Shown here: piece by piece, positions 1 through 64,000 of the stretch
Numbering within the stretch: the stretch's first letter is position 1
How the letters are laid out: each line of letters begins with the position of its first letter
DNA from: Thermococcus siculi
GTDB lineage: Archaea; Methanobacteriota_B; Thermococci; Thermococcales; Thermococcaceae
Reading direction: 5' to 3'
NCBI RefSeq assembly: GCF_002214505.1
Contig: NZ_CP015103.1
Coordinates: 1,302,001 to 1,366,000, forward strand
Length of the DNA: 64,000 nucleotides
Program-made: the position numbers and the translations under genes
Notes under the pieces: generated by a model
Told to the model about the DNA's origin: nothing
The model's database searches: none
Seen by the model: only the letters and a program-made list of their open reading frames with translations

Positions 1-399
1 GTCGAGGTCGAGAAGTCCCATGTAGACGATGAAAGATACCGGAAACTTCCTTATCTGGACTATGGCCGCTGCCACGAGAGCCTTCCTCCCGGAGGTTATG
101 TCGAGGCCCATCCTGTAGCCCTCCCTTTCGAGCTTTGAGAAGAGCTCCCTGAACTTCCTGTCGGCCACAAAGAAGCCGTAGTCGGGGACTATCTTGGTCT
201 CTATTGTGGGATGGAGATTGTATGCCTCCGAGATGGCCTCAAGGGCTTTAACAACCTTCGGCAGGTTCTCTCTGTAGCGCTCCTCCGTGAAGACGTATAT
301 CCTATCGGCTTTCTTTCCCATCGTGAGGAGCTTGTAGTAGGTGTTAACGACCGCCCAGGGTGAGCGGCCGAGGAGCGTTATGTACGCAATCTTCACCAT
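1..399 (-). CDS. Partial protein, CARF-like Rossmann domain (5' end only)
   Basis: The ATG is at 399-397 and the frame stays open to base 1, so about 133 N-terminal residues are visible. They read as alternating strands and helices: a first strand MVKIAYITLL, a strand IYVFTEE near residues 34-40, and a strand plus loop LDITSGRK at 99-106. A hydrophobic strand followed by D-x-T-x-G-x-K is typical of CARF and DUF1887-type nucleotide-sensing Rossmann domains of CRISPR-associated proteins; that link is inference from the motif. The start overlaps the stop of the upstream membrane-protein gene by 7 nt, so the two are probably co-translated. No CRISPR array or cas gene is in the window, and the effector domain, if any, lies outside it. 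Confidence 0.6.
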   Translation of the reverse strand, partial: MVKIAYITLLGRSPWAVVNTYYKLLTMGKKADRIYVFTEERYRENLPKVVKALEAISEAYNLHPTIETKIVPDYGFFVADRKFRELFSKLEREGYRMGLDITSGRKALVAAAIVQIRKFPVSFIVYMGLLDLD

Positions 400-848
400 G
401 CCACACTCCCCCAGAGGTAGGCGATTACCCAGTAAACGAGGGCCAGCACGAAAGGAGAAGCGCGTATTTTGTCCTCCGTCACTTTGTAAGCCACCGCAAA
501 GGGAACTGCGGCCAGGAAGAAGTACTCCAGTCCGTAGGTCTCGTGGAGGCCGATCTTTCCTGCCACGAACAGGAGGAGGAGCGCCGCTATCATTCCGACT
601 GGAACTGCGAGAACGGTGAACATGAGGCTATCGGCGGCTTTCTGGGACTTCCTCTCGGGGATAAGGATTATCCAGAAGAGGAAACTCAGAACGAGGAAGT
701 GGAGGAGCAGTCTCCAGAATTCGACTTCAAGGCCCGGCTCGCCTCTCGCTGGGAGGTAGTAGAACCACGCGGCACCGAAGGCGTAGACAAGGGTCATTAT
801 GATGGATATCCCCCACTTCATCTGAGAGGGGGTGACGTTCTCTTTCAT
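393..848 (-). CDS. Small integral membrane protein, unknown function
   Basis: A protein of about 151 aa with four or five hydrophobic segments (roughly residues 12-30, 43-62, 73-96, 103-119 and 128-148) and few charged loops. I recognise no family. The ATG at 848 is preferred to the one at 854 because GGTG lies seven bases upstream of it. The gene starts 12 nt after the DUF2284 gene and its stop overlaps the start of the CARF-like gene, so the three may form one transcript. Translational coupling of a CARF-like sensor to a multi-pass membrane protein is the only functional hint. Confidence 0.7.
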   Translation of the reverse strand: MKENVTPSQMKWGISIIMTLVYAFGAAWFYYLPARGEPGLEVEFWRLLLHFLVLSFLFWIILIPERKSQKAADSLMFTVLAVPVGMIAALLLLFVAGKIGLHETYGLEYFFLAAVPFAVAYKVTEDKIRASPFVLALVYWVIAYLWGSVAW

Positions 849-860
849 GGTCATGCACCG

Positions 861-1322
861 TTAATCAATTAGTACCATCCCGTACAAAACGCTTTCGGAG
901 AAGTCGATTTCCACGAGCTTTCCAATCTCTATGCCGACGGCATCTATGCTGGGCCTGACTTTCGTGGGGAACCTGCAGGCCTCACCGCGCTCGAAGGGAC
1001 AGTCATCGCAGAGATTGCAGTTGCCCGGAAAGAGGGCCATCACATAGAGATTTCCCTGCTTAAAAAGCTCCGCTTCCTTTTCCAGAAGCCACAGGAGGAC
1101 CTTTCTCTTCTCCGCCTCAAAGTCCTCCATATCAACCTCGAATTTCACGAGAAGGGCCTTTTTGAAGGATTTGACCCATTCCCTGGCCTCGCGCCAGTCT
1201 GGAGCGTGAGGAGGACAGCCCGGCCTCTTCCCGTACATTGGACAGGCGCGGCACTTCCACACCGGCCTCGGCGAGACGGTTATTCTCTCAGCCGGAATTT
1301 TCTTCTCCCACACCACGCGCAT
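861..1322 (-). CDS. DUF2284 family cysteine-rich metal-binding protein
   Basis: The protein has about 153 residues with a cysteine layout typical of DUF2284: CRACPMYGKRPGCPPHAP near the N-terminus and CNLCDDCPFERGEACRFP near residues 105-120, followed by a RPSIDAVGIEI segment. Such proteins are predicted to bind metal or an Fe-S cluster; their reaction is not known. The ATG at 1322 is chosen because an A/T-rich box A candidate (GTTTTAACC on this strand) lies about 25-30 nt upstream, implying a nearly leaderless mRNA. It is followed by the membrane protein and CARF-like genes at very short spacing. Confidence 0.8.
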   Translation of the reverse strand: MRVVWEKKIPAERITVSPRPVWKCRACPMYGKRPGCPPHAPDWREAREWVKSFKKALLVKFEVDMEDFEAEKRKVLLWLLEKEAELFKQGNLYVMALFPGNCNLCDDCPFERGEACRFPTKVRPSIDAVGIEIGKLVEIDFSESVLYGMVLID

Positions 1323-1366
1323 ATTGGCCACAGAAAAGAGTAGGAGAAAAGGGTTAAAACGTTTCC

Positions 1367-2089
1367 TCAGTCCATCAGCCTGCCGCCGTTAACGTCTATG
1401 ACCTCCCCGGTTATATGGTCGTTCTCTAGGAGGAAGATAACCGCGTGGGCGATCTCCTCCGGCTTCGCTATCTCCCCCGTCAGCGAGAGGGAGCGGAGCT
1501 TCTCCTTTATCTCCGGGCTTATAAGTTCCGTATCGACAGGGCCGGGAGCGACCGCGTTCACGAGTATATCCGGGGCGAGGTGCCTGGCTAGGTTGAATGT
1601 CAGCGCTATCAGTCCTCCCTTTGATGCCGCGTAGTGCGGTCCGACAGTTCCGCCATCCTTGCCCGCTATCGAGGCTATGTTCACTATCTTGCCCTTCTTC
1701 ATATATCTTAGAACTTCCTGCGTGACGATGAAGGCTCCCTTGAGGTTTACCCCAATGACCGCGTCCCAGTCCTCATCGGTAACGTCCATCGGCTTCAGGG
1801 CTTTTCCGAGTATCCCGGCGTTGTTGACGAGGATATCTATCCGACCGAAATGGTCGACAACCTTCTCGACCATCTTCCTGACCTCTTCCCGGTTCCTCAC
1901 GTCCGCCTTCACCGTTATCGCATCAACGCCGTACGAGCGGCAGAGCTTGGCGGTTTCTTTCGCCTTCTCCTCGCTGTGGGCGTAGTTTATGGCGACGTTT
2001 GCTCCCTTCTTTGCGAGGGCAACCGTTATGGCCCTCCCGATTCCCCTCCCGGCCCCGGTTACGAGGGCGACCTTTCCGGCCAGCTCCAT
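1367..2089 (-). CDS. Short-chain dehydrogenase/reductase (FabG-like)
   Basis: A classical SDR of 240 aa: the nucleotide-binding TGAGRGIG sits at residues 11-18, NNAG in the middle, and the catalytic YAASK follows a conserved Ser (IASIAG). The C-terminal GxVIDVNGG is also typical. It should catalyse NAD(P)-dependent oxidoreduction of an alcohol or ketone; the substrate cannot be read from sequence. Annotation as 3-oxoacyl-ACP reductase would be by similarity only, since archaea lack a standard ACP fatty-acid pathway. The ATG at 2089 is chosen because GGTGGT lies five bases upstream; an earlier in-frame start at 2101 would overlap that site. Confidence 0.88.
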   Translation of the reverse strand: MELAGKVALVTGAGRGIGRAITVALAKKGANVAINYAHSEEKAKETAKLCRSYGVDAITVKADVRNREEVRKMVEKVVDHFGRIDILVNNAGILGKALKPMDVTDEDWDAVIGVNLKGAFIVTQEVLRYMKKGKIVNIASIAGKDGGTVGPHYAASKGGLIALTFNLARHLAPDILVNAVAPGPVDTELISPEIKEKLRSLSLTGEIAKPEEIAHAVIFLLENDHITGEVIDVNGGRLMD

Positions 2090-2173
2090 GGGAACCACCA
2101 ATATCCAGTAGAAGCTTCGAGTAATAAAGTCTAACGCCGAAATATTTTTACGTTTGAAAAACTAGTTACCATT

Positions 2174-2731
2174 ATGAGACGGCTCCTGGTAGTGATAGTA
2201 TTGACCCTTGGACTGGTCCTCTCCGGCTGCATAGGCCGGGAGAACGATAGGGGAGGTGTTAGGATGGATTTGGAGATAGGCTCGATATTTCACAACGGGG
2301 ACTATATTCCCGTCGAGTTCACCTGCGACGGCGAGGACGTGAACCCGCCGATATTCATCGGGCACATCGACCCAAATGCGAAGAGCCTTGTCATAATAGT
2401 CGACGATCCGGACGCTCCGGCCGGCACGTTCACACACTGGATAGCCTGGAACATCCCGCCGCTCGGGGAGATTCCGAAGGGAGTTCCTCCGAAGGGTGTT
2501 ATCGAGGCCCCTGTAAGAATGGTTCAGGGCAGGAACGACTTTGGAAAGATAGGCTACGGCGGTCCATGCCCGCCCAAGGGGCACGGCGTCCACCACTACC
2601 ACTTCAAAGTCTATGCCCTGGACACGACCCTCGAGCTGGATCCCGGGGCGAGCAGAAGGGAATTGGAAAAGGCCATGGAGGGCCACGTCATCCAGATGGG
2701 CGAACTTGTGGGACTCTACGAGAGGAAGTGA
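2174..2731 (+). CDS. PEBP / YbhB-YbcL family lipoprotein
   Basis: This 185 aa protein has a lipoprotein signal (hydrophobic stretch ending LVLSGC, Cys at about residue 19), so it is probably anchored outside the membrane. The mature part is a phosphatidylethanolamine-binding-protein fold. FTCDGEDVNPPI, a DPDAP segment, HWIAWNIPP and GYGGPCPPKGHGVHHYHF carry the conserved ligand-pocket residues (DPDAP, GxHRY-like). Bacterial and archaeal members are of uncertain function; small anionic ligands or protease inhibition have been suggested. A box A candidate (AAATATTTTTA, 2139-2149) sits about 25-30 nt before the ATG, suggesting a leaderless transcript. Confidence 0.88.
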   Translation: MRRLLVVIVLTLGLVLSGCIGRENDRGGVRMDLEIGSIFHNGDYIPVEFTCDGEDVNPPIFIGHIDPNAKSLVIIVDDPDAPAGTFTHWIAWNIPPLGEIPKGVPPKGVIEAPVRMVQGRNDFGKIGYGGPCPPKGHGVHHYHFKVYALDTTLELDPGASRRELEKAMEGHVIQMGELVGLYERK

Positions 2732-2734
2732 CCC

Positions 2735-3013
2735 TCAGGGGGCCTTTGTCTCTATTTTTCCCTCGACTTCCATGAGTTTTATCACGAGGTTTATCGCGCT
2801 CTGGAATGCCGACAGGAAGTTCAGGGTGAAGAATATCCAGTCCCTGATTATGTACGAGTAGATTGTCAGCATACTCGCCGCGGCCACGTATATCACGATG
2901 AACTCCAGGTTCAGGGGGCAGTGTCTCTTCCTAACGGTCTCTATCGTCTGGGGAAGCCACGAACTCACGAGCAGGAGCATTCCGATGAGTCCTATTATCT
3001 CTCCGCCGTTCAT
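2735..3013 (-). CDS. SemiSWEET / PQ-loop small transporter
   Basis: The protein has 92 aa and three transmembrane helices, with the PQ motif SSWLPQT in helix 1 (about residues 17-23). It matches the single triple-helix bundle of SemiSWEET sugar carriers, which work as dimers. The substrate is unknown. GGTGAGAGAAA precedes the ATG at 3013. It is convergent with the PEBP gene, separated by only three bases. Confidence 0.75.
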   Translation of the reverse strand: MNGGEIIGLIGMLLLVSSWLPQTIETVRKRHCPLNLEFIVIYVAAASMLTIYSYIIRDWIFFTLNFLSAFQSAINLVIKLMEVEGKIETKAP

Positions 3014-3114
3014 TTTCTCTCACCGGGACGGAGAATGAAGCCCCCTAAAAAAGCCTTGTGGCAGAATTTGTGTTAAAAATTGGGCTGTGAAATGTGAAAA
3101 TAAGCAGGTACGAG

Positions 3115-3579
3115 CTAAAGCTGGCTCGCGAGCCTTGACATGGCCCAGGTCTTGACGTCCTCGTCCATTATGCCGTTTATTATCTCCATGGCCTCTGAGA
3201 CATTTCCCTTCTTTGCCAGTGCCAGCGCCACCTCCGCCTCGACCTTGGACTTGTTGGAGAGGTCTGTTATGTAGCCGGCTATGTGGAGGGCCTCCTCGGG
3301 GTTGCCCATGTTCAGAAACTCAAAGGCCAGGCTCATCAGGGCTTTCGTACTCTCGTCCCTGTTGTCGATGTCGAGGGCGGCTTTTATTGCCCTCTCGAGG
3401 GGCACCGAGTAGTCCTTTCCCGACTTCGCGACCTCCACGGCGATGTTTGAGAAGGCCTTTGAGCGTATCACCTTGTCGGGTATACCGTCGGCCATGGCGA
3501 GGGCATCTTCAATCTTTCCGGATTCGACCAGCTTCATGACCGCCTCATAGAGCGCCCTGGAGCGATACCACTCCTGCAT
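3115..3579 (-). CDS. Helical-repeat (TPR-like) protein, unknown function
   Basis: A soluble protein of about 154 aa built almost entirely of paired amphipathic helices. Repeated phrases such as SGKIEDALAMADGI, MGNPEEALHIAGYI and KGNVSEAMEIINGI recur every 30-40 residues, the pattern of a TPR-type superhelix. Proteins of this kind usually act as scaffolds. The ATG at 3579 is preferred (GGGGATCATC just upstream); a start four codons earlier is possible. It stands alone between convergent and divergent neighbours. Confidence 0.65.
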   Translation of the reverse strand: MQEWYRSRALYEAVMKLVESGKIEDALAMADGIPDKVIRSKAFSNIAVEVAKSGKDYSVPLERAIKAALDIDNRDESTKALMSLAFEFLNMGNPEEALHIAGYITDLSNKSKVEAEVALALAKKGNVSEAMEIINGIMDEDVKTWAMSRLASQL

Positions 3580-3698
3580 GATGATCCCCAACTATTTTGC
3601 ACGTTCGGGGATTTAAGACTTCCCCCTATCGCTTCAAGACCAGTAGAAAGGGAGCAAGGTTTTATAACCTCCGGGGATAACTCGAGATGGGTGATTGG

Positions 3699-4286
3699 AT
3701 GAAAAAAACTGGAATGATACTCCTGCTCATACTCCTCGTCGGTTTCGCGGCCGGCTGTATATCGTCGAGCGCTCCAACCTCGACCCCGAGTACATCGTCG
3801 CCGTCCACGACCACATCAACCTCAAGCGCCCCCGAGTACGTCGTCGTCAACGGGACGAAGATATATCTGAACGAAATTCACTTCTACATGTACGGTATGA
3901 AGACGTGCCCCCACTGCAGGAAAATGAAGAAGCAGATCCCCGAGGTTTACGGGGAGGACAGCTTAACGTACTACGAGCTGGTGGACAACCCGGAGAACGA
4001 AAAGCTGTTCCAGAAGATATACGAACTCACGGGCATTCAGGGCGTTCCCGCGATAGCGATAACCTACAACGGAAGCATCTCGGCCATCATAGAGGGTGAA
4101 TTCAGCGTCAACGCGACTCCCCAAATAATACAGAGTGCCATGGCAAACAACGGGACTTTTCTCGTCGTTGGCGGAAAGGTCTACCTGCTCCCCCATGACA
4201 GTGAGGATGCAATGCAGACCCTCGAGGCCCTCTACGCCATCTTCGTAAAGCACGAGATGCCGCCTGAGAACTCAACCAACGGCTGA
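3699..4286 (+). CDS. Membrane-anchored thioredoxin-fold lipoprotein (CPHC)
   Basis: After a lipobox (GFAAGC, Cys near residue 20) and a Ser/Thr/Pro-rich linker of about 35 residues comes a thioredoxin/glutaredoxin fold. It starts MYGMKTCPHC, giving a CxxC redox pair, and carries the cis-proline loop GVPAIAI. The protein should sit on the outer face of the membrane and exchange thiols and disulfides. It is followed 71 nt later by CcdA, the expected membrane electron donor. The ATG at 3699 is chosen because GGTGATTGG precedes it; an earlier in-frame ATG at 3687 lacks a binding site. Box A candidate: GGTTTTATAACC at 3657-3668. Confidence 0.82.
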   Translation: MKKTGMILLLILLVGFAAGCISSSAPTSTPSTSSPSTTTSTSSAPEYVVVNGTKIYLNEIHFYMYGMKTCPHCRKMKKQIPEVYGEDSLTYYELVDNPENEKLFQKIYELTGIQGVPAIAITYNGSISAIIEGEFSVNATPQIIQSAMANNGTFLVVGGKVYLLPHDSEDAMQTLEALYAIFVKHEMPPENSTNG

Positions 4287-4357
4287 GATAGCCTTTCCTT
4301 TCGTTTTCAACCTTTAGTTCTAGAAATTCACAAAAAGCCCCTCGGTAACTTTCTATC

Positions 4358-5083
4358 ATGAGGGCTGAAGTTAAGGGACTGGCGATAATACTCTTCGCCT
4401 CCTTCGGCATAAGCGCCCTAGCACTCTGGGCGCTGGGAATGGTAGACTTCCTGCCCGCGTTCTTCACGCTCGCACTCAGTGACTCCATAAACCCCTGCAC
4501 CTTCGTCATATACACGATGCTCCTCATAGCGCTCTCCGTCAGGGAAGTTTCGAGGAAAAGGCTCTATCTCGTGGGCCTGTCCTTCGTGGTGGCGGTGTAT
4601 GCCTCCTACTACCTCCTTGGGATCGGTCTCCTGTACCTCGGATCCTACATTCCCCTGTGGATGGCAGGGGCCTTCGCGGTGGTCTTTGGGGTATACACGA
4701 TCGCCACAGGACTGATGGAGAAATCGAGGGTGGGGAATAAAAGCGACCTCCGGAGAAAGATGTTCAGTAGCGACGCGACACTCGCTGGCGCCTTCATTCT
4801 CGGGATAATAGTTTCCACGACGCTCCTCCCGTGCTCCGCTGGCAGCTACCTCGTCTACGCCACGATAATAGCCCACGCGAGTAAGACCGTCGCGTTCCTC
4901 CTCCTCGGCCTCTACAACATCATCTTCGTCCTTCCGCTGTTGGTCATACTGCTCGCAATGGGGAGCGTCACAGAGAGCAAGAGGTTCTCCCAGGCGATGG
5001 TCAGACGCAGCAGAGAGCTTTCCGTGGTGGCCGGCCTCCTGCTCGTTGGGATAGGCTTCTGGATACTCCTCGGCTACGCCTGA
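4358..5083 (+). CDS. ccdA: CcdA-type transmembrane thiol-disulfide carrier
   Basis: A 241 aa polytopic protein with about six helices and the two signature motifs of the DsbD/CcdA core: DSINPC in the first half and TLLPCSAGSYL in the second, each holding one of the redox cysteines. The family passes reducing equivalents from a cytoplasmic thioredoxin to extracytoplasmic thiol proteins. Here it lies between an exported CPHC thioredoxin-fold lipoprotein and a convergent cytoplasmic CPYC protein, a complete set for such a relay. Its last 10 nt overlap the 3' end of the latter gene. Confidence 0.88.
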   Translation: MRAEVKGLAIILFASFGISALALWALGMVDFLPAFFTLALSDSINPCTFVIYTMLLIALSVREVSRKRLYLVGLSFVVAVYASYYLLGIGLLYLGSYIPLWMAGAFAVVFGVYTIATGLMEKSRVGNKSDLRRKMFSSDATLAGAFILGIIVSTTLLPCSAGSYLVYATIIAHASKTVAFLLLGLYNIIFVLPLLVILLAMGSVTESKRFSQAMVRRSRELSVVAGLLLVGIGFWILLGYA

Positions 5084-5421
5084 TTCAGTCTCTCCCTCAC
5101 CCTTCTCTCAAATTCCGCAAAGTTCGGTACGCCTATGAACTCCACCCTGTTGTCTATGAGTATCGTCGGAGTCCCCATTATGTTGTGCTCCATCGCCTTT
5201 CTCTGCCCCTCGGGGGTTGCTACACTGAGTTCCCTCGCAGTGACACCTTCGTATTTCCTCGCTATCTCCTGTGCCATGGCCCACGCTATCGGACAGTAGG
5301 GGCAACCGGGGGATGTTATGACCTCGATGACAACCTTTCTCTTCGGTTTGACCTCTATCATTCCCGCCTTCTTCATGAGTTCGAGCATCTTCTTTCTCCT
5401 GATCATCTCCAGCTCGTCCAT
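5074..5421 (-). CDS. Cytoplasmic thioredoxin/glutaredoxin-like protein (CPYC)
   Basis: The protein has about 115 residues and no signal peptide. A charged N-terminal helix leads into a thioredoxin fold with SPGCPYCP as redox site and a cis-Pro loop MGTPTILI. It resembles the C-terminal half of archaeal protein disulfide oxidoreductases. Its position, tail to tail with ccdA, suggests it supplies electrons to CcdA. The start at 5421 is favoured by GGGGTGGCC upstream of the ATG. Confidence 0.82.
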   Translation of the reverse strand: MDELEMIRRKKMLELMKKAGMIEVKPKRKVVIEVITSPGCPYCPIAWAMAQEIARKYEGVTARELSVATPEGQRKAMEHNIMGTPTILIDNRVEFIGVPNFAEFERRVRERLNQA

Positions 5422-5486
5422 GGCCACCCCTTGAAATAGTGAGAAAAGTCCGGATTTAAAAATAAATTCGTGAAGTCCGTTTCAAT

Positions 5487-6299
5487 TTAGAGCGCCCCGC
5501 TTCCGAGGCCGCAGATGCTCGCGAAGGGGCACACCGAGCAGTCCTCCGTGTACGGCTCGAGGTATGGCTCGCCCTTGACGGCCTTCGTTACCTCCTTTGC
5601 CCGTTCCATGGCCTCATCGTCGCCCTCAAGAACCAGCGTAACGCTCCCCTCGGCCCCTCCGGCTCCCCCCGCGGCTATGGGTATAGCCTCCACTCCTGCG
5701 AGGATTCTGTAGGCCTCCACCTCCGTAACCGGGTGGGAGTGGGGTATGGGCACGAGCGCGGAGTAAAGCCCGGTTCCCCAGTCGAAGGAATAAATTCCGG
5801 TCAGCTTTGCGCTCTCCTCGACCGGCGTCGGAACGAACTTCTCAAGGCTGACCGGCGTTATCGTGAAGACCCCCTTGGTTATCGTCCAGCCGAAGGTCTT
5901 CCCTATTGTTCCCCCATCCGGTGCCGCCGCAAAGACCGCCACGTTCCAGTTTATGTCTATCGCGTTGGCGCCCTTAATGAAGACGTCCTTCGGACCCATA
6001 CGCTTGAGTGCCTCGAGCGGGTCGTCGAAGGGTTCGCCCTTGTAGAGGACGAGGTGCTTCGGCCACGTCGCCTTTGGCGTAACGCAGGTTCTCCCCTTGC
6101 TTATAACGCCGACGGTCCACTTCTCCTTCTCGATCCTCTCTCCCAGGAGTTCTTCCGCCACGTAGGCGGCCGTTGTGCCGGTGGCAACGTAAACGAAGCC
6201 GTGCTTGAGCGCGTGCCGAACCTCGGGCATGGCAGCGACTGCCCTAGCGATGAGCCTCTTGCTCTCTGGTGGTGTTAAAGTAACGAGCGCTCTTTTCAC
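5487..6299 (-). CDS. Conserved protein of unknown function with C-terminal Cys triad
   Basis: I do not recognise a named family with certainty. The 270 aa product has an N-terminal Rossmann-like region (VYVATGTTAAYVAEELL), a middle part with DVFIKGANAID and PDGGTIGKTFG, a glycine/alanine-rich loop IPIAAGGAGGAEG, and a C-terminal CSVCPFASICG. That last segment gives three cysteines, spaced C-x2-C-x5-C, and could hold a metal or cluster. A GTG start at 6299 is preferred to the GTG at 6308 because GGTGATCCAT lies directly before it. The gene follows the Lrp-type regulator on the same strand after 123 nt. Confidence 0.65.
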   Translation of the reverse strand: MKRALVTLTPPESKRLIARAVAAMPEVRHALKHGFVYVATGTTAAYVAEELLGERIEKEKWTVGVISKGRTCVTPKATWPKHLVLYKGEPFDDPLEALKRMGPKDVFIKGANAIDINWNVAVFAAAPDGGTIGKTFGWTITKGVFTITPVSLEKFVPTPVEESAKLTGIYSFDWGTGLYSALVPIPHSHPVTEVEAYRILAGVEAIPIAAGGAGGAEGSVTLVLEGDDEAMERAKEVTKAVKGEPYLEPYTEDCSVCPFASICGLGSGAL

Positions 6300-6422
6300 A
6301 TGGATCACCGTGCTAAAATGGGCGTCGAAAGGTATTAAACCTTCCCTTAGCCGGCCCGAGAGGCCTTAGGGAACCCAAAAATGTGGGGGAAGTTGATTTC
6401 GACGGAAAAAGAAAATGCCTCG

Positions 6423-6884
6423 TCAGAACACCCGTGCGTAGCCCCACTTCCTCACGCTGGTCAGTATCGATGTCTCGGTGCTCCTTATGCCCTCGACCCT
6501 ACCGAGCTTCTCTATGAGAAAGTTCTCCAGCTCCTGGAGATCCCTGACCGTCACCTGCATTAGTATGTCGTGGGCGCCGGTGGCTATTCCGAGGACGTCC
6601 ACCTCCGGCAGCTTGCTCAGCTCCTCGGCGGCCTTCTTGACCCTGCTGGGTTCAACGTCAACTGCTATGAAGGCCACTATCGAGTAGCCCGCTTTGAAGG
6701 GATTTATCAGTGCGGCAAACTTCCTTATGACTCCCCTCTCAAGCAGCTTCCTGACCCTCAGTCTGACCGTCGATTCTGGAACCTTCAGCCTTCTGGCGAT
6801 CTCAGAGTAGCTGGCCCGTCCATCCTCCTGAAGAACGTGGAGTATCATCCTGTCCAGGCTGTCGAGTGCCTCAGGATTACGCAT
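6423..6884 (-). CDS. Lrp/AsnC family transcriptional regulator
   Basis: The regulator has 153 aa: an N-terminal helix-turn-helix (SYSEIARRLKVPESTVRLRVRKLLERG, about residues 25-47, with a conserved loop before it) and a C-terminal RAM/ACT-like effector domain with the usual VLGIATGAHDILMQV strand. Feast/famine regulators form dimers to octamers and sense amino acids. It is divergent from a class-III PLP enzyme with 118 nt between them, and that gap holds two dyads (6909-6918, 6930-6942). Control of that enzyme and of itself is the natural guess. Confidence 0.9.
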   Translation of the reverse strand: MRNPEALDSLDRMILHVLQEDGRASYSEIARRLKVPESTVRLRVRKLLERGVIRKFAALINPFKAGYSIVAFIAVDVEPSRVKKAAEELSKLPEVDVLGIATGAHDILMQVTVRDLQELENFLIEKLGRVEGIRSTETSILTSVRKWGYARVF

Positions 6885-7002
6885 AATTTCACCCTCAATT
6901 TTGACTATTTCGATCGAAGCTTTTTAAATATTTCAGTGAAATCAGCAAAATTTAGGCGAAATCCCTATTAGTTCCAAACGCGTATAGCAGTACGGTGGGA
7001 AC
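6885..7002. promoter_or_regulatory. Divergent promoter region with two dyads
   Basis: This gap between the Lrp-type regulator and the aminotransferase holds a perfect 10-bp palindrome TTCGATCGAA (6909-6918) and an inverted repeat ATTTCA-G-TGAAAT (6930-6942). They flank an A/T-rich box A for the minus-strand gene (TTTAAAAAGC on that strand, about 6918-6928). The dyads are plausible binding sites for the neighbouring Lrp protein; this is inference from position. Confidence 0.5.
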
Positions 7003-8346
7003 ATGGATAAACCCAGAAACAAGGAAGAGGTTGTTGAACGCTATTCCAGAGTTTTTCCTAGGGCTTCGAGGGTCACATACGCCCCAATAGTCGGTGTTAG
7101 GGCCAGGAACGCCATGGTCTGGGACATAGAGGGGAGGGAGTACATCGATTTCCTGAGTGATGCGGCTGTGCAGAACGTCGGCCACAACAACCCCAAGGTT
7201 GTTCGGGCCGTTAAGGAGCAGGTCGAGGAGCTGATGCACTTCACATTCATCTACGGCTTTCCGGTGGAGCCGCTCCTTCTGGCCGAGAAGCTGGCGGAGA
7301 TAGCCCCGATGGAGGGGGTAAAGGTCTCCCTCGGCATGACGGGGAGCGACGCCAACGACGGGGCCATAAAGTTCGCGAGGGCCTACACGAGGAGGAGAAC
7401 CATCCTCAGTTATTTGAGGAGCTACTACGGCTCCACCTACGGTGCGATGAGCGTAACCGGCCTCGACTTCGAAATCCGCTCGAAGGTCGGAGAGCTGAGC
7501 GACGTTCACTACATTCCCTACCCCAACTGCTATCGCTGCCCCTTCGGAAAGGAGCCTAAAAGCTGTAGGATGGAGTGCGTGGAGTACCTAAAGGAGAAGT
7601 TCGAGGGCGAGGTCTATGCCGGGGGAGTAGCTGCCCTCTTCGCGGAGCCGATACAGGGGGATGCCGGCATGGTGGTTCCCCCGGAGGACTACTTCAAACG
7701 CGTTAAGAGAATCCTGGATGAGCACGGCATTCTTCTGGTGGTTGACGAGGTTCAGAGCGGCATGGGCAGAACCGGGAAATGGTTCGCGATAGAACACTTT
7801 GGAGTCGAACCGGACATAATCACCCTCGCAAAGCCCCTCGGTGGCGGACTGCCGATAAGCGCGATAATAGGGCGGGCGGAGGTAATGGACTCCCTCCCGC
7901 CGCTGGGACACGCCTTTACCCTAAGCGGAAACCCCGTTGCCAGCAGGGCCGCACTCGCCGTCATAGAGGAGATAGAGGAGAAGGAACTCCTGAGGAGGGC
8001 CGAAAAGCTCGGGAAGTACACGAAGAAGAGGCTCGAAAAGATGAAGGAAGAGCACGAGCTGATCGGTGACGTCCGCGGTCTCGGTCTGATGCTCGGCATC
8101 GACCTCGTGAAGGACAGGGAGACGAAGGAGAGGGCCTACGAGGAGGCCAGAAAGGTCGTGTGGAGGGCCTACGAGCTGGGTCTCATCCTGGCCTTCCTCC
8201 AGGGGAACGTGCTCAGAATTCAACCGCCGCTCACGATAGAGGAGGAACTCCTCGATGAGGGACTCGACCGCCTAGAAAGGGCGATAACCGACGTCGAGGA
8301 GGGGAAGGTGCCGGACAGTGTTCTGGCAAAGGTGCAGGGATGGTAG
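7003..8346 (+). CDS. Class-III PLP aminotransferase-fold enzyme (aminotransferase or amino-acid racemase)
   Basis: A fold-type I, class-III PLP protein of 447 aa. The Schiff-base lysine is Lys277 in [12 protein letters not shown], the pyridine-N aspartate is Asp248 in VVDEV, and the phosphate-binding GMTGSDAND lies near residue 111. A four-cysteine insert [17 protein letters not shown] is at 176-192. Thermococcales have several relatives, some acting as omega-aminotransferases and some as broad-range amino-acid racemases, and sequence alone does not separate them. GGTGGGAAC precedes the ATG. The divergent Lrp gene fits control by amino acids. Confidence 0.88.
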
Positions 8347-8350
8347 TCTG

Positions 8351-8383
8351 TTTTTGAATTTTTGACAGATTTCTGTTTATTTT
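8351..8383 (+). terminator. T-rich termination tract after the PLP enzyme
   Basis: Several T runs (8351-8355, 8359-8363, 8379-8383) follow the stop codon on the coding strand. Oligo-T tracts without a required hairpin are the usual archaeal termination signal. Confidence 0.5.
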
Positions 8384-8398
8384 GTGTCCACCCAAAAA

Positions 8399-8408
8399 CT
8401 TTTTAAAC
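8399..8408 (+). promoter_or_regulatory. Box A promoter of the nucleobase permease
   Basis: CTTTTTAAAC matches the archaeal TATA element. Transcription would start about 25 nt downstream, near 8430, which rules out the GTG at 8384 and supports the ATG at 8438 with a very short leader. Confidence 0.65.
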
Positions 8409-8437
8409 AAACTTCTACACAGATTGAGCGGGCTTCA

Positions 8438-9739
8438 ATGGAAAAGGTCGAGACGATCGAGAAGCCGGTTTTAAAGATTGGAATCGATGAGAGGGTTGAA
8501 CCCGCGAAGGCTTTGGTTTTCGGCCTTCAGCACGTTCTCGCGATGTTTGGCGCGACCGTCACGGTGCCTCTTGTCGTCGGCGGTGCCGTAGGACTGAGCG
8601 GCGACCAGATAGCGCTCATGATACAGGCGGTTCTGCTGGCGATGGGCATAGCGACGCTGCTCCAGACGACGATCGGTTCCCGCTACCCGATAGTCCAGGG
8701 GTCGAGCTTCGCCTTCATACCGGGGCTGATAGCTATAGGCTCTTCCCTTGGAATGGCGGCGGTTCAGGGGGCCTTGATAGTCGGGGGGTTGATAGAGGCC
8801 GCCATCGGCTGGCTCGGGATAATCGGGAAGGTCAGGAAGCTGTTCACGCCGCTCGTCACGGGGGTTACGATAACCCTCATCGGCTTCAGCCTGGCCAGCG
8901 TCGCGGTTAAGAACTTCTTCAACTTCTACGCCGACCCGACCGGCACGACCCTGATGAAGGCCAGCATAGTGGCCCTGATAACGTTCCTCACGACGGTGTT
9001 CGTGGCACTAAAAGCCAAGGGAAGCCTGAAGGCGATGCCCGTTGTGGTAGGTGCCGCTGTTGGCTACCTCGTCAGCGTTCCCCTCGGCCTCACGGACTTT
9101 GCCCTCGTGAAAAGCCTGCCGGTTCTTAGCGTTCCAAGCATCTTCCCCTGGGGGACACCGGTCTTTGACGGCACGGCGATAGTGCTCCTCCTCTTCGCCT
9201 TCATGGTGAGCATTATCGAGAGTGTGGGGGACTACCACGCGATAGCTACCGTAACTGGTTCGGAGATAACCGGGAGGCACATAACGAGGGGCATAGGGAG
9301 CGAGGGGATTGCCTGCTCGATAGCTGGAGTATTGGGGGCCTGCGGGACGACGAGCTACTCCGAGAACATAGGTGTTGTGGCGCTCACAAAGGTCGGCAGC
9401 AGGCACGTGGTTCAGGTCGGCGCGGCGATACTGATATTCCTCTCCCTCCTTCCGAAGTTCGCGGGAATACTCGCCTCGATGCCGGCACCGGTTCTTGGAG
9501 GCCTTACCCTGGCCCTCTACGGCATGATAAGCGTCACAGGGCTGAGGCTGATTAAGGAGAGGGTCGAATTCAGCGATAGGAACACCCTAATACTCGCGGC
9601 GGCGCTCATAACGGGCCTCGGCGCACCGCAGCTTCCGCCGGAGTTTCTGGTCCACTTTCCGGAGCTGGTGGCGAGCATCCTGGAGTCGGGAATGGCGGTG
9701 GGAGCGCTGACCGCGATAGTCCTCGACAGAATTCTCTGA
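8438..9739 (+). CDS. Uracil/xanthine permease, NCS2 family
   Basis: A 433 aa protein with 12-14 hydrophobic segments and NCS2 landmarks: FGLQHVLAMFGATVTVPL in helix 1, QGSSFAFIPG in the TM3 region, and SIIESVGDYHA with GTTSYSENIG, the substrate-site segments of UraA-type carriers. It should import uracil or a purine base, probably with H+ or another cation. The start at 8438 rather than the GTG at 8384 follows from the box A at 8399. A T-rich tract follows the stop. Confidence 0.9.
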   Translation: MEKVETIEKPVLKIGIDERVEPAKALVFGLQHVLAMFGATVTVPLVVGGAVGLSGDQIALMIQAVLLAMGIATLLQTTIGSRYPIVQGSSFAFIPGLIAIGSSLGMAAVQGALIVGGLIEAAIGWLGIIGKVRKLFTPLVTGVTITLIGFSLASVAVKNFFNFYADPTGTTLMKASIVALITFLTTVFVALKAKGSLKAMPVVVGAAVGYLVSVPLGLTDFALVKSLPVLSVPSIFPWGTPVFDGTAIVLLLFAFMVSIIESVGDYHAIATVTGSEITGRHITRGIGSEGIACSIAGVLGACGTTSYSENIGVVALTKVGSRHVVQVGAAILIFLSLLPKFAGILASMPAPVLGGLTLALYGMISVTGLRLIKERVEFSDRNTLILAAALITGLGAPQLPPEFLVHFPELVASILESGMAVGALTAIVLDRIL

Positions 9740-9740
9740 C

Positions 9741-9753
9741 TCTTTCTCTTTTT
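9741..9753 (+). terminator. T-rich terminator after the permease
   Basis: TCTTTCTCTTTTT directly after the permease stop codon is a typical archaeal oligo-T termination tract. Confidence 0.5.
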
Positions 9754-9775
9754 GCGCATAAAAATGGGAGAAGGA

Positions 9776-10417
9776 TCAGACTATCGGCGAGTCAATGGGA
9801 ACCTCGGTGGGTCCCCTCTCCTCCAGCTCCTCAGGCATGTTGCTGAATCCGAGGATGACGAATATCCTGGCTATGAATATCAGCAGGAGGCCGACTATCA
9901 GTATCGCCGTTATCGCTCCCCATTTGAACCAGTTTGCGGCGTCCCTGAACTCCTTGGTGCCCGTTATCTCGTACATCGCGTTCCAGGCCCTCATCTCGAA
10001 GTAGGCGCTGATGATTACCACCGCGATTACCAGCAGGAATACGAGGGCTATCGAGCCTACGAGTAGTGACGGTCCTCCTCCGACCTCATGGGTTATCACG
10101 GTCTCGCCGGGTTCAATTGTGTGGACTTCCTCCACGTGGAAGCTTGTCTCCGTGAGGGGCGTCATGGAGAGAAACGCCGTGAAGACCACGGCGATTATCA
10201 CTATCACCATGGCTATGGCGGCTATCAGCGCGTAGAGGTAGTTCTTGAAGGGCCTGTCATCTCCGACCGCTTTTCCTATGCCGTGGAGGGCAACGAGAAC
10301 GAGTACGAGTCCCACAAGGGCCAGCACGCTGCCGATGTAGGGCACGAAGCCACCGAGTAGCGCCAGTATCGAACCCCACATGCCGAGGTTCTTTTCACTC
10401 CTCACGTTCACACCCAA
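9776..10417 (-). CDS. DUF996 family membrane protein (1 of 2)
   Basis: This protein has about 213 aa and five hydrophobic segments, and is closely similar in plan to the next gene upstream: both open with NVRSEKNLG / NLRSERNLG, share a long helix pair, and carry AWNAMYEITGTKEF versus AWRATYEITGVEEF. DUF996 proteins are archaeal membrane proteins of unknown function. The start is probably the TTG at 10417: it gives MGVNVRSEKN, aligning residue by residue with MPVNLRSERN of the paralogue, and GGTGGTTCCA lies just before it. An ATG at 10429 overlaps that binding site. Confidence 0.78.
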   Translation of the reverse strand: MGVNVRSEKNLGMWGSILALLGGFVPYIGSVLALVGLVLVLVALHGIGKAVGDDRPFKNYLYALIAAIAMVIVIIAVVFTAFLSMTPLTETSFHVEEVHTIEPGETVITHEVGGGPSLLVGSIALVFLLVIAVVIISAYFEMRAWNAMYEITGTKEFRDAANWFKWGAITAILIVGLLLIFIARIFVILGFSNMPEELEERGPTEVPIDSPIV

Positions 10418-10482
10418 TGGAACCACCAAAGGAAATTAGTCCGAGTCCTAAAAAAGTTTACCCTAAAAAGTGGAAAGAGGCA

Positions 10483-11076
10483 TCAGGAAATCGGGTTGAA
10501 TGCACTGGTTCCCTCACGGGATTCCATCTCCTCAGGCAGATTGGCGAAGGCGATTATCTGGTATATCGCCGCCACGAGGAGCAGTATGACTCCGACGAGG
10601 ATTATCAGGGTTATCGCTCCCCACTTGGTCCAGGTGGCAACCTTGTCGAACTCCTCGACGCCGGTTATCTCATACGTAGCACGCCATGCCTTGATGGAGA
10701 AGTATATGCCCAGGATAATGGCCGCGAGGAGGAGAAGGAGCGCCATGCTGATAATGCCCACTCCCACCAACCCGGTCCAATCCCCTTTATCCACGAAGGA
10801 GGGAACCGTCAGAATCCCCACCAGGGCCATTATACCGGCAATAATCAACGCCCCGATGACCACCACTATTGAGTACAGGTAGTACCGGAAGGGCCTATCA
10901 TCACCGAGCTTGTCGCCGATGCCCTTGAGTGCGATGAGGATCAGTACCTGGCCGACCAGTGAGGCTGTTCCCAGGAAGGTTCCTATGTAGGGGATTATCC
11001 CCAGAAAACCTCCAACCAGAACGAGCACCGAGCCGATTAACCCCAGGTTCCTTTCGCTCCTCAGGTTCACTGGCAT
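10483..11076 (-). CDS. DUF996 family membrane protein (2 of 2)
   Basis: The protein has 197 aa and five transmembrane segments, with a long extracytoplasmic loop shorter than in its paralogue 66 nt downstream. It has the DUF996 layout: an N-terminal RSERNLG motif, a glycine-rich first hairpin, a middle basic loop (KGIGDKLGDDRPFRYYLYS), and an AWRATYEITGVEEFDKVATWTKWGA segment near the C-terminus. Tandem duplication is clear. GGGGTGATCAA precedes the ATG at 11076. Function unknown. Confidence 0.8.
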   Translation of the reverse strand: MPVNLRSERNLGLIGSVLVLVGGFLGIIPYIGTFLGTASLVGQVLILIALKGIGDKLGDDRPFRYYLYSIVVVIGALIIAGIMALVGILTVPSFVDKGDWTGLVGVGIISMALLLLLAAIILGIYFSIKAWRATYEITGVEEFDKVATWTKWGAITLIILVGVILLLVAAIYQIIAFANLPEEMESREGTSAFNPIS

Positions 11077-11186
11077 TTGATCACCCCGGATAGTGTTAAT
11101 TGTGACTACTTTAAAAAGTTGCGATTTTGAAGGTCGCGCAGGGATGTTTGAGCGGTTTATGGTGCAGAAGTTGAGGTATGTGAATT

Positions 11187-11201
11187 GAAAGAAAGAAAAG
11201 G
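11187..11201 (-). terminator. Terminator of the mbx operon
   Basis: On the minus strand CCTTTTCTTTCTTTC begins two bases after the mbxN stop codon, a pyrimidine-rich tract suitable for archaeal termination at the end of the 13-gene operon. Confidence 0.5.
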
Positions 11202-11202
11202 A

Positions 11203-11937
11203 TCACTCCTTCTTTTCTTCCGCCTTGGGTTCTTCCTTCTTTTCGGCGGGCTTCTCAGCCGGCTTCCCGGCCTTGGCTGCCGGTTTGGGTGCCTCCTTCT
11301 TTTCGGCCGGTTTTGGGGCGGGCTTGGCGGCGGGTTTCGGCCTCGCCGCTGCCGGAGGCCTCAGACCGTAGCCGAGTATCTTGAACTCAATGGTTGAACC
11401 GTCGCGGAGGTGGTAGATGTGGGTGCCGTCTTCCTTCTTCTCGATCCTCTCAACCGGGAAGCGGTAGTCGCCGAACTTCTCGTTGAGTTCCCTGACCTTG
11501 TCCGGGTGGATGGGCACCCAGTCGTAGAGTTCGAGGTCCTCCTCCAGTCCTCCGGTGGTGAGGTAGAAGTTCTCGGTGAAGCCCAGCGCGCCGGTCGGGC
11601 AGACGTCGACGCAGAACTGGCAGAAGGTGCACCTGCCGTAGTCGACCTTGGGATGGGGCCTCTTCTCGACCTTGCCGTCGACCTCTATCCAGGTCATCTC
11701 TATGGCCCTGGCAGGGCATATCTGGCCGCAGAAGTTACAGCCTACGCAGGTCTTCCAGTTCAGCGTGTGGAATCCCCTGTACTTTGGAGCCGGCTCTATC
11801 TCCTCGAAGGGTATCTTTATCGTGACCGGCTTCTTGAAGAGGTACTTGATGCCCATCCATGGCTTGACGAATGACTTCTTGATCTTGACCTTCTCCTCGC
11901 CCACAACCCTAACCCTTGGCTTCTCAACGCTTTCCAT
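11203..11937 (-). CDS. mbxN: MbxN: NuoI-like two-[4Fe-4S] subunit with Lys/Ala/Pro-rich tail
   Basis: This is the ferredoxin-type subunit that passes electrons from ferredoxin to MbxJ. CVGCNFCGQICP and CTFCQFCVDVCP provide eight cysteines for two [4Fe-4S] clusters, as in NuoI. After about residue 180 the protein changes to a low-complexity tail of some 65 residues made of Lys, Ala, Pro and Glu, ending KAEEKKE. The tail is not part of the NuoI fold; it may be a disordered tether or docking arm. The ATG at 11937 is favoured by AGGTGATGAAA. It is the last gene of the operon. Confidence 0.9.
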   Translation of the reverse strand: MESVEKPRVRVVGEEKVKIKKSFVKPWMGIKYLFKKPVTIKIPFEEIEPAPKYRGFHTLNWKTCVGCNFCGQICPARAIEMTWIEVDGKVEKRPHPKVDYGRCTFCQFCVDVCPTGALGFTENFYLTTGGLEEDLELYDWVPIHPDKVRELNEKFGDYRFPVERIEKKEDGTHIYHLRDGSTIEFKILGYGLRPPAAARPKPAAKPAPKPAEKKEAPKPAAKAGKPAEKPAEKKEEPKAEEKKE

Positions 11938-11942
11938 TTTCA

Positions 11943-13127
11943 TCACCTGTCTATGTCCGGCGGGCAGTTGTCGAGGGTCTTCAGTATGACCGGGACGTCG
12001 GCAATGCGCGCTCCCTTCAGGAGCTCCTCAAGTACCGTAACTCCGTGGCTCTGGCTCGGCCCGCGGAAGTGGGCCCTGTAAGGCTTGTGGGTTCCGTCGC
12101 TGACGACGTAGGCACCGAAGTCTCCCTTGGTGCTCTCCACGTGGGCGTAGGCGTCTCCTTTGGGCGGCTTGAACCTCGGGAGTGCCTTAAGCCTGGCGTC
12201 CTTGACCATGTACGGTCCGCTCGGCGGCCCCATGTCGAGGAGCTGCTCGAGTATGTAGAGGTCCTGCTCCATCTCGTACCTCCTGACGAGGGTTCTCGCT
12301 AGGCTGTCGCCCTCTTTAAGGACTGGAACCTCGAACTCAAGCTCGGGGTAGAGGTAATAGGGGTCGTCCTTCCTGACGTCGTAGGGAACACCCACAGCGC
12401 GGAGGTTCGGGCCGGTCACTGCGTGCTTGAGGGCGAACTTCCTGTCCATCACTCCCACTCCCTCAGTCCTCTCGAAGGTGATGTAGTTGTCGAAGAGTAT
12501 CTCGTCGAAGTCCTTGAGCTTGCCCTTGATGTACTCGACGGTGTCTCTAAGCTGCCTGAGCCACTTGTCCCCCGGTATGTCCCTCCTGACTCCACCTGGC
12601 ACGGTGTAGATGTGGTAGACCCTTCCACCGGTGAGTTCCTCGTAGAGGCGCATGAACCTCTCACGATAGGCAGCGGCCCACTGACCGGCCGTGTAAAGGC
12701 CTATCTCGTTTCCGAAGCCCATTATCCAGAACATCCAGGCGCTCATCCTTGCCATTTCAAGGACGACCGTCCTTATCCACTGAGCCCTCTCTGGAACCTC
12801 CCAGCCGACTATCTCATCAACGGCCATCGAGTAGATGTTCTCAGGGACGTCGCTCTCCGGAACACAGATACGCAGTATGAGGGCTATGTTGGTGAAGTAC
12901 GGCCTCTGTTCGGCGAGTTTCTCGAAACCCCTGTGGAGGAAGCCCGGGTTGACTATTGCTCTCTCTATCCTGTTCCCGTCCACCTTCAGGATTATGCTGA
13001 AGTTTTCGGTGGCCATGTGCTGGGGACCAAAGAACAGCTCGTAGGTGTCCTTGTCTATGGGATGGAGGTACATGTCGTGCTGCTTCGCTTCTTCCCTCAA
13101 TTCCTTCGGAACTTCAAGGTTAGCCAT
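11943..13127 (-). CDS. mbxL: MbxL: NuoD/[NiFe]-hydrogenase large-subunit homologue without the NiFe site
   Basis: A 394 aa homologue of NuoD and of [NiFe] hydrogenase large subunits. The usual four metal ligands are incomplete: the N-terminal motif reads RICVPESD (only Cys88) where hydrogenases have CxxC, and the C-terminus ends LDNCPPDIDR (only Cys388). With one cysteine left from each pair, a NiFe centre cannot be held in the normal way. This is the known hallmark of Mbx/MBS, which reduces sulfane sulfur rather than protons, and it separates this operon from the H2-evolving Mbh. Start at 13127 by GGTGATGATC. Confidence 0.92.
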   Translation of the reverse strand: MANLEVPKELREEAKQHDMYLHPIDKDTYELFFGPQHMATENFSIILKVDGNRIERAIVNPGFLHRGFEKLAEQRPYFTNIALILRICVPESDVPENIYSMAVDEIVGWEVPERAQWIRTVVLEMARMSAWMFWIMGFGNEIGLYTAGQWAAAYRERFMRLYEELTGGRVYHIYTVPGGVRRDIPGDKWLRQLRDTVEYIKGKLKDFDEILFDNYITFERTEGVGVMDRKFALKHAVTGPNLRAVGVPYDVRKDDPYYLYPELEFEVPVLKEGDSLARTLVRRYEMEQDLYILEQLLDMGPPSGPYMVKDARLKALPRFKPPKGDAYAHVESTKGDFGAYVVSDGTHKPYRAHFRGPSQSHGVTVLEELLKGARIADVPVILKTLDNCPPDIDR

Positions 13128-13137
13128 GATCATCACC

Positions 13138-13728
13138 TCATATCACGTAGTTGGTCTTGCTCTCATCATAACGGTCGAAGTCTTCTCCGTAGATGGTCTT
13201 GACGTAGGACAGCGTGTTGAAGTCCTTCCTGAGCGGGTGCTTCTCGTACTCCCTCGGCTCGAGTATGAAGGGTCCGAGCCTCGGGTTGCCCTCGAAAATT
13301 ATTCCAAAGAACTCGTGCGCTTCCCTCTCGTAGGTTTCAGCGACCGGCCAGATGTCCATAACCGTTGGGAGCTTTGCGTTATCCCTTGGTACTCTCGTCC
13401 TGACGAATGCGTGTATTCCTTCGCTCACACTCCAGAGCTGGTAGACGAGCTCAAACTCGCCCTCCTTGAGCCAGTCAACTGTGCTTATCTGCATGAGCAT
13501 CTCAAACTTCTCACTAGCCAGTTCGAGGAACTCGTGTATCCTCTCTGCGGGGACTTTGAACTCAACGCGCCTCTCGCGCCTTACGCTTCCCTCTGCGTAG
13601 GGTGCTTTGTCAATGAGCTCCTTCACGAGCTTTCCTTCCTTGGTGTCCGGAAGCTCCGGCTTGGTCTCCTCAACCGGCTGAGCGTTTTCGACCTTCTCCT
13701 CAACCTTCGGCTTCTCGTTCATATCCAT
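13138..13728 (-). CDS. mbxK: MbxK: NuoC-like subunit
   Basis: About 196 aa. An acidic, proline-containing N-terminal stretch of some 35 residues (KVEEKVENAQPVEETKPELP) precedes the NuoC fold, which shows the typical YEREAHEFFGIIFEGNPRL and LRKDF segments. NuoC-like subunits pack between the NuoD- and NuoB-like proteins at the base of the peripheral arm. The ATG at 13728 has GGAGGTGG upstream and overlaps the mbxJ 3' end by 10 nt. Confidence 0.9.
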   Translation of the reverse strand: MDMNEKPKVEEKVENAQPVEETKPELPDTKEGKLVKELIDKAPYAEGSVRRERRVEFKVPAERIHEFLELASEKFEMLMQISTVDWLKEGEFELVYQLWSVSEGIHAFVRTRVPRDNAKLPTVMDIWPVAETYEREAHEFFGIIFEGNPRLGPFILEPREYEKHPLRKDFNTLSYVKTIYGEDFDRYDESKTNYVI

Positions 13729-14330
13729 GCGAGCCACCTCCTCGCGTCCTTCTCGCGCCAGCCTTCACCAAACAGCTCGTCCTGGTTCTTCCTGTACCAC
13801 TCGTAGTTCTCCCTATAGCGCTTCCAGCCGTCGGCTTCACCGTTCTCAATCTTGCGCATTATCTCCATTATACCGTCCATAACTGCCTCTGCCCTCGGCA
13901 TGCAGCCGGCGATCGCAACGTCGACAGGCAGGTACTTGTCGAGCTGTTTAACCACGTTGTAGGAGTCCCAGTAGACACCACCGTTGATCGGGCAGGAACC
14001 GTGGGCGAGGATGTACTTGGGATCCTGCATCATCTCATAGGTTATGATTATCCTCTTGAGCGTCTTCGGAGTGACGTAGCCCGTGATGAGGAACAGGTCG
14101 GCCATCCTCGGGGCAGGGTTGGGCATTATTCCGAAACGCTCGAAGTCGTATCTGGCAGTGGCGAGCGGCGGCATCTCGATACCGCCGCATCCGGTACAGA
14201 ACGCCACTATCCAGAGGCTCTTCTTCCTGGCCCACTTGAAGAGGGGCTCAAAGAGCTTGAACTCCTGGAGTTCGTAGCTTATGATCCCGTCATCTCCGGG
14301 GTTATTCATTTCGTTTCTCATCTCGCTCAT
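13719..14330 (-). CDS. mbxJ: MbxJ: NuoB-like subunit with proximal [4Fe-4S] cluster
   Basis: This 203 aa subunit carries the cluster ligands Cys45 and Cys48 (AFCTGCGG), Cys113 (HGSCP) and Cys143 (AGCMP), the same four-Cys layout as NuoB and hydrogenase small subunits. In the P. furiosus MBS structure this proximal cluster has been proposed as the site of sulfane reduction. The long C-terminal helix RYRENYEWYRKNQDELFG is typical for the archaeal branch. The start at 14330 is favoured by AGGTGATGTGG. Confidence 0.92.
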   Translation of the reverse strand: MSEMRNEMNNPGDDGIISYELQEFKLFEPLFKWARKKSLWIVAFCTGCGGIEMPPLATARYDFERFGIMPNPAPRMADLFLITGYVTPKTLKRIIITYEMMQDPKYILAHGSCPINGGVYWDSYNVVKQLDKYLPVDVAIAGCMPRAEAVMDGIMEIMRKIENGEADGWKRYRENYEWYRKNQDELFGEGWREKDARRWLAWI

Positions 14331-14340
14331 CCACATCACC

Positions 14341-15234
14341 TCACACCGTCAGGAGCACGGCTATTATTCCGAGTATGGTCGGCCACTTCCAGAAGAACTT
14401 GGCCGCCTGGTCGATGGTGAACCTCGGGTAGATGCTGGCCACGAATATCGCTATGAAGAGCACCGCTATCTGCTTGATGAGCAGCTCGAGGAGGTTGCTG
14501 GCTCCGCCGAGGAACAGTATGGCGAAGAATGCCGTCTCGGCGAAGAGCTGTATAGCGTGCTGGGTGAATAGCAGAGCCGCGTGTTTTCCTCCGTACTCGA
14601 CCATCGGACCCATGGAGATTTCTGCGGGGGCGGTTATGATGTCAAAGGGTTCCAGACCGAGGAGGGCCTGGAAGACTATGTCGAAGACTATGAAGGCCAG
14701 CAGCAATGCTGGAACGGTTATGCTCCATCCCTGGGTCTGCTGGAGGGCGACTATCTCGCCCAGCTTGAAGGTTCCCCAGTGCTGTATGAGGGCTATCAAC
14801 GCGAGACCGTAGGGCAGCTGCATGGCCACCATGGTGAGCAGGCCACGCTGGACACCGACGGCCGAGTAGGGGTTGCCGGAGCTCATGGCACCGAGCATTA
14901 TTCCGAGCATCGGAACCTCGAGCATGTACGCTACGACGATGAGGTCGGCGTTGCTGCTGAAGAGCTGGAAGTTGGCGATGGGAAGGAAGAGGAGCGCTGC
15001 TATGCTGGCTCCCATTGCAAACACCGGACCGAAGTCGTAGATGAAGCCGTGGGTGACGCTCTCCTTCTTACCGAGGAGCTTGAGCGTGTCTATGATTGGC
15101 TGGTAGATGGGCGGTCCAACGCGCCTCTGTATCCTGGCCATCGCTTTTCTCTCTATACCCATGAAGATGAAGCCCATGAAGGTGGCGTAGATCAGTATTC
15201 CGATGACCTCAAGGACGAGCTTCCAGTCTATCAT
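14341..15234 (-). CDS. mbxM: MbxM: NuoH-like membrane subunit
   Basis: A 297 aa protein with about eight transmembrane helices. ERKAMARIQRRVGPP near residues 28-42 is the NuoH signature loop, which forms the interface between the membrane arm and the NuoB/NuoD-like module. A second conserved stretch, FDIITAPAEISMGPM, follows TM5. It links redox chemistry to ion movement. The gene starts on the base after the mbxH' stop codon. Confidence 0.93.
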   Translation of the reverse strand: MIDWKLVLEVIGILIYATFMGFIFMGIERKAMARIQRRVGPPIYQPIIDTLKLLGKKESVTHGFIYDFGPVFAMGASIAALLFLPIANFQLFSSNADLIVVAYMLEVPMLGIMLGAMSSGNPYSAVGVQRGLLTMVAMQLPYGLALIALIQHWGTFKLGEIVALQQTQGWSITVPALLLAFIVFDIVFQALLGLEPFDIITAPAEISMGPMVEYGGKHAALLFTQHAIQLFAETAFFAILFLGGASNLLELLIKQIAVLFIAIFVASIYPRFTIDQAAKFFWKWPTILGIIAVLLTV

Positions 15235-17079
15235 TCACAACACCCCCCACAGTGCGAGTATAAGTAGCACTATTGCCAGATACCATGAATAGCTCTGGAC
15301 GTTTCCATTGTAGAATGCCTGCCTGAGTGAGTCCGCGAAGTCCTCTGTCAGTCCAGCGAGCCTCTCGTAGAACCTGTCCCAGCTGTACTTGAGCCAGAAC
15401 TCGAGGGCTTCCGCCAGCGGTCTGTAGAAGTTCCTTCTGATGCTGAGGTTGAACTCCTCGGTCACCGGGTTACCTGACTGGTAGGTGTTGGTGACGGGTA
15501 TCTTCCTGACCCTTGCCCCGTAGAGGTAAACCAGCCCGGCTATGGCGATGCCTATGACGAGGGCTATCGTAACCAGCAGGGCGTTGTAGGTTCCGGTCGG
15601 TGTGACGAGCCTGTAGTAGTCTCCGCCCACGACCTCTCCGCCGAGGATCTTGTTGAGGTACTCGGTGACCAGTCCAGGGGCGACACCGAAGACGAGGTTG
15701 GGTATGGCGAGTATCGCCATCGCTATGAGGAGCGGAAGCGGTGCCTCCTTGACGTCCTCAAGATCGCTTGGCCTCTGGCCGAACCATACGGAGTAGAGGA
15801 ATCTCACCACGTAGGCGAAGGCCAGACCGCTTCCAAGGAATATCGCCCCAGCGACCAGAGGCATGTGAGCCTGTATCGCCGCCTCGTAGATGAGCCACTT
15901 GCTCGCGAATCCTGCCAGAGGCGGGATTCCCGCGAGGCTGAGAACGGCTATGAGTCCCATGGCGAAGGTGAAGGGCATCTTTCTCGCAAGACCGCCCATG
16001 TCCTTGAACTGGGTCTTGCCGGTCTGGAGGATTATCGCCGCGGTCACGAGCCAGAAGAGGCCCTTGAAAACCGCGTGGCTGAGCACGTGGAAGAGACCTC
16101 CTGCCAGACCGAGGGTGCTGCCGACTCCAAAGGCCAGGAGTATGTAACCGACCTGTCCCACGGAGGAGTAAGCGAAGAGCTTCCTGATGTCCTCCTGGAG
16201 AACCGCGAGGAAGCTCGCGACGACAACGGTGATGGCCCCCATCCAAGCTATTATGTACGCGAAAGTCAGGTGGCCGTGGAAGGTTCCGAGGGTCGCGTAG
16301 AGTTTGTAGCCCATCAGGATGTAGAGCAGGAGGAAACCGTAGGCTCCTGCCTTGCTGAGGGCACCGCTGAAGAACGTCGTGTAGCTCTGGTCGGTCTCAC
16401 TGTATGCTCCGGGTGCCCAGACGTGGAGCGGAACGGCACCGGCTTTAACACCGAAGGCGGTGAGGAACAGCGCGAATACAAGCACGGTCTCTCTGGTGCT
16501 CATGGTTCCGAGGCTTGCGTCTATGTACATGGCCTGCCTTATTGACTCGAAGTCGAGCGCTCCGGTCTTGGCGTAGAGGATTCCGATGGCTATGAGCATG
16601 GCGTAGGCTCCTATGACGCTGAGCACGAAGTACTTGAGGGACTCGTGCCTGTTCCTCCTGAGCACCATCATGAAGCTTGCAAATGTCATAAGCTCCCAGA
16701 GCAGGAAGAAGCTTATGAAGTCCTGGCTGAGGAAGACGCCCACCACTCCGGTAAAGCTCATCAGGGCGAAGAGCCAGTCATAGGAGCTTTTTGATGTCGA
16801 TGCCATTCCGAAGGCCATCGCAATGCCGACGAGGGAAGCAACTGTCGCGAAGTACCACGTCATTGTGTTGAGCTGGAACTGGAGGGTGAAACCGCTGATG
16901 GTGAGGGAGTAGTCCACCGTTTCGCTGATCACGGTGGGATAAAGCTTGGCAAGATATGCCAGCGGCACAGCGGCACCCACGATGCCGATCAGCTCCCTAA
17001 GCCCCTTGATGTCGAGGGCCCACGCTATGACACCCGCAACGAGGGGTGCAAAGATTATGATGAGGAGTTCGTTGATCAT
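15235..17079 (-). CDS. mbxH': MbxH': second antiporter-like (NuoL/MrpD-type) subunit
   Basis: A 614 aa antiporter-like protein with about 14 core helices. The glutamate on TM5 is visible in LLWELMTFASF, and KAGAVPLHVWAPGAYSETDQSYT plus the HVLSHAVFKGLFWL helix carry the Lys/His channel residues. After residue 480 there is an extra stretch of about 130 residues (RNFYRPLAEALEFWLKYSWD) ending in a last hydrophobic helix, probably a lateral helix. Having two antiporter-like subunits (H and H') distinguishes Mbx from Mbh. It overlaps mbxH by 4 nt. Confidence 0.92.
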   Translation of the reverse strand: MINELLIIIFAPLVAGVIAWALDIKGLRELIGIVGAAVPLAYLAKLYPTVISETVDYSLTISGFTLQFQLNTMTWYFATVASLVGIAMAFGMASTSKSSYDWLFALMSFTGVVGVFLSQDFISFFLLWELMTFASFMMVLRRNRHESLKYFVLSVIGAYAMLIAIGILYAKTGALDFESIRQAMYIDASLGTMSTRETVLVFALFLTAFGVKAGAVPLHVWAPGAYSETDQSYTTFFSGALSKAGAYGFLLLYILMGYKLYATLGTFHGHLTFAYIIAWMGAITVVVASFLAVLQEDIRKLFAYSSVGQVGYILLAFGVGSTLGLAGGLFHVLSHAVFKGLFWLVTAAIILQTGKTQFKDMGGLARKMPFTFAMGLIAVLSLAGIPPLAGFASKWLIYEAAIQAHMPLVAGAIFLGSGLAFAYVVRFLYSVWFGQRPSDLEDVKEAPLPLLIAMAILAIPNLVFGVAPGLVTEYLNKILGGEVVGGDYYRLVTPTGTYNALLVTIALVIGIAIAGLVYLYGARVRKIPVTNTYQSGNPVTEEFNLSIRRNFYRPLAEALEFWLKYSWDRFYERLAGLTEDFADSLRQAFYNGNVQSYSWYLAIVLLILALWGVL

Positions 17080-18563
17080 GCTCCCACCCCCATTAGAGGA
17101 ACGTTCTTGATGTAGTCAGCCACGTTGAAGATGTCCGCTCCTGCCTTCTGGGCGATGTTCCAGGCGTAGTCGGGGTATATGCCGATGACTATCACCAGCG
17201 TGGCAAGGAAGAGCACCATGAGGCCGATCGCAATGTTCTCGTCGGTCTTCGTTCCCTCTCCCTGGAACCAGATGACGTGGAGCAGTCTGAAGTAATAGAC
17301 CGCCTCCACGACGCTGGCAGTGAGGACGAGCACCGCCGCCCAGGTATAGCCAACGTCGAGCGTCGCCAGAATTATCCTGATCTTGCTCCAGAATATGTTG
17401 AACAGCGGTATTCCGACGGTGGCCACCGCACCCACTGATATTCCAAAGGCCATCAACGGCATCCTCTTTCCGAGGCCCCTGAAGTTCTCAAGCTCCGCTC
17501 CGCCGAGGCTCATGGCGACGTAGCCCACCGCGAGGAAGAGCATGCCCTTCACAATCGCGTGGTTGACCATGTGAAAGACCGCCGCATCAACGCCGCTCTG
17601 GGTTCCGAGGGCAAAGGCGAGTGCAATGAGACCTATCTGGGCGATACTGGAGTAGGCTATCATCCTCTTGACGTTCTTCTGTCTGAGTGCCGCGAGCTCG
17701 GCAACAATTACCGTCAGGGTGGCGAGTACGACCAGCAGCTTCAGGACAGAGTGCCAGCTTCCCACAGCCTGCATGAGGTAGAGCAGTCTGGCCATCGCGT
17801 AGATGCCCGCCTTAACCACGAAGGCCGAGAACATGGCCGTTATCGGGTGCGGTGCTGCCTGGTATGCGTCCGGTGCCCAGGCGTTGAGCGGGAACAGCTC
17901 CGCCTCGACCGCCAGGCCAAAGACTATGAGCGCGAGGCCGACCTGTGCGACTGTGGCGTTCATTCCGCCGGCGAGCTGGGCTATCTGGGCCATGTTGAGG
18001 GTTCCCAGCGAGCCGTAGATGAGGGCTATGCCTATGAGGAAGAAGCTGGAGCCTATTCCACCGAGGACTATGTACTTGAGCGAAGCCTCCGCCGCCTCTC
18101 CGGTCTTGTTGTAGGCCGTGAGAGCGTAGGCGCTTATTGCCGTTATCTCCATGAACACGAAGAGGTTGAAGATGTCTCCGGTTGCTATCATTCCAGTGGC
18201 ACCGAGCATGAGGAGCAGGAAGAGCATGGCGTACTTGTCTATCGGCTCGACCTGGATTGCCCTGACGCTGAAGACGGCCATGAGGAAGCTGACGAGGGCC
18301 ACTATGAACACGAAGAGCGCCGCGAAGTGTCCGATGTAGAGGTTAATGCCAACGGGCGGCCTCCAGGCGCCTGCCATGACTATTATCGGCTTTCCTGAGG
18401 TGTAGACCTGCTGGAACACCCATGCGGCTATCCCCGTCTGGAGAGCGGTGATGAGCACCAGGTAGTACTTAACGGCCTTCTTTCCGGCCCCCTTTATCAG
18501 GGGGACGAAGAAGGCGCTGATGAGCGGTAAAGCTATGAGGAGCGAAGCGTACTGCCCGTTCAT
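17076..18563 (-). CDS. mbxH: MbxH: antiporter-like (MrpD/NuoN-type) subunit
   Basis: This 495 aa protein has about 14 transmembrane helices. The conserved glutamate is in NLFVFMEITAISAYAL on TM5, the lysine helix includes AEAELFPLNAWAPDAYQAAP, and the HMVNHAIVKGMLFL helix carries His and Lys. These residues form the ion path in Mrp antiporters and complex I. It overlaps its neighbours on both sides by 4 nt (ATGA), so it is translationally coupled. Confidence 0.93.
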   Translation of the reverse strand: MNGQYASLLIALPLISAFFVPLIKGAGKKAVKYYLVLITALQTGIAAWVFQQVYTSGKPIIVMAGAWRPPVGINLYIGHFAALFVFIVALVSFLMAVFSVRAIQVEPIDKYAMLFLLLMLGATGMIATGDIFNLFVFMEITAISAYALTAYNKTGEAAEASLKYIVLGGIGSSFFLIGIALIYGSLGTLNMAQIAQLAGGMNATVAQVGLALIVFGLAVEAELFPLNAWAPDAYQAAPHPITAMFSAFVVKAGIYAMARLLYLMQAVGSWHSVLKLLVVLATLTVIVAELAALRQKNVKRMIAYSSIAQIGLIALAFALGTQSGVDAAVFHMVNHAIVKGMLFLAVGYVAMSLGGAELENFRGLGKRMPLMAFGISVGAVATVGIPLFNIFWSKIRIILATLDVGYTWAAVLVLTASVVEAVYYFRLLHVIWFQGEGTKTDENIAIGLMVLFLATLVIVIGIYPDYAWNIAQKAGADIFNVADYIKNVPLMGVGA

Positions 18564-18904
18564 CCTCTCAACCTCCTTATCTCCTCAACGTTAAGGGTTC
18601 CGTACCTCTCGTAGATTATCATGGCGACGCTAAGGGCCATGGCGGTTGTCGCAACGCCTATGACTATTGCCGTGAGCACGAGGGCCTGGGGAATCGGGTC
18701 AACGGCCTGATTCGGGCCGATTCCCTCGCTCAGTATCGGGGCGCTCCTTCCGGAGATGTAACCGACGCTTACGAGGAGAAGGTTGACTCCGGTCTCCATT
18801 ATGCTGAGGCCTATGAGCATCTTAAGCACGTTCTTCTTGACGAGTACTGCGTACAGTCCTATGAGTATGAGCGATATGGCACCGAAGTAGTAGACGCTGA
18901 TCAT
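18560..18904 (-). CDS. mbxG: MbxG: MrpC/NuoK-like subunit
   Basis: A 114 aa, three-helix protein with the MrpC pattern: VLKMLIGLSIMETGVNLLLV in helix 2 includes the membrane glutamate shared with NuoK, and helix 3 has DPIPQALVLTAIVIG. It forms part of the Mrp-like ion-translocation module. Four-base overlaps join it to mbxF and mbxH. Confidence 0.92.
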   Translation of the reverse strand: MISVYYFGAISLILIGLYAVLVKKNVLKMLIGLSIMETGVNLLLVSVGYISGRSAPILSEGIGPNQAVDPIPQALVLTAIVIGVATTAMALSVAMIIYERYGTLNVEEIRRLRG

Positions 18905-19608
18905 TCGCTCACCTCCTCCTTGACCATGTTGTCGATGATTCCGCTGAGCTCGGTGCCGACCTTGAGGCCGATTATGGTGTAGATCACCGGTATGAAGCCT
19001 CCGCTGAAGAGCCTGCCGATGTTCTCAGCGCCCCACTGCCAGTCCTGCCATATCCAATCGTAGAGGAAGTATCCGCCGATTGCGAGGCCTATTAGGCCGA
19101 CGATGACGTAGGTCATTCCGACCGCTCCCTCGACCTTCTCAAAGGCCTTGTGCGGTATCTCGTAGACGATGAACGCCATGTAGAGCAGCAGGAACGCGGT
19201 GGCTATGGTGGCTCCTCCGGGGAAACCTCCACCCGGGGTGAGGTGTCCGTGGATGAATATGTAGGCACCGAAGAGCATGACGAAGGGAACCAGCAGCCTC
19301 GTTCCGGTTGTGAGGACTATCGAACCCTCGGTCTTCGCGGTTCTTTCCTTCTTCCTCCTCCAGAGGAGTGCGCCAACGCCGGTTGAGGCTATGAACAGCA
19401 CCGTAACCTCACCGAGGGTATCGAACCCACGGTAGTTGACGACTACGGCGGTGACGGCGTTAACCGCGCCGGTCTGCTCCTTAACATGGTCCAGGTAGTA
19501 CTGGCCGACGAGCATCCTGTCCTCGCCGAAGGGTACCCCGGCGAGGCCCTGGGCGAGCCAGTAACCGATTATCAGGAGGGTGATTATCGCGAGTGCACGC
19601 TTGAGCAT
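18901..19608 (-). CDS. mbxF: MbxF: fused MbhE-like and MrpB-like subunit
   Basis: About 235 aa in two parts. The first 90 residues resemble MbhE (an N-terminal helix, an exposed loop with TAVVVNYRGFDTLGEV, then a second helix). The rest is MrpB-like with GHLTPGGGFPGGAT and further helices. In Mbh these are separate genes E and F; their fusion is the Mbx arrangement. The ATG at 19608 (GAGGTGGTGAAA upstream) lies two bases after the mbxD stop; starts further upstream lack a binding site. Confidence 0.9.
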   Translation of the reverse strand: MLKRALAIITLLIIGYWLAQGLAGVPFGEDRMLVGQYYLDHVKEQTGAVNAVTAVVVNYRGFDTLGEVTVLFIASTGVGALLWRRKKERTAKTEGSIVLTTGTRLLVPFVMLFGAYIFIHGHLTPGGGFPGGATIATAFLLLYMAFIVYEIPHKAFEKVEGAVGMTYVIVGLIGLAIGGYFLYDWIWQDWQWGAENIGRLFSGGFIPVIYTIIGLKVGTELSGIIDNMVKEEVSE

Positions 19609-19610
19609 TT

Positions 19611-19895
19611 TCACCACCTCACCCACCAGCCGGGCTTCTCCTCTTCCTCGGTCTCAAAGCGCTGGGTTCTCTTGATGGCGAAGATGAATATCGCCGCGCT
19701 GAGTGCAGCTCCTATGGCAGCCTCGGTCATCGCTACGTCCGGGGCCTGGAGCATGAAGAACAGCAGCGAAGCGAACAGGCTGACTGCCGCCATTCCAACA
19801 GCCGCCGCGAGCAGGTCCCTCCACTCGACGGCGAGGATTGCCGAGATTATCATTATTCCGACGATGATGTACTCAATGCAGGTTATGCAGTTCAT
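19611..19895 (-). CDS. mbxD: MbxD: MrpA-C-terminal-like (DUF4040) subunit
   Basis: The protein has 94 aa and three helices. LLAAAVGMAAVSLFASLLFFML and APDVAMTEAAIGAAL match the MrpA C-terminal/DUF4040 segment; the glutamate in TEAAIG is the usual ion-path residue. Its charged C-terminus (RFETEEEEKPGWW) faces the cytoplasm. It overlaps mbxC by 4 nt. Confidence 0.9.
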   Translation of the reverse strand: MNCITCIEYIIVGIMIISAILAVEWRDLLAAAVGMAAVSLFASLLFFMLQAPDVAMTEAAIGAALSAAIFIFAIKRTQRFETEEEEKPGWWVRW

Positions 19896-20311
19896 TCCTC
19901 ACCACCCTCCTTGGGGGTTTCCTCAGGGGTCTCAACTTCAGGGGCCTCGGCCGCCTTAGCCTTCGCCTCCATGTGCTCGCGGTACTTGTCCATCACGCTG
20001 CCCTCCCAGAGGGGGATGCCGCTCTTGTATGCGGCCCTGATGAGGGCGTGGGCGCTTATCGGGTTCGTCAGCAGGAGGAAGACCGCGATAACTATGGTCT
20101 TGGTGAGCCAGGCGGCGCTTCCGAAGTCAGTGCCGAGCGCCCAGATTCCAACGCCGACTATAACGCCGAGGGAACCGAGGGTGGCGCTCTTGGTGGCGGT
20201 CTGCATCCTGTTGTAGACGTCGGGCATCCTGATGAGACCCAGGGCTGAGAGGAAGTAGAAGAACGTTCCTATGAGCACGAGAGCCTCCCCAACTGCAGCC
20301 AGAGCGTTCAT
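19892..20311 (-). CDS. mbxC: MbxC: MrpG-like subunit
   Basis: A 139 aa protein with three helices in the MrpG layout (GLIRMPDVYNRMQTATKSATLG in the first loop, NPISAHALIRAAY after helix 3). It then has an acidic tail of about 30 residues (EAPEVETPEETPKEGGEE) not needed for the fold. It is part of the Mrp-like sodium/proton module. Coupled by 4-nt overlaps to mbxB and mbxD. Confidence 0.92.
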   Translation of the reverse strand: MNALAAVGEALVLIGTFFYFLSALGLIRMPDVYNRMQTATKSATLGSLGVIVGVGIWALGTDFGSAAWLTKTIVIAVFLLLTNPISAHALIRAAYKSGIPLWEGSVMDKYREHMEAKAKAAEAPEVETPEETPKEGGEE

Positions 20312-20562
20312 AGGCCTCCCTCCATGTACCTTGCGAAGGCGATGACTCCACCGAAGGCGAGTATCGCGTAAACGAGCGCGACGTCGAGGAATATCATTCT
20401 CTGGTAGTAGAGCGCGAAGAGCACCATGAGTCCGGCGGTTATGGTGGTCATGATGTCGACCGCGACAAGCCTGTCGACCGTCGTCGGCCCCCTGAAGACC
20501 CTGTACATGCTCAGGAGAGTCGCTATGGCTATAAGGGCGAGGTAGATGTTTATCCCGATCAT
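20308..20562 (-). CDS. mbxB: MbxB: MrpF-like subunit
   Basis: A small three-helix protein of 84 aa matching MrpF, with YRVFRGPTTVDRLVAVDIMT between helices 1 and 2, the family signature containing the conserved Asp. It has 4-nt overlaps with mbxA and mbxC. Confidence 0.92.
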   Translation of the reverse strand: MIGINIYLALIAIATLLSMYRVFRGPTTVDRLVAVDIMTTITAGLMVLFALYYQRMIFLDVALVYAILAFGGVIAFARYMEGGL

Positions 20563-21089
20563 CCGAAGATCACCTTCAGGAACTTTTCAAACGGGGCGGT
20601 TATGTTGGCGGAAGCTGCTTTAACATGCTCCTCTTCCTTCTCGGTAAGGGCTTCGTCCGGAACCCATATCCAGTGGATGAAGTAGTTGTCGTCGTCGACG
20701 TCAAGGGTTATCGTTCCCGGAGTCAGGGTTATCGAGTTCGCGAGGGCAAGCTTGCCAACGTCACTGTTGAGAACGGTCTTGCAGTGCACTATTCCCGGTC
20801 TTATGGGCCTCTTGGGGTGGAGAACCCTGTAGGCGACGTCGAGGTTCGCCATGATCATGGCCCACAGGAAGTATGGTACGTAGGCTATCGCGTAGGCGAC
20901 CCTCTTGGGATGGAGGTTTGCCAGACCACTCGTGGTGAATATCTCGTAGGTAAACGCTGCGACAATGAGCGACAGTATCAGTCCAAATCCGAGTTCCTGC
21001 GGGTCTAGGCTGGCCGTTAGAAGCAGCCATATCAAGAACAGCACGATTACCGTGTATAGATACCTGCTTATTTTGCTTGCTTCTCCCAT
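20559..21089 (-). CDS. mbxA: MbxA: MrpE-like subunit, first gene of the mbx operon
   Basis: A 176 aa MrpE homologue: two or three N-terminal helices, then a cytoplasmic domain with LANSITLTPGTITLDV, the conserved MrpE segment, and HWIWVP. GGAGGTTGATGAT precedes the ATG. It opens the operon A-B-C-D-F-G-H-H'-M-J-K-L-N, the same order as in P. furiosus. The Mrp-like proteins are thought to exchange Na+ for H+ while the Nuo-like part moves electrons from ferredoxin to polysulfide. The promoter carries SurR-type sites. Confidence 0.93.
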   Translation of the reverse strand: MGEASKISRYLYTVIVLFLIWLLLTASLDPQELGFGLILSLIVAAFTYEIFTTSGLANLHPKRVAYAIAYVPYFLWAMIMANLDVAYRVLHPKRPIRPGIVHCKTVLNSDVGKLALANSITLTPGTITLDVDDDNYFIHWIWVPDEALTEKEEEHVKAASANITAPFEKFLKVIFG

Positions 21090-21150
21090 ATCATCAACCT
21101 CCAGCGGTTGGTGGACATGTCCGAACAGAGTTAAGCGAAGCTAATCTTTG

Positions 21151-21159
21151 GTTTTTAAC
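21151..21159. promoter_or_regulatory. SurR core site GTTn3AAC (proximal)
   Basis: GTTTTTAAC fits the published SurR core GTTn3AAC. It lies between the box A at 21165-21174 and the expected transcription start of mbxA, a position suited to repression. Confidence 0.5.
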
Positions 21160-21164
21160 AATGG

Positions 21165-21174
21165 CTTATAAACG
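21165..21174 (-). promoter_or_regulatory. Box A candidate of the mbx operon
   Basis: CGTTTATAAG on the minus strand is a good archaeal TATA element 75-85 nt before the mbxA ATG. Transcription would begin near 21140-21146. A second A/T-rich element overlaps the SurR site at 21194. Confidence 0.55.
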
Positions 21175-21193
21175 TTACCTACGAAGAACAAAG

Positions 21194-21210
21194 GTTTAAA
21201 ACTTTTGGTT
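21194..21210. promoter_or_regulatory. Extended SurR site GTTn3AACn5GTT
   Basis: The bases read GTT-TAA-AAC-TTTTG-GTT, an exact fit to the extended SurR motif GTTn3AACn5GTT described for P. furiosus sulfur-response promoters. It lies 105-121 nt before the mbxA start and just upstream of the box A. SurR is a redox switch that releases DNA when sulfur oxidises its CxxC. SurR itself is not encoded in this window. Confidence 0.65.
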
Positions 21211-21423
21211 AAAATGGGGGCACCAGATTTGTTCTTTGATGCTCCAAAGGGTTCTTCGTGGTTCGTTGCATAATTGAAGCCAGACACTTCCCAATTTTGA
21301 TTACTCTGCGTTTGTAAAGTATGAGGAAGTTTTCGGAGATGATGCGGGGATAAAACCGTGCCTGCTGGAATCACTTACCGTTAGCATATAACAGGAGAGA
21401 AGAATGAACAAAAGGGGAGTGGC

Positions 21424-21924
21424 TCAGTAGATCGAGATTCTCTTGACGCCTTCGAGCTTGGAGAGTTCGTTAATGAGGTCGCCGGGGATCGGCTTCTCGG
21501 TGATTATCGTGAGGGTGGCCTCGGGGTAGAGTTCAGGGTCTTCCGCGACGACCTGGATGATGTTTATGTCCCTCTCGGCTATCTTCATGGCGATCTTGGC
21601 GAGTATCCCTATGGCCCTTGGCTCTGGCTCGATCTCTATGACACCGTAGCCGACGTGCCTGCCAACGTACTTCATGTGAACCGTCGGCTCAAGGTTGGTG
21701 TATATCTCCCTGAGTTCCGGAATCTTGAGTATCATCCCGACGGTCTCCTTGACGACCCTCCTGTCGACGTCGAGGGCCTTGGCCACCTTGGTGTACGGAA
21801 CCTCTATGTCTCCGGCCTTTATCTTGAGGTCGTCCGAGACCTTTAGACCGTACTTCAGGAGCGTTTTGGCGATCTGCTTCCTCACAGGGTATTCATCAAA
21901 GTAATGTTCAATCTTGCCCCACAT
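21424..21924 (-). CDS. ACT-domain regulator of amino-acid metabolism (COG2150-like)
   Basis: About 166 aa. The first half looks like a DNA- or ligand-binding helical domain (VPYTKVAKALDVDRRVVKETVGMI, a helix-turn-helix-like segment at about residues 45-68). The second half is an ACT domain (IGILAKIAMKIAERDINIIQVVAEDP). Archaeal proteins of this build are called regulators of amino-acid metabolism; the ligand is not known. The ATG at 21924 has GGTGAGGATA upstream, while the GTG at 21939 has none. Confidence 0.78.
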   Translation of the reverse strand: MWGKIEHYFDEYPVRKQIAKTLLKYGLKVSDDLKIKAGDIEVPYTKVAKALDVDRRVVKETVGMILKIPELREIYTNLEPTVHMKYVGRHVGYGVIEIEPEPRAIGILAKIAMKIAERDINIIQVVAEDPELYPEATLTIITEKPIPGDLINELSKLEGVKRISIY

Positions 21925-22081
21925 TATCCTCACCCACACTAGTCCATCACTAGACTCTTTAATTCAATAATATTAAAATGTTTCCATGTTCGCATGATGG
22001 CAAAAGGCCTTCCTTTAAAAATCTTTGGGCACGGAGGCATATTAGAGCACCCCGGTGGCCGGATTTTTTATCCATCGGCGG

Positions 22082-22090
22082 ATTTTTAAG
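22082..22090 (+). promoter_or_regulatory. Box A promoter of the radical SAM gene
   Basis: ATTTTTAAG lies 22-30 nt before the ATG at 22112, implying a leaderless transcript and arguing against the longer frame that begins at 22055. Confidence 0.55.
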
Positions 22091-22111
22091 ACGCCACTGA
22101 AACTCCCGAAC

Positions 22112-23371
22112 ATGATCGAAGTACGCCTTCCACACGTCACGTTCCATGACCTTGGAGACGCGGTCAGGCTCATATGGCGCGAGACCCTCTACGCCGACTT
22201 CGAAAAAGGCGAGCTTGAGAGAGTTATAAGGAGAAAGTTCCGCGTTTCGCCGGAGATAACCGTCCGGGATGGCGTTCTCATCATCGACACCGACTACGAG
22301 AAGGTGGAGTCCTTCGTCGCCCTCTACATCCAGAACAACCTAGGCGCCCTCCTGAGGAACCGCTACACCAACAGGAAGGTCCTCTACATCCACGAGGGAA
22401 TGGACGTTCCCCTCCTCGGCTACAACGCCTTCGGTCTAATCGACAGGGGCACCAACCTCATCCAGATACGCGGAGTGAGCGGCTGCAACCTGAGCTGCGT
22501 GTTCTGCTCCGTTGACGAGGGGCCATACTCGAGGACGAGGAAGCTCGACTACGTCGTCGATATAGATTATTTGATTAAGTGGTTCGATGAAGTTGCGAGG
22601 ATAAAGGGAAAGGGATTGGAGGCCCACCTCGATGGTCAGGGGGAGCCGCTCATCTATCCCTTCCGCGTTGAGCTGGTTCAGGCTTTGAGGGAGCACCCCA
22701 ACGTTTCTGTGATTTCAATGCAAAGCAACGGGACGCTCTTAACAGATAAACTCGTTGAGGAACTTGCCGAGGCCGGCCTCGACAGGGTGAACCTTTCGCT
22801 CCACTCCCTCGACCCGGACAAGGCGAAGATGCTGATGGGAAGGAAGGACTACGATCTGGAGCACGTTCTGGACATGGCAGAGGCGCTGGTGAACGCCGGA
22901 ATAGACGTCCTCATAGCCCCGGTTATAATCTTTGGAATAAACGACGACGAGGCCGAGGCGTTCATCGAGTTCGCCCGAAAAATTGGCGCCGGAAGGCGCT
23001 GGCCGGCCCTGGGATTCCAGAACTACATCCCCTACAAGTTCGGCAGGAACCCGACTATAGCGAGGGTGGTTCCCTTCAAGGACTTCTACGCCTGGCTCCG
23101 CTCACTGGAGGAGAAAACGGGCATGAGGCCTCTCGTTCTGAAACCCAAGCATTTTGGCATGGAGAAGAGGGAATTCATACCTCTGGCCTTCCGGCCGGGT
23201 GAGGTGGTGAAGGCCGAGGTCGTCCTTCCAGGAAGGATAAAGGGCGAGATGCTGGCCAAAGCCCGGAACAGGCTCATCGAGGTCATCAACACCGACGCGG
23301 AAGTTGGGGACAGAATCACTGTTAGAATTGTCAGGACGAGACACGGAATATACATTGGAACGCCGGTCTAG
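22112..23371 (+). CDS. Radical SAM protein with C-terminal TRAM domain
   Basis: A 419 aa protein. An N-terminal domain of about 100 residues leads into the radical SAM core with CNLSCVFC (C-x3-C-x2-C) for the SAM-binding [4Fe-4S] cluster. DGQGEPLIYP (the GGE-like motif), MQSNGTLLT and NLSLHSLDPDKAKML follow. The last 60 residues (GEVVKAEVVLPGRIKGEM ... GDRITVRIVRTRHGIYIG) form a TRAM-type beta-barrel, an RNA-binding module seen in tRNA-modifying enzymes. A role in RNA modification is a fair inference; the reaction is unknown. Start chosen from the box A at 22082. Confidence 0.85.
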   Translation: MIEVRLPHVTFHDLGDAVRLIWRETLYADFEKGELERVIRRKFRVSPEITVRDGVLIIDTDYEKVESFVALYIQNNLGALLRNRYTNRKVLYIHEGMDVPLLGYNAFGLIDRGTNLIQIRGVSGCNLSCVFCSVDEGPYSRTRKLDYVVDIDYLIKWFDEVARIKGKGLEAHLDGQGEPLIYPFRVELVQALREHPNVSVISMQSNGTLLTDKLVEELAEAGLDRVNLSLHSLDPDKAKMLMGRKDYDLEHVLDMAEALVNAGIDVLIAPVIIFGINDDEAEAFIEFARKIGAGRRWPALGFQNYIPYKFGRNPTIARVVPFKDFYAWLRSLEEKTGMRPLVLKPKHFGMEKREFIPLAFRPGEVVKAEVVLPGRIKGEMLAKARNRLIEVINTDAEVGDRITVRIVRTRHGIYIGTPV

Positions 23372-23440
23372 ACGTTCCGACAATTCTCAAACCAAAAATT
23401 ATTTAACCCCCTCACTGCCATAGTACTTTGGGTAGTGGTT

Positions 23441-24124
23441 ATGAAGGGGAAACTTTTATTGGTTGCTGGAGTGGCGCTCACACTGCTCCTGACGATCTCC
23501 CTGGTAATCGCTTCCCAGAAATCCGTGATGGCAGGTTATTCCGGCGAGAGGATGCATTCCTCAGCTCCGGTCATATACTCTTCCGACAGCGTGGAGCTGG
23601 CCTCTCCCCCGAGGTACACCACCGTCTACGTCATCGTACAGGCGGAGGAACCCTTAAAATCCATGCTGGAGAGCCGTCTCGTTGCCAGGATCGAGAGAAT
23701 GGGACTGAAACCTGTTGTGATCAACGTTGAGGACTCTCCAGAGATCCAGCTGAAGGGAAACGTCCTCTTCGTCTATGTAACCTACCTTCGGGAGAGAAAC
23801 GAACTCCTGATGAAGACCCTCGAAGCAGGCGCAATGGCTTACTATTCAACCTCGGGGGACATCGTGGATTTCCTGAACGCCCTCCAGAAATACAGGAACC
23901 GCGTTCCTTCCTCCGACGTGGAAACCCTGATGGATAGGGTATCTGAGGAGACCGAAATGAGAATTGACTCCAATTTGATCGCCGGGGACGTCCTCTTCCA
24001 GTACTGGCAGGACATACGTGCAAAATCCGGAGCGCTGAGCAATTCTGACCCCTACCTGCTACTGGCTGACTATCTGGCCGACGAGATAGCGAGGGGAATA
24101 AGCAGCGTGGAGGCTTCCAGATGA
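23441..24124 (+). CDS. Secreted/membrane-anchored protein, paralogue 1 of a three-gene cassette
   Basis: The product has about 227 aa and an N-terminal hydrophobic helix (LLLVAGVALTLLLTISLVIA), then an exported alpha/beta domain: TTVYVIVQAEEPLKSMLESR, VLFVYVTYL, and a motif AYYSTSGDIVDFL near residue 135. No family is recognised. The two following genes share the same plan: an N-terminal anchor, a strand, about 30 residues, then a hydrophobic strand ending Y-x3-GD-x3-Y/F-L, and a C-terminal LADxLxxE-type helix. The three therefore look like diverged tandem duplicates. The stop overlaps the next start by ATGA. Confidence 0.7.
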   Translation: MKGKLLLVAGVALTLLLTISLVIASQKSVMAGYSGERMHSSAPVIYSSDSVELASPPRYTTVYVIVQAEEPLKSMLESRLVARIERMGLKPVVINVEDSPEIQLKGNVLFVYVTYLRERNELLMKTLEAGAMAYYSTSGDIVDFLNALQKYRNRVPSSDVETLMDRVSEETEMRIDSNLIAGDVLFQYWQDIRAKSGALSNSDPYLLLADYLADEIARGISSVEASR

Positions 24125-24705
24125 GGCGGAGGAATGTTTACATCCTTCTGCTTGCGGTTCTCATTCTTTCCGTCGTTTTCTACTGGGGAAACTTCGCCTT
24201 CGCTGTGTCGAAGGCCGCATCAACGGCCCAGGTGGGCACCGCCAGAGAGTCCAACGCGACCGTTAACCCCGGCTTCTGCATCTACCCCGACTCCAAACTC
24301 GGGGAACTGGTTGCCGATGAACTGCGAAACAGGGGTCACAGGGTTCTCCTCCTCAGCGCTCCCGTTCAGTGCGACGGACAGTTCGCGGCCCTCTGGGTCG
24401 AATGGATTAACGTAACCTACACCCCGGTGTTCGCCAGGGGGGAGATAAAGGTCATCGCGATTTACTCGAGCGCCGGCGATCCTACCCACTACCTCCGCTA
24501 CAGGAACGCGACTGACAGGAGAACGGCCCTGATAGATTTTGAAAAAACCGAGGTTCCGCAGATAAGGAGCTACGTTATCCTGACGGTCTCGGACACCTCA
24601 AAGGGCATCATGAGCCTCAGGGGATACGCGGACCACCTCATGGAACAGTCGGCGAAGGCACTTGCGGATTCACTAGAAAAACTCGGGAAAGAGGGAGCCG
24701 AATGA
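24121..24705 (+). CDS. Secreted/membrane-anchored protein, paralogue 2 of the cassette
   Basis: The product has 194 aa with an N-terminal anchor (NVYILLLAVLILSVVFYWGNFAFAV), then an exported domain. CIYPDSKLGELVADELRNRG parallels the LKSMLESRLVARIERMG helix of paralogue 1. IKVIAIYSSAGDPTHYL matches its AYYSTSGDIVDFL, and LMEQSAKALADSLEKLG closes the domain. Two cysteines (CIYPD, VQCDG) could form a disulfide. Function unknown. Four-base overlaps at both ends indicate coupled translation with its neighbours. Confidence 0.7.
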   Translation: MRRRNVYILLLAVLILSVVFYWGNFAFAVSKAASTAQVGTARESNATVNPGFCIYPDSKLGELVADELRNRGHRVLLLSAPVQCDGQFAALWVEWINVTYTPVFARGEIKVIAIYSSAGDPTHYLRYRNATDRRTALIDFEKTEVPQIRSYVILTVSDTSKGIMSLRGYADHLMEQSAKALADSLEKLGKEGAE

Positions 24706-25403
24706 GGAACTCGGCCAAGGCCCTGGCGGTACTCATAATGGCCGTCTACCTGTTCGTCGGCTACTTCTCGCTCTCGACCCACGTTTCCTGGAAAGATAGG
24801 GGCGAGTTCAACCACCTTGAGAACGTGAGCGCTTCCCCGCGCGTGACCGTGGACATGCCCCTGGAACTTGAGCTTGTGCCCGATGTATATCCCGAACTGG
24901 GAGGAGATAGATTCGAGGATTCGCTTAAAGGGGCCATCGAAGATGCCCTCAGATCCAATGACCTCTGGGCCGACTTCAGCCACATCCGTCCGGTTATAGT
25001 GTTTCCTGGCGAGGGTCCCCCCGATAGAATAGACAACCCCGTCATCATCGTCTTCACCAGCTTTCAGGGCCACGAGAACAGGTTCTACTACGAAAGCTGC
25101 TACGCCAGCGTGCTTCTCTACATGAACTCAAACGGCGACGTTGGGAGCTATCTGTCGGTTGAGAGGAGGTACTCTGGAGATTCCAGCAAAACCGACGATC
25201 TGTCAAACTTTGCCAGGGATCTGTACAACGAGGCGCGTGCCCGGGGTGACTCCCTGGGGGGCAGTTACTCCCTAAAAGTCGTCTACTGGAACGTTCTGGA
25301 GGTCAGGAATGGGAAGTTCAGCGGGAGAAAGTGCTGGGATGTTCTGGCGGAGGAGATAGAAAAGGAAGTGGGGGAGTGGGCGGCGACGCTGAATTCTAAA
25401 TGA
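24702..25403 (+). CDS. Secreted/membrane-anchored protein, paralogue 3 of the cassette
   Basis: The product has 233 aa with an N-terminal hydrophobic anchor (ALAVLIMAVYLFVGYFSL) and an exported domain. PVIIVFTSFQGHENRFYY followed by ASVLLYMNSNGDVGSYL keeps the strand, 30-residue spacing and GD motif of paralogues 1 and 2; the C-terminal helix is CWDVLAEEIEKEVGEW. Two cysteines (YESCYAS, GRKCWD) may pair. No known family is recognised. Its 3' end overlaps the convergent wecB gene by 8 nt. Confidence 0.7.
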   Translation: MRNSAKALAVLIMAVYLFVGYFSLSTHVSWKDRGEFNHLENVSASPRVTVDMPLELELVPDVYPELGGDRFEDSLKGAIEDALRSNDLWADFSHIRPVIVFPGEGPPDRIDNPVIIVFTSFQGHENRFYYESCYASVLLYMNSNGDVGSYLSVERRYSGDSSKTDDLSNFARDLYNEARARGDSLGGSYSLKVVYWNVLEVRNGKFSGRKCWDVLAEEIEKEVGEWAATLNSK

Positions 25404-26529
25404 AGCGCGAACCCTTGATCCTAAGCTCTCCCCTCTCGTGGAGGTCCAGCAGTATCTCCGCTATCCTCTTCCCGGCTTTCCCGTCGCCGAAGGGGTTCGG
25501 AGCGTTCGCCATCTTTCTGTAGAACTCCTCGTCCTCAATCAGCCTCTTCAGGTATTCCATCGCCCTTTCCTTCTCAAGGCCCACCAGGACGTTTCCACCA
25601 GCTTCCACCGTCTCTGGCCTTTCCGTATTGTAGCGGAGGGTCAAACAGGGCACGTTGAGGGTTATCGCCTCCTCCTGTATTCCTCCCGAGTCCGTCATTA
25701 TCGCAAAGGCGTTCTTCTCAAGCTTCAAGAAGTCGAGGTAGCCGAGCGGTTTGGTAACGATGAGGTTCTCTATCGAGCTTACCCTCTCCCAAAGCCCGAA
25801 CTCCTGGAGCCTCTTCCTGGTTCTCGGGTGAATCGGGTATATCGCCTTCATCGGCAGGTTCTCGAGTATCTCAACCAGCCTCTCCAGGTTCTCCCTGCTG
25901 TCCGTGTTTTCGGCCCGGTGAGCGGTAATCAGGATGTAGCCCTTGGGCCTGAGGCCGAACCTCTCCAGAACGTCGCTCTTCTTTTCCGCGACCTTGGCGT
26001 TCTGGAGGACGGCATCGACGACGGTGTTCCCGGTAACGTAAACATTCTCGGTTATTCCCTCCCTCTCGAGGTTTTTTCTGGCCTCTTCGGTTGGTGGGAA
26101 TAGGATCTCGCTCGCGTGGTCGGCCAAAATCCTGTTTATCTCCTCCGGCATCGTCCTGTCGAAGCTCCTCAATCCTGCCTCAACATGGGCAACAGGAATC
26201 TTTAGCTTGACGCTCGCCAGCGCTCCGGCCAAGACCGTGTTGGTATCGCCCTGAACGAGGGTAACGTCCGGCCTTTCGTCCATCAGGACCTTTTCAATCT
26301 TTATCATGGCCAGTCCTGTCTGCTCCGCCTGGGTTCCGGAACCGACCTCGAGGTGGTAGTCTATCGGCGGAAGCTCCAGCTCCTCCAGAAACACCGCGCT
26401 CATCTCGTAGTCGTAGTGCTGGCCCGTGTGGATGAGGAGCGGCTCAACGCCCCTCTCCAGGAACGCCCTTATAACCGGAGCGAGCTTTATTATCTCGGGC
26501 CTCGTTCCGAAGACGAAGGCCGGCTTCAA
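25396..26529 (-). CDS. wecB: UDP-N-acetylglucosamine 2-epimerase (non-hydrolysing)
   Basis: A 377 aa GT-B-fold enzyme with FGTRPEIIKLAPVI at the start, HTGQHYDYEMS, VQGDTNTVLAGALAS, HVEAGLRSFDRTMPEEINR, TAHRAENTD and TDSGGIQEEA, all standard for WecB-type epimerases. It converts UDP-GlcNAc to UDP-ManNAc for surface polysaccharide. A TTG start at 26529 follows GGGGTGAGTT and overlaps the wecC stop (TTGA), so translation is coupled to wecC. Confidence 0.93.
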   Translation of the reverse strand: MKPAFVFGTRPEIIKLAPVIRAFLERGVEPLLIHTGQHYDYEMSAVFLEELELPPIDYHLEVGSGTQAEQTGLAMIKIEKVLMDERPDVTLVQGDTNTVLAGALASVKLKIPVAHVEAGLRSFDRTMPEEINRILADHASEILFPPTEEARKNLEREGITENVYVTGNTVVDAVLQNAKVAEKKSDVLERFGLRPKGYILITAHRAENTDSRENLERLVEILENLPMKAIYPIHPRTRKRLQEFGLWERVSSIENLIVTKPLGYLDFLKLEKNAFAIMTDSGGIQEEAITLNVPCLTLRYNTERPETVEAGGNVLVGLEKERAMEYLKRLIEDEEFYRKMANAPNPFGDGKAGKRIAEILLDLHERGELRIKGSRFI

Positions 26530-27812
26530 AACTCACCCCTCCCTATGCCCTTGAAGATGAATCCCTCTGGAGGCTCTTTAACGACGTGCCTTCCGTCCAC
26601 CAGTATCCTTGTGCGCATAAGCTTTCCAAGCTTTTCCCAGTCGAGGGATTTGAACTCCGAATGGTCCGTGGCTATAACGACCGCATCGGCGCCTTTGACC
26701 GCATCCTCGACGCTCCCGTGAGTTCCGCCCACGAAGGGGTCGTAGGTTCTGACCTCTCCTACATCTTCCCCTATTGCCTCGATGAACTCCAGCGCCGGTG
26801 AATTCCTCGTGTCGTCGCTGTCCCCCTTGTAAGCCAGCCCCAGGACGGTTACAACGGCCTTTTCGGGAGGCAGGTTGACGGCCTTCAGCGCCTCGAAGAG
26901 CAGGTCTTTGGTGAGGAGAGGCATGCCGTCGTTTATCTCCCTGGCGAGTCTGATCAGGCCGAAATCATCTCTGGCGGGCCAGATGAGGAGGTGCGGGTCC
27001 TTCGGCAGGCAGTGGCCGCCGACGCCTATTCCGGGAACATGAATCCTGACCCTCGGGTGGGTATTGGCCAGCTCGATGGCCTCGAAGACGTCTATCCCGT
27101 ACTGGTGGGCGAGATAGGCGAACTCGTTCGCCAGAGCGATGTTGACATCTCTAAAGGTGTTCTCCATGAGCTTGACGACCTCGCTGACGGTTGAGTTCGT
27201 CCTGAAGATCTGACCTTTCACAAAGGAGCGGTAGAGTTTCTCCGCCAGCTCGGCGCTTTGGGGGGTTATTCCACCGAAGATGCGGGAGTTGTAAACGAGT
27301 TCCTTGAAGATCCTCCCGGGCATGACCCTCTCAGGGGCGTGAACCATGTAGAAGTCCTCTCCGGCCTTGAAACCTGTTATCTCCTCGATGAGCTTGGCCA
27401 TCTTAACCGTGGTCAGCGGGGGAACAGTGCTTTCGATGACGATGAGGGAACCCTTCTTCATGACCCTGGCGACGGTTCTAACCGCGCTTTCGAGGTAGCT
27501 TAGATTTGGGGTTTTGTCCTCGCCGAGAGGCGTCTGGACGCAGATTATGTAAACGTCCTTCCCGGTTATCTCATCAGGGTTCGAGGTGGCGCTGAGGTTC
27601 CCGCTCTCGACGGCCTTCCTGAGGAGTTCGTCTATCTCAGGCTCGACTATGTGGGCCTCCCCGGAGTTGACCTTTTTGACGACTTCCTCCCTTATTTCAT
27701 AGCCGGTGACCTTGAACCCCGCGTTGGCGAACATTATTGCCGTCGGGAGACCTATGTATCCGAGTCCTATGACTGCTATCTCTGCGGTTCTACTTTCGAT
27801 TTGGCTCTCCAT
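26526..27812 (-). CDS. wecC: UDP-N-acetyl-D-mannosaminuronate/nucleotide-sugar dehydrogenase (WecC type)
   Basis: This protein of about 428 aa has an NAD-binding GLGYIGLPTA near the N-terminus, the catalytic cysteine in GVGGHCLPKDPH, and a C-terminal NAD-linked domain (VTVLGLAYKGDSDDTRNSPAL). The four-electron oxidation of UDP-ManNAc to the uronic acid is the likely reaction because wecB is directly downstream; UDP-Glc is an alternative substrate in the family. The ATG at 27812 has GGGTGGGACGA upstream; the GTG at 27821 sits inside that site. Confidence 0.9.
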   Translation of the reverse strand: MESQIESRTAEIAVIGLGYIGLPTAIMFANAGFKVTGYEIREEVVKKVNSGEAHIVEPEIDELLRKAVESGNLSATSNPDEITGKDVYIICVQTPLGEDKTPNLSYLESAVRTVARVMKKGSLIVIESTVPPLTTVKMAKLIEEITGFKAGEDFYMVHAPERVMPGRIFKELVYNSRIFGGITPQSAELAEKLYRSFVKGQIFRTNSTVSEVVKLMENTFRDVNIALANEFAYLAHQYGIDVFEAIELANTHPRVRIHVPGIGVGGHCLPKDPHLLIWPARDDFGLIRLAREINDGMPLLTKDLLFEALKAVNLPPEKAVVTVLGLAYKGDSDDTRNSPALEFIEAIGEDVGEVRTYDPFVGGTHGSVEDAVKGADAVVIATDHSEFKSLDWEKLGKLMRTRILVDGRHVVKEPPEGFIFKGIGRGEF

Positions 27813-28094
27813 TCGTCCCACCCATCACAGCTCACTTCCCCCCAATAAAAGCCTTTTCCAGAAAACGGTTTCTGGGCCGATTTCTCGGCGAGGTCTCCTG
27901 GTTGAACCTTCTAAGCGACTTCAATCTTCCTGGATTGTATTCCTCCTCCCAGTGTCTCCATCTCACTGAATGAAAGCGTTGTAAACGTTTGTCGGCTTAG
28001 AAACACACTGCTAAAGCTTCAAAAATAAGGCTTTACAACCGTTTTTGGGAAACCCTTATATTGAACAGAGCTGTTCAGTAATACGGTGGGTGGA
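27813..28094. promoter_or_regulatory. Divergent promoter region wecC / DUF354 with inverted repeats
   Basis: The gap contains GTTGTAAA (27978-27985) inverted as TTTACAAC (28032-28039), and a tight dyad TGAACA-GAGC-TGTTCA (28062-28077) directly after the box A CTTATATT (28055-28062) of the plus-strand gene. The dyad covers the expected transcription start, so it may be a repressor operator. No binding protein is known. Confidence 0.45.
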
Positions 28095-29228
28095 ATGAAG
28101 ATATGGGTAGACATCACGAACGCACCTCACGTTCACTTCTTCAAGGGTGTAATCAGGGAGCTTGAGAAGGCCGGACACGAGGTTCTCATCACGACCCGGG
28201 AATTTGACGGCCTCACCGGGATACTCGACATGTACGGCTTCGATTACTACGTCGTCGGCCGGCACGGGGGCGCGACGCTGGAGGGCAAGCTCATCGCCGG
28301 AACCGAGAGGATGTATAGACTGAGCAAGCTCATCATCGAGGAGAAACCTGATCTGGCCCTCTACAAGCACTCCGCCGAGGCGCCCAGGGTTGCCTTCGGC
28401 CTTCAGATACCCTCCATAGGCTTCGTCGACAACGAAACTGCCGTGGCCCAGAACAAGCTCATCCTCCCCTACACAAAGCTCCTGCTCTTCCCCAAGGCAA
28501 TCGACGCCTACGACCTCCTCCGGTGCGGCGCCGACCCGAACGGGATGCGCCCGGTGAACGGTTTCTCCGAGCTGGCGCACCTCTACGGTTTCAAACCTGA
28601 GAGGAAGGTTCTCGGGGAACTCGGCCTTAAGAGGAACGGCTACATCGTCATGCGCACCGAGCCGGTCAAAGCGAACTACTTCAACGGACCCGAGAAGAGC
28701 GTTCTGGAGGACGTCATTCCCCTCCTTCCTGACATCCCGATCGTCCTCTTCCCGCGCACACCAGAGCAGAGGGAGCGCTTCGAGCGCTTTGACAACGTTA
28801 TCATGCCCGAAAGACCCGTTGACAGCCTCAGCCTCCTCTACTACGCCAGGCTCATGATAGGCGCCGGGGGGACGATGAACAGGGAAGCGATAGCCCTTGG
28901 AACCCCCACCATCTCGACCTATCCCGGCAGGCTCCTCGCCGTGACGAAGTGGCTCGTCGAGAAGGGCGTCAAGTTCCATTCCACCGACCCCGTCAAAGTC
29001 GCCACCATGGCCGAACGCATGATAGAGATGAACGGAAGCTACCGCGCCTACATCCGGGGAACGGTGAGCGGCTTCGAAAACCCGATGGACGTCATCCTGA
29101 AGGAAATAGAAACTTACGAGGAGTTCGGGAGCTTCACACCGGCCGGAATGGAGGAACCCTCAGAGGCCGGCAACCTTGGGGGTTACGTAGGCCTCAATGA
29201 GGGCCGCAACGAGGAGGAGCACAACTGA
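28095..29228 (+). CDS. DUF354 glycosyltransferase/epimerase-fold protein
   Basis: This 377 aa protein belongs to the DUF354 family, which has a GT-B fold related to UDP-GlcNAc 2-epimerases. It begins MKIWVDITNAPHVHFF, and has FVDNETAVAQNKLILPYT, a GAGGTMNREAIALGTPTISTY segment like the nucleotide-sugar site of the epimerases, and VMRTEPVKANYFNG. Substrates are unknown; the divergent wecBC genes suggest surface polysaccharide work. Start at 28095 after GGTGGGTGGA. The last 69 nt overlap the convergent SpoIIM-like gene, coding for a polar C-terminal tail. Confidence 0.82.
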   Translation: MKIWVDITNAPHVHFFKGVIRELEKAGHEVLITTREFDGLTGILDMYGFDYYVVGRHGGATLEGKLIAGTERMYRLSKLIIEEKPDLALYKHSAEAPRVAFGLQIPSIGFVDNETAVAQNKLILPYTKLLLFPKAIDAYDLLRCGADPNGMRPVNGFSELAHLYGFKPERKVLGELGLKRNGYIVMRTEPVKANYFNGPEKSVLEDVIPLLPDIPIVLFPRTPEQRERFERFDNVIMPERPVDSLSLLYYARLMIGAGGTMNREAIALGTPTISTYPGRLLAVTKWLVEKGVKFHSTDPVKVATMAERMIEMNGSYRAYIRGTVSGFENPMDVILKEIETYEEFGSFTPAGMEEPSEAGNLGGYVGLNEGRNEEEHN

Positions 29229-29723
29229 GAGCAGGTAGAGTTTCAGGCCATTTACGGCCCCTCTTTTGAACCTTTCTGCGGCTTCTCCCTCTCCCCTAAC
29301 CAGCTCCCTGTACCATACGATTCCAGCAACACCGGCAATCGCTATCGCTGGTATCTCGATGACCCCGTGGGGGATTAAGCCGAGGATTATCTGGCCGATG
29401 GGAACGTCCCCCATTCTGTGAACGGCGAGGACTACCAGCCCGACCATCAACCCGTTGAACGCCATTATGAACCACGGACCGAGGCCGAAGAACAGGCCCG
29501 AGACGAACATCATGAGGGCCACCATCGAGTTGTTGGTGAATATCTTGACGAAGTTTTCGAAACTGGAATCCGATATCGGGCCTATCTGCTCGATCAGCTT
29601 TTCGACAGCCCTGAGGGCGGTATCGGGGCTTGCCATCCCGATTACGTAGCCTACGAAGGAAAAGCCGAGGAACACCAGGAGGAGAAGCCCGAACGTCCTC
29701 CGCGGTATCTCCGGAAGATCCAT
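29160..29723 (-). CDS. SpoIIM/DUF95 family membrane protein
   Basis: About 187 aa with five helices. FTNNSMVALMMFVSGLFFGLGPWFIMAFNGLMVG and GLIPHGVIEIPAIAIAGVAG are the SpoIIM core, the second containing the conserved PHG-IE motif. SpoIIM is part of the forespore engulfment complex in bacilli; archaeal relatives have unknown roles. The ATG at 29723 is preferred (GGAGTG six bases upstream). It starts immediately after the lplB stop, so the two are probably coupled. Confidence 0.82.
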   Translation of the reverse strand: MDLPEIPRRTFGLLLLVFLGFSFVGYVIGMASPDTALRAVEKLIEQIGPISDSSFENFVKIFTNNSMVALMMFVSGLFFGLGPWFIMAFNGLMVGLVVLAVHRMGDVPIGQIILGLIPHGVIEIPAIAIAGVAGIVWYRELVRGEGEAAERFKRGAVNGLKLYLLSVVLLLVAALIEAYVTPKVAGL

Positions 29724-29728
29724 CGGCA

Positions 29729-30007
29729 TCACTCCTTCAGTGCGTTCTTCAGGGCTATCTTGAAGTCCTCGACGTTGACGTAGGGCATCTCTATGTCGAG
29801 CCTCATGGCGAAGAACTCGTCCATCAGCCCCTCCAGCTCCTCGACTCTGTGCCCCTCGAGCTTCTGCTCAAGGTCGTGGACGGCTTCCTCCGGGTGCATG
29901 AAGAAGTCGCCCGTTATCTTAACGTGCTCCGCTATTCCGTTCTCCTCGTCGAACTCTATCCTGATGAGTCCCTTCCTGGCCTTGTGCTCTCCGACGCGGT
30001 GCCTCAT
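29729..30007 (-). CDS. lplB: Lipoate-protein ligase C-terminal domain as a separate subunit (LplB-like)
   Basis: A protein of 92 aa: RKGLIRIEFDEENGIAEHVKITGDFFMHPEEAVHDLEQKLEG matches the accessory C-terminal domain of bacterial lipoate ligases. In some archaea this domain is a separate protein that LplA needs to activate lipoate. No LplA is in the window. GGAGGTG lies six bases before the ATG at 30007 (30010 is an alternative). A longer open frame upstream on this strand is only the antisense of argS. Confidence 0.72.
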   Translation of the reverse strand: MRHRVGEHKARKGLIRIEFDEENGIAEHVKITGDFFMHPEEAVHDLEQKLEGHRVEELEGLMDEFFAMRLDIEMPYVNVEDFKIALKNALKE

Positions 30008-30040
30008 CATACCCACCTCCAGAGTAAATCCGCGGGAGAA

Positions 30041-30050
30041 CTTTTTAAAG
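30041..30050 (+). promoter_or_regulatory. Box A promoter of argS
   Basis: CTTTTTAAAG lies 30-39 nt before the argS ATG; the ribosome binding site GGTGGTG follows at 30070-30076. The lplB start on the other strand is only 34 nt away. Confidence 0.55.
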
Positions 30051-30079
30051 GTTGGGTCTAAGTGGGAGCGGTGGTGTGA

Positions 30080-32008
<1,929 letters not shown>

Positions 32009-33085
32009 CTACCCCTCTCTCATCACTTTTTCCACAACGGGGTCTATCATCAAGTAGCGGCCGTTCTCCTTTTTTACCCAACCCATCTTCTCCAGGTTTA
32101 TGAGAAGGCTGTTTAGGCGTGCGTTAGTCACCGGGCCACCCTTGGCTTCCACGTAGTCCTTTATCTTAGACCATCTTGAAAGTCCAATTGAAATTGCCTT
32201 TAAAATCAAAGCGTAGCGAGGGGAGCGTTTTTCCAGCTCGAAAAGCTCTTCCTTTATCATTGCCCTTGCTCTGTTCAGGGTGGTCTCCATAGCCGCATTA
32301 AAGCTCCCCTTCTTCCAGTAGTTGAAGCCGAACTCCACGAGCCAGCCGGGGATTCCGTCGAGTTTGTCCACCGCTTGCATTATTTCTTCTTCCGGAACTC
32401 TAAGCCCGACTTCCTCAAAGCCCTTCCTAAGGAACTCCTCCGAGAGCTTCCTGGGAAACGGTTTTACTTCAATTTCCTCTGAGATTCTGCCGTAGAGGGG
32501 GCTGGAATAGTCGTCGATTCCGACGAAGTCATGGAGGAGACCCACTTCGGAACCCGTAAACACGAAGCCGATGTTTGGGAGTGAATCGTAGGCGTAAGCC
32601 ACTCCAGCGAGGAAGTCTTTACCTCCTCTGGAACCAAAAAAGCGTAGGTACTGCGCCTCGTCGAAGGCGATAACGACTTTTTTTCCAGTTTTTTTGCCGA
32701 GTTGCTCCATCCCGTCCAGGACGTCAACCCACGTTGATTCGCGGGGTTTTAAGTGCAGGCCTGCGAGGTTTACTCCGTCAACCTTGATTCCCCTGAGGAA
32801 ACCAACTCTGCCCCTCCCAAGGAGTATCCTGGTTATCTCGTCAACGAGCACGGCTGAGCTTATGCTGCCACTTCCAGCCGAATAGAGACGGCGGGTATCG
32901 ATGTAGATTCCAATACCCGGATATTCGTTCAAGGCAACTTTCAGCAGGGAGCTTTTTCCAACCCGTCTGATTCCTATTATAAGGCTTATAGGATACTCAC
33001 GCATTCCGTTGAGTATGCTCTCCAGTTCTTTGTCTCTGTCAAAAATCTCTTCCCTCCTTTCCTTAGGCCTTGGATCAAACAGCAT
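32009..33085 (-). CDS. Archaeal-type (PF01637-like) ATPase with winged-helix C-terminus
   Basis: A 358 aa STAND/AAA-related archaeal ATPase. Walker A is GIRRVGKSSL near residues 38-47, Walker B VVIAFDEAQYL, and sensor-like FTGSEVGLL follows. The C-terminal 80 residues (YALILKAISIGLSRWSKIKDYVEAKGG ... VKKENGRYLMIDPVV) form a winged helix, so it may bind DNA. Such ATPases are abundant and variable in Thermococcales, and their role is unsettled. Two identical dyads cover its promoter and ribosome binding site (33089-33123), pointing to tight and possibly self-made control. Confidence 0.82.
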   Translation of the reverse strand: MLFDPRPKERREEIFDRDKELESILNGMREYPISLIIGIRRVGKSSLLKVALNEYPGIGIYIDTRRLYSAGSGSISSAVLVDEITRILLGRGRVGFLRGIKVDGVNLAGLHLKPRESTWVDVLDGMEQLGKKTGKKVVIAFDEAQYLRFFGSRGGKDFLAGVAYAYDSLPNIGFVFTGSEVGLLHDFVGIDDYSSPLYGRISEEIEVKPFPRKLSEEFLRKGFEEVGLRVPEEEIMQAVDKLDGIPGWLVEFGFNYWKKGSFNAAMETTLNRARAMIKEELFELEKRSPRYALILKAISIGLSRWSKIKDYVEAKGGPVTNARLNSLLINLEKMGWVKKENGRYLMIDPVVEKVMREG

Positions 33086-33088
33086 TTG

Positions 33089-33123
33089 GTATCGCCTCCG
33101 ATACTAAGTATCGGTACCGATAC
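33089..33123. promoter_or_regulatory. Tandem operators GTATCG-N4-CGATAC
   Basis: Two copies of the same 16-bp dyad stand side by side: GTATCG-CCTC-CGATAC (33089-33104) and GTATCG-GTAC-CGATAC (33108-33123), with a 3-nt spacer and centres 19 bp apart, about two helical turns. The second is embedded in a perfect 20-bp palindrome (33106-33125). The first begins four bases before the ATPase start codon and covers its GGAGG. A repressor bound here would block both initiation and translation signals. Confidence 0.7.
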
Positions 33124-33157
33124 TTAAGGGTTTCTATGGGCGGGTTCTTCACCCCAA

Positions 33158-33185
33158 CCCTAAAATACCCCCTCCCCCAAAACCC
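33158..33185 (-). other. G-quadruplex-type motif (minus strand)
   Basis: On the minus strand four G runs of 3, 5, 5 and 3 bases are separated by loops of 4, 1 and 7 bases, the canonical intramolecular quadruplex pattern; a further GGGG lies just beyond. It sits in the 5' region of the aldolase gene, on its template strand. Formation in the cell is not shown. Confidence 0.45.
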
Positions 33186-33197
33186 TCCGGTGGTTCC

Positions 33198-34079
33198 ATG
33201 CGCGGCGTTATAGTTCCCCTTGTTACTCCTTTCAACGAAGACTACTCGATAGACGTGCCGGCTCTGGATGAGCACGTCGGATTTCTCCAGAAGGCCGGGG
33301 TGCACGGGATATTCATCAACGCAACCACTGGAGAGTTCACGAGCCTGAGCATCGAGGAAAGAAAGATTCTGGCCGAGAAGGGGCGCGAGCTAGTGACCTC
33401 GGCATTCTACCTCGTTGGGACGGCTTCCTCCAATACATTTGAGGTGATCGAACTCACCAAGCACGCCCAGGATATCGGCGCGGACTACGCCGTCATAGCG
33501 CCGCCCTACTACTGCCCACTCAACGAGGAAGCCCTCTTCAGGCACTACTCCATGATAGCGGAGAAAACCGATATCCCAATCATACTCTACAACATCCCCT
33601 CCTGCACCAACCCGCTGAGCGTCCCCCTCATAAAGCGCCTCGCTACCGAGCACTCGAACATCGCGGGAATCAAGGAGACGATAGACAGCGTAAACCACGT
33701 CAGGGACGTTATCATTGAGGTCAAGGGCGAGAGGGAGGACTTTAGAGTCTTCACCGGCCTCGACCAGCACTTCCTCAACACACTGATCCTCGGAGGCGAC
33801 GGCGGCATAATGGCCTGCGCCAACTTCGCGCCGGAAGTTCATCTCGCGGTATGGAAGGCCTTCCAGGAGAAGCGCTACGAGGACGCCTTTGAGTACGCCA
33901 GAAAACTGGCGAAGCTCTCAAAGGTTTACAGCCTGGCCTCTTCCTTCGGCTCCGCGATAAAGCTGGCGATGTCACTCAGGGGCTTCTCGATAAAGCCCGT
34001 CCTGAGACCGCCCTACGTCATGGATGGAGAAGAGACGAAAGAAGAGATAAGGAAGCTCCTCGGTGAGGTGCTGGGTTGA
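33198..34079 (+). CDS. DapA-family lyase/aldolase
   Basis: A 293 aa TIM barrel of the dihydrodipicolinate synthase/N-acetylneuraminate lyase family. The Schiff-base lysine is Lys159 (AGIKET) and the assisting tyrosine Tyr131 (LYNIP); NATTGEFTSLS is the pyruvate carboxylate loop. The strict DapA arginine for the distal carboxylate is not obvious, so a 2-keto-3-deoxy sugar acid aldolase or related lyase is at least as likely as lysine synthesis. No lysine genes are nearby. GGTGGTTCC precedes the ATG. Confidence 0.85.
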   Translation: MRGVIVPLVTPFNEDYSIDVPALDEHVGFLQKAGVHGIFINATTGEFTSLSIEERKILAEKGRELVTSAFYLVGTASSNTFEVIELTKHAQDIGADYAVIAPPYYCPLNEEALFRHYSMIAEKTDIPIILYNIPSCTNPLSVPLIKRLATEHSNIAGIKETIDSVNHVRDVIIEVKGEREDFRVFTGLDQHFLNTLILGGDGGIMACANFAPEVHLAVWKAFQEKRYEDAFEYARKLAKLSKVYSLASSFGSAIKLAMSLRGFSIKPVLRPPYVMDGEETKEEIRKLLGEVLG

Positions 34080-34084
34080 GTCCA

Positions 34085-35332
34085 TCACCTTATCTTATAC
34101 CTCAGGAAGGCAGCGATTCCGCCGAAGGCCTTGTAGAACTGCTGGCCCTCCTCCGTGTCAAGGGATATGATCTCGACGTCCGAGCCGGCTTCCTCGGCCA
34201 TCTTTATGAACTCCTCCGCCACGTCCCACTTCTCAAAGCTAATATTCTGGCTACCGCACTTCGGACAGTGGGTGAGCTTCTTTTTGTAGATGTGAAATTC
34301 CTGCTCGCTCATCGTCTTCTCTTCCTGCCAGCCGCAGTTATTGCACTTGGCCCTGACGCGCACCCTGTCATAGCCCTCGCTGATGAGGAGAGTATCGACG
34401 GCTCCTAGCTCTAGGGCCTGCCTTACCTCCTTCTCACCGTAGGTTATCATCCCGGTATCCTTGACGAGGTGCCTGAAGAACTCCTGGATGAGGTGCTTCT
34501 CCCTCACGGCCTCATGATCCTTGAGGATGTCGCTGGCCTTCTCGACTAACTCCTTGAGACCATACTCGCCGCTGTAGCTTATGTCAACGACACCGATTAT
34601 CTTCTTTCGGAGCTCGTGGTGGAGGTACTCCTTGTCTATGAACTCCTCCTTCGTCGGTCCCGGCCCACCTATGATGATGCCCCTCAATTCGCCCTTCTCA
34701 AGGAGGGGGAGAAATGCCTTGTTGGCGTGCTCAGCTATGCGTTTCATGAACTCGTGGGTCTCCTGCTCGCGGATGCGCTCGTAACGCCTCGCGGACTGAC
34801 CACCGGCACGGGTCTTTCCCGGAACGTTGGAGGTGAGGTCGTCGATGACCTCTATCCTCTTCCCGCGGAGGAGACCTATCGTCGCCTCGTTCTTCTCGAC
34901 GGTTATGAGGCCGTAGGCGTCCTTAACGCGGAGCATCTCCTCAAGGGGTTCGGTAACGAAGGTCTGATCGCAGCGGTAGAGCCTGACCTTGAGCGGCTCC
35001 GGCGGGACTATGGCCCACAGCCTGATGTCGCTGACTCCCTCCTGCTCGCTGACGTTTCCGACGAAGAGGGCAAGACCGTTCTCGGGGGTCTTGCGGTAGA
35101 GCTTGAGGTGCTGCATCGCCCTTTCGAGTGCCCCAAGGACGTTCTTTCTCGTTGACTTGCTCTTGATGTTCTGGGCCGTTCCGTACTCCTCCCTCAGCTG
35201 CTGCATGACCTTGTTGATGTCGTATCCCGCCGGTATGTACAGGCTTACCAGCTCGGTGGCTCGCCCTCGATAGCTCTTGAGTTCCTCCACCTTCTTCTTT
35301 AGCTCGTACATTTCAGCAGACTTGTGAGACAT
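34085..35332 (-). CDS. prf1: Peptide chain release factor aRF1
   Basis: A 415 aa class-1 release factor of the eukaryote/archaea type. The stop-codon-reading NIKS motif is at 55-58 (TAQNIKSKS), the peptidyl-hydrolysis GGQ at 177-179 ([11 protein letters not shown]), and the C-domain holds a mini zinc ribbon CNNC ... CPKC. It terminates translation at all three stop codons together with aIF/EF1A-type GTPase and ABCE1. The ATG at 35332 is preferred over upstream ATGs because GGGAGTGATGCTC precedes it. Confidence 0.96.
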
Positions 35333-35414
35333 GAGCATCACTCCCTCAGAATTCTTTCTCTGCCCCGGAAGATGAAAAAGAGGAGAACTTATAAAAGTTT
35401 AGGAAGCTATGTGG

Positions 35415-35651
35415 CTAGAACCAGTAGACTATTATCAGGGCTATAACTCCCAGGATGCCGCCTATGGCGACGACCAGCAGGTTTAGAGCTGTCAACGGCA
35501 CGTCCGATATTCCGATCCAGTTCGTGAACCACAGAATAATCAGGCCGATTATTGCGTTGGCCACCAGGTACTTTATTACTCCGACGCCCATCTTGACTAC
35601 TAGCAAGATGGCCAGGAACAGGAAAAACAGGAACAGTAGCTCCTCTATCAT
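35415..35651 (-). CDS. BofA-like small membrane protein
   Basis: The protein has 78 aa and three hydrophobic segments. VKYLVANAIIGLIILWFTNWIGI and the GG-containing last helix are typical of the pro-sigmaK-processing inhibitor BofA family, which in bacilli restrains an intramembrane protease. In archaea the partner is unknown; a site-2 protease is encoded at 42.1-43.4 kb but not adjacent. The ATG at 35651 follows AGGTGATACC. Confidence 0.72.
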   Translation of the reverse strand: MIEELLFLFFLFLAILLVVKMGVGVIKYLVANAIIGLIILWFTNWIGISDVPLTALNLLVVAIGGILGVIALIIVYWF

Positions 35652-35742
35652 GGTATCACCTAAGTTTTTTAACATAGAACTTCCTTATTAACTTTTCGTA
35701 GAAACTCGAACGAAAACAAAAATTGATAAACCAAATTTCAAA

Positions 35743-36303
35743 TCAGTCGAGTTTTTCAAGTGCCTCCCTGGCGATCTCTCCAAGGGGAACCCACTTTTTG
35801 CCCTCAAAGGGCAGGATAACCTTATCCTCGACGCCGGTAAGCTCCTCGACGTAGGGTCTGGCCTCGCTTATGCCCAATTCGGCCGCCATGAGGAGCGCAA
35901 AGGCCTTGAGGTTCTTGTCTCCCGTTTGAATCGCCTTAATGAGGTCTCCTTTGACGGTGTCCTTCATACTGACGGCGGCGGAGTGGAATCTCCTTGCAAG
36001 TTCATAGGAGAGCACCATCGCATTTTCCCTGACGTAGGGATTCCCCTCCGCGGCAAGTTTTATTGTCTTGGGGAAAATGGTCTCCATTTTGGCCTCCAGG
36101 AGATCACCGCGTTGCTCCGCCACCATCCCAAGTATCAGGAGGGCGTCGCCTCTGATTCCTGGGGAAGCTTCATCGAGGAGTTCAATAAGGCCGGACAGGG
36201 CTTTTTTATCCTTGATTGCCAGGGATGCCGCTTCGTCAAAGCGCTCCTGCTCTATCAGTTTTTTTATTTTATCCTTTTTTGAGCCGAAGGAGAGGAAGCC
36301 CAT
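35743..36303 (-). CDS. HEAT-repeat-like helical protein
   Basis: A soluble 186 aa protein. After a basic N-terminus (FGSKKDKIKKLIEQ) it has four or five antiparallel helix pairs such as IRGDALLILGMVAEQRG, VRENAMVLSYELARRF and NLKAFALLMAAELG, typical of HEAT/armadillo repeats. No catalytic residues are seen; a scaffold role is likely. GGTGACACACC precedes the ATG. No relation to the neighbouring glycosyltransferase-like genes is apparent. Confidence 0.65.
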   Translation of the reverse strand: MGFLSFGSKKDKIKKLIEQERFDEAASLAIKDKKALSGLIELLDEASPGIRGDALLILGMVAEQRGDLLEAKMETIFPKTIKLAAEGNPYVRENAMVLSYELARRFHSAAVSMKDTVKGDLIKAIQTGDKNLKAFALLMAAELGISEARPYVEELTGVEDKVILPFEGKKWVPLGEIAREALEKLD

Positions 36304-36371
36304 GGTGTGTCACCTATGGCTAGTTTGTGGTGACTGGGGATATTAAGGTTTCGTTGGCCCTCTATCCACTA

Positions 36372-36381
36372 TTTTTATAAA
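36372..36381 (+). promoter_or_regulatory. Box A promoter of the glycosyltransferase-like island
   Basis: TTTTTATAAA lies 24-33 nt before the ATG at 36405, so the message is probably leaderless and may cover both large membrane-protein genes. Confidence 0.5.
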
Positions 36382-36404
36382 CTATGTCCAATTCATTATA
36401 ATTA

Positions 36405-38702
36405 ATGAAATCGAGGTATCTCTGGAATGTTCTGTTAGGGATGTTGCTGTCGTTATTACTGTTCTCAATTTCCAAGATAGCCGTATATATTGCGCCCCTC
36501 ATGATATTGTTTTTGGGCTTTAACGTCAGCAGATTTCTGTTTAGAGATGTTTCGTATCGTATCGCGATCTCGCCAGCTATTGGCATGTCTTTACTCTCAA
36601 TTGTATCATACATCCTTAGTTTGAGTGGGATTGGCTTAAAGCCTCTTGTTTATGTAGTTCTAATTTTATCTGCTGTTTCTTTTGATATCGGAGACGTGTA
36701 CATTTTAACAAATCTGAATCAACAAGAGAAAGTACTCCTTGGTAAACTCATCCTTACTGTGATAGCAGTCGTTGGGGTACGAGCAATAGTGTTCAAAATG
36801 CCCACGGACAATGTGGACAACTATTTCCATGCAACAAAGATATTATACACCCTTCGATATATGACGATATTTCCACCGAAAGTCCCTGTTTTTAACCTCT
36901 TTACATATCCTGCGGGATATCATATACTGGTCTCGTTCGTTATAATGGTATCACAGGATTTGATACCTCATGCGATGTTGGTTGTGAGGATTTGGAGCTG
37001 GGTATTTATTACCCTCGGGACTTATCTGTTCGGAGCGATATGGTTTGAAAAAAGAGTCGGTCTGTATTCAGCAATGCTCATCCTAGTCACAAACATATAT
37101 ACGTACTATCTGCTAGTTTTTATAAATCCAAATTTCATTGGGTTCTACTTCTTTCTTGTCCTTTTGGCACTGTTTTATGTGGAGATTAACGAGATGTACT
37201 CAGAATTGGTATCCCCTCTTGGTCTTTGGGTCCTGATGATAATCATTGGTGCGGGGGTTTTATTTGTACACCCCTATGAATTTCAAAATTGGGTTTTTGT
37301 CATATCCGTCTACTTGCTTTTGAAAGTGCTTTCGGGGGAAGTATCCATAAAAACTGCATTCCTGAGAGGGATGATCTATGTTGTGCCCCCTATCTTGATC
37401 TATGCAATATTAAACCCGTATTTTTGGCGGCCAGAGCTTGCATCAGGAGTTGTTATAGAGTATCCTTGGGCTTCATATGTAGGAGTTGTGGTTAAACACC
37501 TCTCTGTATTCACCGGGAAGAACCCTATGGATACTTGGTCAAAATTCTGGCTTCTCATTAAATGGGTTACAGTAAGGAACTACAACTATCTTGCCACTTT
37601 TCTCCTTTTTATTGGGGGCATATGGGCACTCCATAAAAGAAACCACGTGAGAGAGGTAGTGTCCTTGGGAGTGTTTGTGTTCTTTGTTTTATTGTTAGTT
37701 CTAAATAGACTCACTTATAATATACCAGTCCCCTTCTTTGGGACCGCTGCAATGGAACGTATTTTTCTGTGGTTATCCCCATTATTCCCTGTGTTTATTT
37801 CGCTTGGGCTAATCCTCCTGATTGAGTGGCTTATGGAGAATTTCAACTCAAATTATTCTAGGGTGATCGTGATTCTAATGTTGTTGCTGCTTTATATTGT
37901 TCCATCAGTGGGTATCGCTCATGACTTAATAGCAGACGAAGCAAATTTTTATGTCGATCATTCCAACCTTGAGGATTTCGATTGGTTGGATGCTAGATTT
38001 TCTAATGTAACTATTCTTAATTCATGCTACAGGGATTCAGGATCATGGATACAATTTTTCACTTCAAACCGTGTGATCTTTTCCCATTTAAATCGGTGTA
38101 GATTCGGGCAAGTAACACCACTAGACGCTGAAAAGATGGTTAGAATTGGACTTCGGCCTCTTAACGCTACCTTGGCATATATAGACACAAACTACCCAAG
38201 TCTCGATCCTTTAGTGTTTTATAGAGACTATAAGCTCCTCCGTTTTAATAATGGCAACTGGATATTCGACCTAAGATCTCGTGATACTAAAAACAATCTT
38301 GAAGTTTTATCTTCCGGGTTGAGGCTCTGTAATAACGTTATCTCTGGAAACACGGATGTTGATGGGCAATATTATGTATATGGCTTTCGGAAAAAGTACT
38401 TTTGGATTGAGTATCTATATCTCCAAGGACTTAACTATGCATGGCTTGAAGGTGACAGAGGAGTTATCATGTTTGTGCCGTGTGAGAGTTACTCCAGAGT
38501 CAGCCTGTATATTGTTCTACCTGGGGACAGATATCTAAACGTGACAATTTCTATAAATGGTGATATTCATCGTGTGCAACTTTCCCCGGGAGTTAACCCG
38601 CTTTCGTTTAATGTAGCATTGATCCAAGGCTCTCTTGTTACCATCGAAATATACAAAAACTGTGACTGTTTACTCCTTGTAGGACCCATCCGTCTTGAGT
38701 AG
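36405..38702 (+). CDS. Large polytopic membrane protein, GT-C glycosyltransferase-like
   Basis: 765 aa with about 12-14 helices in the first 510 residues and a hydrophilic C-terminal domain of about 250 residues with a jelly-roll look (VSLYIVLPGDRYLNVTISING). The first large loop has NVDNYFHATKILYTLRYM, an acidic loop where GT-C enzymes place the catalytic Asp. This suggests a lipid-phosphate-sugar-dependent glycosyltransferase, but no family is certain. Codon use is clearly richer in A/T (many ATA, TTT, AAT) than in flanking genes, a sign of transfer. The next gene has the same architecture. Confidence 0.65.
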   Translation: MKSRYLWNVLLGMLLSLLLFSISKIAVYIAPLMILFLGFNVSRFLFRDVSYRIAISPAIGMSLLSIVSYILSLSGIGLKPLVYVVLILSAVSFDIGDVYILTNLNQQEKVLLGKLILTVIAVVGVRAIVFKMPTDNVDNYFHATKILYTLRYMTIFPPKVPVFNLFTYPAGYHILVSFVIMVSQDLIPHAMLVVRIWSWVFITLGTYLFGAIWFEKRVGLYSAMLILVTNIYTYYLLVFINPNFIGFYFFLVLLALFYVEINEMYSELVSPLGLWVLMIIIGAGVLFVHPYEFQNWVFVISVYLLLKVLSGEVSIKTAFLRGMIYVVPPILIYAILNPYFWRPELASGVVIEYPWASYVGVVVKHLSVFTGKNPMDTWSKFWLLIKWVTVRNYNYLATFLLFIGGIWALHKRNHVREVVSLGVFVFFVLLLVLNRLTYNIPVPFFGTAAMERIFLWLSPLFPVFISLGLILLIEWLMENFNSNYSRVIVILMLLLLYIVPSVGIAHDLIADEANFYVDHSNLEDFDWLDARFSNVTILNSCYRDSGSWIQFFTSNRVIFSHLNRCRFGQVTPLDAEKMVRIGLRPLNATLAYIDTNYPSLDPLVFYRDYKLLRFNNGNWIFDLRSRDTKNNLEVLSSGLRLCNNVISGNTDVDGQYYVYGFRKKYFWIEYLYLQGLNYAWLEGDRGVIMFVPCESYSRVSLYIVLPGDRYLNVTISINGDIHRVQLSPGVNPLSFNVALIQGSLVTIEIYKNCDCLLLVGPIRLE

Positions 38703-38712
38703 GTGGGGAATT

Positions 38713-40941
38713 ATGAGAAAAAGCTCTATAATTGCGATCTTTGGGATTATCCTCGTGATATATTTCACAACACGACTTATTTCTATTACTCTGATGAACG
38801 AATACATCGACTATGATGAGGGCACCTACCTCTTAATGGCGAGACTTATCAATCAGGGCCATCTACTTTACAGGGACATTTTTGCAGTTCATCCTCCCCT
38901 CTACTATTACATCCTTGCACTGTGGCTTCGGATCTTTGGGGACACCTATATTGTTGGACGCCTGCTGTCTGTATTTGTTGGGGCACTATCGGTCGTTCTT
39001 GCATACTTAGTCGGGAGGGAGCTTAGAGACGAAAAACTTGGCCTCCTGTTCTCCCTACTTCTTGTTCTTGACCCAACAATACTCCGTATCAACCGACTGG
39101 TGCTCCACAACACTTTCATAGAATTCTTTGTGTTGTTCTCAATGTACTATCTGGTCAAATACCAGAAGACCCATGATATCAGATATGCATACTTCTCCCT
39201 AGCCTTGGCGGGTATTGGCAGCACCGTGAAATTCACGATAATACCCTATCTTGTGGCGCTGTATATTGTCCTAGTGCTGATGTCCATTGACGATCTATCT
39301 TGGAACTACGTGAAGGCAGGAATCAGAACTGTGCTCTCCAGCTCCCAAGTTTTTGTTATTCTGACCCTTTACCTGCTCCTGGCAGCCTCAATCGTCGCCC
39401 TAAGGATGGCATGGCCCTCATGGATTACTCGGGACATCATAGTGCTCTTGGGAATCCATCCGTTTTCTAAAGTGGGGCACAAGTACATTGGGGGACTTAT
39501 TGTTGTGTCTTGGGCGTTGCTGACTATATACCTGTTTAACTGTCAATATGTCCGGAAACTCGCCCACATATTTGTGCAAAGTTTTAGAAATTTGAAGCTG
39601 CTGCTTTATCTTGCTCTTGCGGTGTTAGTTCCCAAGGTTGCAATTGAATTCTTTCTGGGGTATGCAGTCTCCCCAGAGTACATCCATCAGACCTATCTCC
39701 TACAGAGCTCCAGGTACTTTTCCTTTGCGGCTGTCTTTGAGCTAGTTAGTAATGTTATCCATGACTTCCATGTGGGACCTCATGAACTGGCGTATATGTT
39801 TGTGCCGACTTTTCTCCTACTGACCTTTCTTCTGATATTGATGCTTAAGGATGCTTCTCTCGATGTTAATTACACAATCTCCCTGCTCTTCATAATGAAT
39901 TTTGCGATGTACCTGTTGTTGTTCCCAATAATTCCCAACGTCAGATTTTTGGTGCCGTTGTTTATGGTGTTCTATTTGTTCATGCTTGATACAATCATAT
40001 CCTCTAAAGGCTGGCTTACCTCCAAACGTCTTGCCGCTGGTGTTGCAATTTTTCTGATAATTATTTCAATGACTGATTACGGCCTGTTAGTTAACCTCCC
40101 CCAGGGAAAACTGGACATTGCAGGGGGAATTTACACAACCAAACTCAGAAGAGACGCCAGTCTGTACCTCGGAGAGCATCAATGTGAGAAATCCTACTCG
40201 GTTAATCCAATGAATACCTATTACCTCCAGCTTGATACTGTTCCAGAACTCGTGGATTCATTCGGGCTTCTCTACATGGCTGATTTTCCACCGGAGGAAC
40301 TGGTCTCTTCACTAAGAGAGAATAGGGTCAACTGTATCATATTGAGCACGTGGATGGAGGAGATTACAAGACGAAATTCTGACTTGGCTGAATTATACTG
40401 GCCTTTAAAGAGATACACAATAGTAAACGGAACCCCAATCTTCTCTGAGTCATACTCTCGTGGGGATTTTATTGTCGTCTTTCGGATGGTGGACATCCCC
40501 AAGAATCTAACTGTGGTGTCGAGCAATGGAAAACTTGTGCTGTTGTATAATCTCAAAGAAGCCATCGAGATTTATCCCCAAGCGGAGGGTCAGAACTTCA
40601 GCCAAAGGACCTTTGTTCAGAATGTCGGAAACGGCTCGTTTATTGTTAGGTGGTACAATGCTGACGGGGGATACACAGAGGCTAATCTCCTTTTGAAAGG
40701 TGATTATCTTGTTGTGACGCCAAAGAACTCTACCGTTGACCTCGTTCTAACCTTTGATGGGGTAGCTACCAACGAACGTGGGGATATCCCAGAACCCAAC
40801 ATGTCTGAGAACTATCTCAACATATACACAAACGGGGTTAGATTCTATGCAATGGGTAAATCATTATCTTGTAAGGAGAATATCATATACTCTCACGGAG
40901 CTAACAGCCTCAAAATAGGAGTTAATTTCAACCGTTCATAA
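38713..40941 (+). CDS. GT-C glycosyltransferase (PMT/ArnT-like) with extracellular C-terminal domain
   Basis: About 742 aa. The first external loop has YIDYDEGTYLLMARLINQG, with the D-E pair of PMT_2/ArnT-type enzymes, followed by FAVHPPLYYYILALWLRIFG, a strong family match. About 12 helices occupy the first 460 residues, then comes an exported domain of about 280 residues. It should transfer a sugar from a polyprenyl-phosphate donor to a glycan or protein on the outer surface. AGGTGG, overlapping the previous stop codon, fixes the ATG at 38713. A/T-rich like its partner. Confidence 0.78.
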   Translation: MRKSSIIAIFGIILVIYFTTRLISITLMNEYIDYDEGTYLLMARLINQGHLLYRDIFAVHPPLYYYILALWLRIFGDTYIVGRLLSVFVGALSVVLAYLVGRELRDEKLGLLFSLLLVLDPTILRINRLVLHNTFIEFFVLFSMYYLVKYQKTHDIRYAYFSLALAGIGSTVKFTIIPYLVALYIVLVLMSIDDLSWNYVKAGIRTVLSSSQVFVILTLYLLLAASIVALRMAWPSWITRDIIVLLGIHPFSKVGHKYIGGLIVVSWALLTIYLFNCQYVRKLAHIFVQSFRNLKLLLYLALAVLVPKVAIEFFLGYAVSPEYIHQTYLLQSSRYFSFAAVFELVSNVIHDFHVGPHELAYMFVPTFLLLTFLLILMLKDASLDVNYTISLLFIMNFAMYLLLFPIIPNVRFLVPLFMVFYLFMLDTIISSKGWLTSKRLAAGVAIFLIIISMTDYGLLVNLPQGKLDIAGGIYTTKLRRDASLYLGEHQCEKSYSVNPMNTYYLQLDTVPELVDSFGLLYMADFPPEELVSSLRENRVNCIILSTWMEEITRRNSDLAELYWPLKRYTIVNGTPIFSESYSRGDFIVVFRMVDIPKNLTVVSSNGKLVLLYNLKEAIEIYPQAEGQNFSQRTFVQNVGNGSFIVRWYNADGGYTEANLLLKGDYLVVTPKNSTVDLVLTFDGVATNERGDIPEPNMSENYLNIYTNGVRFYAMGKSLSCKENIIYSHGANSLKIGVNFNRS

Positions 40942-41113
40942 TACTATCCATTTCAGTTGAGATGTCCTCCTCTACCGTGTTCTGAAGCTCCCCCGTTTTG
41001 TGTATTGTACCAAACCTGGGATCGAAGAATTTTTTCATGAATATGACTATCATAACCAACGCAATGGCTATCATGAATAGATATTCCATCGAACCCTGTG
41101 CACGTCTTCTCAT
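40928..41113 (-). CDS. Class III signal peptide (type IV pilin-like) protein 1
   Basis: A 61 aa pilin-like protein: a short basic leader MRRRA, then QGSMEYLFMIAIALVMIVIFM, the class III signal pattern (Q-G-x-x-E-Y after the cleavage site) recognised by archaeal prepilin peptidase. A short polar tail with acidic residues (VEEDISTEMDS) follows. Such small pilins build pili or act as minor subunits. Its last 14 nt overlap the end of the convergent glycosyltransferase gene. A paralogue lies 102 nt upstream. Confidence 0.78.
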   Translation of the reverse strand: MRRRAQGSMEYLFMIAIALVMIVIFMKKFFDPRFGTIHKTGELQNTVEEDISTEMDSIMNG

Positions 41114-41215
41114 ATGCCTATCCCTCAAAATCTTCTGTAAAAACATTCAACTTAAAAGCTTATCGGCATTAAAATCAAATTGGATAAAAAGTAAGTAAAT
41201 ATATGGTAACTAACT

Positions 41216-41395
41216 TCAGCTGTTGGTGCTGATCTGGCTGTCGAGCTCGTTGCTAATCTCGTTCTCAGCGTTGGTTGCAATCTCATTGGCCTTGCTGCCC
41301 CTACCCTGAAGCTGCCTCCAGACAATAAGGACTATAACCAGGGCAGCCGCAATCATAAACAGGTACTCAATCGCACCCTGAGCCTTCCTCTTCAT
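41216..41395 (-). CDS. Class III signal peptide (type IV pilin-like) protein 2
   Basis: The product has 59 aa: MKRKAQGAIEYLFMIAAALVIVLIV is a class III signal plus hydrophobic assembly helix, and the tail ends in ENEISNELDSQIS, matching the acidic end of its neighbour. The pair arose by duplication. GGAGGTGGATAAC precedes the ATG. The promoter at 41440-41456 is shared with the divergent HTH gene. An exported filament or pseudopilin role is inferred. Confidence 0.8.
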   Translation of the reverse strand: MKRKAQGAIEYLFMIAAALVIVLIVWRQLQGRGSKANEIATNAENEISNELDSQISTNS

Positions 41396-41439
41396 GTTAT
41401 CCACCTCCAAAGGATTACTTCATACATAAATGCACCGAA

Positions 41440-41456
41440 AAAGCTTATATAGCTTT
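41440..41456. promoter_or_regulatory. Symmetric box A / dyad between pilin and HTH genes
   Basis: AAAGCT-TATAT-AGCTTT is an inverted repeat centred on a TATA-like core. On the minus strand it reads CTATATAAGC, a good box A for the pilin genes; it is nearly symmetric, so it may also serve the plus-strand HTH gene or be an operator. Confidence 0.45.
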
Positions 41457-41512
41457 CTGCTCAAATTTAAGGAGAACCTCCCCAATACTGCGGAAGTTGC
41501 AGAGGTGGTCCT

Positions 41513-42076
41513 GTGGAGTTGATAAGTATTCAATGTGAATCGTCAAGCATTGAGGATTGTATAAACAATGTTATATCAAAGTCAAGGGAGCAACTGGGCC
41601 GTAGGACTGGCTCCATAGTTTCCTCCAAAATAAACCTGACCTTTGGTGCATTTATGAACCTGACCGTCACCCTGTTACTGGATTCTCAGCGAAACATGAG
41701 GAAAGGTGTCATAGCCGACTACTCCCATGGGAGGAACAAAGAGGACTCGATAAATAAAACTATGGAAAAGATTAACAGGGTTCTCCCGAAAAATGCAAAG
41801 GTTCTGGATTTCGAGGTGGGTACCTACACCACGCCCGTTACTAGGAGGACGTACGCGGTAGTCGTCGTTGTCTACAACGCTCCCCTGGAGAAGAAGCCTT
41901 TTAACGAGTACACCATCAGGGAACGCAGGGAGCTGCTGGCGGGCGTTCTTAAAACGTTTGACTACAACCCCCGCGTTCTCAACATATCCGAGATAGCGAG
42001 GATGTTCGGTGTCTCCAGAGATTCCATATACTACGATATCGAGCAGATACTCAAGGAGAAAAAATCCGAGCGGTAG
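41513..42076 (+). CDS. HTH-domain protein, putative regulator
   Basis: 187 aa. The N-terminal 125 residues form an alpha/beta domain I do not recognise (KINLTFGAFMNLTVTLLLDS, VLDFEVGTYTTPVTRRTYAVVVVVY). The C-terminal 35 residues hold a clear helix-turn-helix, NISEIARMFGVSRDSIYYDIEQIL. The start is GTG at 41513, with AGGTGGTCCT in front. It is divergent from the pilin pair and may regulate it; this is inference from position only. It ends two bases from the convergent site-2 protease gene. Confidence 0.7.
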   Translation: MELISIQCESSSIEDCINNVISKSREQLGRRTGSIVSSKINLTFGAFMNLTVTLLLDSQRNMRKGVIADYSHGRNKEDSINKTMEKINRVLPKNAKVLDFEVGTYTTPVTRRTYAVVVVVYNAPLEKKPFNEYTIRERRELLAGVLKTFDYNPRVLNISEIARMFGVSRDSIYYDIEQILKEKKSER

Positions 42077-42077
42077 C

Positions 42078-43361
42078 TCAGCCGGTAGTGCTTATCGGAA
42101 CTGGCGTTGCGGAGAGAACGAACAGGAGAAGCGCCACCATTGCCAGGGCTATTCTCTTCTTTGAGATAGGGGACACCTCGTCCAGTGCTCCGGGATTCCC
42201 CATTGCACCCATCATCAGAACCAGCAGGCCCCATATCATCCAGCCCACCCAGAGGAAACTCATCCCGATGAGGATCAGCCCGATTATCGTGGTGGCGTAG
42301 CGGTGGTACCTGTCCGGTAGGAACGCCCTCAGTATGTGTCCCCCATCGAGCTGGGCCGCGGGGATTAGGTTGAGAAACGTTACGAGGATTCCCACCCATC
42401 CCGCTATGGCGACGGGGTGCAGGAATATGACCGCGTCGTCAGGGAGAGATATTATGTATTTTCCGATCAGCAGGAAGAGCAGGTTCTCTCCGAATGTTAT
42501 CCCGCCCTCCGCCGGTGGAACAAGCTCCGTGGGAACGAAGACGGACAGCTTGAGGCCTATCAGGCTTACCGGCACGGCAACCAGAAAGCCCGCTATCGGC
42601 CCGCTGACACCGAGGTCTATGGCCGCGTTCCTGGTTGGCAGGGGTGACTTAACCCTGATCACTGCTCCCATAGTGCCGAGTATGCTCGGGAAGGGTATGA
42701 AGTACGGCATCGTCGCCCTGACCCCGTGGTATGCCGCCGCTATCTTGTGGCCTAGCTCGTGGGTTCCCAGGATGCCCATGACGCTTATTGAAAACGCCAG
42801 CGCGTTGACGTAGGGATTCCTTATTCCGGGGAGGTTGTACTCGTCGAGGAGTCCAATGAAGTTCAGGGAAAGCCAGTAGCCCGCCAGAAACGTCGTTAGG
42901 AGCGTGGCTATCAGAAAAACCCAGGGCAGCCAGTGATTGTCCTCCTTGACCTCTCCGGCGGGGAACACGTAGAGGAGAACCTTTCCCCCACGCTTCTTCA
43001 GGGCCGCCCAGTAGCCCAGCTCTTCCAGCTCGCGCAGAACCCTCTCAAAGTCAGGCTCGATTATCTCCCTTACCTCGAATATGAAAACGTTCTCCTCCCT
43101 TCCGCGAGGCTCAACACTGTAGAACGACCTTACCTTTTCCTCCACCTCGGGGGGGAGGGCGTACTGGAGTATGGGGGGTGCTTCCGTCGTCCCCTCCCTT
43201 CTCTCTCCGGGGGATGCTTGAACCCCCCCTTCGGTGACCTCAAAGCCAACGAGAACCATGTCGCCGCCGCAGGCAGGACAGGCCCCCTCGAGCAGCGGCT
43301 CGTTGGAGTCAATGACCTCCCTGTGGCCGCAGTTGACGCATTCGTAAATCCCCTTCGGCAT
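42078..43361 (-). CDS. Site-2 protease (M50) with N-terminal zinc ribbon
   Basis: A 427 aa intramembrane metalloprotease. HELGH at 201-205 supplies two zinc ligands, and NLIPAAQLDGGH in a later helix gives the third (LDGG motif). A preceding cytoplasmic part has a zinc ribbon (Cys8, Cys11, Cys28, Cys31) and a domain of about 60 residues (EPDFERVLRELEELGYWAALKKRGGKVLLYV). S2P enzymes cut membrane-bound regulators; the substrate here is unknown. The zinc-ribbon fusion is typical of archaeal members. Confidence 0.9.
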   Translation of the reverse strand: MPKGIYECVNCGHREVIDSNEPLLEGACPACGGDMVLVGFEVTEGGVQASPGERREGTTEAPPILQYALPPEVEEKVRSFYSVEPRGREENVFIFEVREIIEPDFERVLRELEELGYWAALKKRGGKVLLYVFPAGEVKEDNHWLPWVFLIATLLTTFLAGYWLSLNFIGLLDEYNLPGIRNPYVNALAFSISVMGILGTHELGHKIAAAYHGVRATMPYFIPFPSILGTMGAVIRVKSPLPTRNAAIDLGVSGPIAGFLVAVPVSLIGLKLSVFVPTELVPPAEGGITFGENLLFLLIGKYIISLPDDAVIFLHPVAIAGWVGILVTFLNLIPAAQLDGGHILRAFLPDRYHRYATTIIGLILIGMSFLWVGWMIWGLLVLMMGAMGNPGALDEVSPISKKRIALAMVALLLFVLSATPVPISTTG

Positions 43362-43402
43362 TTTCCCTCCCAGAATAAAGAGTCTAGAGGGGGTTAAAAA
43401 CC

Positions 43403-43804
43403 CTACTCCCCAGATTCGGGAACCTCAACGGTACCGCTGTCGGCGTCAACCTTAACTTTAACCCCGCTCTTCAGCTTCGAGACATCTATCCCGTCCACCA
43501 TGGGTATCTCCGATATTATTGCTCCGGTCGCCACTATCGTCTCCGCCTCACCGACGATTATCGCCTTCGGTGCCTTTCCGTTCTTTTTGAGGGCGTAGAT
43601 GACGTAGGAGCCGACGGTTGAACCCTTGCCGCGCGGAAAGGCGAGTATCTTTCCCGCTATGCTCTCCCCCCTTATGTCGCTCTCGGCATCGGTCACTATC
43701 CCGGTTTCCGGATCAACACCTCCCAGGAACGAGAGGGGCTTTTGGGAAACTACAAGCTCCCCCTCGGCCTTTCCGCCCACTATCTTTCTCCCCTTGAGCT
43801 TCAT
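43403..43804 (-). CDS. Phosphomevalonate dehydratase small subunit (aconitase X swivel domain, DUF126)
   Basis: This 133 aa swivelling beta/alpha domain has the DUF126 signature: an AEGELVVSQKPLSFLGGVDPETG start, FPRGKGSTVGSYVIYAL in the middle and a VDGIDVSKL end. With the large subunit it makes trans-anhydromevalonate 5-phosphate in the modified archaeal mevalonate pathway for isoprenoid lipids. GAGGTGAGAGA precedes the ATG; the gene starts nine bases after the large subunit ends. Confidence 0.88.
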   Translation of the reverse strand: MKLKGRKIVGGKAEGELVVSQKPLSFLGGVDPETGIVTDAESDIRGESIAGKILAFPRGKGSTVGSYVIYALKKNGKAPKAIIVGEAETIVATGAIISEIPMVDGIDVSKLKSGVKVKVDADSGTVEVPESGE

Positions 43805-43813
43805 TCTCTCACC

Positions 43814-44974
43814 TCACGGTGCCTCCTTTATCAGGTTCTCCGCATCGTCGAGTCTCACGCTGAAGCCGAAGGAGCGGAAGTAGAACGCTGACTTGCCGCT
43901 GTTGGTGGCTATCCCCCGGTACCATCCCTTTATCGGCGACACCACAAAGCAGGAATCCGGAATGATTCTTCCGTTGTAGCGCTCTATCGTTTCGGTGTAG
44001 CCGAGGGCATCCGCTAGCGCTTTGACGGCCCTGCTCGCGGTTATGAAGAGCGGTATCCTGAGCGGCCTTCCGCGCATCCTCAAGAGTTCCGCTATCCCCT
44101 TGATCTCCGGCAGGGAGGCGTGGGGACAGCCGATGAGGATCATGTCTATCTCGCTCCAGTCGTCGCTGAATTGCTCTCTCACCGCTTTTATGTCCGAGTC
44201 CTCGACGGTTATGGTCTCCAGCCCCGCGGCCATCGCTTCCCTGTACTCCGGGGTTTCACCCTCAACGTGGTAGAGCGCCACGCTTCCGCTCGCGGCCATG
44301 GCAGCGCCCACCTCCTTGAGAAACTCCGTCATCTCCGGTTTTAATCCCCTGATGTAGGGGACATCGTTTCCGAGGGTTCTGCCGAGGTGATAACCCAGAG
44401 CCGCGTAGTCGACGAAGGTTTCAACTTTCGCCTGAACGTCCACAATCACCGTTGCCTTCCGGTTCTCGTCGAGATGGAGGCCGTAGTTGGGCGTTTTGCC
44501 AACTATGGCCGCGGCGAGGCTCGACGGACCTCCCTCCCTGTTGGTTCTCGCGCCGATTACGGAGTTGGCAAAAATCACAGCAGAACTCTCGCTCCAGGCT
44601 ATGTGGTCACCGAACTTGGGAAGGTTGGCGCCGTAGTAGGGAGTGCATGTGGAAGTTGCCTCTATTCCCATCGCGCGATACAGCCCAAGAACCTCCCTCT
44701 GTTTCTCCATGAACTCATCGTCGCCTATTCCGGCGGGGTTGAGGGTCGTGTAAACGCTCACCTTTGCTCCAGATTCAACGAAGTCCCTCAGGAACTCAAT
44801 TCCCGCTTCGCCGATGTTCTTGTAAGAAACTCCGGCCACCTGGGCGCTCTTGATTGGGATTAGCCTGTCGGCACCGTAGATGTCTCCAAGGGCCACCAGT
44901 ATCTCCATTGCCTTCTGGAGCGCGTAGCCGTACTCTCCAGCGAGAATCAGCTCCTCCTCCTTCGTCAGGTACAT
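43814..44974 (-). CDS. Phosphomevalonate dehydratase large subunit (aconitase X)
   Basis: This 386 aa aconitase X catalytic subunit opens MYLTKEEELILAGEYGYALQKAMEILVALG. Three cysteines suitable for the [4Fe-4S] cluster lie in TSTCTPYYGANLP, LIGCPHAS and IIPDSCFVVSPI. It dehydrates mevalonate 5-phosphate together with the DUF126 subunit encoded next. The ATG at 44974 follows GGTGGTAGG and lies 32-39 nt after a box A (ATTTATAA on this strand, 45006-45013). A longer frame to 45025 would run through the promoter. Confidence 0.9.
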   Translation of the reverse strand: MYLTKEEELILAGEYGYALQKAMEILVALGDIYGADRLIPIKSAQVAGVSYKNIGEAGIEFLRDFVESGAKVSVYTTLNPAGIGDDEFMEKQREVLGLYRAMGIEATSTCTPYYGANLPKFGDHIAWSESSAVIFANSVIGARTNREGGPSSLAAAIVGKTPNYGLHLDENRKATVIVDVQAKVETFVDYAALGYHLGRTLGNDVPYIRGLKPEMTEFLKEVGAAMAASGSVALYHVEGETPEYREAMAAGLETITVEDSDIKAVREQFSDDWSEIDMILIGCPHASLPEIKGIAELLRMRGRPLRIPLFITASRAVKALADALGYTETIERYNGRIIPDSCFVVSPIKGWYRGIATNSGKSAFYFRSFGFSVRLDDAENLIKEAP

Positions 44975-45027
44975 CCTACCACCGTGGAAATTAGAGGGTT
45001 CGGAGTTATAAATCCGCCTCCGCAAAA

Positions 45028-45035
45028 TTTATAAA
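45028..45035 (+). promoter_or_regulatory. Box A promoter of the initiator tRNA gene
   Basis: TTTATAAA lies 33-40 nt before the tRNA 5' end, the usual position for an archaeal tRNA promoter with a short 5' leader. Confidence 0.65.
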
Positions 45036-45067
45036 CCCTCCCCGGTTCACTAACTAACGGGTCGAGC

Positions 45068-45145
45068 AGCGGGGTGGGGCAGCTAGGAGTGCCCGCCGGG
45101 CTCATAACCCGGAGGTCCGAGGTTCAAATCCTCGCCCCGCTACCA
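45068..45145 (+). tRNA. Initiator tRNA-Met (CAT), CCA encoded
   Basis: A full cloverleaf is visible: acceptor AGCGGGG (45068-45074) with CCCCGCT (45135-45141), anticodon stem CCGGG/CCCGG around CTCATAA with anticodon CAT at 45103-45105, and T-arm CGAGG-TTCAAAT-CCTCG. Discriminator A and genomic CCA follow at 45142-45145. The A1:U72 end pair and three G:C pairs next to the anticodon loop are the archaeal initiator signature, so this is the start tRNA rather than elongator Met or Ile2. No intron. Confidence 0.95.
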
Positions 45146-45212
45146 GCTGTTTTTGTGCGTTTCTACTCAGTTTTGTGCTTATATGGTACTGTTGTTCAAC
45201 ACAATTTTCGAA

Positions 45213-45222
45213 AAATTTATAT
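45213..45222 (+). promoter_or_regulatory. Box A of the homing endonuclease gene
   Basis: AAATTTATAT lies 24-33 nt before the ATG at 45246, suggesting that the endonuclease has its own promoter and a leaderless transcript. Confidence 0.5.
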
Positions 45223-45245
45223 GTATATCCTGCTAAGTGGTAATA

Positions 45246-46160
45246 ATGAGAAAGTTGAAGGATTTATCAGTATTCGAACTCAAGGAGATTATGGACTACG
45301 CAAGGACTCTTCGCTCTGAAGGGTTCAGTTACTCGGCCATATCATCAAGGATTGCCGAGACGTATAACGTTAGCGTTTCCAGACCTACTGTTAGTAGATG
45401 GTGCAAGGGAACACACAACCCATTCAATAAAATAAATGACGTGGATCTGAGTCCGTCTCCTGCTCTTTCCTACGTGATTGGTGTTTATCTGGGAGATGGA
45501 AGCATTCACAACAAGGGTAACGGAAAATACCGAATAAAGCTTAAAGTTGTGGATAGGGAATTTTCTGAGGCCTTTTACAGTGCTCTGCAGAAGTTGGGCT
45601 TGCATCCTGTCTTTGGATTTGAAAACGACTCCACGAGGGTTGGTCGTTTTTATGTTGAGGGATCCAGCAAGGCTTTGTACGAATTTTTGAAAAATCCTCT
45701 TGAATCCCTATTTAGAATGGCAGAGTTATATCCTGCGGAGTTTTTGAGGGGCTTTTTTGACAGTGAAGGTTTTCCAGTAGTCTCGGCTGGTAAAAGATTT
45801 AGGGTTCATGTTGAAGCTGTAAACTCGAACCTGAAATTGCTTGAATTTTCCAAAAGCTTGCTTGAGACAAAATTCGGGATAACGTCCGCGGTATTCAAGA
45901 TGTATTCTAAGGGCCAGAGAGTTATTATACGAGGACAGGAGTATGCATCAAATGTGGATATGTTTGGCCTGCGAATAACTAAATTAAGGGACGTTGAAAG
46001 GTTCCACAAAGAAATTGGATTCACCGCAGAAAGAAAGACTCAAAAACTGCAGTATGCACTCTCTCTTCTGGAATGCTGTCCCAGCGATGCCACCCGACTC
46101 TGGAAGGAGCGATATATTAAAGTTGGCAGGGAGTATCGAGAGCGGGGCAAACCTTTTTAA
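45246..46160 (+). CDS. Stand-alone LAGLIDADG homing endonuclease with N-terminal HTH
   Basis: About 304 aa. The first 60 residues form a helix-turn-helix-like module ([27 protein letters not shown]). Then two LAGLIDADG helices follow: [13 protein letters not shown], whose final Asp is the catalytic position, and [12 protein letters not shown] about 100 residues later. It should cut a long target site as a monomer and spread its own gene. It is not inside an intron or intein; it sits 100 nt after the initiator tRNA, and its stop codon overlaps the box A of rps15. Base use is richer in A/T than in the flanking genes. Confidence 0.88.
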
Positions 46161-46162
46161 AT
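46153..46162 (+). promoter_or_regulatory. Box A promoter of rps15 (overlaps endonuclease stop)
   Basis: CTTTTTAAAT spans the stop codon of the endonuclease gene. A start near 46185 would give rps15 a leader of about 45 nt with a strong GGGAGGTG site. Confidence 0.55.
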
Positions 46163-46228
46163 CCCTCCTCAATTCCCTACGCGAAGGGGCGGCTGGCGGG
46201 AGCTGGCCGTCACCGGGAGGTGTTGTGT

Positions 46229-46684
46229 ATGGCAAGGATACACGCGAGAAAGAGAGGAAAGTCAGGTTCAAAGAGGCCACCGAGGACCGCTCCGCCGACC
46301 TGGGTGGAGTACACGGCGGAGGAAGTTGAGGGACTCGTTATCAAGCTCAGGAAGGAAGGCTACAGCGCCGCCATGATAGGGACCATCCTCAGGGACCAGT
46401 ACGGAATCCCGAGCGTCAAGCTCATCACCGGGAAGAAGATAACCAAGATCCTTGAGGAGAACGGTCTCGCTCCGAACATCCCGGAGGACCTCATGGCGCT
46501 CATCAGGAAGGCAGTCAAGCTCAGGAAGCACCTGGAGATGCACCCGAAGGACAAGCACTCAAGGCGCGGTCTCCAGCTCACCGAGAGCAAGATAAGAAGG
46601 CTTGTCAAGTACTACCGCAGGACGGGCAAGCTCCCGGCCAAGTGGCGCTACGATCCGGAGCAGGCCAAGCTCCTGGTCCGCTGA
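46229..46684 (+). CDS. rps15: 30S ribosomal protein S15
   Basis: An archaeal/eukaryotic-type S15 of 151 aa with the basic N-terminal extension [20 protein letters not shown] and the four-helix core ([39 protein letters not shown]) that binds 16S rRNA. Start after GGGAGGTGTTGTGT. It heads a block of information-processing genes: GAN, Pcc1, S3Ae and a SPOUT protein. Confidence 0.97.
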
Positions 46685-46720
46685 TCCCTTTCCTTCTTCT
46701 TAACCCTGCGGTGATGCCCC

Positions 46721-48148
46721 GTGGATAAAGGAGCGTTTTTGGAGCGGGCCAGGGAGGGAGCAGAGCTTATCAAAATGCACATAGAGCTAGGGCACACTAT
46801 AAGGCTCGTCTCCCACCGCGATGCAGATGGCATAACCGCGGGGGCCGTTCTCGCTAAGGCGGTCATCAGGGAGGGCGGGAAGTTCCAGCTCAGCATCGTC
46901 AAACAGCTCAGCGAGGATATCATAAAGGAGCTTGCCTCCGAAAAGCACAGGATATACGTCTTCAGCGACCTCGGGAGCGGCTCTATGGGGTTCATTGAGA
47001 AATATCTCAGCGATGCAACCGTTGTGGTTGCCGACCATCACCCGCCGGAGAAGGAGGGCTTTTCAAACGACTCCCATGTCCTCGTCAACCCCGTCCCCTT
47101 CGGCGCCAATAGCGTCCGCGATCTAAGCGGCTCCGGCGTGGCCTACTTCGTGGCCAGGGAGATGAACGAGAAGAACAGGGATCTGGCCTACATAGCAACC
47201 GTGGGCGCGGTCGGCGACATGCAGGAAATAGACGGCACATTCCACGGCATGAACCTCGACATCCTTGAAGATGGGAAGGAGCTGGGCATCCTCGAGGTCA
47301 GGAAGGAGCTGAGGCTCTTCGGCAGAGAGAGCAGGCCGCTCTACCAGATGCTCGCCTACTCCACCCATCCGGAGATCCCGGAGATAACCGGTGACGAGAG
47401 GAAGGCCATAGAGTGGCTCCGCGCCAAGGGCTTTGATCCAGACATGAGGTACTGGCAGCTCCGTGAGGAGGAGAAGAGGAAGCTCCACGACGCCCTCGTA
47501 ATCCACCTCATCAAGCATGGCGCCCCGAAGGAGGCCATAGACCGCCTTATCGGCGACGTTGTCATAAGCCCGCTCTATCCAGAGGGTGACCCCAGGCATG
47601 AGGCGAGGGAGTTCGCCACCCTGCTGAATGCCACCGGGAGGTTGAACGCGGGGACGCTCGGCGTTGCCATCTGCCTCGGGGACGAGGATGCCTACAAAAA
47701 GGCCAGGAAGATGCTCGACGACTACAAGAGGGAGCAAATAGAGGCCAGGAAGTTCATTGTCCAGAACTGGAGCATGGCCGACGAGGGAGATCACGCCTAC
47801 GTGTTCTACGCCGGGAAGAACATCAGGGACACGCTCGTCGGAATAGCGGCCAACATAGCGATAAACGCCGGCCTCGCCAACCCAGAGAAGCCGGTCGTGG
47901 TCATAGCGGACAGCGATGAGGATCCGAACCTCGTGAAAGGCTCCGCGAGGACGACCGAGAAGGCCCTCGCCAGGGGCTATCACCTCGGTGAGGCCCTGAG
48001 AGAGGTCGCCGAGAAGCTCGGCGGAGAGGGCGGCGGACACGCCATAGCGGCCGGCATAAGGTTCCCAAAGGGCAAAATCGACGAGTTCATCAGGCTCTTC
48101 AACGAGGCACTGGGGAAGCAGCTGGAGGGGAAGAAGGGTGAGGATTGA
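46721..48148 (+). CDS. gan: GINS-associated nuclease GAN (archaeal RecJ/DHH exonuclease)
   Basis: A 475 aa DHH-family phosphoesterase. Motif I SHRDADG (Asp34, Asp36), the Asp in FSDLGSG (Asp83) and the DHH at 105-107 (VADHHPP) bind the metal ions; the C-terminal DHHA1 domain has GGGHAIAAG. In T. kodakarensis this single-strand 5'-3' exonuclease binds the GINS complex as part of the CMG-type helicase, the archaeal counterpart of Cdc45. The start is GTG at 46721 after GGTGATGCCCC. Its 3' end overlaps pcc1 by 11 nt. Confidence 0.92.
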
Positions 48149-48398
48149 GGCCAGGGCGGAGATAGTCTGGCACTACGGCGACCCGGAAAGGGCTGAGGCG
48201 ATAGCCCAGTCACTCGAGGTGGACAACGTTAGCCTTCCTGAGGGCTTAAAGAAAAGTTTAAATGTGGTGTCCCTATCGGAGAATGGGGACGTCATAACAA
48301 AGGTTAAATACTCGGGTGAGATTGAAACACTCATCAAAGCGCTGGACGATTTGGTGTTTTCAATCAAAATCGCCGAAGATGTTACCGAAAAGGTGTGA
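48138..48398 (+). CDS. pcc1: KEOPS complex subunit Pcc1
   Basis: An 86 aa Pcc1 homologue: [30 protein letters not shown], then a two-stranded hairpin and a final helix ([18 protein letters not shown]). Pcc1 is the dimerising subunit of KEOPS, which makes t6A37 in ANN-decoding tRNAs. The start is GTG at 48138, inside the end of gan, so the two are translationally coupled. Confidence 0.88.
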
Positions 48399-48413
48399 AG
48401 TGGAGGTGTGAAG

Positions 48414-49016
48414 ATGGCGAAAGGTAACCCAAGGAAGAGGGCTGCTGCTACCAAGGATAAGTGGAAGAGCAAGGAGTGGTATATCGTTTACGCTCCGGAC
48501 TTCTTCGGAAGCAAGGAGATCGGCCTCACCCCCGCCGACGAGCCGGAGAAGGTCATCGGTAGGGTCATCGAGACCACCCTCAAGGACCTCACCGGCGACT
48601 TCACCAAGGGACAGGTCAAGCTCTACTTCCAGATATACGACGTCAAGGGCCAGAACGCCTACACCAAGTTCAAGGGCCACACACTCGCTAGGAGCTACAT
48701 AAGATCCCTCGTCAGGAGGAGGACTACCAGAGTCGACGGCATATTCAACATCACCACCAAGGACGGCTACAAGCTCCGCGTCATGGGCATGGTCATCGCC
48801 TACAGAAGAATACAGACCAGCCAGGAGAGGGCCATCAGGGAGATCATCAGGGGCATCATCTACAAGAAGGCCGAGGAGCTTAACTACAAGGACTTCGTCA
48901 CCGAGGCCGTCACCGGAAAGATGGCTGCGGAGATAGCCAAGGAAGCCCGCAAGATATACCCGATCAAGAGGGCCGAGATCAGGAAGATCAAGGTCCTCGC
49001 CGAGCCGGAGGCCTGA
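48414..49016 (+). CDS. rps3ae: 30S ribosomal protein S3Ae
   Basis: A 200 aa archaeal/eukaryotic-specific small-subunit protein (eS1 family): [63 protein letters not shown] and a C-terminal [31 protein letters not shown] precedes the ATG at 48414, 15 nt after pcc1, so it belongs to the same operon. Confidence 0.96.
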
Positions 49017-49114
49017 AGGCCTCTCAACTCTCTATTCTCTCCCGGCTGGTTGAATCCTATGCTTTCTCGGCAGACTTTTAAGTCTCCCGCCGATTCTCCA
49101 CCGGAGGTGTGGTC

Positions 49115-50188
49115 ATGAAGTTCATCGTCAAGACCCAGAGGGGAATGGAGAGCGTCGCAGCCAACTACATCAGGGAGGCCCTTCCGGATGCGGAGGTCTG
49201 GGCTTCGCCGATGGGCTATTACGGACTGGTGATAGTTGAAACAGAGGACGAGAACGCCGGGAAGGAAATCCTTGAGATTCCTGAGGTGGAGCGCGTCATC
49301 CCGGTTCTGGTTGAGGTTCCCGCGGAGCTTGAGAGGATAGTTGAGACCGCCGAGAGGATAGCCCCGCTCATCGGCGAGAACGAAACCTTTGCCGTTAAGA
49401 CCAAGAGGAGGGGCAAGCACGACTTTTCAAGCCTCGACGTCAACAGAAACCTCGGGGCGAAAATCCAGGAGTTGACCAACGCCGACGTGAACCTCAGCTG
49501 GCCCGATAAGGTCGTCCAGGTTGAGATAATAGGTGATAGAGCTTACGTATCGGTCGTCCCCGGCGAGGAGTTCAGGAAGTTCACACCCGACAAGATTGAC
49601 GCCAGGAAACTCTTCCACAAACTCACCATCGTCCAGATGCCCTACTGGGGTGACTACAAGGCCTGCCGCTCCTTCGGTGAGAAGATCGGCAGAGCTGCAC
49701 AGGCCTTCGAGGTGAAGGAGCTTATAATAGCGCCAAAGGAGAAGATGGACGCCTTCGAGCTGATGGAGTTCATAAGGGGGGTCAAGGTCGGCCAGGAGAG
49801 CAGGTACCAGATACAGCGCGAGGCCTACCCGTGGAAGGTTGAGAAGGTTCCCGTTTCGGTGTGGGACCTCTATCAGGTGATCAGGGACAAGAGAAGGGGC
49901 AAGAGACTGCTCATAATCACCGACCCCAAGGGACCGACCCTGGCCGAGGTGAAGGATAAGCTCGCGAGGGACATGTTCTACGCGAAGGAGGTCGTTGTCT
50001 TCGTCGGCTCCCGTGAGGGCATCCCGAGGGGCCTCTTCCGCTTCGCCGACTACGTGGTCGACCTCGCGCCGTACATGACGTTCGCCACCGAACACGGCAT
50101 CCCGGGTGCCCTCGTATCCCTCTGGGAGGTCTATGAGGAGTATCTCCGGGAAAGGGAGAAGCAGACGGAAGAGGAGTCCGGACAGTGA
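49115..50188 (+). CDS. THUMP-domain SPOUT-type RNA methyltransferase (COG1818-like)
   Basis: A 357 aa protein. An N-terminal THUMP-type RNA-binding region (residues about 60-170: FAVKTKRRGKHDFSSLDVNRNLGAKI, then YVSVVPGEEF) precedes a C-terminal Rossmann/SPOUT-like domain with RLLIITDPKGPTL, FVGSREGIPRGLFRFADYVVDLAPYMTFATEHGIPGALVSLWEVYEEY, which looks like the trefoil-knot SAM site. It likely modifies tRNA or rRNA; the position is unknown. GGAGGTGTGGTC precedes the ATG and an A/T-rich box (GACTTTTAAGTC) lies at 49073-49084. Confidence 0.82.
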   Translation: MKFIVKTQRGMESVAANYIREALPDAEVWASPMGYYGLVIVETEDENAGKEILEIPEVERVIPVLVEVPAELERIVETAERIAPLIGENETFAVKTKRRGKHDFSSLDVNRNLGAKIQELTNADVNLSWPDKVVQVEIIGDRAYVSVVPGEEFRKFTPDKIDARKLFHKLTIVQMPYWGDYKACRSFGEKIGRAAQAFEVKELIIAPKEKMDAFELMEFIRGVKVGQESRYQIQREAYPWKVEKVPVSVWDLYQVIRDKRRGKRLLIITDPKGPTLAEVKDKLARDMFYAKEVVVFVGSREGIPRGLFRFADYVVDLAPYMTFATEHGIPGALVSLWEVYEEYLREREKQTEEESGQ

Positions 50189-50231
50189 ATCCTTCAATTC
50201 TTTTAATTATCCCCGCACATCTTCATGAATG

Positions 50232-50292
50232 TGGCGTCAGACCCTAAGGTCCTCCTCACCGCTCGGGAATCCGCCGTAATCATCATCCGCCA
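50232..50292 (-). ncRNA. Box C/D guide sRNA
   Basis: Read on the minus strand: box C ATGATGA (50286-50280), a 13-nt guide, D' CCGA (50266-50263), a 3-nt spacer, C' GTGAGGA (50259-50253), a 12-nt guide and box D CTGA (50240-50237). The ends TGGCG (50292-50288) and CGCCA (50236-50232) form the terminal stem next to the C/D kink-turn. All spacings are those of archaeal dual-guide C/D sRNAs, which direct 2'-O-methylation five bases upstream of D or D'. Predicted targets are complements of the guides: a C within GAATCCGCCGTAA and a U within ACCCTAAGGTCC. Confidence 0.82.
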
Positions 50293-50322
50293 GAGAAAGG
50301 TTCTCAGAGGGATTTTAAAATC

Positions 50323-51036
50323 TCACGCGAGGAGGTAGAGCAGGCCCGCTCCGATGAGGCCTCCAAGGAGCGAGGCTAGGAAGTTCGTGGAGTTGTTGTT
50401 GGTAATCCCCTCGTTCTCCAGAGTGGCCCCGATAAAGCTGTCCAGGTTGACTCCGATGAAACCCCCAATCACTACCGCGAGGAGCATCGTAAGCTTGTAG
50501 TGTGTTAGGGGAAGCGCGAAGAGAGCTATCATGACGGCGCCAATCAGGGCGAAAAGCTCCCCAATCCATGAAATTGCCCCGTTGGTGCCGGGTCTGGCGG
50601 GTTTAAGATTCGTTATAAGCCTTGGACTTTTTCCGAAGACTTTTCCCAGCTCGCTAGCCAGGGTGTCGCCGTTGGCAGTCGCTATCGCCGCGAAGGTGGC
50701 CGCCCAGAAAACGTCCATCTGTGAGAGGTACTCAAAGGCGAGGAATATCGCCGCGGCGAGGCCGTTTCCGAGGACGTTGCCCCAGCTCCTGATGCCGTCG
50801 CTTCCCTGGGCCGCGCCGAGCTTCGCCTTTTCCCTAAAGCGGTACCTGGTGGCCAGGACTCCCGCGATTACAAACGTTAGCATTGCCAGAAAGGGATAGA
50901 GACCGCCAAGCTCTATAACCACGAGTCCCAGGGCCGCCGCAGCAACGGCACCCTTCCCATCGAGGGCCTTGAGGCGGTACGAGCCAATGCCCAGCACTGC
51001 AACCACTGCCACGTCCACGGCTATTCTCTCGAGCAT
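50323..51036 (-). CDS. DUF92/TIGR00297 family membrane protein
   Basis: A 237 aa protein with six or seven helices. The conserved segment ATANGDTLASELGKVFGKSPRLITNLKPARPGTNGAIS is the DUF92 signature. Plant VTE6 in this family is a phytyl-phosphate kinase, so a CTP-dependent polyprenyl or isoprenoid phosphate kinase role is conceivable here, but unproven. AGGTGGCAGGG precedes the ATG at 51036; a GTG at 51045 lies within that site. Confidence 0.82.
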   Translation of the reverse strand: MLERIAVDVAVVAVLGIGSYRLKALDGKGAVAAAALGLVVIELGGLYPFLAMLTFVIAGVLATRYRFREKAKLGAAQGSDGIRSWGNVLGNGLAAAIFLAFEYLSQMDVFWAATFAAIATANGDTLASELGKVFGKSPRLITNLKPARPGTNGAISWIGELFALIGAVMIALFALPLTHYKLTMLLAVVIGGFIGVNLDSFIGATLENEGITNNNSTNFLASLLGGLIGAGLLYLLA

Positions 51037-51113
51037 CCCTGCCACCTGGGGAGAACTCCCGGGGGGTCTTTATTATTCTTTCCCTCGGCGGTTGACGAAG
51101 GAGATAAAGGAAA

Positions 51114-51563
51114 TCAAAGAACCTCGAACTTGACCGTGTCGGTTACAAAGGTGATGTCGAGCTTGTCTATTCCCGGTATCTTCTTGGAGACCTCTGCGAT
51201 AATCTTCTCGAGTTGCTTCATATCCTTGGGGCCGACTATGTGGATGACGAGGTTGTGGGAGCCGAGGGCGCGCTGGACGATCTTAACGTTCTCGTCTTCG
51301 ACGAGGATGGGTATAAGCTCGTCTATGTTGGTGGTGGGCTTAACGGTTATTCCAAGTATAACGTGGACGTAGCCGAGGGCGTCGTAGTCCGGTATGACGG
51401 TGTACTTCTTTATTATGCCATTCCTCTCGAGGCGGTCCATCCTCCTCGATATCCTCTGCCTGGTCGTGCCGAGAATCTCGGCAAGCTCCTTGTAGGTAAG
51501 GCGGGCGTTCTTCGAGAGAAGCTTCAAAATGCGGATGTCGATTCCGTTTATTTTATCCGCCAT
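51114..51563 (-). CDS. Lrp/AsnC family transcriptional regulator
   Basis: A 149 aa Lrp/AsnC regulator: helix-turn-helix LTYKELAEILGTTRQRISRRMDRLERNG (about residues 22-49) and a C-terminal RAM domain with VQRALGSHNLVIHIVGP. The ligand is unknown. AAAGGAGGTGAAAGG precedes the ATG and a box A (TTTTTATAATTT on this strand) lies at about 51603-51614. No structural gene beside it gives away its target. Confidence 0.9.
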   Translation of the reverse strand: MADKINGIDIRILKLLSKNARLTYKELAEILGTTRQRISRRMDRLERNGIIKKYTVIPDYDALGYVHVILGITVKPTTNIDELIPILVEDENVKIVQRALGSHNLVIHIVGPKDMKQLEKIIAEVSKKIPGIDKLDITFVTDTVKFEVL

Positions 51564-51751
51564 CCTTTCACCTCCTTTGGCCTTTGGATAGGATTGGGCC
51601 GTAAATTATAAAAATGTTTCTATACTTTGGATTATTTCTAACCATTAGGTTATCCTAACGGTCCCCATCACCCCAAAATTGTGTTCTCCTCTAGAACCAT
51701 GTGTTATGATTAAACACCATTATCCACTGCCAGCATCATTGGGTTTTTCGG

Positions 51752-52033
51752 TCATGTCTTATCCCTGGAGCGGTATTTGTCCACGCTTTTTCTCAGCGCC
51801 TCCAGCATGTCGATCCCGTAGTGGTTCGCTATGCACGCCAGGGCAAAGAGGGCATCACCCAGCTCTTCCTCCAGTCTCTCCCTGCTGCCCTGTTCCTTTA
51901 TCCCCTCGACCTTCAGGAGTTCGTCCGCCAGCTCCCCGACCTCTTCCATGAGGGCCGCGAGCATCTCAAAGGGTCCCCAGTAGCCGCCCAGCTCCCTTAC
52001 GAGTTCGTCCACCCTGGCCTGGTGCTCGTTCAT
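51752..52033 (-). CDS. MazG-like nucleotide pyrophosphohydrolase
   Basis: A 93 aa all-helical protein with the MazG metal motifs EEVGE (LAALMEEVGELADELL) and, 20-30 residues later, EELGDALFALACIANHYGID. It should hydrolyse (d)NTPs to monophosphates, a house-cleaning role. The ATG at 52033 comes one base after the ArsR stop codon, with GGTGTGAA upstream, so the two genes form an operon. Confidence 0.85.
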   Translation of the reverse strand: MNEHQARVDELVRELGGYWGPFEMLAALMEEVGELADELLKVEGIKEQGSRERLEEELGDALFALACIANHYGIDMLEALRKSVDKYRSRDKT

Positions 52034-52034
52034 T

Positions 52035-52412
52035 TCACACCAGCTCCGAGGTGACCCGCTGGAGGTACTTCTCAAGCACCTCCCTGTTGGTTCTGTAGAA
52101 GTGCATCTTGCCCTCCTTCCTGACCTCTATGAGGCCCAGGGAGCGGAGCGTCCTGAGATGGTGACTGATGAGGGTCTGGTCCTGCTCGAGAATCAGGGAG
52201 ATTATGCACACACACAGCCAGTTGTCTTTGAGGAGCTTGAGTATCCTGAGTCTCAGGGGGTTTGATACGGCCTTGAGGAACTTCACGAGGTCCTCTTCAA
52301 CCTCAACGTCGATCTCCCTGTCGAGGCACGGCATGCCGCACGTCTCGTGGCACTGCATCACCGTTTTTTTCTGCTTCTCGTCCAGCTTTTCGAGGACATC
52401 GCGTACCTTCAT
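52035..52412 (-). CDS. ArsR-family regulator with cysteine clusters
   Basis: This 125 aa winged-helix ArsR protein has a DNA-recognition helix in DQTLISHHLRTLRSLGLIEV and the wing in VRKEGKMHFYRTN. Two cysteine groups suggest metal or redox sensing: CHETCGMPC near the N-terminus, and CVC in the helix before recognition (DNWLCVCIISL), like the ELCVC motif of metal-sensing SmtB/ArsR proteins. The ATG at 52412 follows GGTGTTGAAC. It is followed without gap by MazG. Confidence 0.85.
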   Translation of the reverse strand: MKVRDVLEKLDEKQKKTVMQCHETCGMPCLDREIDVEVEEDLVKFLKAVSNPLRLRILKLLKDNWLCVCIISLILEQDQTLISHHLRTLRSLGLIEVRKEGKMHFYRTNREVLEKYLQRVTSELV

Positions 52413-52482
52413 GTTCAACACCAAATGTTCTATTACCCACCACCTTTTTAAGAATTTTCACATGAAGCGGGCTGCCTCTTTG

Positions 52483-52854
52483 CTAGTCCACAACCTCAAG
52501 TCTGGCCCTTTCCCCGTTGCTGAGGTACGCCCTGACGCTGTTTTCGGTGAAGGGATAGGCTATTATCAGGTGAACTCCCCCGAACTTCGAAAAGAAGTGA
52601 AGATCCGCCTCGGAGGGCCAGGGATTTGGGCCGGGATGGGAGTGCACGGTCCCCTTTATGCTCTCGTCGTAGGGGAGCATCCATGTGTCGAAGAAAGCCG
52701 AACTCCTGCCGAAGTGGGGGTTGGGTGCTATTAGGACCTCCTCAAAGACGCCGTCTTTCTCCCTGAGAAAGCCTGCGAACTCGTTGGGATAGAACTCGCG
52801 GGCGAGTTCAAGGAGGTACTCAAGAAGCTCGCGCCTTATCCTGACGGACTCCAT
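52483..52854 (-). CDS. JAMM/MPN metalloprotease (Mov34/JAB domain)
   Basis: A 123 aa single-domain JAMM protein. The active-site residues are all present: Glu25 (NEFAGFL), and His71, His73, Ser81 and Asp84 in HSHPGPNPWPSEAD. In archaea such enzymes (for example P. furiosus JAMM1) cleave ubiquitin-like SAMP/ThiS-type tags from proteins. AGGTGAAAGC precedes the ATG. Confidence 0.88.
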   Translation of the reverse strand: MESVRIRRELLEYLLELAREFYPNEFAGFLREKDGVFEEVLIAPNPHFGRSSAFFDTWMLPYDESIKGTVHSHPGPNPWPSEADLHFFSKFGGVHLIIAYPFTENSVRAYLSNGERARLEVVD

Positions 52855-52893
52855 GCTTTCACCTTTGGGGTATAAAACAAGTGATAAAGGGAG

Positions 52894-53277
52894 TCAGAGG
52901 ACCGCTATGGCCTCGATCTCAACGGCGACGCCCTTTGGGAGGTTGGAAACCTCAACAACCGCCCTGGCCGGCCTGGACGTCGAGAAGTACTTCTCGTAGA
53001 CCTCGTTGAACCTGGCGTATGCTCCCATGTCCGCGATGTACACGGTGACCTTCACGATGTTCTCGGCGCTTCCGCCGGCCGCCTTGACGACCTCTATGAG
53101 GTTTTTGATCGCCTGCTCCGCCTGCTCCTCAATCGGCCCCGTGATCAGCTCACCGGTTTCGGGGTTTATGGGTATCTGGCCGGAGACGAAGAGGAGCCTT
53201 CCCTCCGCCACTATTCCCTGGCTGTACGGTCCTATAGGCCTTGGAGCCTTTTCCGTGAACACGACGTCCTTTCTCAT
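52894..53277 (-). CDS. RidA family enamine/imine deaminase
   Basis: A 127 aa Rid/YjgF protein with IGPYSQGI, FVSGQIPINPETGEL, VKVTVYIADM and the C-terminal ARAVVEVSNLPKGVAVEIEAIAVL that carries the key Arg and Glu. As a trimer it hydrolyses reactive enamines and imines from PLP enzymes to keto acids and ammonia. GGTGGTGTGA precedes the ATG at 53277. Confidence 0.92.
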   Translation of the reverse strand: MRKDVVFTEKAPRPIGPYSQGIVAEGRLLFVSGQIPINPETGELITGPIEEQAEQAIKNLIEVVKAAGGSAENIVKVTVYIADMGAYARFNEVYEKYFSTSRPARAVVEVSNLPKGVAVEIEAIAVL

Positions 53278-53364
53278 TCACACCACCTCCGGTTTTCAAT
53301 CAGCGAAGCGAAGAGTCGTCATCGGTCTTCCCTCGGGTGTCCTCGGCCTCATCATCTACTCTGT

Positions 53365-54165
53365 TCACTTCTTTTCGAGGTACTTCTCGAGGCTCTTTGC
53401 GGGAACGTCGAGGGGGAGGCCTATTTTCTCGAGGGCTTTCCTCAGGGCGTAGACCCTGGCGTGTTCAGCGAAGTGTTCCGGTGCGTAGTTCTCCGCCGGG
53501 AAGTGCCTGTACTTCTCAACGACGGCGGGAATCTCGGCCTTTTTAACTTTCTTGAACTCGCCGAACCAGGCATCGATGCCCTTGACGTCTATGCCGGCGT
53601 AGACCGGCAGTTTGAGGGTTATGCTCTCGTTTATGCTCGCCAGTATTCTGGCGACGTCCGCCATGGGCGTTTTGTCATCGATTATCAATCGCCTCACGGC
53701 CCTCCAAGGGGGAGTGGCACTGAGGTGGAAGGCCGTAAAGTTGATGTGATCCTCGTTGTACGGAAAGACTATCCTGACCTCCCCGAGTGGTTCCTCCGGA
53801 TAATCCACGGGCACCTTCTTCGAGAGGACCTCCCTTACAAGAACTGCCTTCGCCACGTCAGTCAGGTGTTTCCTGAGCTTCTTGTCCTCCTCGAAGACCA
53901 GCCCACCGAGCTTCCTCGCGGTTCCCGGGGACTTGAGGGCAACGACGGCGTCGCTGAGATCTTTCTTTGCCATCTCTTCCGCCAGGCTCATTATCCCCGC
54001 TACGTTCATTACCTCCGTGAGGTACTCCGGTATCTTCGCGTTGACCGTGTTGGCCACGCTCGCTATGAAGTGAGCCACCTTCTCGTCTTCCATGTCAATT
54101 AGCCTGTCCGCCACCTTCCAGTTCCCGTGACGGGCCGTAAACACTATCTGATCTTCCACCTTCAT
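53365..54165 (-). CDS. DUF2666-type protein with internal duplication
   Basis: A 266 aa protein made of two similar halves: FTARHGNWKVADRLIDMEDEKVAHFIASVANTVNAKIPEYL near the start and FTAFHLSATPPWRAVRRLIIDDKTPMADVARILASINESITLKLPVY in the second half, each with a following helical region. This fits the DUF2666 family of Thermococcales and Methanocaldococcus; the name is from memory of the pattern. Function unknown. The ATG at 54165 follows GGTGGTGGAAGCG. Confidence 0.72.
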   Translation of the reverse strand: MKVEDQIVFTARHGNWKVADRLIDMEDEKVAHFIASVANTVNAKIPEYLTEVMNVAGIMSLAEEMAKKDLSDAVVALKSPGTARKLGGLVFEEDKKLRKHLTDVAKAVLVREVLSKKVPVDYPEEPLGEVRIVFPYNEDHINFTAFHLSATPPWRAVRRLIIDDKTPMADVARILASINESITLKLPVYAGIDVKGIDAWFGEFKKVKKAEIPAVVEKYRHFPAENYAPEHFAEHARVYALRKALEKIGLPLDVPAKSLEKYLEKK

Positions 54166-54228
54166 CGCTTCCACCACCATTTATTGCCCCCCGGACTATT
54201 TTAGCTTTTTCTCGGTGCTCTCAAAAAA

Positions 54229-54239
54229 GTTATAAATCG
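54229..54239 (+). promoter_or_regulatory. Box A promoter of lonB
   Basis: AGTTATAAATC lies 42-52 nt before the LonB ATG, giving a short leader that contains GGGAGAGGG. Confidence 0.5.
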
Positions 54240-54280
54240 CCCCGAGCATCCAGACTTAGAGGAAGGGAGAGGGAATCAAA

Positions 54281-56185
54281 ATGGGGGACGAAGAAAAGGT
54301 TGGAGAGGCGCTGGTCCCCAGGGAATACGGCGAGAGCCTCGAACTGGGCGTTGATTTCAGCACCACTGAGGAGATAAGCGTCCCTGAGAAGCTCATAGAC
54401 CAAGTTATCGGCCAGGAACATGCGGTCGAGGTCATCAGAACGGCCGCCACACAGAAGAGGCACGTACTCCTAATAGGTGAGCCGGGAACGGGTAAGTCGA
54501 TGCTCGGCCAGGCAATGGCGGAACTGCTCCCGACGGAGAACCTTGAGGATATACTGGTCTTCCCCAACCCGGAAGACGAGAACATGCCCAAGATAAAGAC
54601 CGTTCCCGCCTGCCAGGGCAGGAGGATAGTTGAGAAGTACCGCGAGAAGGCCAAGGGACAGGAGAACGTAAAATCCTACATCCTCCTCTTCGTGATGTTC
54701 ACCGTCATGCTCGCTCTGTTTATGGAGTTCAGCCCCACGACGCTCCTCATGGGCCTCTTCGTCATCATAATCACCATAATGGCGCTGTCCAACATGCGCC
54801 TCAGGAGCTCGGTTCTCGTTCCCAAGCTCCTCGTGGACAACTGCGGCAGGACCAAGGCGCCGTTCGTTGATGCCACCGGCGCACACGCGGGCGCGCTCCT
54901 CGGCGACGTCAGGCACGACCCGTTCCAGAGCGGAGGCCTCGGAACCCCCGCCCACGAGAGGGTCGAGCCGGGTATGATACACCGCGCTCACAAGGGTGTC
55001 CTTTTCATAGACGAGGTCGCCACCCTCTCACTTAAGATGCAGCAGAGCCTCCTCACCGCGATGCAGGAGAAGAAGTTCCCGATAACCGGCCAGAGCGAGA
55101 TGTCGAGTGGTGCAATGGTCAGAACCGAACCGGTTCCATGCGACTTTGTCCTGGTCGCTGCAGGAAACCTCGACACGGTAGACAAGATGCACCCGGCGCT
55201 GCGCTCCCGCATAAGGGGTTACGGTTACGAGGTCTACATGAGAACGACGATGCCCGACACCATAGAGAACAGAAGGAAACTCGTTCAGTTCGTCGCCCAG
55301 GAGGTCATCAGGGACGGCAAAATACCGCACTTCACAAGGGGAGCCGTTGAGGAGATAGTCAGAGAGGCTCAGAAGAGGGCCGGAAGGAAGGGTCACCTGA
55401 CGCTTCGCCTCCGTGACCTCGGCGGTATCGTTAGGGCGGCCGGCGATATAGCGGTCAAGAAGGGCAGGAAGTACGTGGAGCGCGAGGACGTAATCGAGGC
55501 AATCCGGATGGCCAAGCCCCTGGAGAAGCAGCTCGCCGACTGGTACATCGAGCGCAAGAAGGAGTACCAGGTTATCATGAGTGAGGGAAGTCAGGTCGGG
55601 CGCGTTAACGGCCTTGCCGTCATCGGCGAGCAGAGCGGTATAGTTCTTCCGATTGAAGCGGCAGTCGCCCCAGCGGCGAGCAAGGAGGAGGGCAAGATAA
55701 TCGTCACCGGAAAGCTCGGGGAGATAGCGAAGGAGGCCGTCCAGAACGTCTCGGCCATAATCAAGCGCTATAAGGGTGAGGACATAAGCAGATACGACAT
55801 CCACGTTCAGTTCCTCCAGACCTACGAGGGGGTTGAGGGTGACTCCGCCAGCATAAGCGTGGCAACGGCGGTCATCTCGGCCCTTGAGGAGATACCGATA
55901 AGGCAGGACGTTGCGATGACAGGCTCGCTGAGCGTCCTCGGGGAGGTTCTCCCGATAGGGGGCGCCACGCCCAAGATAGAGGCCGCCATAGAGGCGGGGA
56001 TTAAGACGGTCATAATACCGAAGGCCAACGAGAAGGACGTCTTCCTCAGCAAGGACAAGGCGGAGAAGATAAGCATATACCCCGTCGAGACCATAGACCA
56101 GGTGCTTGAGATTGCCCTCGAGGACAACGAGAAGAAAGAGGAGCTTCTCAGGCGCATAAAGGAAGCTCTGCCACTCTCCATTTGA
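54281..56185 (+). CDS. lonB: ATP-dependent protease LonB, membrane-anchored
   Basis: A 634 aa archaeal Lon. Walker A is GEPGTGKS at 66-73, followed by an insert with two transmembrane helices (about 132-170), Walker B in GVLFIDEVA, and a C-terminal protease domain whose catalytic Ser522 (GDSAS) and Lys565 (GATPK) are 43 residues apart, the normal spacing. It degrades unfolded and regulatory proteins at the inner face of the membrane and is essential in related archaea. No intein is present. Confidence 0.96.
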
Positions 56186-56257
56186 GAGCCATCTCTTTTC
56201 GGCTCCTCTTATCGTTTCCTTACTTCTGGGGCCGCAGTTCACATGACTGTCCAGAAA

Positions 56258-56269
56258 TGCTTAAAAAAC
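56258..56269 (+). promoter_or_regulatory. Box A promoter of sufCB
   Basis: TGCTTAAAAAAC lies 33-44 nt before the sufC ATG at 56302, with GGAGGTGAGCT as ribosome binding site between. Confidence 0.5.
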
Positions 56270-56301
56270 GTCCCATCAACGTTACCCACGGAGGTGAGCT
56301 A

Positions 56302-57042
56302 ATGCTCAAAGTTGAGAACCTTCACGTCTCGGTAGAGGGTAAACCCATACTCAAGGGCGTCGACCTCATGATAAACCCTGGCGAGTTTCACGTCGTCATG
56401 GGGCCAAACGGTAGTGGAAAATCAACGCTGGCACTGACTATAGCGGGCCATCCAAGGTATCGGGTAACCAAAGGAAAGATCGAATTTGAGGGAGAAGAGA
56501 TTACCGTCCTCGGTCCTGACGAGAGGGCCAAGAGGGGCATAATGCTGGCCTTCCAGCACCCGCATGAGGTCGAGGGCGTTAAGATAATCGAGTTCCTCCA
56601 GCAGGTTCTGGCGGAGGTAAAGGGAATCGACTTCGCGGAGGCCTACGACCTCATCGTCAAGAAGGCCGAAGAGCTGTGGTTCAAGGAGGAGGATCTGCAC
56701 CGCTACGTCAACGTCGGCTTCTCCGGCGGTGAGAGGAAGAGGCTTGAGCTTCTCCAGGCACTTCTCATAGAGCCTAAGCTCCTCATTCTGGACGAGCCGG
56801 ATAGCGGAGTTGACGTGGACTCCCTCAGTGTCATCAGCAGAAAGATAGAGGAACTCCACCAGAGGGGGACCGCGATACTCCTGATCACCCACTATGGAAG
56901 AATTCTGGGCCATCTCGACAGGGAGAAGTTCACGGTTCACGTCATGAAGGATGGAAGGATAGTCAAGACGGGCACTGGCGAGCTTGTGGACAGGATAGAG
57001 AGTGAGGGCTTCACCAAGCTCTTTGAGGAGGTGGGAGAATGA
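56302..57042 (+). CDS. sufC: SufC, Fe-S assembly ATPase
   Basis: A 246 aa ABC ATPase: Walker A GPNGSGKST, Q-loop AFQHPHEVEGV, signature FSGGERKRLE, Walker B LLILDEPDSGVD and H-loop ITHYGR. The DSGVD after Walker B is typical for SufC. With SufB it forms the scaffold complex that builds [4Fe-4S] clusters. Start at 56302 after GGAGGTGAGCTA; a longer open frame upstream runs through the promoter. Overlaps sufB by 4 nt. Confidence 0.94.
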   Translation: MLKVENLHVSVEGKPILKGVDLMINPGEFHVVMGPNGSGKSTLALTIAGHPRYRVTKGKIEFEGEEITVLGPDERAKRGIMLAFQHPHEVEGVKIIEFLQQVLAEVKGIDFAEAYDLIVKKAEELWFKEEDLHRYVNVGFSGGERKRLELLQALLIEPKLLILDEPDSGVDVDSLSVISRKIEELHQRGTAILLITHYGRILGHLDREKFTVHVMKDGRIVKTGTGELVDRIESEGFTKLFEEVGE

Positions 57043-58373
57043 CGATAACCGTGCAAGAGGCCAAGGAGATAATCGCCCAGGAGATAGAGAACCTGGCCGA
57101 GAGGAACAGGGAACCTGAGTGGATGACGAGGATACGCTACAAGGCCCTTGAGGCCTTCGAGAATGCCCCTCACAGCGACCCCGTCATCAGCGAGGAGGAG
57201 CTACTCCACTTCATTGCAAAGCCGGAGATAGAAGGCCTCCCCGAGAAGGTTGAGAGCCTCGATGACCTCCCGCCGGAGATGAAGGCCCTGCTCGACAGGC
57301 TGGGCATAAGTGAAGTTGAGCAGAAGTACATAGCCGGACTTGCCGTTCAGACCGACACGGGCATAATCTACAACGAGTTCCTCAAGGAGTGGGAGAAGAA
57401 GGGCCTCATCGTCCTGCCGATGGAGGAGGCCGTCAAGAGGTATCCCGACATAGTAAAGCGGCACTTCCTGCAGATGTTCAGCGTTAATGAGAGCAAAATG
57501 GCGGCCTATCACACCGCGGTATGGAACGGCGGCATATTCCTCTACGTCAAGGAAGGCCTCAAGGTTCCATTCCCGCTTCACCTGTTCTTCCTCATCCAGG
57601 AGAGCGCCCTGGCACAGGCGCCGCACATAATCATCATAGCCGAGCCTAACACGGAGTTTCATCTGATCGAGGGCTGCACCGCCCCGGTTCTGGTCAGGCA
57701 CTCCCTCCACCTCGACATGACCGAAGCTTACATTCACGAGGGGGCGAGGGCCCAGCTGACGGTCCTTCAGAACTGGCCGGAGTACGTCCACACGAGGCCG
57801 ATGACGAGGGCAAGGGTTGGAAAGAATGCCCGCTTCATAAACACCACGGTCGGACTCGGCACGGGCAGGAGCAACATAGCCAACCCCAAGTACTGGGTGG
57901 AGGAGAACGGCTACGTCGAACTGAACGGTATAATCCTCGGGCAGAAGGACTGGTACGTTGACCTTGGGGGTGAGATGTACCTCCGGGGCAGAGGTGCCGC
58001 AGGGATAAACGCGAGCAAGAGCGTCATAATGGACGAGGCAACGGTCATAACGCGCGGCGTAATAAGGGCCGAAGCACCGAAGACCAAGGGGCACATAAGC
58101 TGCGACGCCCTTCTGATGAGCGACGGGGCGACGATGGAGACCTACCCCGGGCTGGTCAGTAAAGTTGACGATGCGGAACTGAGCCACGAGGCTGCGATAG
58201 GCAAGATACGCGAGGAGGAACTCTTCTATCTGATGAGCCGCGGCCTGAGCGAGGAAAAGGCGACCCAGCTCATAGTCAAGGGCTTCCTCGAGCCTATGCT
58301 CAGGGACATCCCCATGGAGTTCCTAGTGGAGATAAGGAGGATAATAGAGCTGGCCGTGAGCGGGGGCATGTGA
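57039..58373 (+). CDS. sufB: SufB-like Fe-S scaffold protein
   Basis: A 444 aa SufB/SufD-family protein: an N-terminal helical part, then a long right-handed beta-helix, with HISCDALLMSDGATMETYPGLVSKVDDAELSHEAAIGKI near the C-terminus, which holds the conserved Cys and the DAELSHEA segment. No separate sufD, sufS or sufU is next to it. The two-gene C-B layout is the minimal SUF (SMS-type) system of archaea, in which SufB likely forms a homodimer. Translation is coupled to sufC by ATGA. Confidence 0.9.
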   Translation: MTITVQEAKEIIAQEIENLAERNREPEWMTRIRYKALEAFENAPHSDPVISEEELLHFIAKPEIEGLPEKVESLDDLPPEMKALLDRLGISEVEQKYIAGLAVQTDTGIIYNEFLKEWEKKGLIVLPMEEAVKRYPDIVKRHFLQMFSVNESKMAAYHTAVWNGGIFLYVKEGLKVPFPLHLFFLIQESALAQAPHIIIIAEPNTEFHLIEGCTAPVLVRHSLHLDMTEAYIHEGARAQLTVLQNWPEYVHTRPMTRARVGKNARFINTTVGLGTGRSNIANPKYWVEENGYVELNGIILGQKDWYVDLGGEMYLRGRGAAGINASKSVIMDEATVITRGVIRAEAPKTKGHISCDALLMSDGATMETYPGLVSKVDDAELSHEAAIGKIREEELFYLMSRGLSEEKATQLIVKGFLEPMLRDIPMEFLVEIRRIIELAVSGGM

Positions 58374-58388
58374 ACCCCTGCGAATTAT

Positions 58389-58859
58389 TTAATTCTTTGA
58401 TTCTGGAATTCGGTCTCCGGACAGCTTCTCGACGAGTTCGACAACTCTTGGGAGGGCCTTCTCGACATCCTCGCTCAGCTCCATGCCGAGGTCGATCTCC
58501 CTTGCGACCACACCGATGAAGTGGATCTCCGCCCTTGCGAGCCTCTCGTCTAGCGCCATAAGCAGCTTAAGCCCATCTATCGCCCCCATGAAGTGGGCGC
58601 TCCTTATTTCTCCCCTCAGCTTTTTGAAGACCTCCTCCCCCCGGAGGTGGATTACCTCGCCGGGCTTCAGCTTATCGCTGAGAATCGCGTCGATGATCAC
58701 CAGCCTTTCCTCCCCTTTGTAGTGGCTCGAAAGGCGGAATATGTCGGTTCCCACTTCAAGGACGTTGTAACCCCTCTCAAGCAGAATCCTGCCGGCTTTA
58801 AGCCCAACGCCGTCGTCCTTCATAAGCTCGTTGCCGAGGGCGAGAATCAGCGTCTCCAC
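58389..58859 (-). CDS. [NiFe]-hydrogenase maturation endopeptidase (HybD/FrxA-like)
   Basis: A 156 aa HyaD-type protease: LALGNELMKDDGVGLKAGRIL with the nickel-probing Glu/Asp, IDAILSDKLKPGEV, and HFMGAIDGLKLL with the metal-binding His. It removes the short C-terminal peptide of the hydrogenase large subunit after nickel insertion. The preceding hydA ends CSVHVARL, so the likely product of cleavage is loss of VARL. GTG start at 58859, 48 nt after hydA. Confidence 0.88.
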   Translation of the reverse strand: METLILALGNELMKDDGVGLKAGRILLERGYNVLEVGTDIFRLSSHYKGEERLVIIDAILSDKLKPGEVIHLRGEEVFKKLRGEIRSAHFMGAIDGLKLLMALDERLARAEIHFIGVVAREIDLGMELSEDVEKALPRVVELVEKLSGDRIPESKN

Positions 58860-58907
58860 CTATTAACCCCCCATGAATAAACGGAAAATTGGGATAAAAA
58901 GGTGTGT

Positions 58908-60200
58908 CTAAAGCCTCGCCACGTGCACGGAACAGGATATGCACGGGTCGTAGGCCCTGACCACCATCTCTGTGAGGTACTTGAGCCTCTCTGGGTCGTC
59001 GCTATAGTGCTTCTCCGCCATCATCCTGACGTGCCGCTCCATCATGGCGAGGTTGAAAGCCGTCGGTGTTATGATGTCCGCATAGCTGACCCTTCCGTTC
59101 TCGACCTTGAGGGCGTAGACGAGGATTCCACGCGGTGCCTCTGTCGTTGAGACGCCGAAGCCGTCCCTTATCTCCACCTCGTCCCTCGGCCTTATCGGCC
59201 ACTTCGCAAGGGCCTCGTCGATGAGGTCTATGGCCCTCTCCGTGAAGTAGACCAGTTCAAGGGCCTGCGCGAGGTTGTTGGCGAAGGGGTTGGTCGGCCT
59301 TAGGAGGTCTTTGTGGCTCTCGTAGAGTTCTTTGGCCCTTCCGTAGAGGGTATCGGCGTTGTTGACGAGGCGTGATATTGCCCCCACCATGAAGGGCTTC
59401 CCGTGGTAGTGACTGTGCTTGGCGAAGCTGTGCTCGACCACGAACTCCCTTATGTGCTCCCTGTAATCCTCGCTCGGGAACTCTACATCGTCGGAGGCCT
59501 TGAGGTAGTCGCCGTAGATTCCGTAGACGTCTCCCCTCGGCTTGACGGCGAGGTGTGTTATCGGGCCTTCGACCTCCCCGTACTGCTCCAGCTTCGCGAA
59601 GAGTTCGAAGGTGTACTCGGTTTTGGGGAGGGCCTCCTTGAGCTTCGCCTTCATCGTCTCAAGGACGCTTTTATCGGGAAGCTTTCCAAAGCCTCCAAGA
59701 ACGGCGTTCTCCTGGTGGATTGCCCTGCTTCCCAGCTCGTCCATCATCCAGCTTCCGAGGTTCTTGAGGTCGAGGGCTATTCCTATCTCCTTCTTGTACT
59801 CATCCACCATCTTGAGCGGATTGGAGTAGCCGAGGTAGTCGGGAAGGACGAGGAGGTAGAGGTGGAGTGCGTGGCTCTCTATCATGTCGCCTATGTAGAG
59901 GACGTCCCTCAAAGCTTGAATCTCCTCGCGCGGGGTGAAGCCGACCGCTTTCTCGGCAGCCTCAACGGCGGTTAGCTTGTGCGCCGCCGAGCAGAAGGAG
60001 CATATCCTCGGGTAGACAGCAAGGGCCTCGTCGAGCTTCTTGCCTATCGTTATCGCCTCGAAGAAGCGCGGCCCCTCTATGATGTTGAGCTTGACCTCCT
60101 TCACCCCTTCGTCGCCCACCACTATCTCAACGCCGCCCTTGCCCTCGACGCGGGCTATGTGATCGACGGTGATTGGGAGGTAGAGGTTCTTCATGCTCAT
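58908..60200 (-). CDS. hydA: Sulfhydrogenase alpha subunit ([NiFe] large subunit)
   Basis: A 430 aa [NiFe] catalytic subunit. All four metal ligands are present: Cys67 and Cys70 in RICSFC, and Cys420 and Cys423 in DPCISC. The tail SVHVARL is the processing site for the maturation protease encoded downstream. The length is close to the SHI alpha subunit of P. furiosus. The complex is cytoplasmic and reversible, linking H2 to NADPH, and can also reduce polysulfide. It overlaps hydD by 4 nt. Confidence 0.94.
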
Positions 60201-60994
60201 TCTTTCACCCCCTCGAATATCTTGTTAACCATCTCCTCGAGCTTCGGGTTGTGGGCGTTGAAGATCTTCATGCGCTCGATGATCTCCTCCTTAGTGAGAC
60301 CCTTCTCCCTGAACGTCCTAGCCAGCGAATCGAACCAGGCAACGTCGTAGCCTATCGCTCCTCTGCACCCGATGCACGCTATGCCGAACCCCGGACAGCG
60401 GGCGTCGCAACCGGCCCTGGTTATCGGGCCGAGGCACGGCTCGCCCTTCTCGATGAGCACGCAGGGGTAGCCCTTGAGCCTGCACTCAACGCAGACCGGG
60501 TAGTCAATGTCTTCCGGCCACGAGCCTGCCAGGAACGTGCCTATCGCGTAGAGGAAGTCCCTCTTCTCGGGCGGGCATCCGTAGATGCGGTAGTCGACAT
60601 TGATGTAGTTCTCCACAGGTTCTGCCATCTTCGGCTCGAACTTGACCTTTCCGTCGCCGTAGACGGTCTTCCACAGCTCTTCCAGTGGTTTGTCCTTCTC
60701 CCAGCTCTGCACGCCGCCGTGAACGGCGCACGAGCCGACGGCTATCACTACCTTCGCGTTCTCGCGTATCTTCTTGACGAGTTCTATCTCCTCCTCGGTG
60801 GAGACGCTTCCCTCGATGAACGCTATGTCAACCGGCTTATCCTCGAAGCTCTCCCTCTCCACCATGAACCAGCAGACGATTTCAGCGTTCGGGAGCAGCT
60901 GGAGGAGTTCGTCCATCATAGCTAGCTGGAGCTGACAGCCGTAGCATGAGGTGAGGGCGTAAAACCCGATGCGAACTTTCCCGTTTCCTTCCAT
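60197..60994 (-). CDS. hydD: Sulfhydrogenase delta subunit (hydrogenase small subunit)
   Basis: 265 aa. The proximal cluster ligands are in [17 protein letters not shown] and the YGCPPEKRD segment. Further clusters use the Cys-rich C-terminal part ([37 protein letters not shown]), giving three [4Fe-4S] centres in all. It wires the NiFe site to the beta/gamma subunits. The ATG at 60994 follows GAGGTGGTGGAG. Confidence 0.93.
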
Positions 60995-61004
60995 CTCCAC
61001 CACC

Positions 61005-61895
61005 TCAGTCCAGCAGTCCCGGCGTTGATACTATGTCGAAGTACGTGAAGACCGGGCCGTCCTTGCAGATGTACTTCCAGCTGGTGCTCGTTCCGACGTT
61101 GCAGTGGCCGCACTTGCCTATTCCGCACTTCATCTTCCTCTCCAGCGTCACGAATATGTTCTCTGGGCGGTAACCGTAGTTGATGAGGGACTCGAAGACG
61201 GACTTGTACATCCTCGGCGGGCCGCATATCGCTACTGCCGTCTTCTTCGGGTTGGTGTTTGCCTCGACTATGAAGTTCTGGGGCCTTCCGTGGAGACCCG
61301 GCCACTCGGGGTCGCGCGTGACGCTCTGGATTATCTTGACGTTCTCGGCCTCAGCTAAGTCCTTCATTGCCTCAAGCTCCTTGTAGAACAGGAGGTCCTT
61401 TCCATAGCGGGCCGTGTTGATGAATGTTATGTTGCCGTACTTCCAGCGGTTGTCCATGGCGTAGAGGAAGACGCTCCTGAGCGGGGCGGTTCCAAGACCT
61501 GCTGCGACAAGGAGCAGGTCCATTCCTTCCCAGTCGTCAACGGGGAAGCCGTTTCCGTAGGGGCCGCGGACGAGGACGGTGTCGCCGGGCTTGAGCCTGT
61601 GTATTACCGTGGTGACCCTTCCGGCCTTCCTTATACACAGCTCAAAGAACCCCTTCCTCATGGCGGACGAGCATATGCTTATAGGAACCTCACCGACGCC
61701 GGGGATGGTGAGCTGAACGAACTGCCCCGGTCTGAACGTCCACTTCTCTGCCAGCTCCGGATCCTCGAAGCGGAACAGGAACAGCTTTTCCTTTTCGGTG
61801 AGCTGGTAGACCTTAAGGACTTTGGCCCTGTGGAGCGCGTAGGGGTTTTCTTCCGGCATCATAATCTCCTTCGGAAGGTTGAGGCTCTCGCTCAT
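61005..61895 (-). CDS. hydG: Sulfhydrogenase gamma subunit (FAD/NAD(P) reductase)
   Basis: A 296 aa ferredoxin-NADP reductase-like protein: FAD-binding [16 protein letters not shown](P)-binding [14 protein letters not shown] and [10 protein letters not shown], and a C-terminal [2Fe-2S] site [15 protein letters not shown] with a later Cys (YICKDGPVF). It exchanges electrons with NAD(P)H. Overlaps hydB by 4 nt, and AGGGGTGATGACGT precedes the ATG. Confidence 0.93.
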
Positions 61896-62995
61896 ACGTC
61901 ATCACCCCTTATCCCGGTCGCGTAGGCGAAGCCCCTCTTGGGGATCTCCTCGGTTATCTCACTCGGGCAGGACTTCTCCTCAAGCCCCATGATCGTGCGC
62001 AGGTTCTTGACGAAGCTTATTCCTGCCGGGCAGAAGTAGGTGCACCTTCCGCAGCCGACGCAGTAGCTTACCCCGAGCTTCTCGTTGTAGGAGTTCTTGC
62101 AGAGGTAGCGGTTCATGAAGCGGCTCTTCTTGGTGGGCCTGAAGTTGTGGTTTCCTGCAACCAGTCCGTGGCTCCTGAGCTGGCAGGAGTCCCAGCGCCT
62201 CTCGCGGTAGCCGGTTTCCCCGTCGAGGTTGACGATGTCCTGAACCTCGTAGCATCTGCATGTCGGGCAGGTGGTGTTGCAGTTGCCGCAGGCGAGGCAG
62301 ATGTCTGCCTGCTCGTCCCACATGGGGTGCTCCATCTCCAGCTCCAGCAGGTAGCGCAGGTTGCTCCAGTCCTCGTGGTACTTGAAGGCCTTCGAGCGTT
62401 TGTTCTCGAACTCACGGAAGTTGCAGATGTCCTCTGTGGTAACCTCCTCGAAGAGCTTGATGTTCTTGTCCACTATCCTGTGGCCGGTCGGAGTTCCGAC
62501 CCTGACCAGCCACCCGTCTGGAAGCTCGTGAAGGAAGAGATCGAAGCCGTCGTCGGCGAAATCCGTCTCGCGGAGGTTGCAGAAGCAGTATTCATCGGGC
62601 ATGCAGCTGATGCCGATGATTATGCCCTTCTCGCGCCTCACCTTGTAGTACTTGTCAGGGAGTTCGTCGAGGTAGACCGTGTCGAGTATCTTGAGGCCAA
62701 AGATGTCGCAGGCGTGGAGACCGAAGATCACGAAGGGTTCCACGTCCTCGATGACCTCCTTATATTCGGCGTTCCTGATGTTGAACTCGAAGAGCTTCTC
62801 CCTGGGCTGGAAGAAGAACTTCTTCGGCGGCATTATCGTCCTGTTGTAGTTGAACTCGACCTTTTTAACGTCGTCAACTTCCCTGAAGTCGTAGAACTTC
62901 TCCGAAATCTTAACCGGGGCGTAGAGCTTGCCCCACTCCTTCAGCCTTTCGAGGAAGGCATAGGTGTTCTCCTTCGGGAGCTTAACGTATCTCAA
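61892..62995 (-). CDS. hydB: Sulfhydrogenase beta subunit (two [4Fe-4S] clusters)
   Basis: About 367 aa. The C-terminal half carries two ferredoxin-type motifs, [14 protein letters not shown] and [14 protein letters not shown]; an additional CxCN ([12 protein letters not shown]) lies in the middle. Homologous to the anaerobic sulfite reductase A subunit, it connects hydG to hydD. The start is probably TTG at 62995 (product [10 protein letters not shown]), since GGAGGTG lies six bases upstream; the GTG at 63004 would sit inside that site. It is the first gene of hydBGDA. Confidence 0.9.
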
Positions 62996-63077
62996 CCGGA
63001 CCACCTCCAGTGAACATAAATATACACGTGCTCATATCTATCCCCTCGATTAAGGCTCCGGCGGGGGATAAAAAAGC

Positions 63078-63087
63078 GTTTTTAAAC
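63078..63087 (-). promoter_or_regulatory. Box A candidate of the hydBGDA operon
   Basis: GTTTAAAAAC on the minus strand, 83-92 nt before the hydB start, is the best TATA-like element in this gap; a closer TATATTTA at 63015-63022 is too near the start codon. No exact SurR core (GTTn3AAC) is present; this element is GTTn4AAC. Confidence 0.4.
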
Positions 63088-63219
63088 CCGAAAATTCTAA
63101 ACCAAAGGTTGAGAAGCGTTCGCCCGGCCTAATTATTCTGGAAATATCCCCATGATAGATTAGAAAACCGTTCGGACTTGATCATCAAAGCCCACTTATG
63201 GAGGGTTGAACCACTAACC

Positions 63220-63227
63220 ATTTAAAT
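63220..63227 (+). promoter_or_regulatory. Box A candidate of the beta-propeller gene
   Basis: ATTTAAAT lies 31-38 nt before the ATG at 63258; GAGGTGCGTG provides the ribosome binding site. Confidence 0.45.
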
Positions 63228-63257
63228 CTGCTCGTGTACTCCCTGAGGTGCGTGTAA

Positions 63258-64000
63258 ATGAGGTACGGAAAGTTCCTCCTAATCATCCTCCCAGTGCTGC
63301 TCCTCTACTCCTCCCTCGCATCGGCCGAACCCACGTGGAACTGGCACTACCACGACGACTGCATCGTCTTTTCAGTAACCTTTAACAACAACGGCGATCT
63401 GGGGCTGGGCTTTGGCTACTACGCGATAATCCTGAGTAAAAGTGGCGAGAGGCTTTTACGCGCCCCGGTCAGAGGCTTCGCGTACTCCTCGGCCCTAAGC
63501 GACAATGATACGCTCGTCGTGGGGACGGACGGAAACTGGATTCAGTTCTTCGAGCCAGGAAAGGGCTTGACGAGCGAGTACAAGACGGGCGACGTTGTAT
63601 GGACGGTGGACATTTCACCCGATGGTAGGTATGCAGTGGCCGGAAGCGGCGACGGGAGCGTCTACTTCTTCGAGAACCAGAAGCTGAAGTGGAAGTACGA
63701 CACCGGGGCCTTCGTCTGGACTGTGGACCTCTTCGGGGATAAGGTCGTAGCCGGCAACGACAACGGTGACCTCATCGTGCTCTCCCTCGACGGCAAAGGA
63801 CTGCTCTCAAGGCACTTCGACGGCCAGATCAGGAAAGTTTACGGTTCTGATGGGATGATAGTCGCCCTCGTTCTGGCCGAAGATGAATCCTGGAGCGATG
63901 TGGTTGCCCTCGACTGGGATGGAAACGAGCTGTGGAGGAAGCACTTCGACGGTAAGGTGATGAAGATAGGCTTCGACGGAGAAAACACCGCAGTTGCAGG
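63258..64000 (+). CDS. Secreted beta-propeller (PQQ/WD40-like) protein, partial
   Basis: The first 247 codons are in the window and the frame is open at the right edge. A signal peptide (FLLIILPVLLLYSSLASA, cleavage near residue 23) is followed by repeated blades such as VWTVDISPDGRYAVAGSGDGSVYFFE, VWTVDLFGDKVVAGNDNGDLIVLS and DVVALDWDGNELWRKHFDGKV, about 40 residues each. It is an extracellular propeller, perhaps a binding or scaffold protein. Its 5' region is divergent from hydBGDA with a gap of 262 nt, and no functional link is evident. Confidence 0.8.
   Translation, partial: MRYGKFLLIILPVLLLYSSLASAEPTWNWHYHDDCIVFSVTFNNNGDLGLGFGYYAIILSKSGERLLRAPVRGFAYSSALSDNDTLVVGTDGNWIQFFEPGKGLTSEYKTGDVVWTVDISPDGRYAVAGSGDGSVYFFENQKLKWKYDTGAFVWTVDLFGDKVVAGNDNGDLIVLSLDGKGLLSRHFDGQIRKVYGSDGMIVALVLAEDESWSDVVALDWDGNELWRKHFDGKVMKIGFDGENTAVA

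Follow-up and report, generated by a model that had tools for sequence, protein, structure and literature searches.

Tandem dyads at the promoter of a Thermococcus PF01637 ATPase: a predicted private operator within a family of archaeal STAND/Orc-like ATPases

The PF01637 ATPases of hyperthermophilic archaea are a large and uncharacterised family of paralogues, related in structure to Orc1/Cdc6, Apaf-1 and plant immune receptors. The closest described members to the one examined here are 2QEN (PABY2304, a Walker-type ATPase of Pyrococcus abyssi; phmmer E = 1e-106, Foldseek TM-score 0.87) and 2FNA (SSO1545 of Sulfolobus solfataricus; phmmer E = 4e-55, TM-score 0.79; both TM-scores normalised by query length). 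Both belong to the same family as our ATPase, have the same fold along its full length and share its build of an AAA+ domain plus a winged helix; for neither is an operator or autoregulation described in the accessible literature. SSO1545 has been grouped with Cdc6/Orc1, Apaf-1, CED-4 and NLRC4 (PMC4599002). Outside the family, the next-best fold is that of the archaeal Orc1/Cdc6 initiators (Foldseek E about 2e-9), which are likewise AAA+ ATPases with a C-terminal winged helix, and whose origin-bound structure 2QBY is among the Foldseek neighbours. They differ in sequence (identity about 15%) and in their sites, which are origin boxes there and private promoter dyads at the cognate gene here. 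As no Orc1/Cdc6 family was found among its Pfam matches, the ATPase is a fold relative of these initiators, not a family member. STAND regulators such as MalT and proteins of the NLR/Apaf-1 type are also fold neighbours (CED-4, Apaf-1, a maltose-system regulator and plant NLRs, by Foldseek); unlike these, our ATPase has no C-terminal sensor repeats, and its own promoter is its only predicted target.

The gene lies at 33085..32009 on the minus strand of the window, by which we mean the whole 64,000-nucleotide stretch of Thermococcus siculi DNA that was analysed. Its 358-residue product had been described as a PF01637-like ATPase ending in a winged helix, and both parts of that description are borne out: the protein matches the PF01637 AAA+/STAND-type domain (E = 1.6e-21; 77.6 bits against a curated cut-off of 33.2), and residues 285-344 match PF21100, the MCM C-terminal winged-helix model (E = 7e-13). 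In an AlphaFold2 model (pLDDT 89.4, pTM 0.86), the winged helix spans residues about 285-346, with helices at 289-299, 305-316 and 321-333 and a wing at 337-346. The third helix is the predicted recognition helix; its N-cap and first turn, residues 320-324 (TNARL), are encoded at 32114..32128 (minus strand, calculated from the ORF start at 33085).

The ATPase carries a non-canonical Walker A motif (GIRRVGKSS), a Walker B motif (hhDEAQ) and a GxP-type motif (DGIPGW), and so has all three of what we take to be the defining STAND motifs. Residues G38, R40, R41, G43, K44, S45, D142, E143, D243, G244, G247 and W248 are invariant in 45 homologues, and P246 is found in the homologue consensus. The protein consists of ATPase, helical and winged-helix parts only; STAND sensor or effector domains (TPR, WD40, LRR) are missing, and we file it as a minimal STAND-like ATPase rather than a full STAND signal protein. 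A comparison with the anti-phage defence models of PADLOC gave partial matches only, to the candidate models PDC-S27 and PDC-S01 (best E = 8e-9).

The dyads and the ATPase promoter

The initial annotation reported two GTATCG-N4-CGATAC dyads spaced 19 bp centre to centre upstream of the ATPase, and we found both there as exact matches, neither assigned to a strand. The proximal dyad, GTATCGCCTCCGATAC (GTATCG-CCTC-CGATAC), occupies 33089-33104, four bases from the ATPase start codon; the distal dyad, GTATCGGTACCGATAC (GTATCG-GTAC-CGATAC), occupies 33108-33123. The distal dyad had also been placed in a perfect palindrome of 20 bp. The palindrome is real, and reading the sequence gives it a length of 22 bp (TAAGTATCGGTACCGATACTTA, 33105-33126).

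Both dyads lie between the predicted BRE/TATA element and the start codon. This element, GAAACCCTTAAGTAT (33134-33120, minus strand), was identified from the consensus of 95 homologous promoters, cgAAA.cCTTaTAAgT; it adjoins the distal dyad, and its TATA box overlaps that dyad's left arm. Placing the transcription start at the usual archaeal distance from the TATA box puts it at about 33099-33104, within the proximal dyad, whose core is also the Shine-Dalgarno sequence of the ATPase (GGAGG, 33099-33095, minus strand). The earlier statement that the dyads cover the ribosome binding site and promoter is thus correct.

A search of the window with at most one mismatch returned two dyad matches against 0.15 expected, a number reached by 1 of 100 shuffles, and no further exact copy of GTATCG-N4-CGATAC was found elsewhere in the 2.03-Mb genome. 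We considered a chance origin of the dyads and rejected it: a three-mismatch search of the window is at background (23 against 20.6), whereas the exact matches are not.

The intergenic region that holds the dyads (33089-33197) is shared with a divergent gene of the DHDPS family (PF00701; 33198..34079, plus strand), which has a TATA-like sequence of its own, CCTAAAATACC. This neighbour is outside the ATPase/operator system, although a side effect of the operator on it is possible. It is missing upstream of some ATPase orthologues (for example, those at loci L006 and L016), and on that ground dual control of this dapA-like gene is not supported as the main role of the dyads, though it may occur.

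Conservation, classes and genomic distribution of the dyads

Promoters were gathered from ATPase homologues in Thermococcaceae genomes, and spacing was measured at 106 loci. The best dyad pair is spaced by exactly 19 bp in 104 of them, and the order of elements is constant: BRE/TATA, dyad 1 (distal), 3 bp, dyad 2 (proximal, with the Shine-Dalgarno sequence as its core), and a start codon a few bases further on. In the 95 aligned homologue promoters the operator sits between TATA and ATG. A second, independent score asks for four arms that match. Its threshold (at least 18.5 of 20) is reached by 147 of 183 homologues, which span many archaeal phyla, compared with none of 183 shuffled upstream regions and with one of 48 gene starts in the window, which is that of this ATPase. 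Outside Thermococcales, tandem dyads were found in Sulfolobales, Desulfurococcales, Caldarchaeum, Brockarchaeota, Thermoplasmata, Hecatellales and others. The tandem dyad is present at essentially every orthologue and paralogue, where its absence would have spoken against the initial annotation.

Some bins labelled Thermotogae also carry the tandem-dyad design. Homologues at eight loci (L242, L243, L253, L267, L272, L277, L278 and L282) come from bins labelled Thermotogae/Thermosipho, some with CTATCA-type dyads; these reflect either horizontal transfer or mis-binning. At one locus (L033, identical to L232), four tandem GTATCGGGGGCGATAC dyads with a 19-bp period stand upstream of the ATPase in place of two. 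Larger PF01637 paralogues (about 460 residues) have private palindromes directly before the start that are conserved among orthologues (L296-L305 and L320-L323; for example, GAGTATTATACTC-ATGAGTA in the former group), as do larger paralogues in the genome that contains the window (L117, L119 and L128); these are usually a single dyad, not a 19-bp pair.

The cores of the two dyads bear on whether the dyads act in the mRNA, where a proximal hairpin with the Shine-Dalgarno sequence in its loop would control translation as a thermosensor or when bound by protein. In nearly all cases the core of the proximal dyad is a G-rich Shine-Dalgarno sequence, and the proximal stem folds at 37 C, as such a hairpin would require. 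However, in six leaders little or no structure is left at 85 C (0 to -0.4 kcal/mol). The distal dyad, the core of which varies (CCCC, GGGG or GTAC), precedes the predicted transcription start, but it is as palindromic as the proximal dyad and shares its class. We therefore set the hairpin aside as the main reading, given its melting at 85 C and the position of the distal dyad, and consider it highly improbable.

The half-sites fall into the classes GTATCG, GTAAYG, CTTAYG, CTTGYA and CTTACC, with CTGGTGG and CTTCTG as rarer types. At every locus where a class could be assigned to both dyads, it is the same one. Half-site type differs by paralogue subfamily and tracks the ATPase tree: on a tree of the ATPase part, made without the winged helix, operator class changes six times, which is the minimum for seven classes, against a mean of 61.6 for shuffled classes. 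None of 72 sampled pairs of paralogues from the same genome share a half-site class, where about 15 would be expected at random, a contrast that is partly built in, as operator classes largely coincide with orthologous groups. To judge from these sequences, paralogues in one cell should not cross-regulate, because each has its own half-site.

Genome-wide searches covered the half-site types GTATCG, CTTAYG, GTAAYG and CTTGYR. In a search of 91 genomes, nearly all exact GTATCG dyads in Thermococcus stood at the ATPase promoter or, where the gene has been lost, at its former locus; searches with CTTAYG and GTAAYG gave the same picture, essentially without further targets, and those with CTTGYR returned a small number of additional matches, about as many as a reversed-pattern control gave. 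This distribution for GTATCG and two other types argues against an unrelated regulator with many targets, which the initial annotation had named as an outcome that would count against it. A third CTTGCA-GGGG-TGCAAG dyad was seen just past the end of a CTTGYA-class ATPase gene (L345, position 1261; 900260-900275 of the genome that contains the window).

Orphan operators, from which the ATPase gene has gone while one or two intact dyads are left at the syntenic site, were observed in other Thermococcus genomes (L327-L334, L336-L340, L342, L153, L163 and L166-L169). In most CTTAYG orphans the TATA box is damaged and dyad 1 is intact. In GTATCG orphans an adjacent 23-nt junction is conserved to the same degree as the dyads, which fits recent loss, so we did not accept the orphans as proof of another binder. 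Recent loss of the ATPase may explain them, and a second user of the sites could exist.

A mobile-element or plasmid origin of the system was also considered, and was rejected when no relatives of the ATPase system were found in the viral and plasmid collections searched. The same result bears on whether the dyads are replication-, partition- or nucleoid-type sites of an Orc1/Cdc6-like ATPase, with autoregulation secondary. Such a role would accord with the best structural neighbours after 2QEN and 2FNA, which are archaeal Orc2 and Cdc6/Orc1 (E about 2e-9, including the origin-bound 2QBY), and with arrays of up to four dyads (L033). We nevertheless judge it to have a very low probability: the sites occur almost only at the cognate promoter, at a constant position with respect to TATA and ATG; a set of many copies on one chromosome, each with its own address, does not resemble origins; and matches are absent from the viral and plasmid collections searched.

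The recognition helix and the half-site sequence

Residues 320-323 vary with operator class. TNAR accompanies GTATCG in 30 of 31 cases across three deep clades (the remaining one has TNTR); P[NK][SAP]R accompanies GTAAYG, and mostly P[ED]PR accompanies CTTAYG; ND[SA]N is found with CTTGYA and ND[AS]K with CTTACC. Only two of the 358 columns, 320 and 323, are fixed to 95% or more in every one of the five large classes while differing among at least three of them.

We used a partial Mantel scan, which controls for sequence identity over the remaining residues, across 354 windows of the protein and 35-56 clusters at three clustering cut-offs, with a register shift of one base allowed. Residues 320-324 ranked first, second and first of the 354 windows (r = 0.39, 0.35 and 0.34), with 0 of 2000 permutations reaching these values at each cut-off. 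Without the register shift, the correlation was lower (r = 0.17, 2 of 2000 permutations) and the recognition helix was not ranked first. A pairwise association test with 5-letter half-sites was discarded as misleading, as it did not separate CTTACG from CTTACC and a small number of clades dominated the outcome. Thus only the register-tolerant version, of three association scans, puts the recognition helix at the top. In a nearest-neighbour test the effect was modest: as a predictor of the operator, the helix had just a small margin over overall similarity (4.06 against 3.89 of 6, and 2.97 at random). The operator and the recognition helix are at opposite ends of the gene, and the ATPase region that lies between them on the DNA lacks the operator association; linkage is therefore no explanation for the peak at the helix. 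The association between helix and operator looks real in these alignments, and the code is not yet predictive alone.

The initial annotation had guessed that the ATPase itself might bind the dyads, and the helix/operator association lends this strong, though indirect, support. An unrelated transcription factor might instead bind them, with the ATPase merely its target, and the orphan operators that persist at some loci without the ATPase, as if otherwise used, are what such a factor would lead one to expect. It would, however, call for one dedicated single-target factor per paralogue subfamily, co-inherited through many phyla, and the half-sites vary in step with the ATPase itself, with both its gene tree and its recognition helix; we regard this explanation as very unlikely.

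Predicted autorepression and its relation to known systems

Taken together, the sequence comparisons make it probable, and in our judgement fairly strongly so, that the dyads serve the ATPase as a private operator, to which it would bind and so repress its own gene. ATPase dimers would bind the two dyads side by side, possibly cooperatively, through their C-terminal winged helices. Half-sites recur every 9-10 bp along the DNA (0, 10, 19 and 29), each about one helical turn, a spacing that would suit two adjacent dimers. Bound protein would cover the stretch from TATA box to start codon and, with both dyads occupied, would keep TBP/TFB and RNA polymerase off the promoter. Since the TATA box overlaps dyad 1 and the predicted transcription start falls in dyad 2, so that both would be covered, autorepression would be the simplest outcome. 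Binding may be modulated by ATP/ADP or ligand state; gating by ATP/ADP is plausible because the fold neighbours are mostly nucleotide-switched ATPases.

The direction of control might also differ: the ATPase, once bound to the dyads, could activate transcription, or switch between activating and repressing it, instead of simply repressing. In bacteria, STAND regulators of the MalT kind activate transcription in an ATP-dependent manner, and the Foldseek matches include a structure from the maltose regulatory system (8BOB). Against this, the dyads are placed downstream of TATA and across the predicted transcription start, where archaeal repressors usually bind; archaeal activators usually bind upstream of the BRE. 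We consider activation unlikely and favour autorepression.

More broadly, it seems to us an evenly balanced question whether STAND/Orc-like ATPases across the archaea are orthogonal, self-addressed DNA-binding switches. Each paralogue would read only its own tandem operator through a short code (residues 320-324), gated by nucleotide or ligand, and new paralogues would persist only after their operator specificity had diverged. The predicted molecular function for the family, sequence-specific DNA binding at members' own promoters, is cheaply testable, and an exact candidate DNA ligand can now be given for each family member. The natural series of protein-operator pairs lends itself to the study of insulation between paralogous regulators and, if confirmed, would provide ready-made orthogonal repressor/operator pairs for archaeal genetics.

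No operators for the PF01637 ATPase family are described in the openly available full-text literature searched; prior art may exist in subscription papers. Autoregulation is ordinary; what appears new is that STAND/Orc-like ATPases have private tandem operators throughout a family, together with a recognition helix associated with them. Archaeal autorepressors (Lrp-like, TrmB-like and Phr) have their operator between the TATA box and the start codon. Two features of an autoregulated DNA-binding repressor are found here: the operator lies between TATA and the start of the ATPase's own gene, and the recognition residues covary with it. The present system differs from the Lrp-like, TrmB-like and Phr cases in that the predicted regulator is an ATPase, and in that its many paralogues have mutually different operators.
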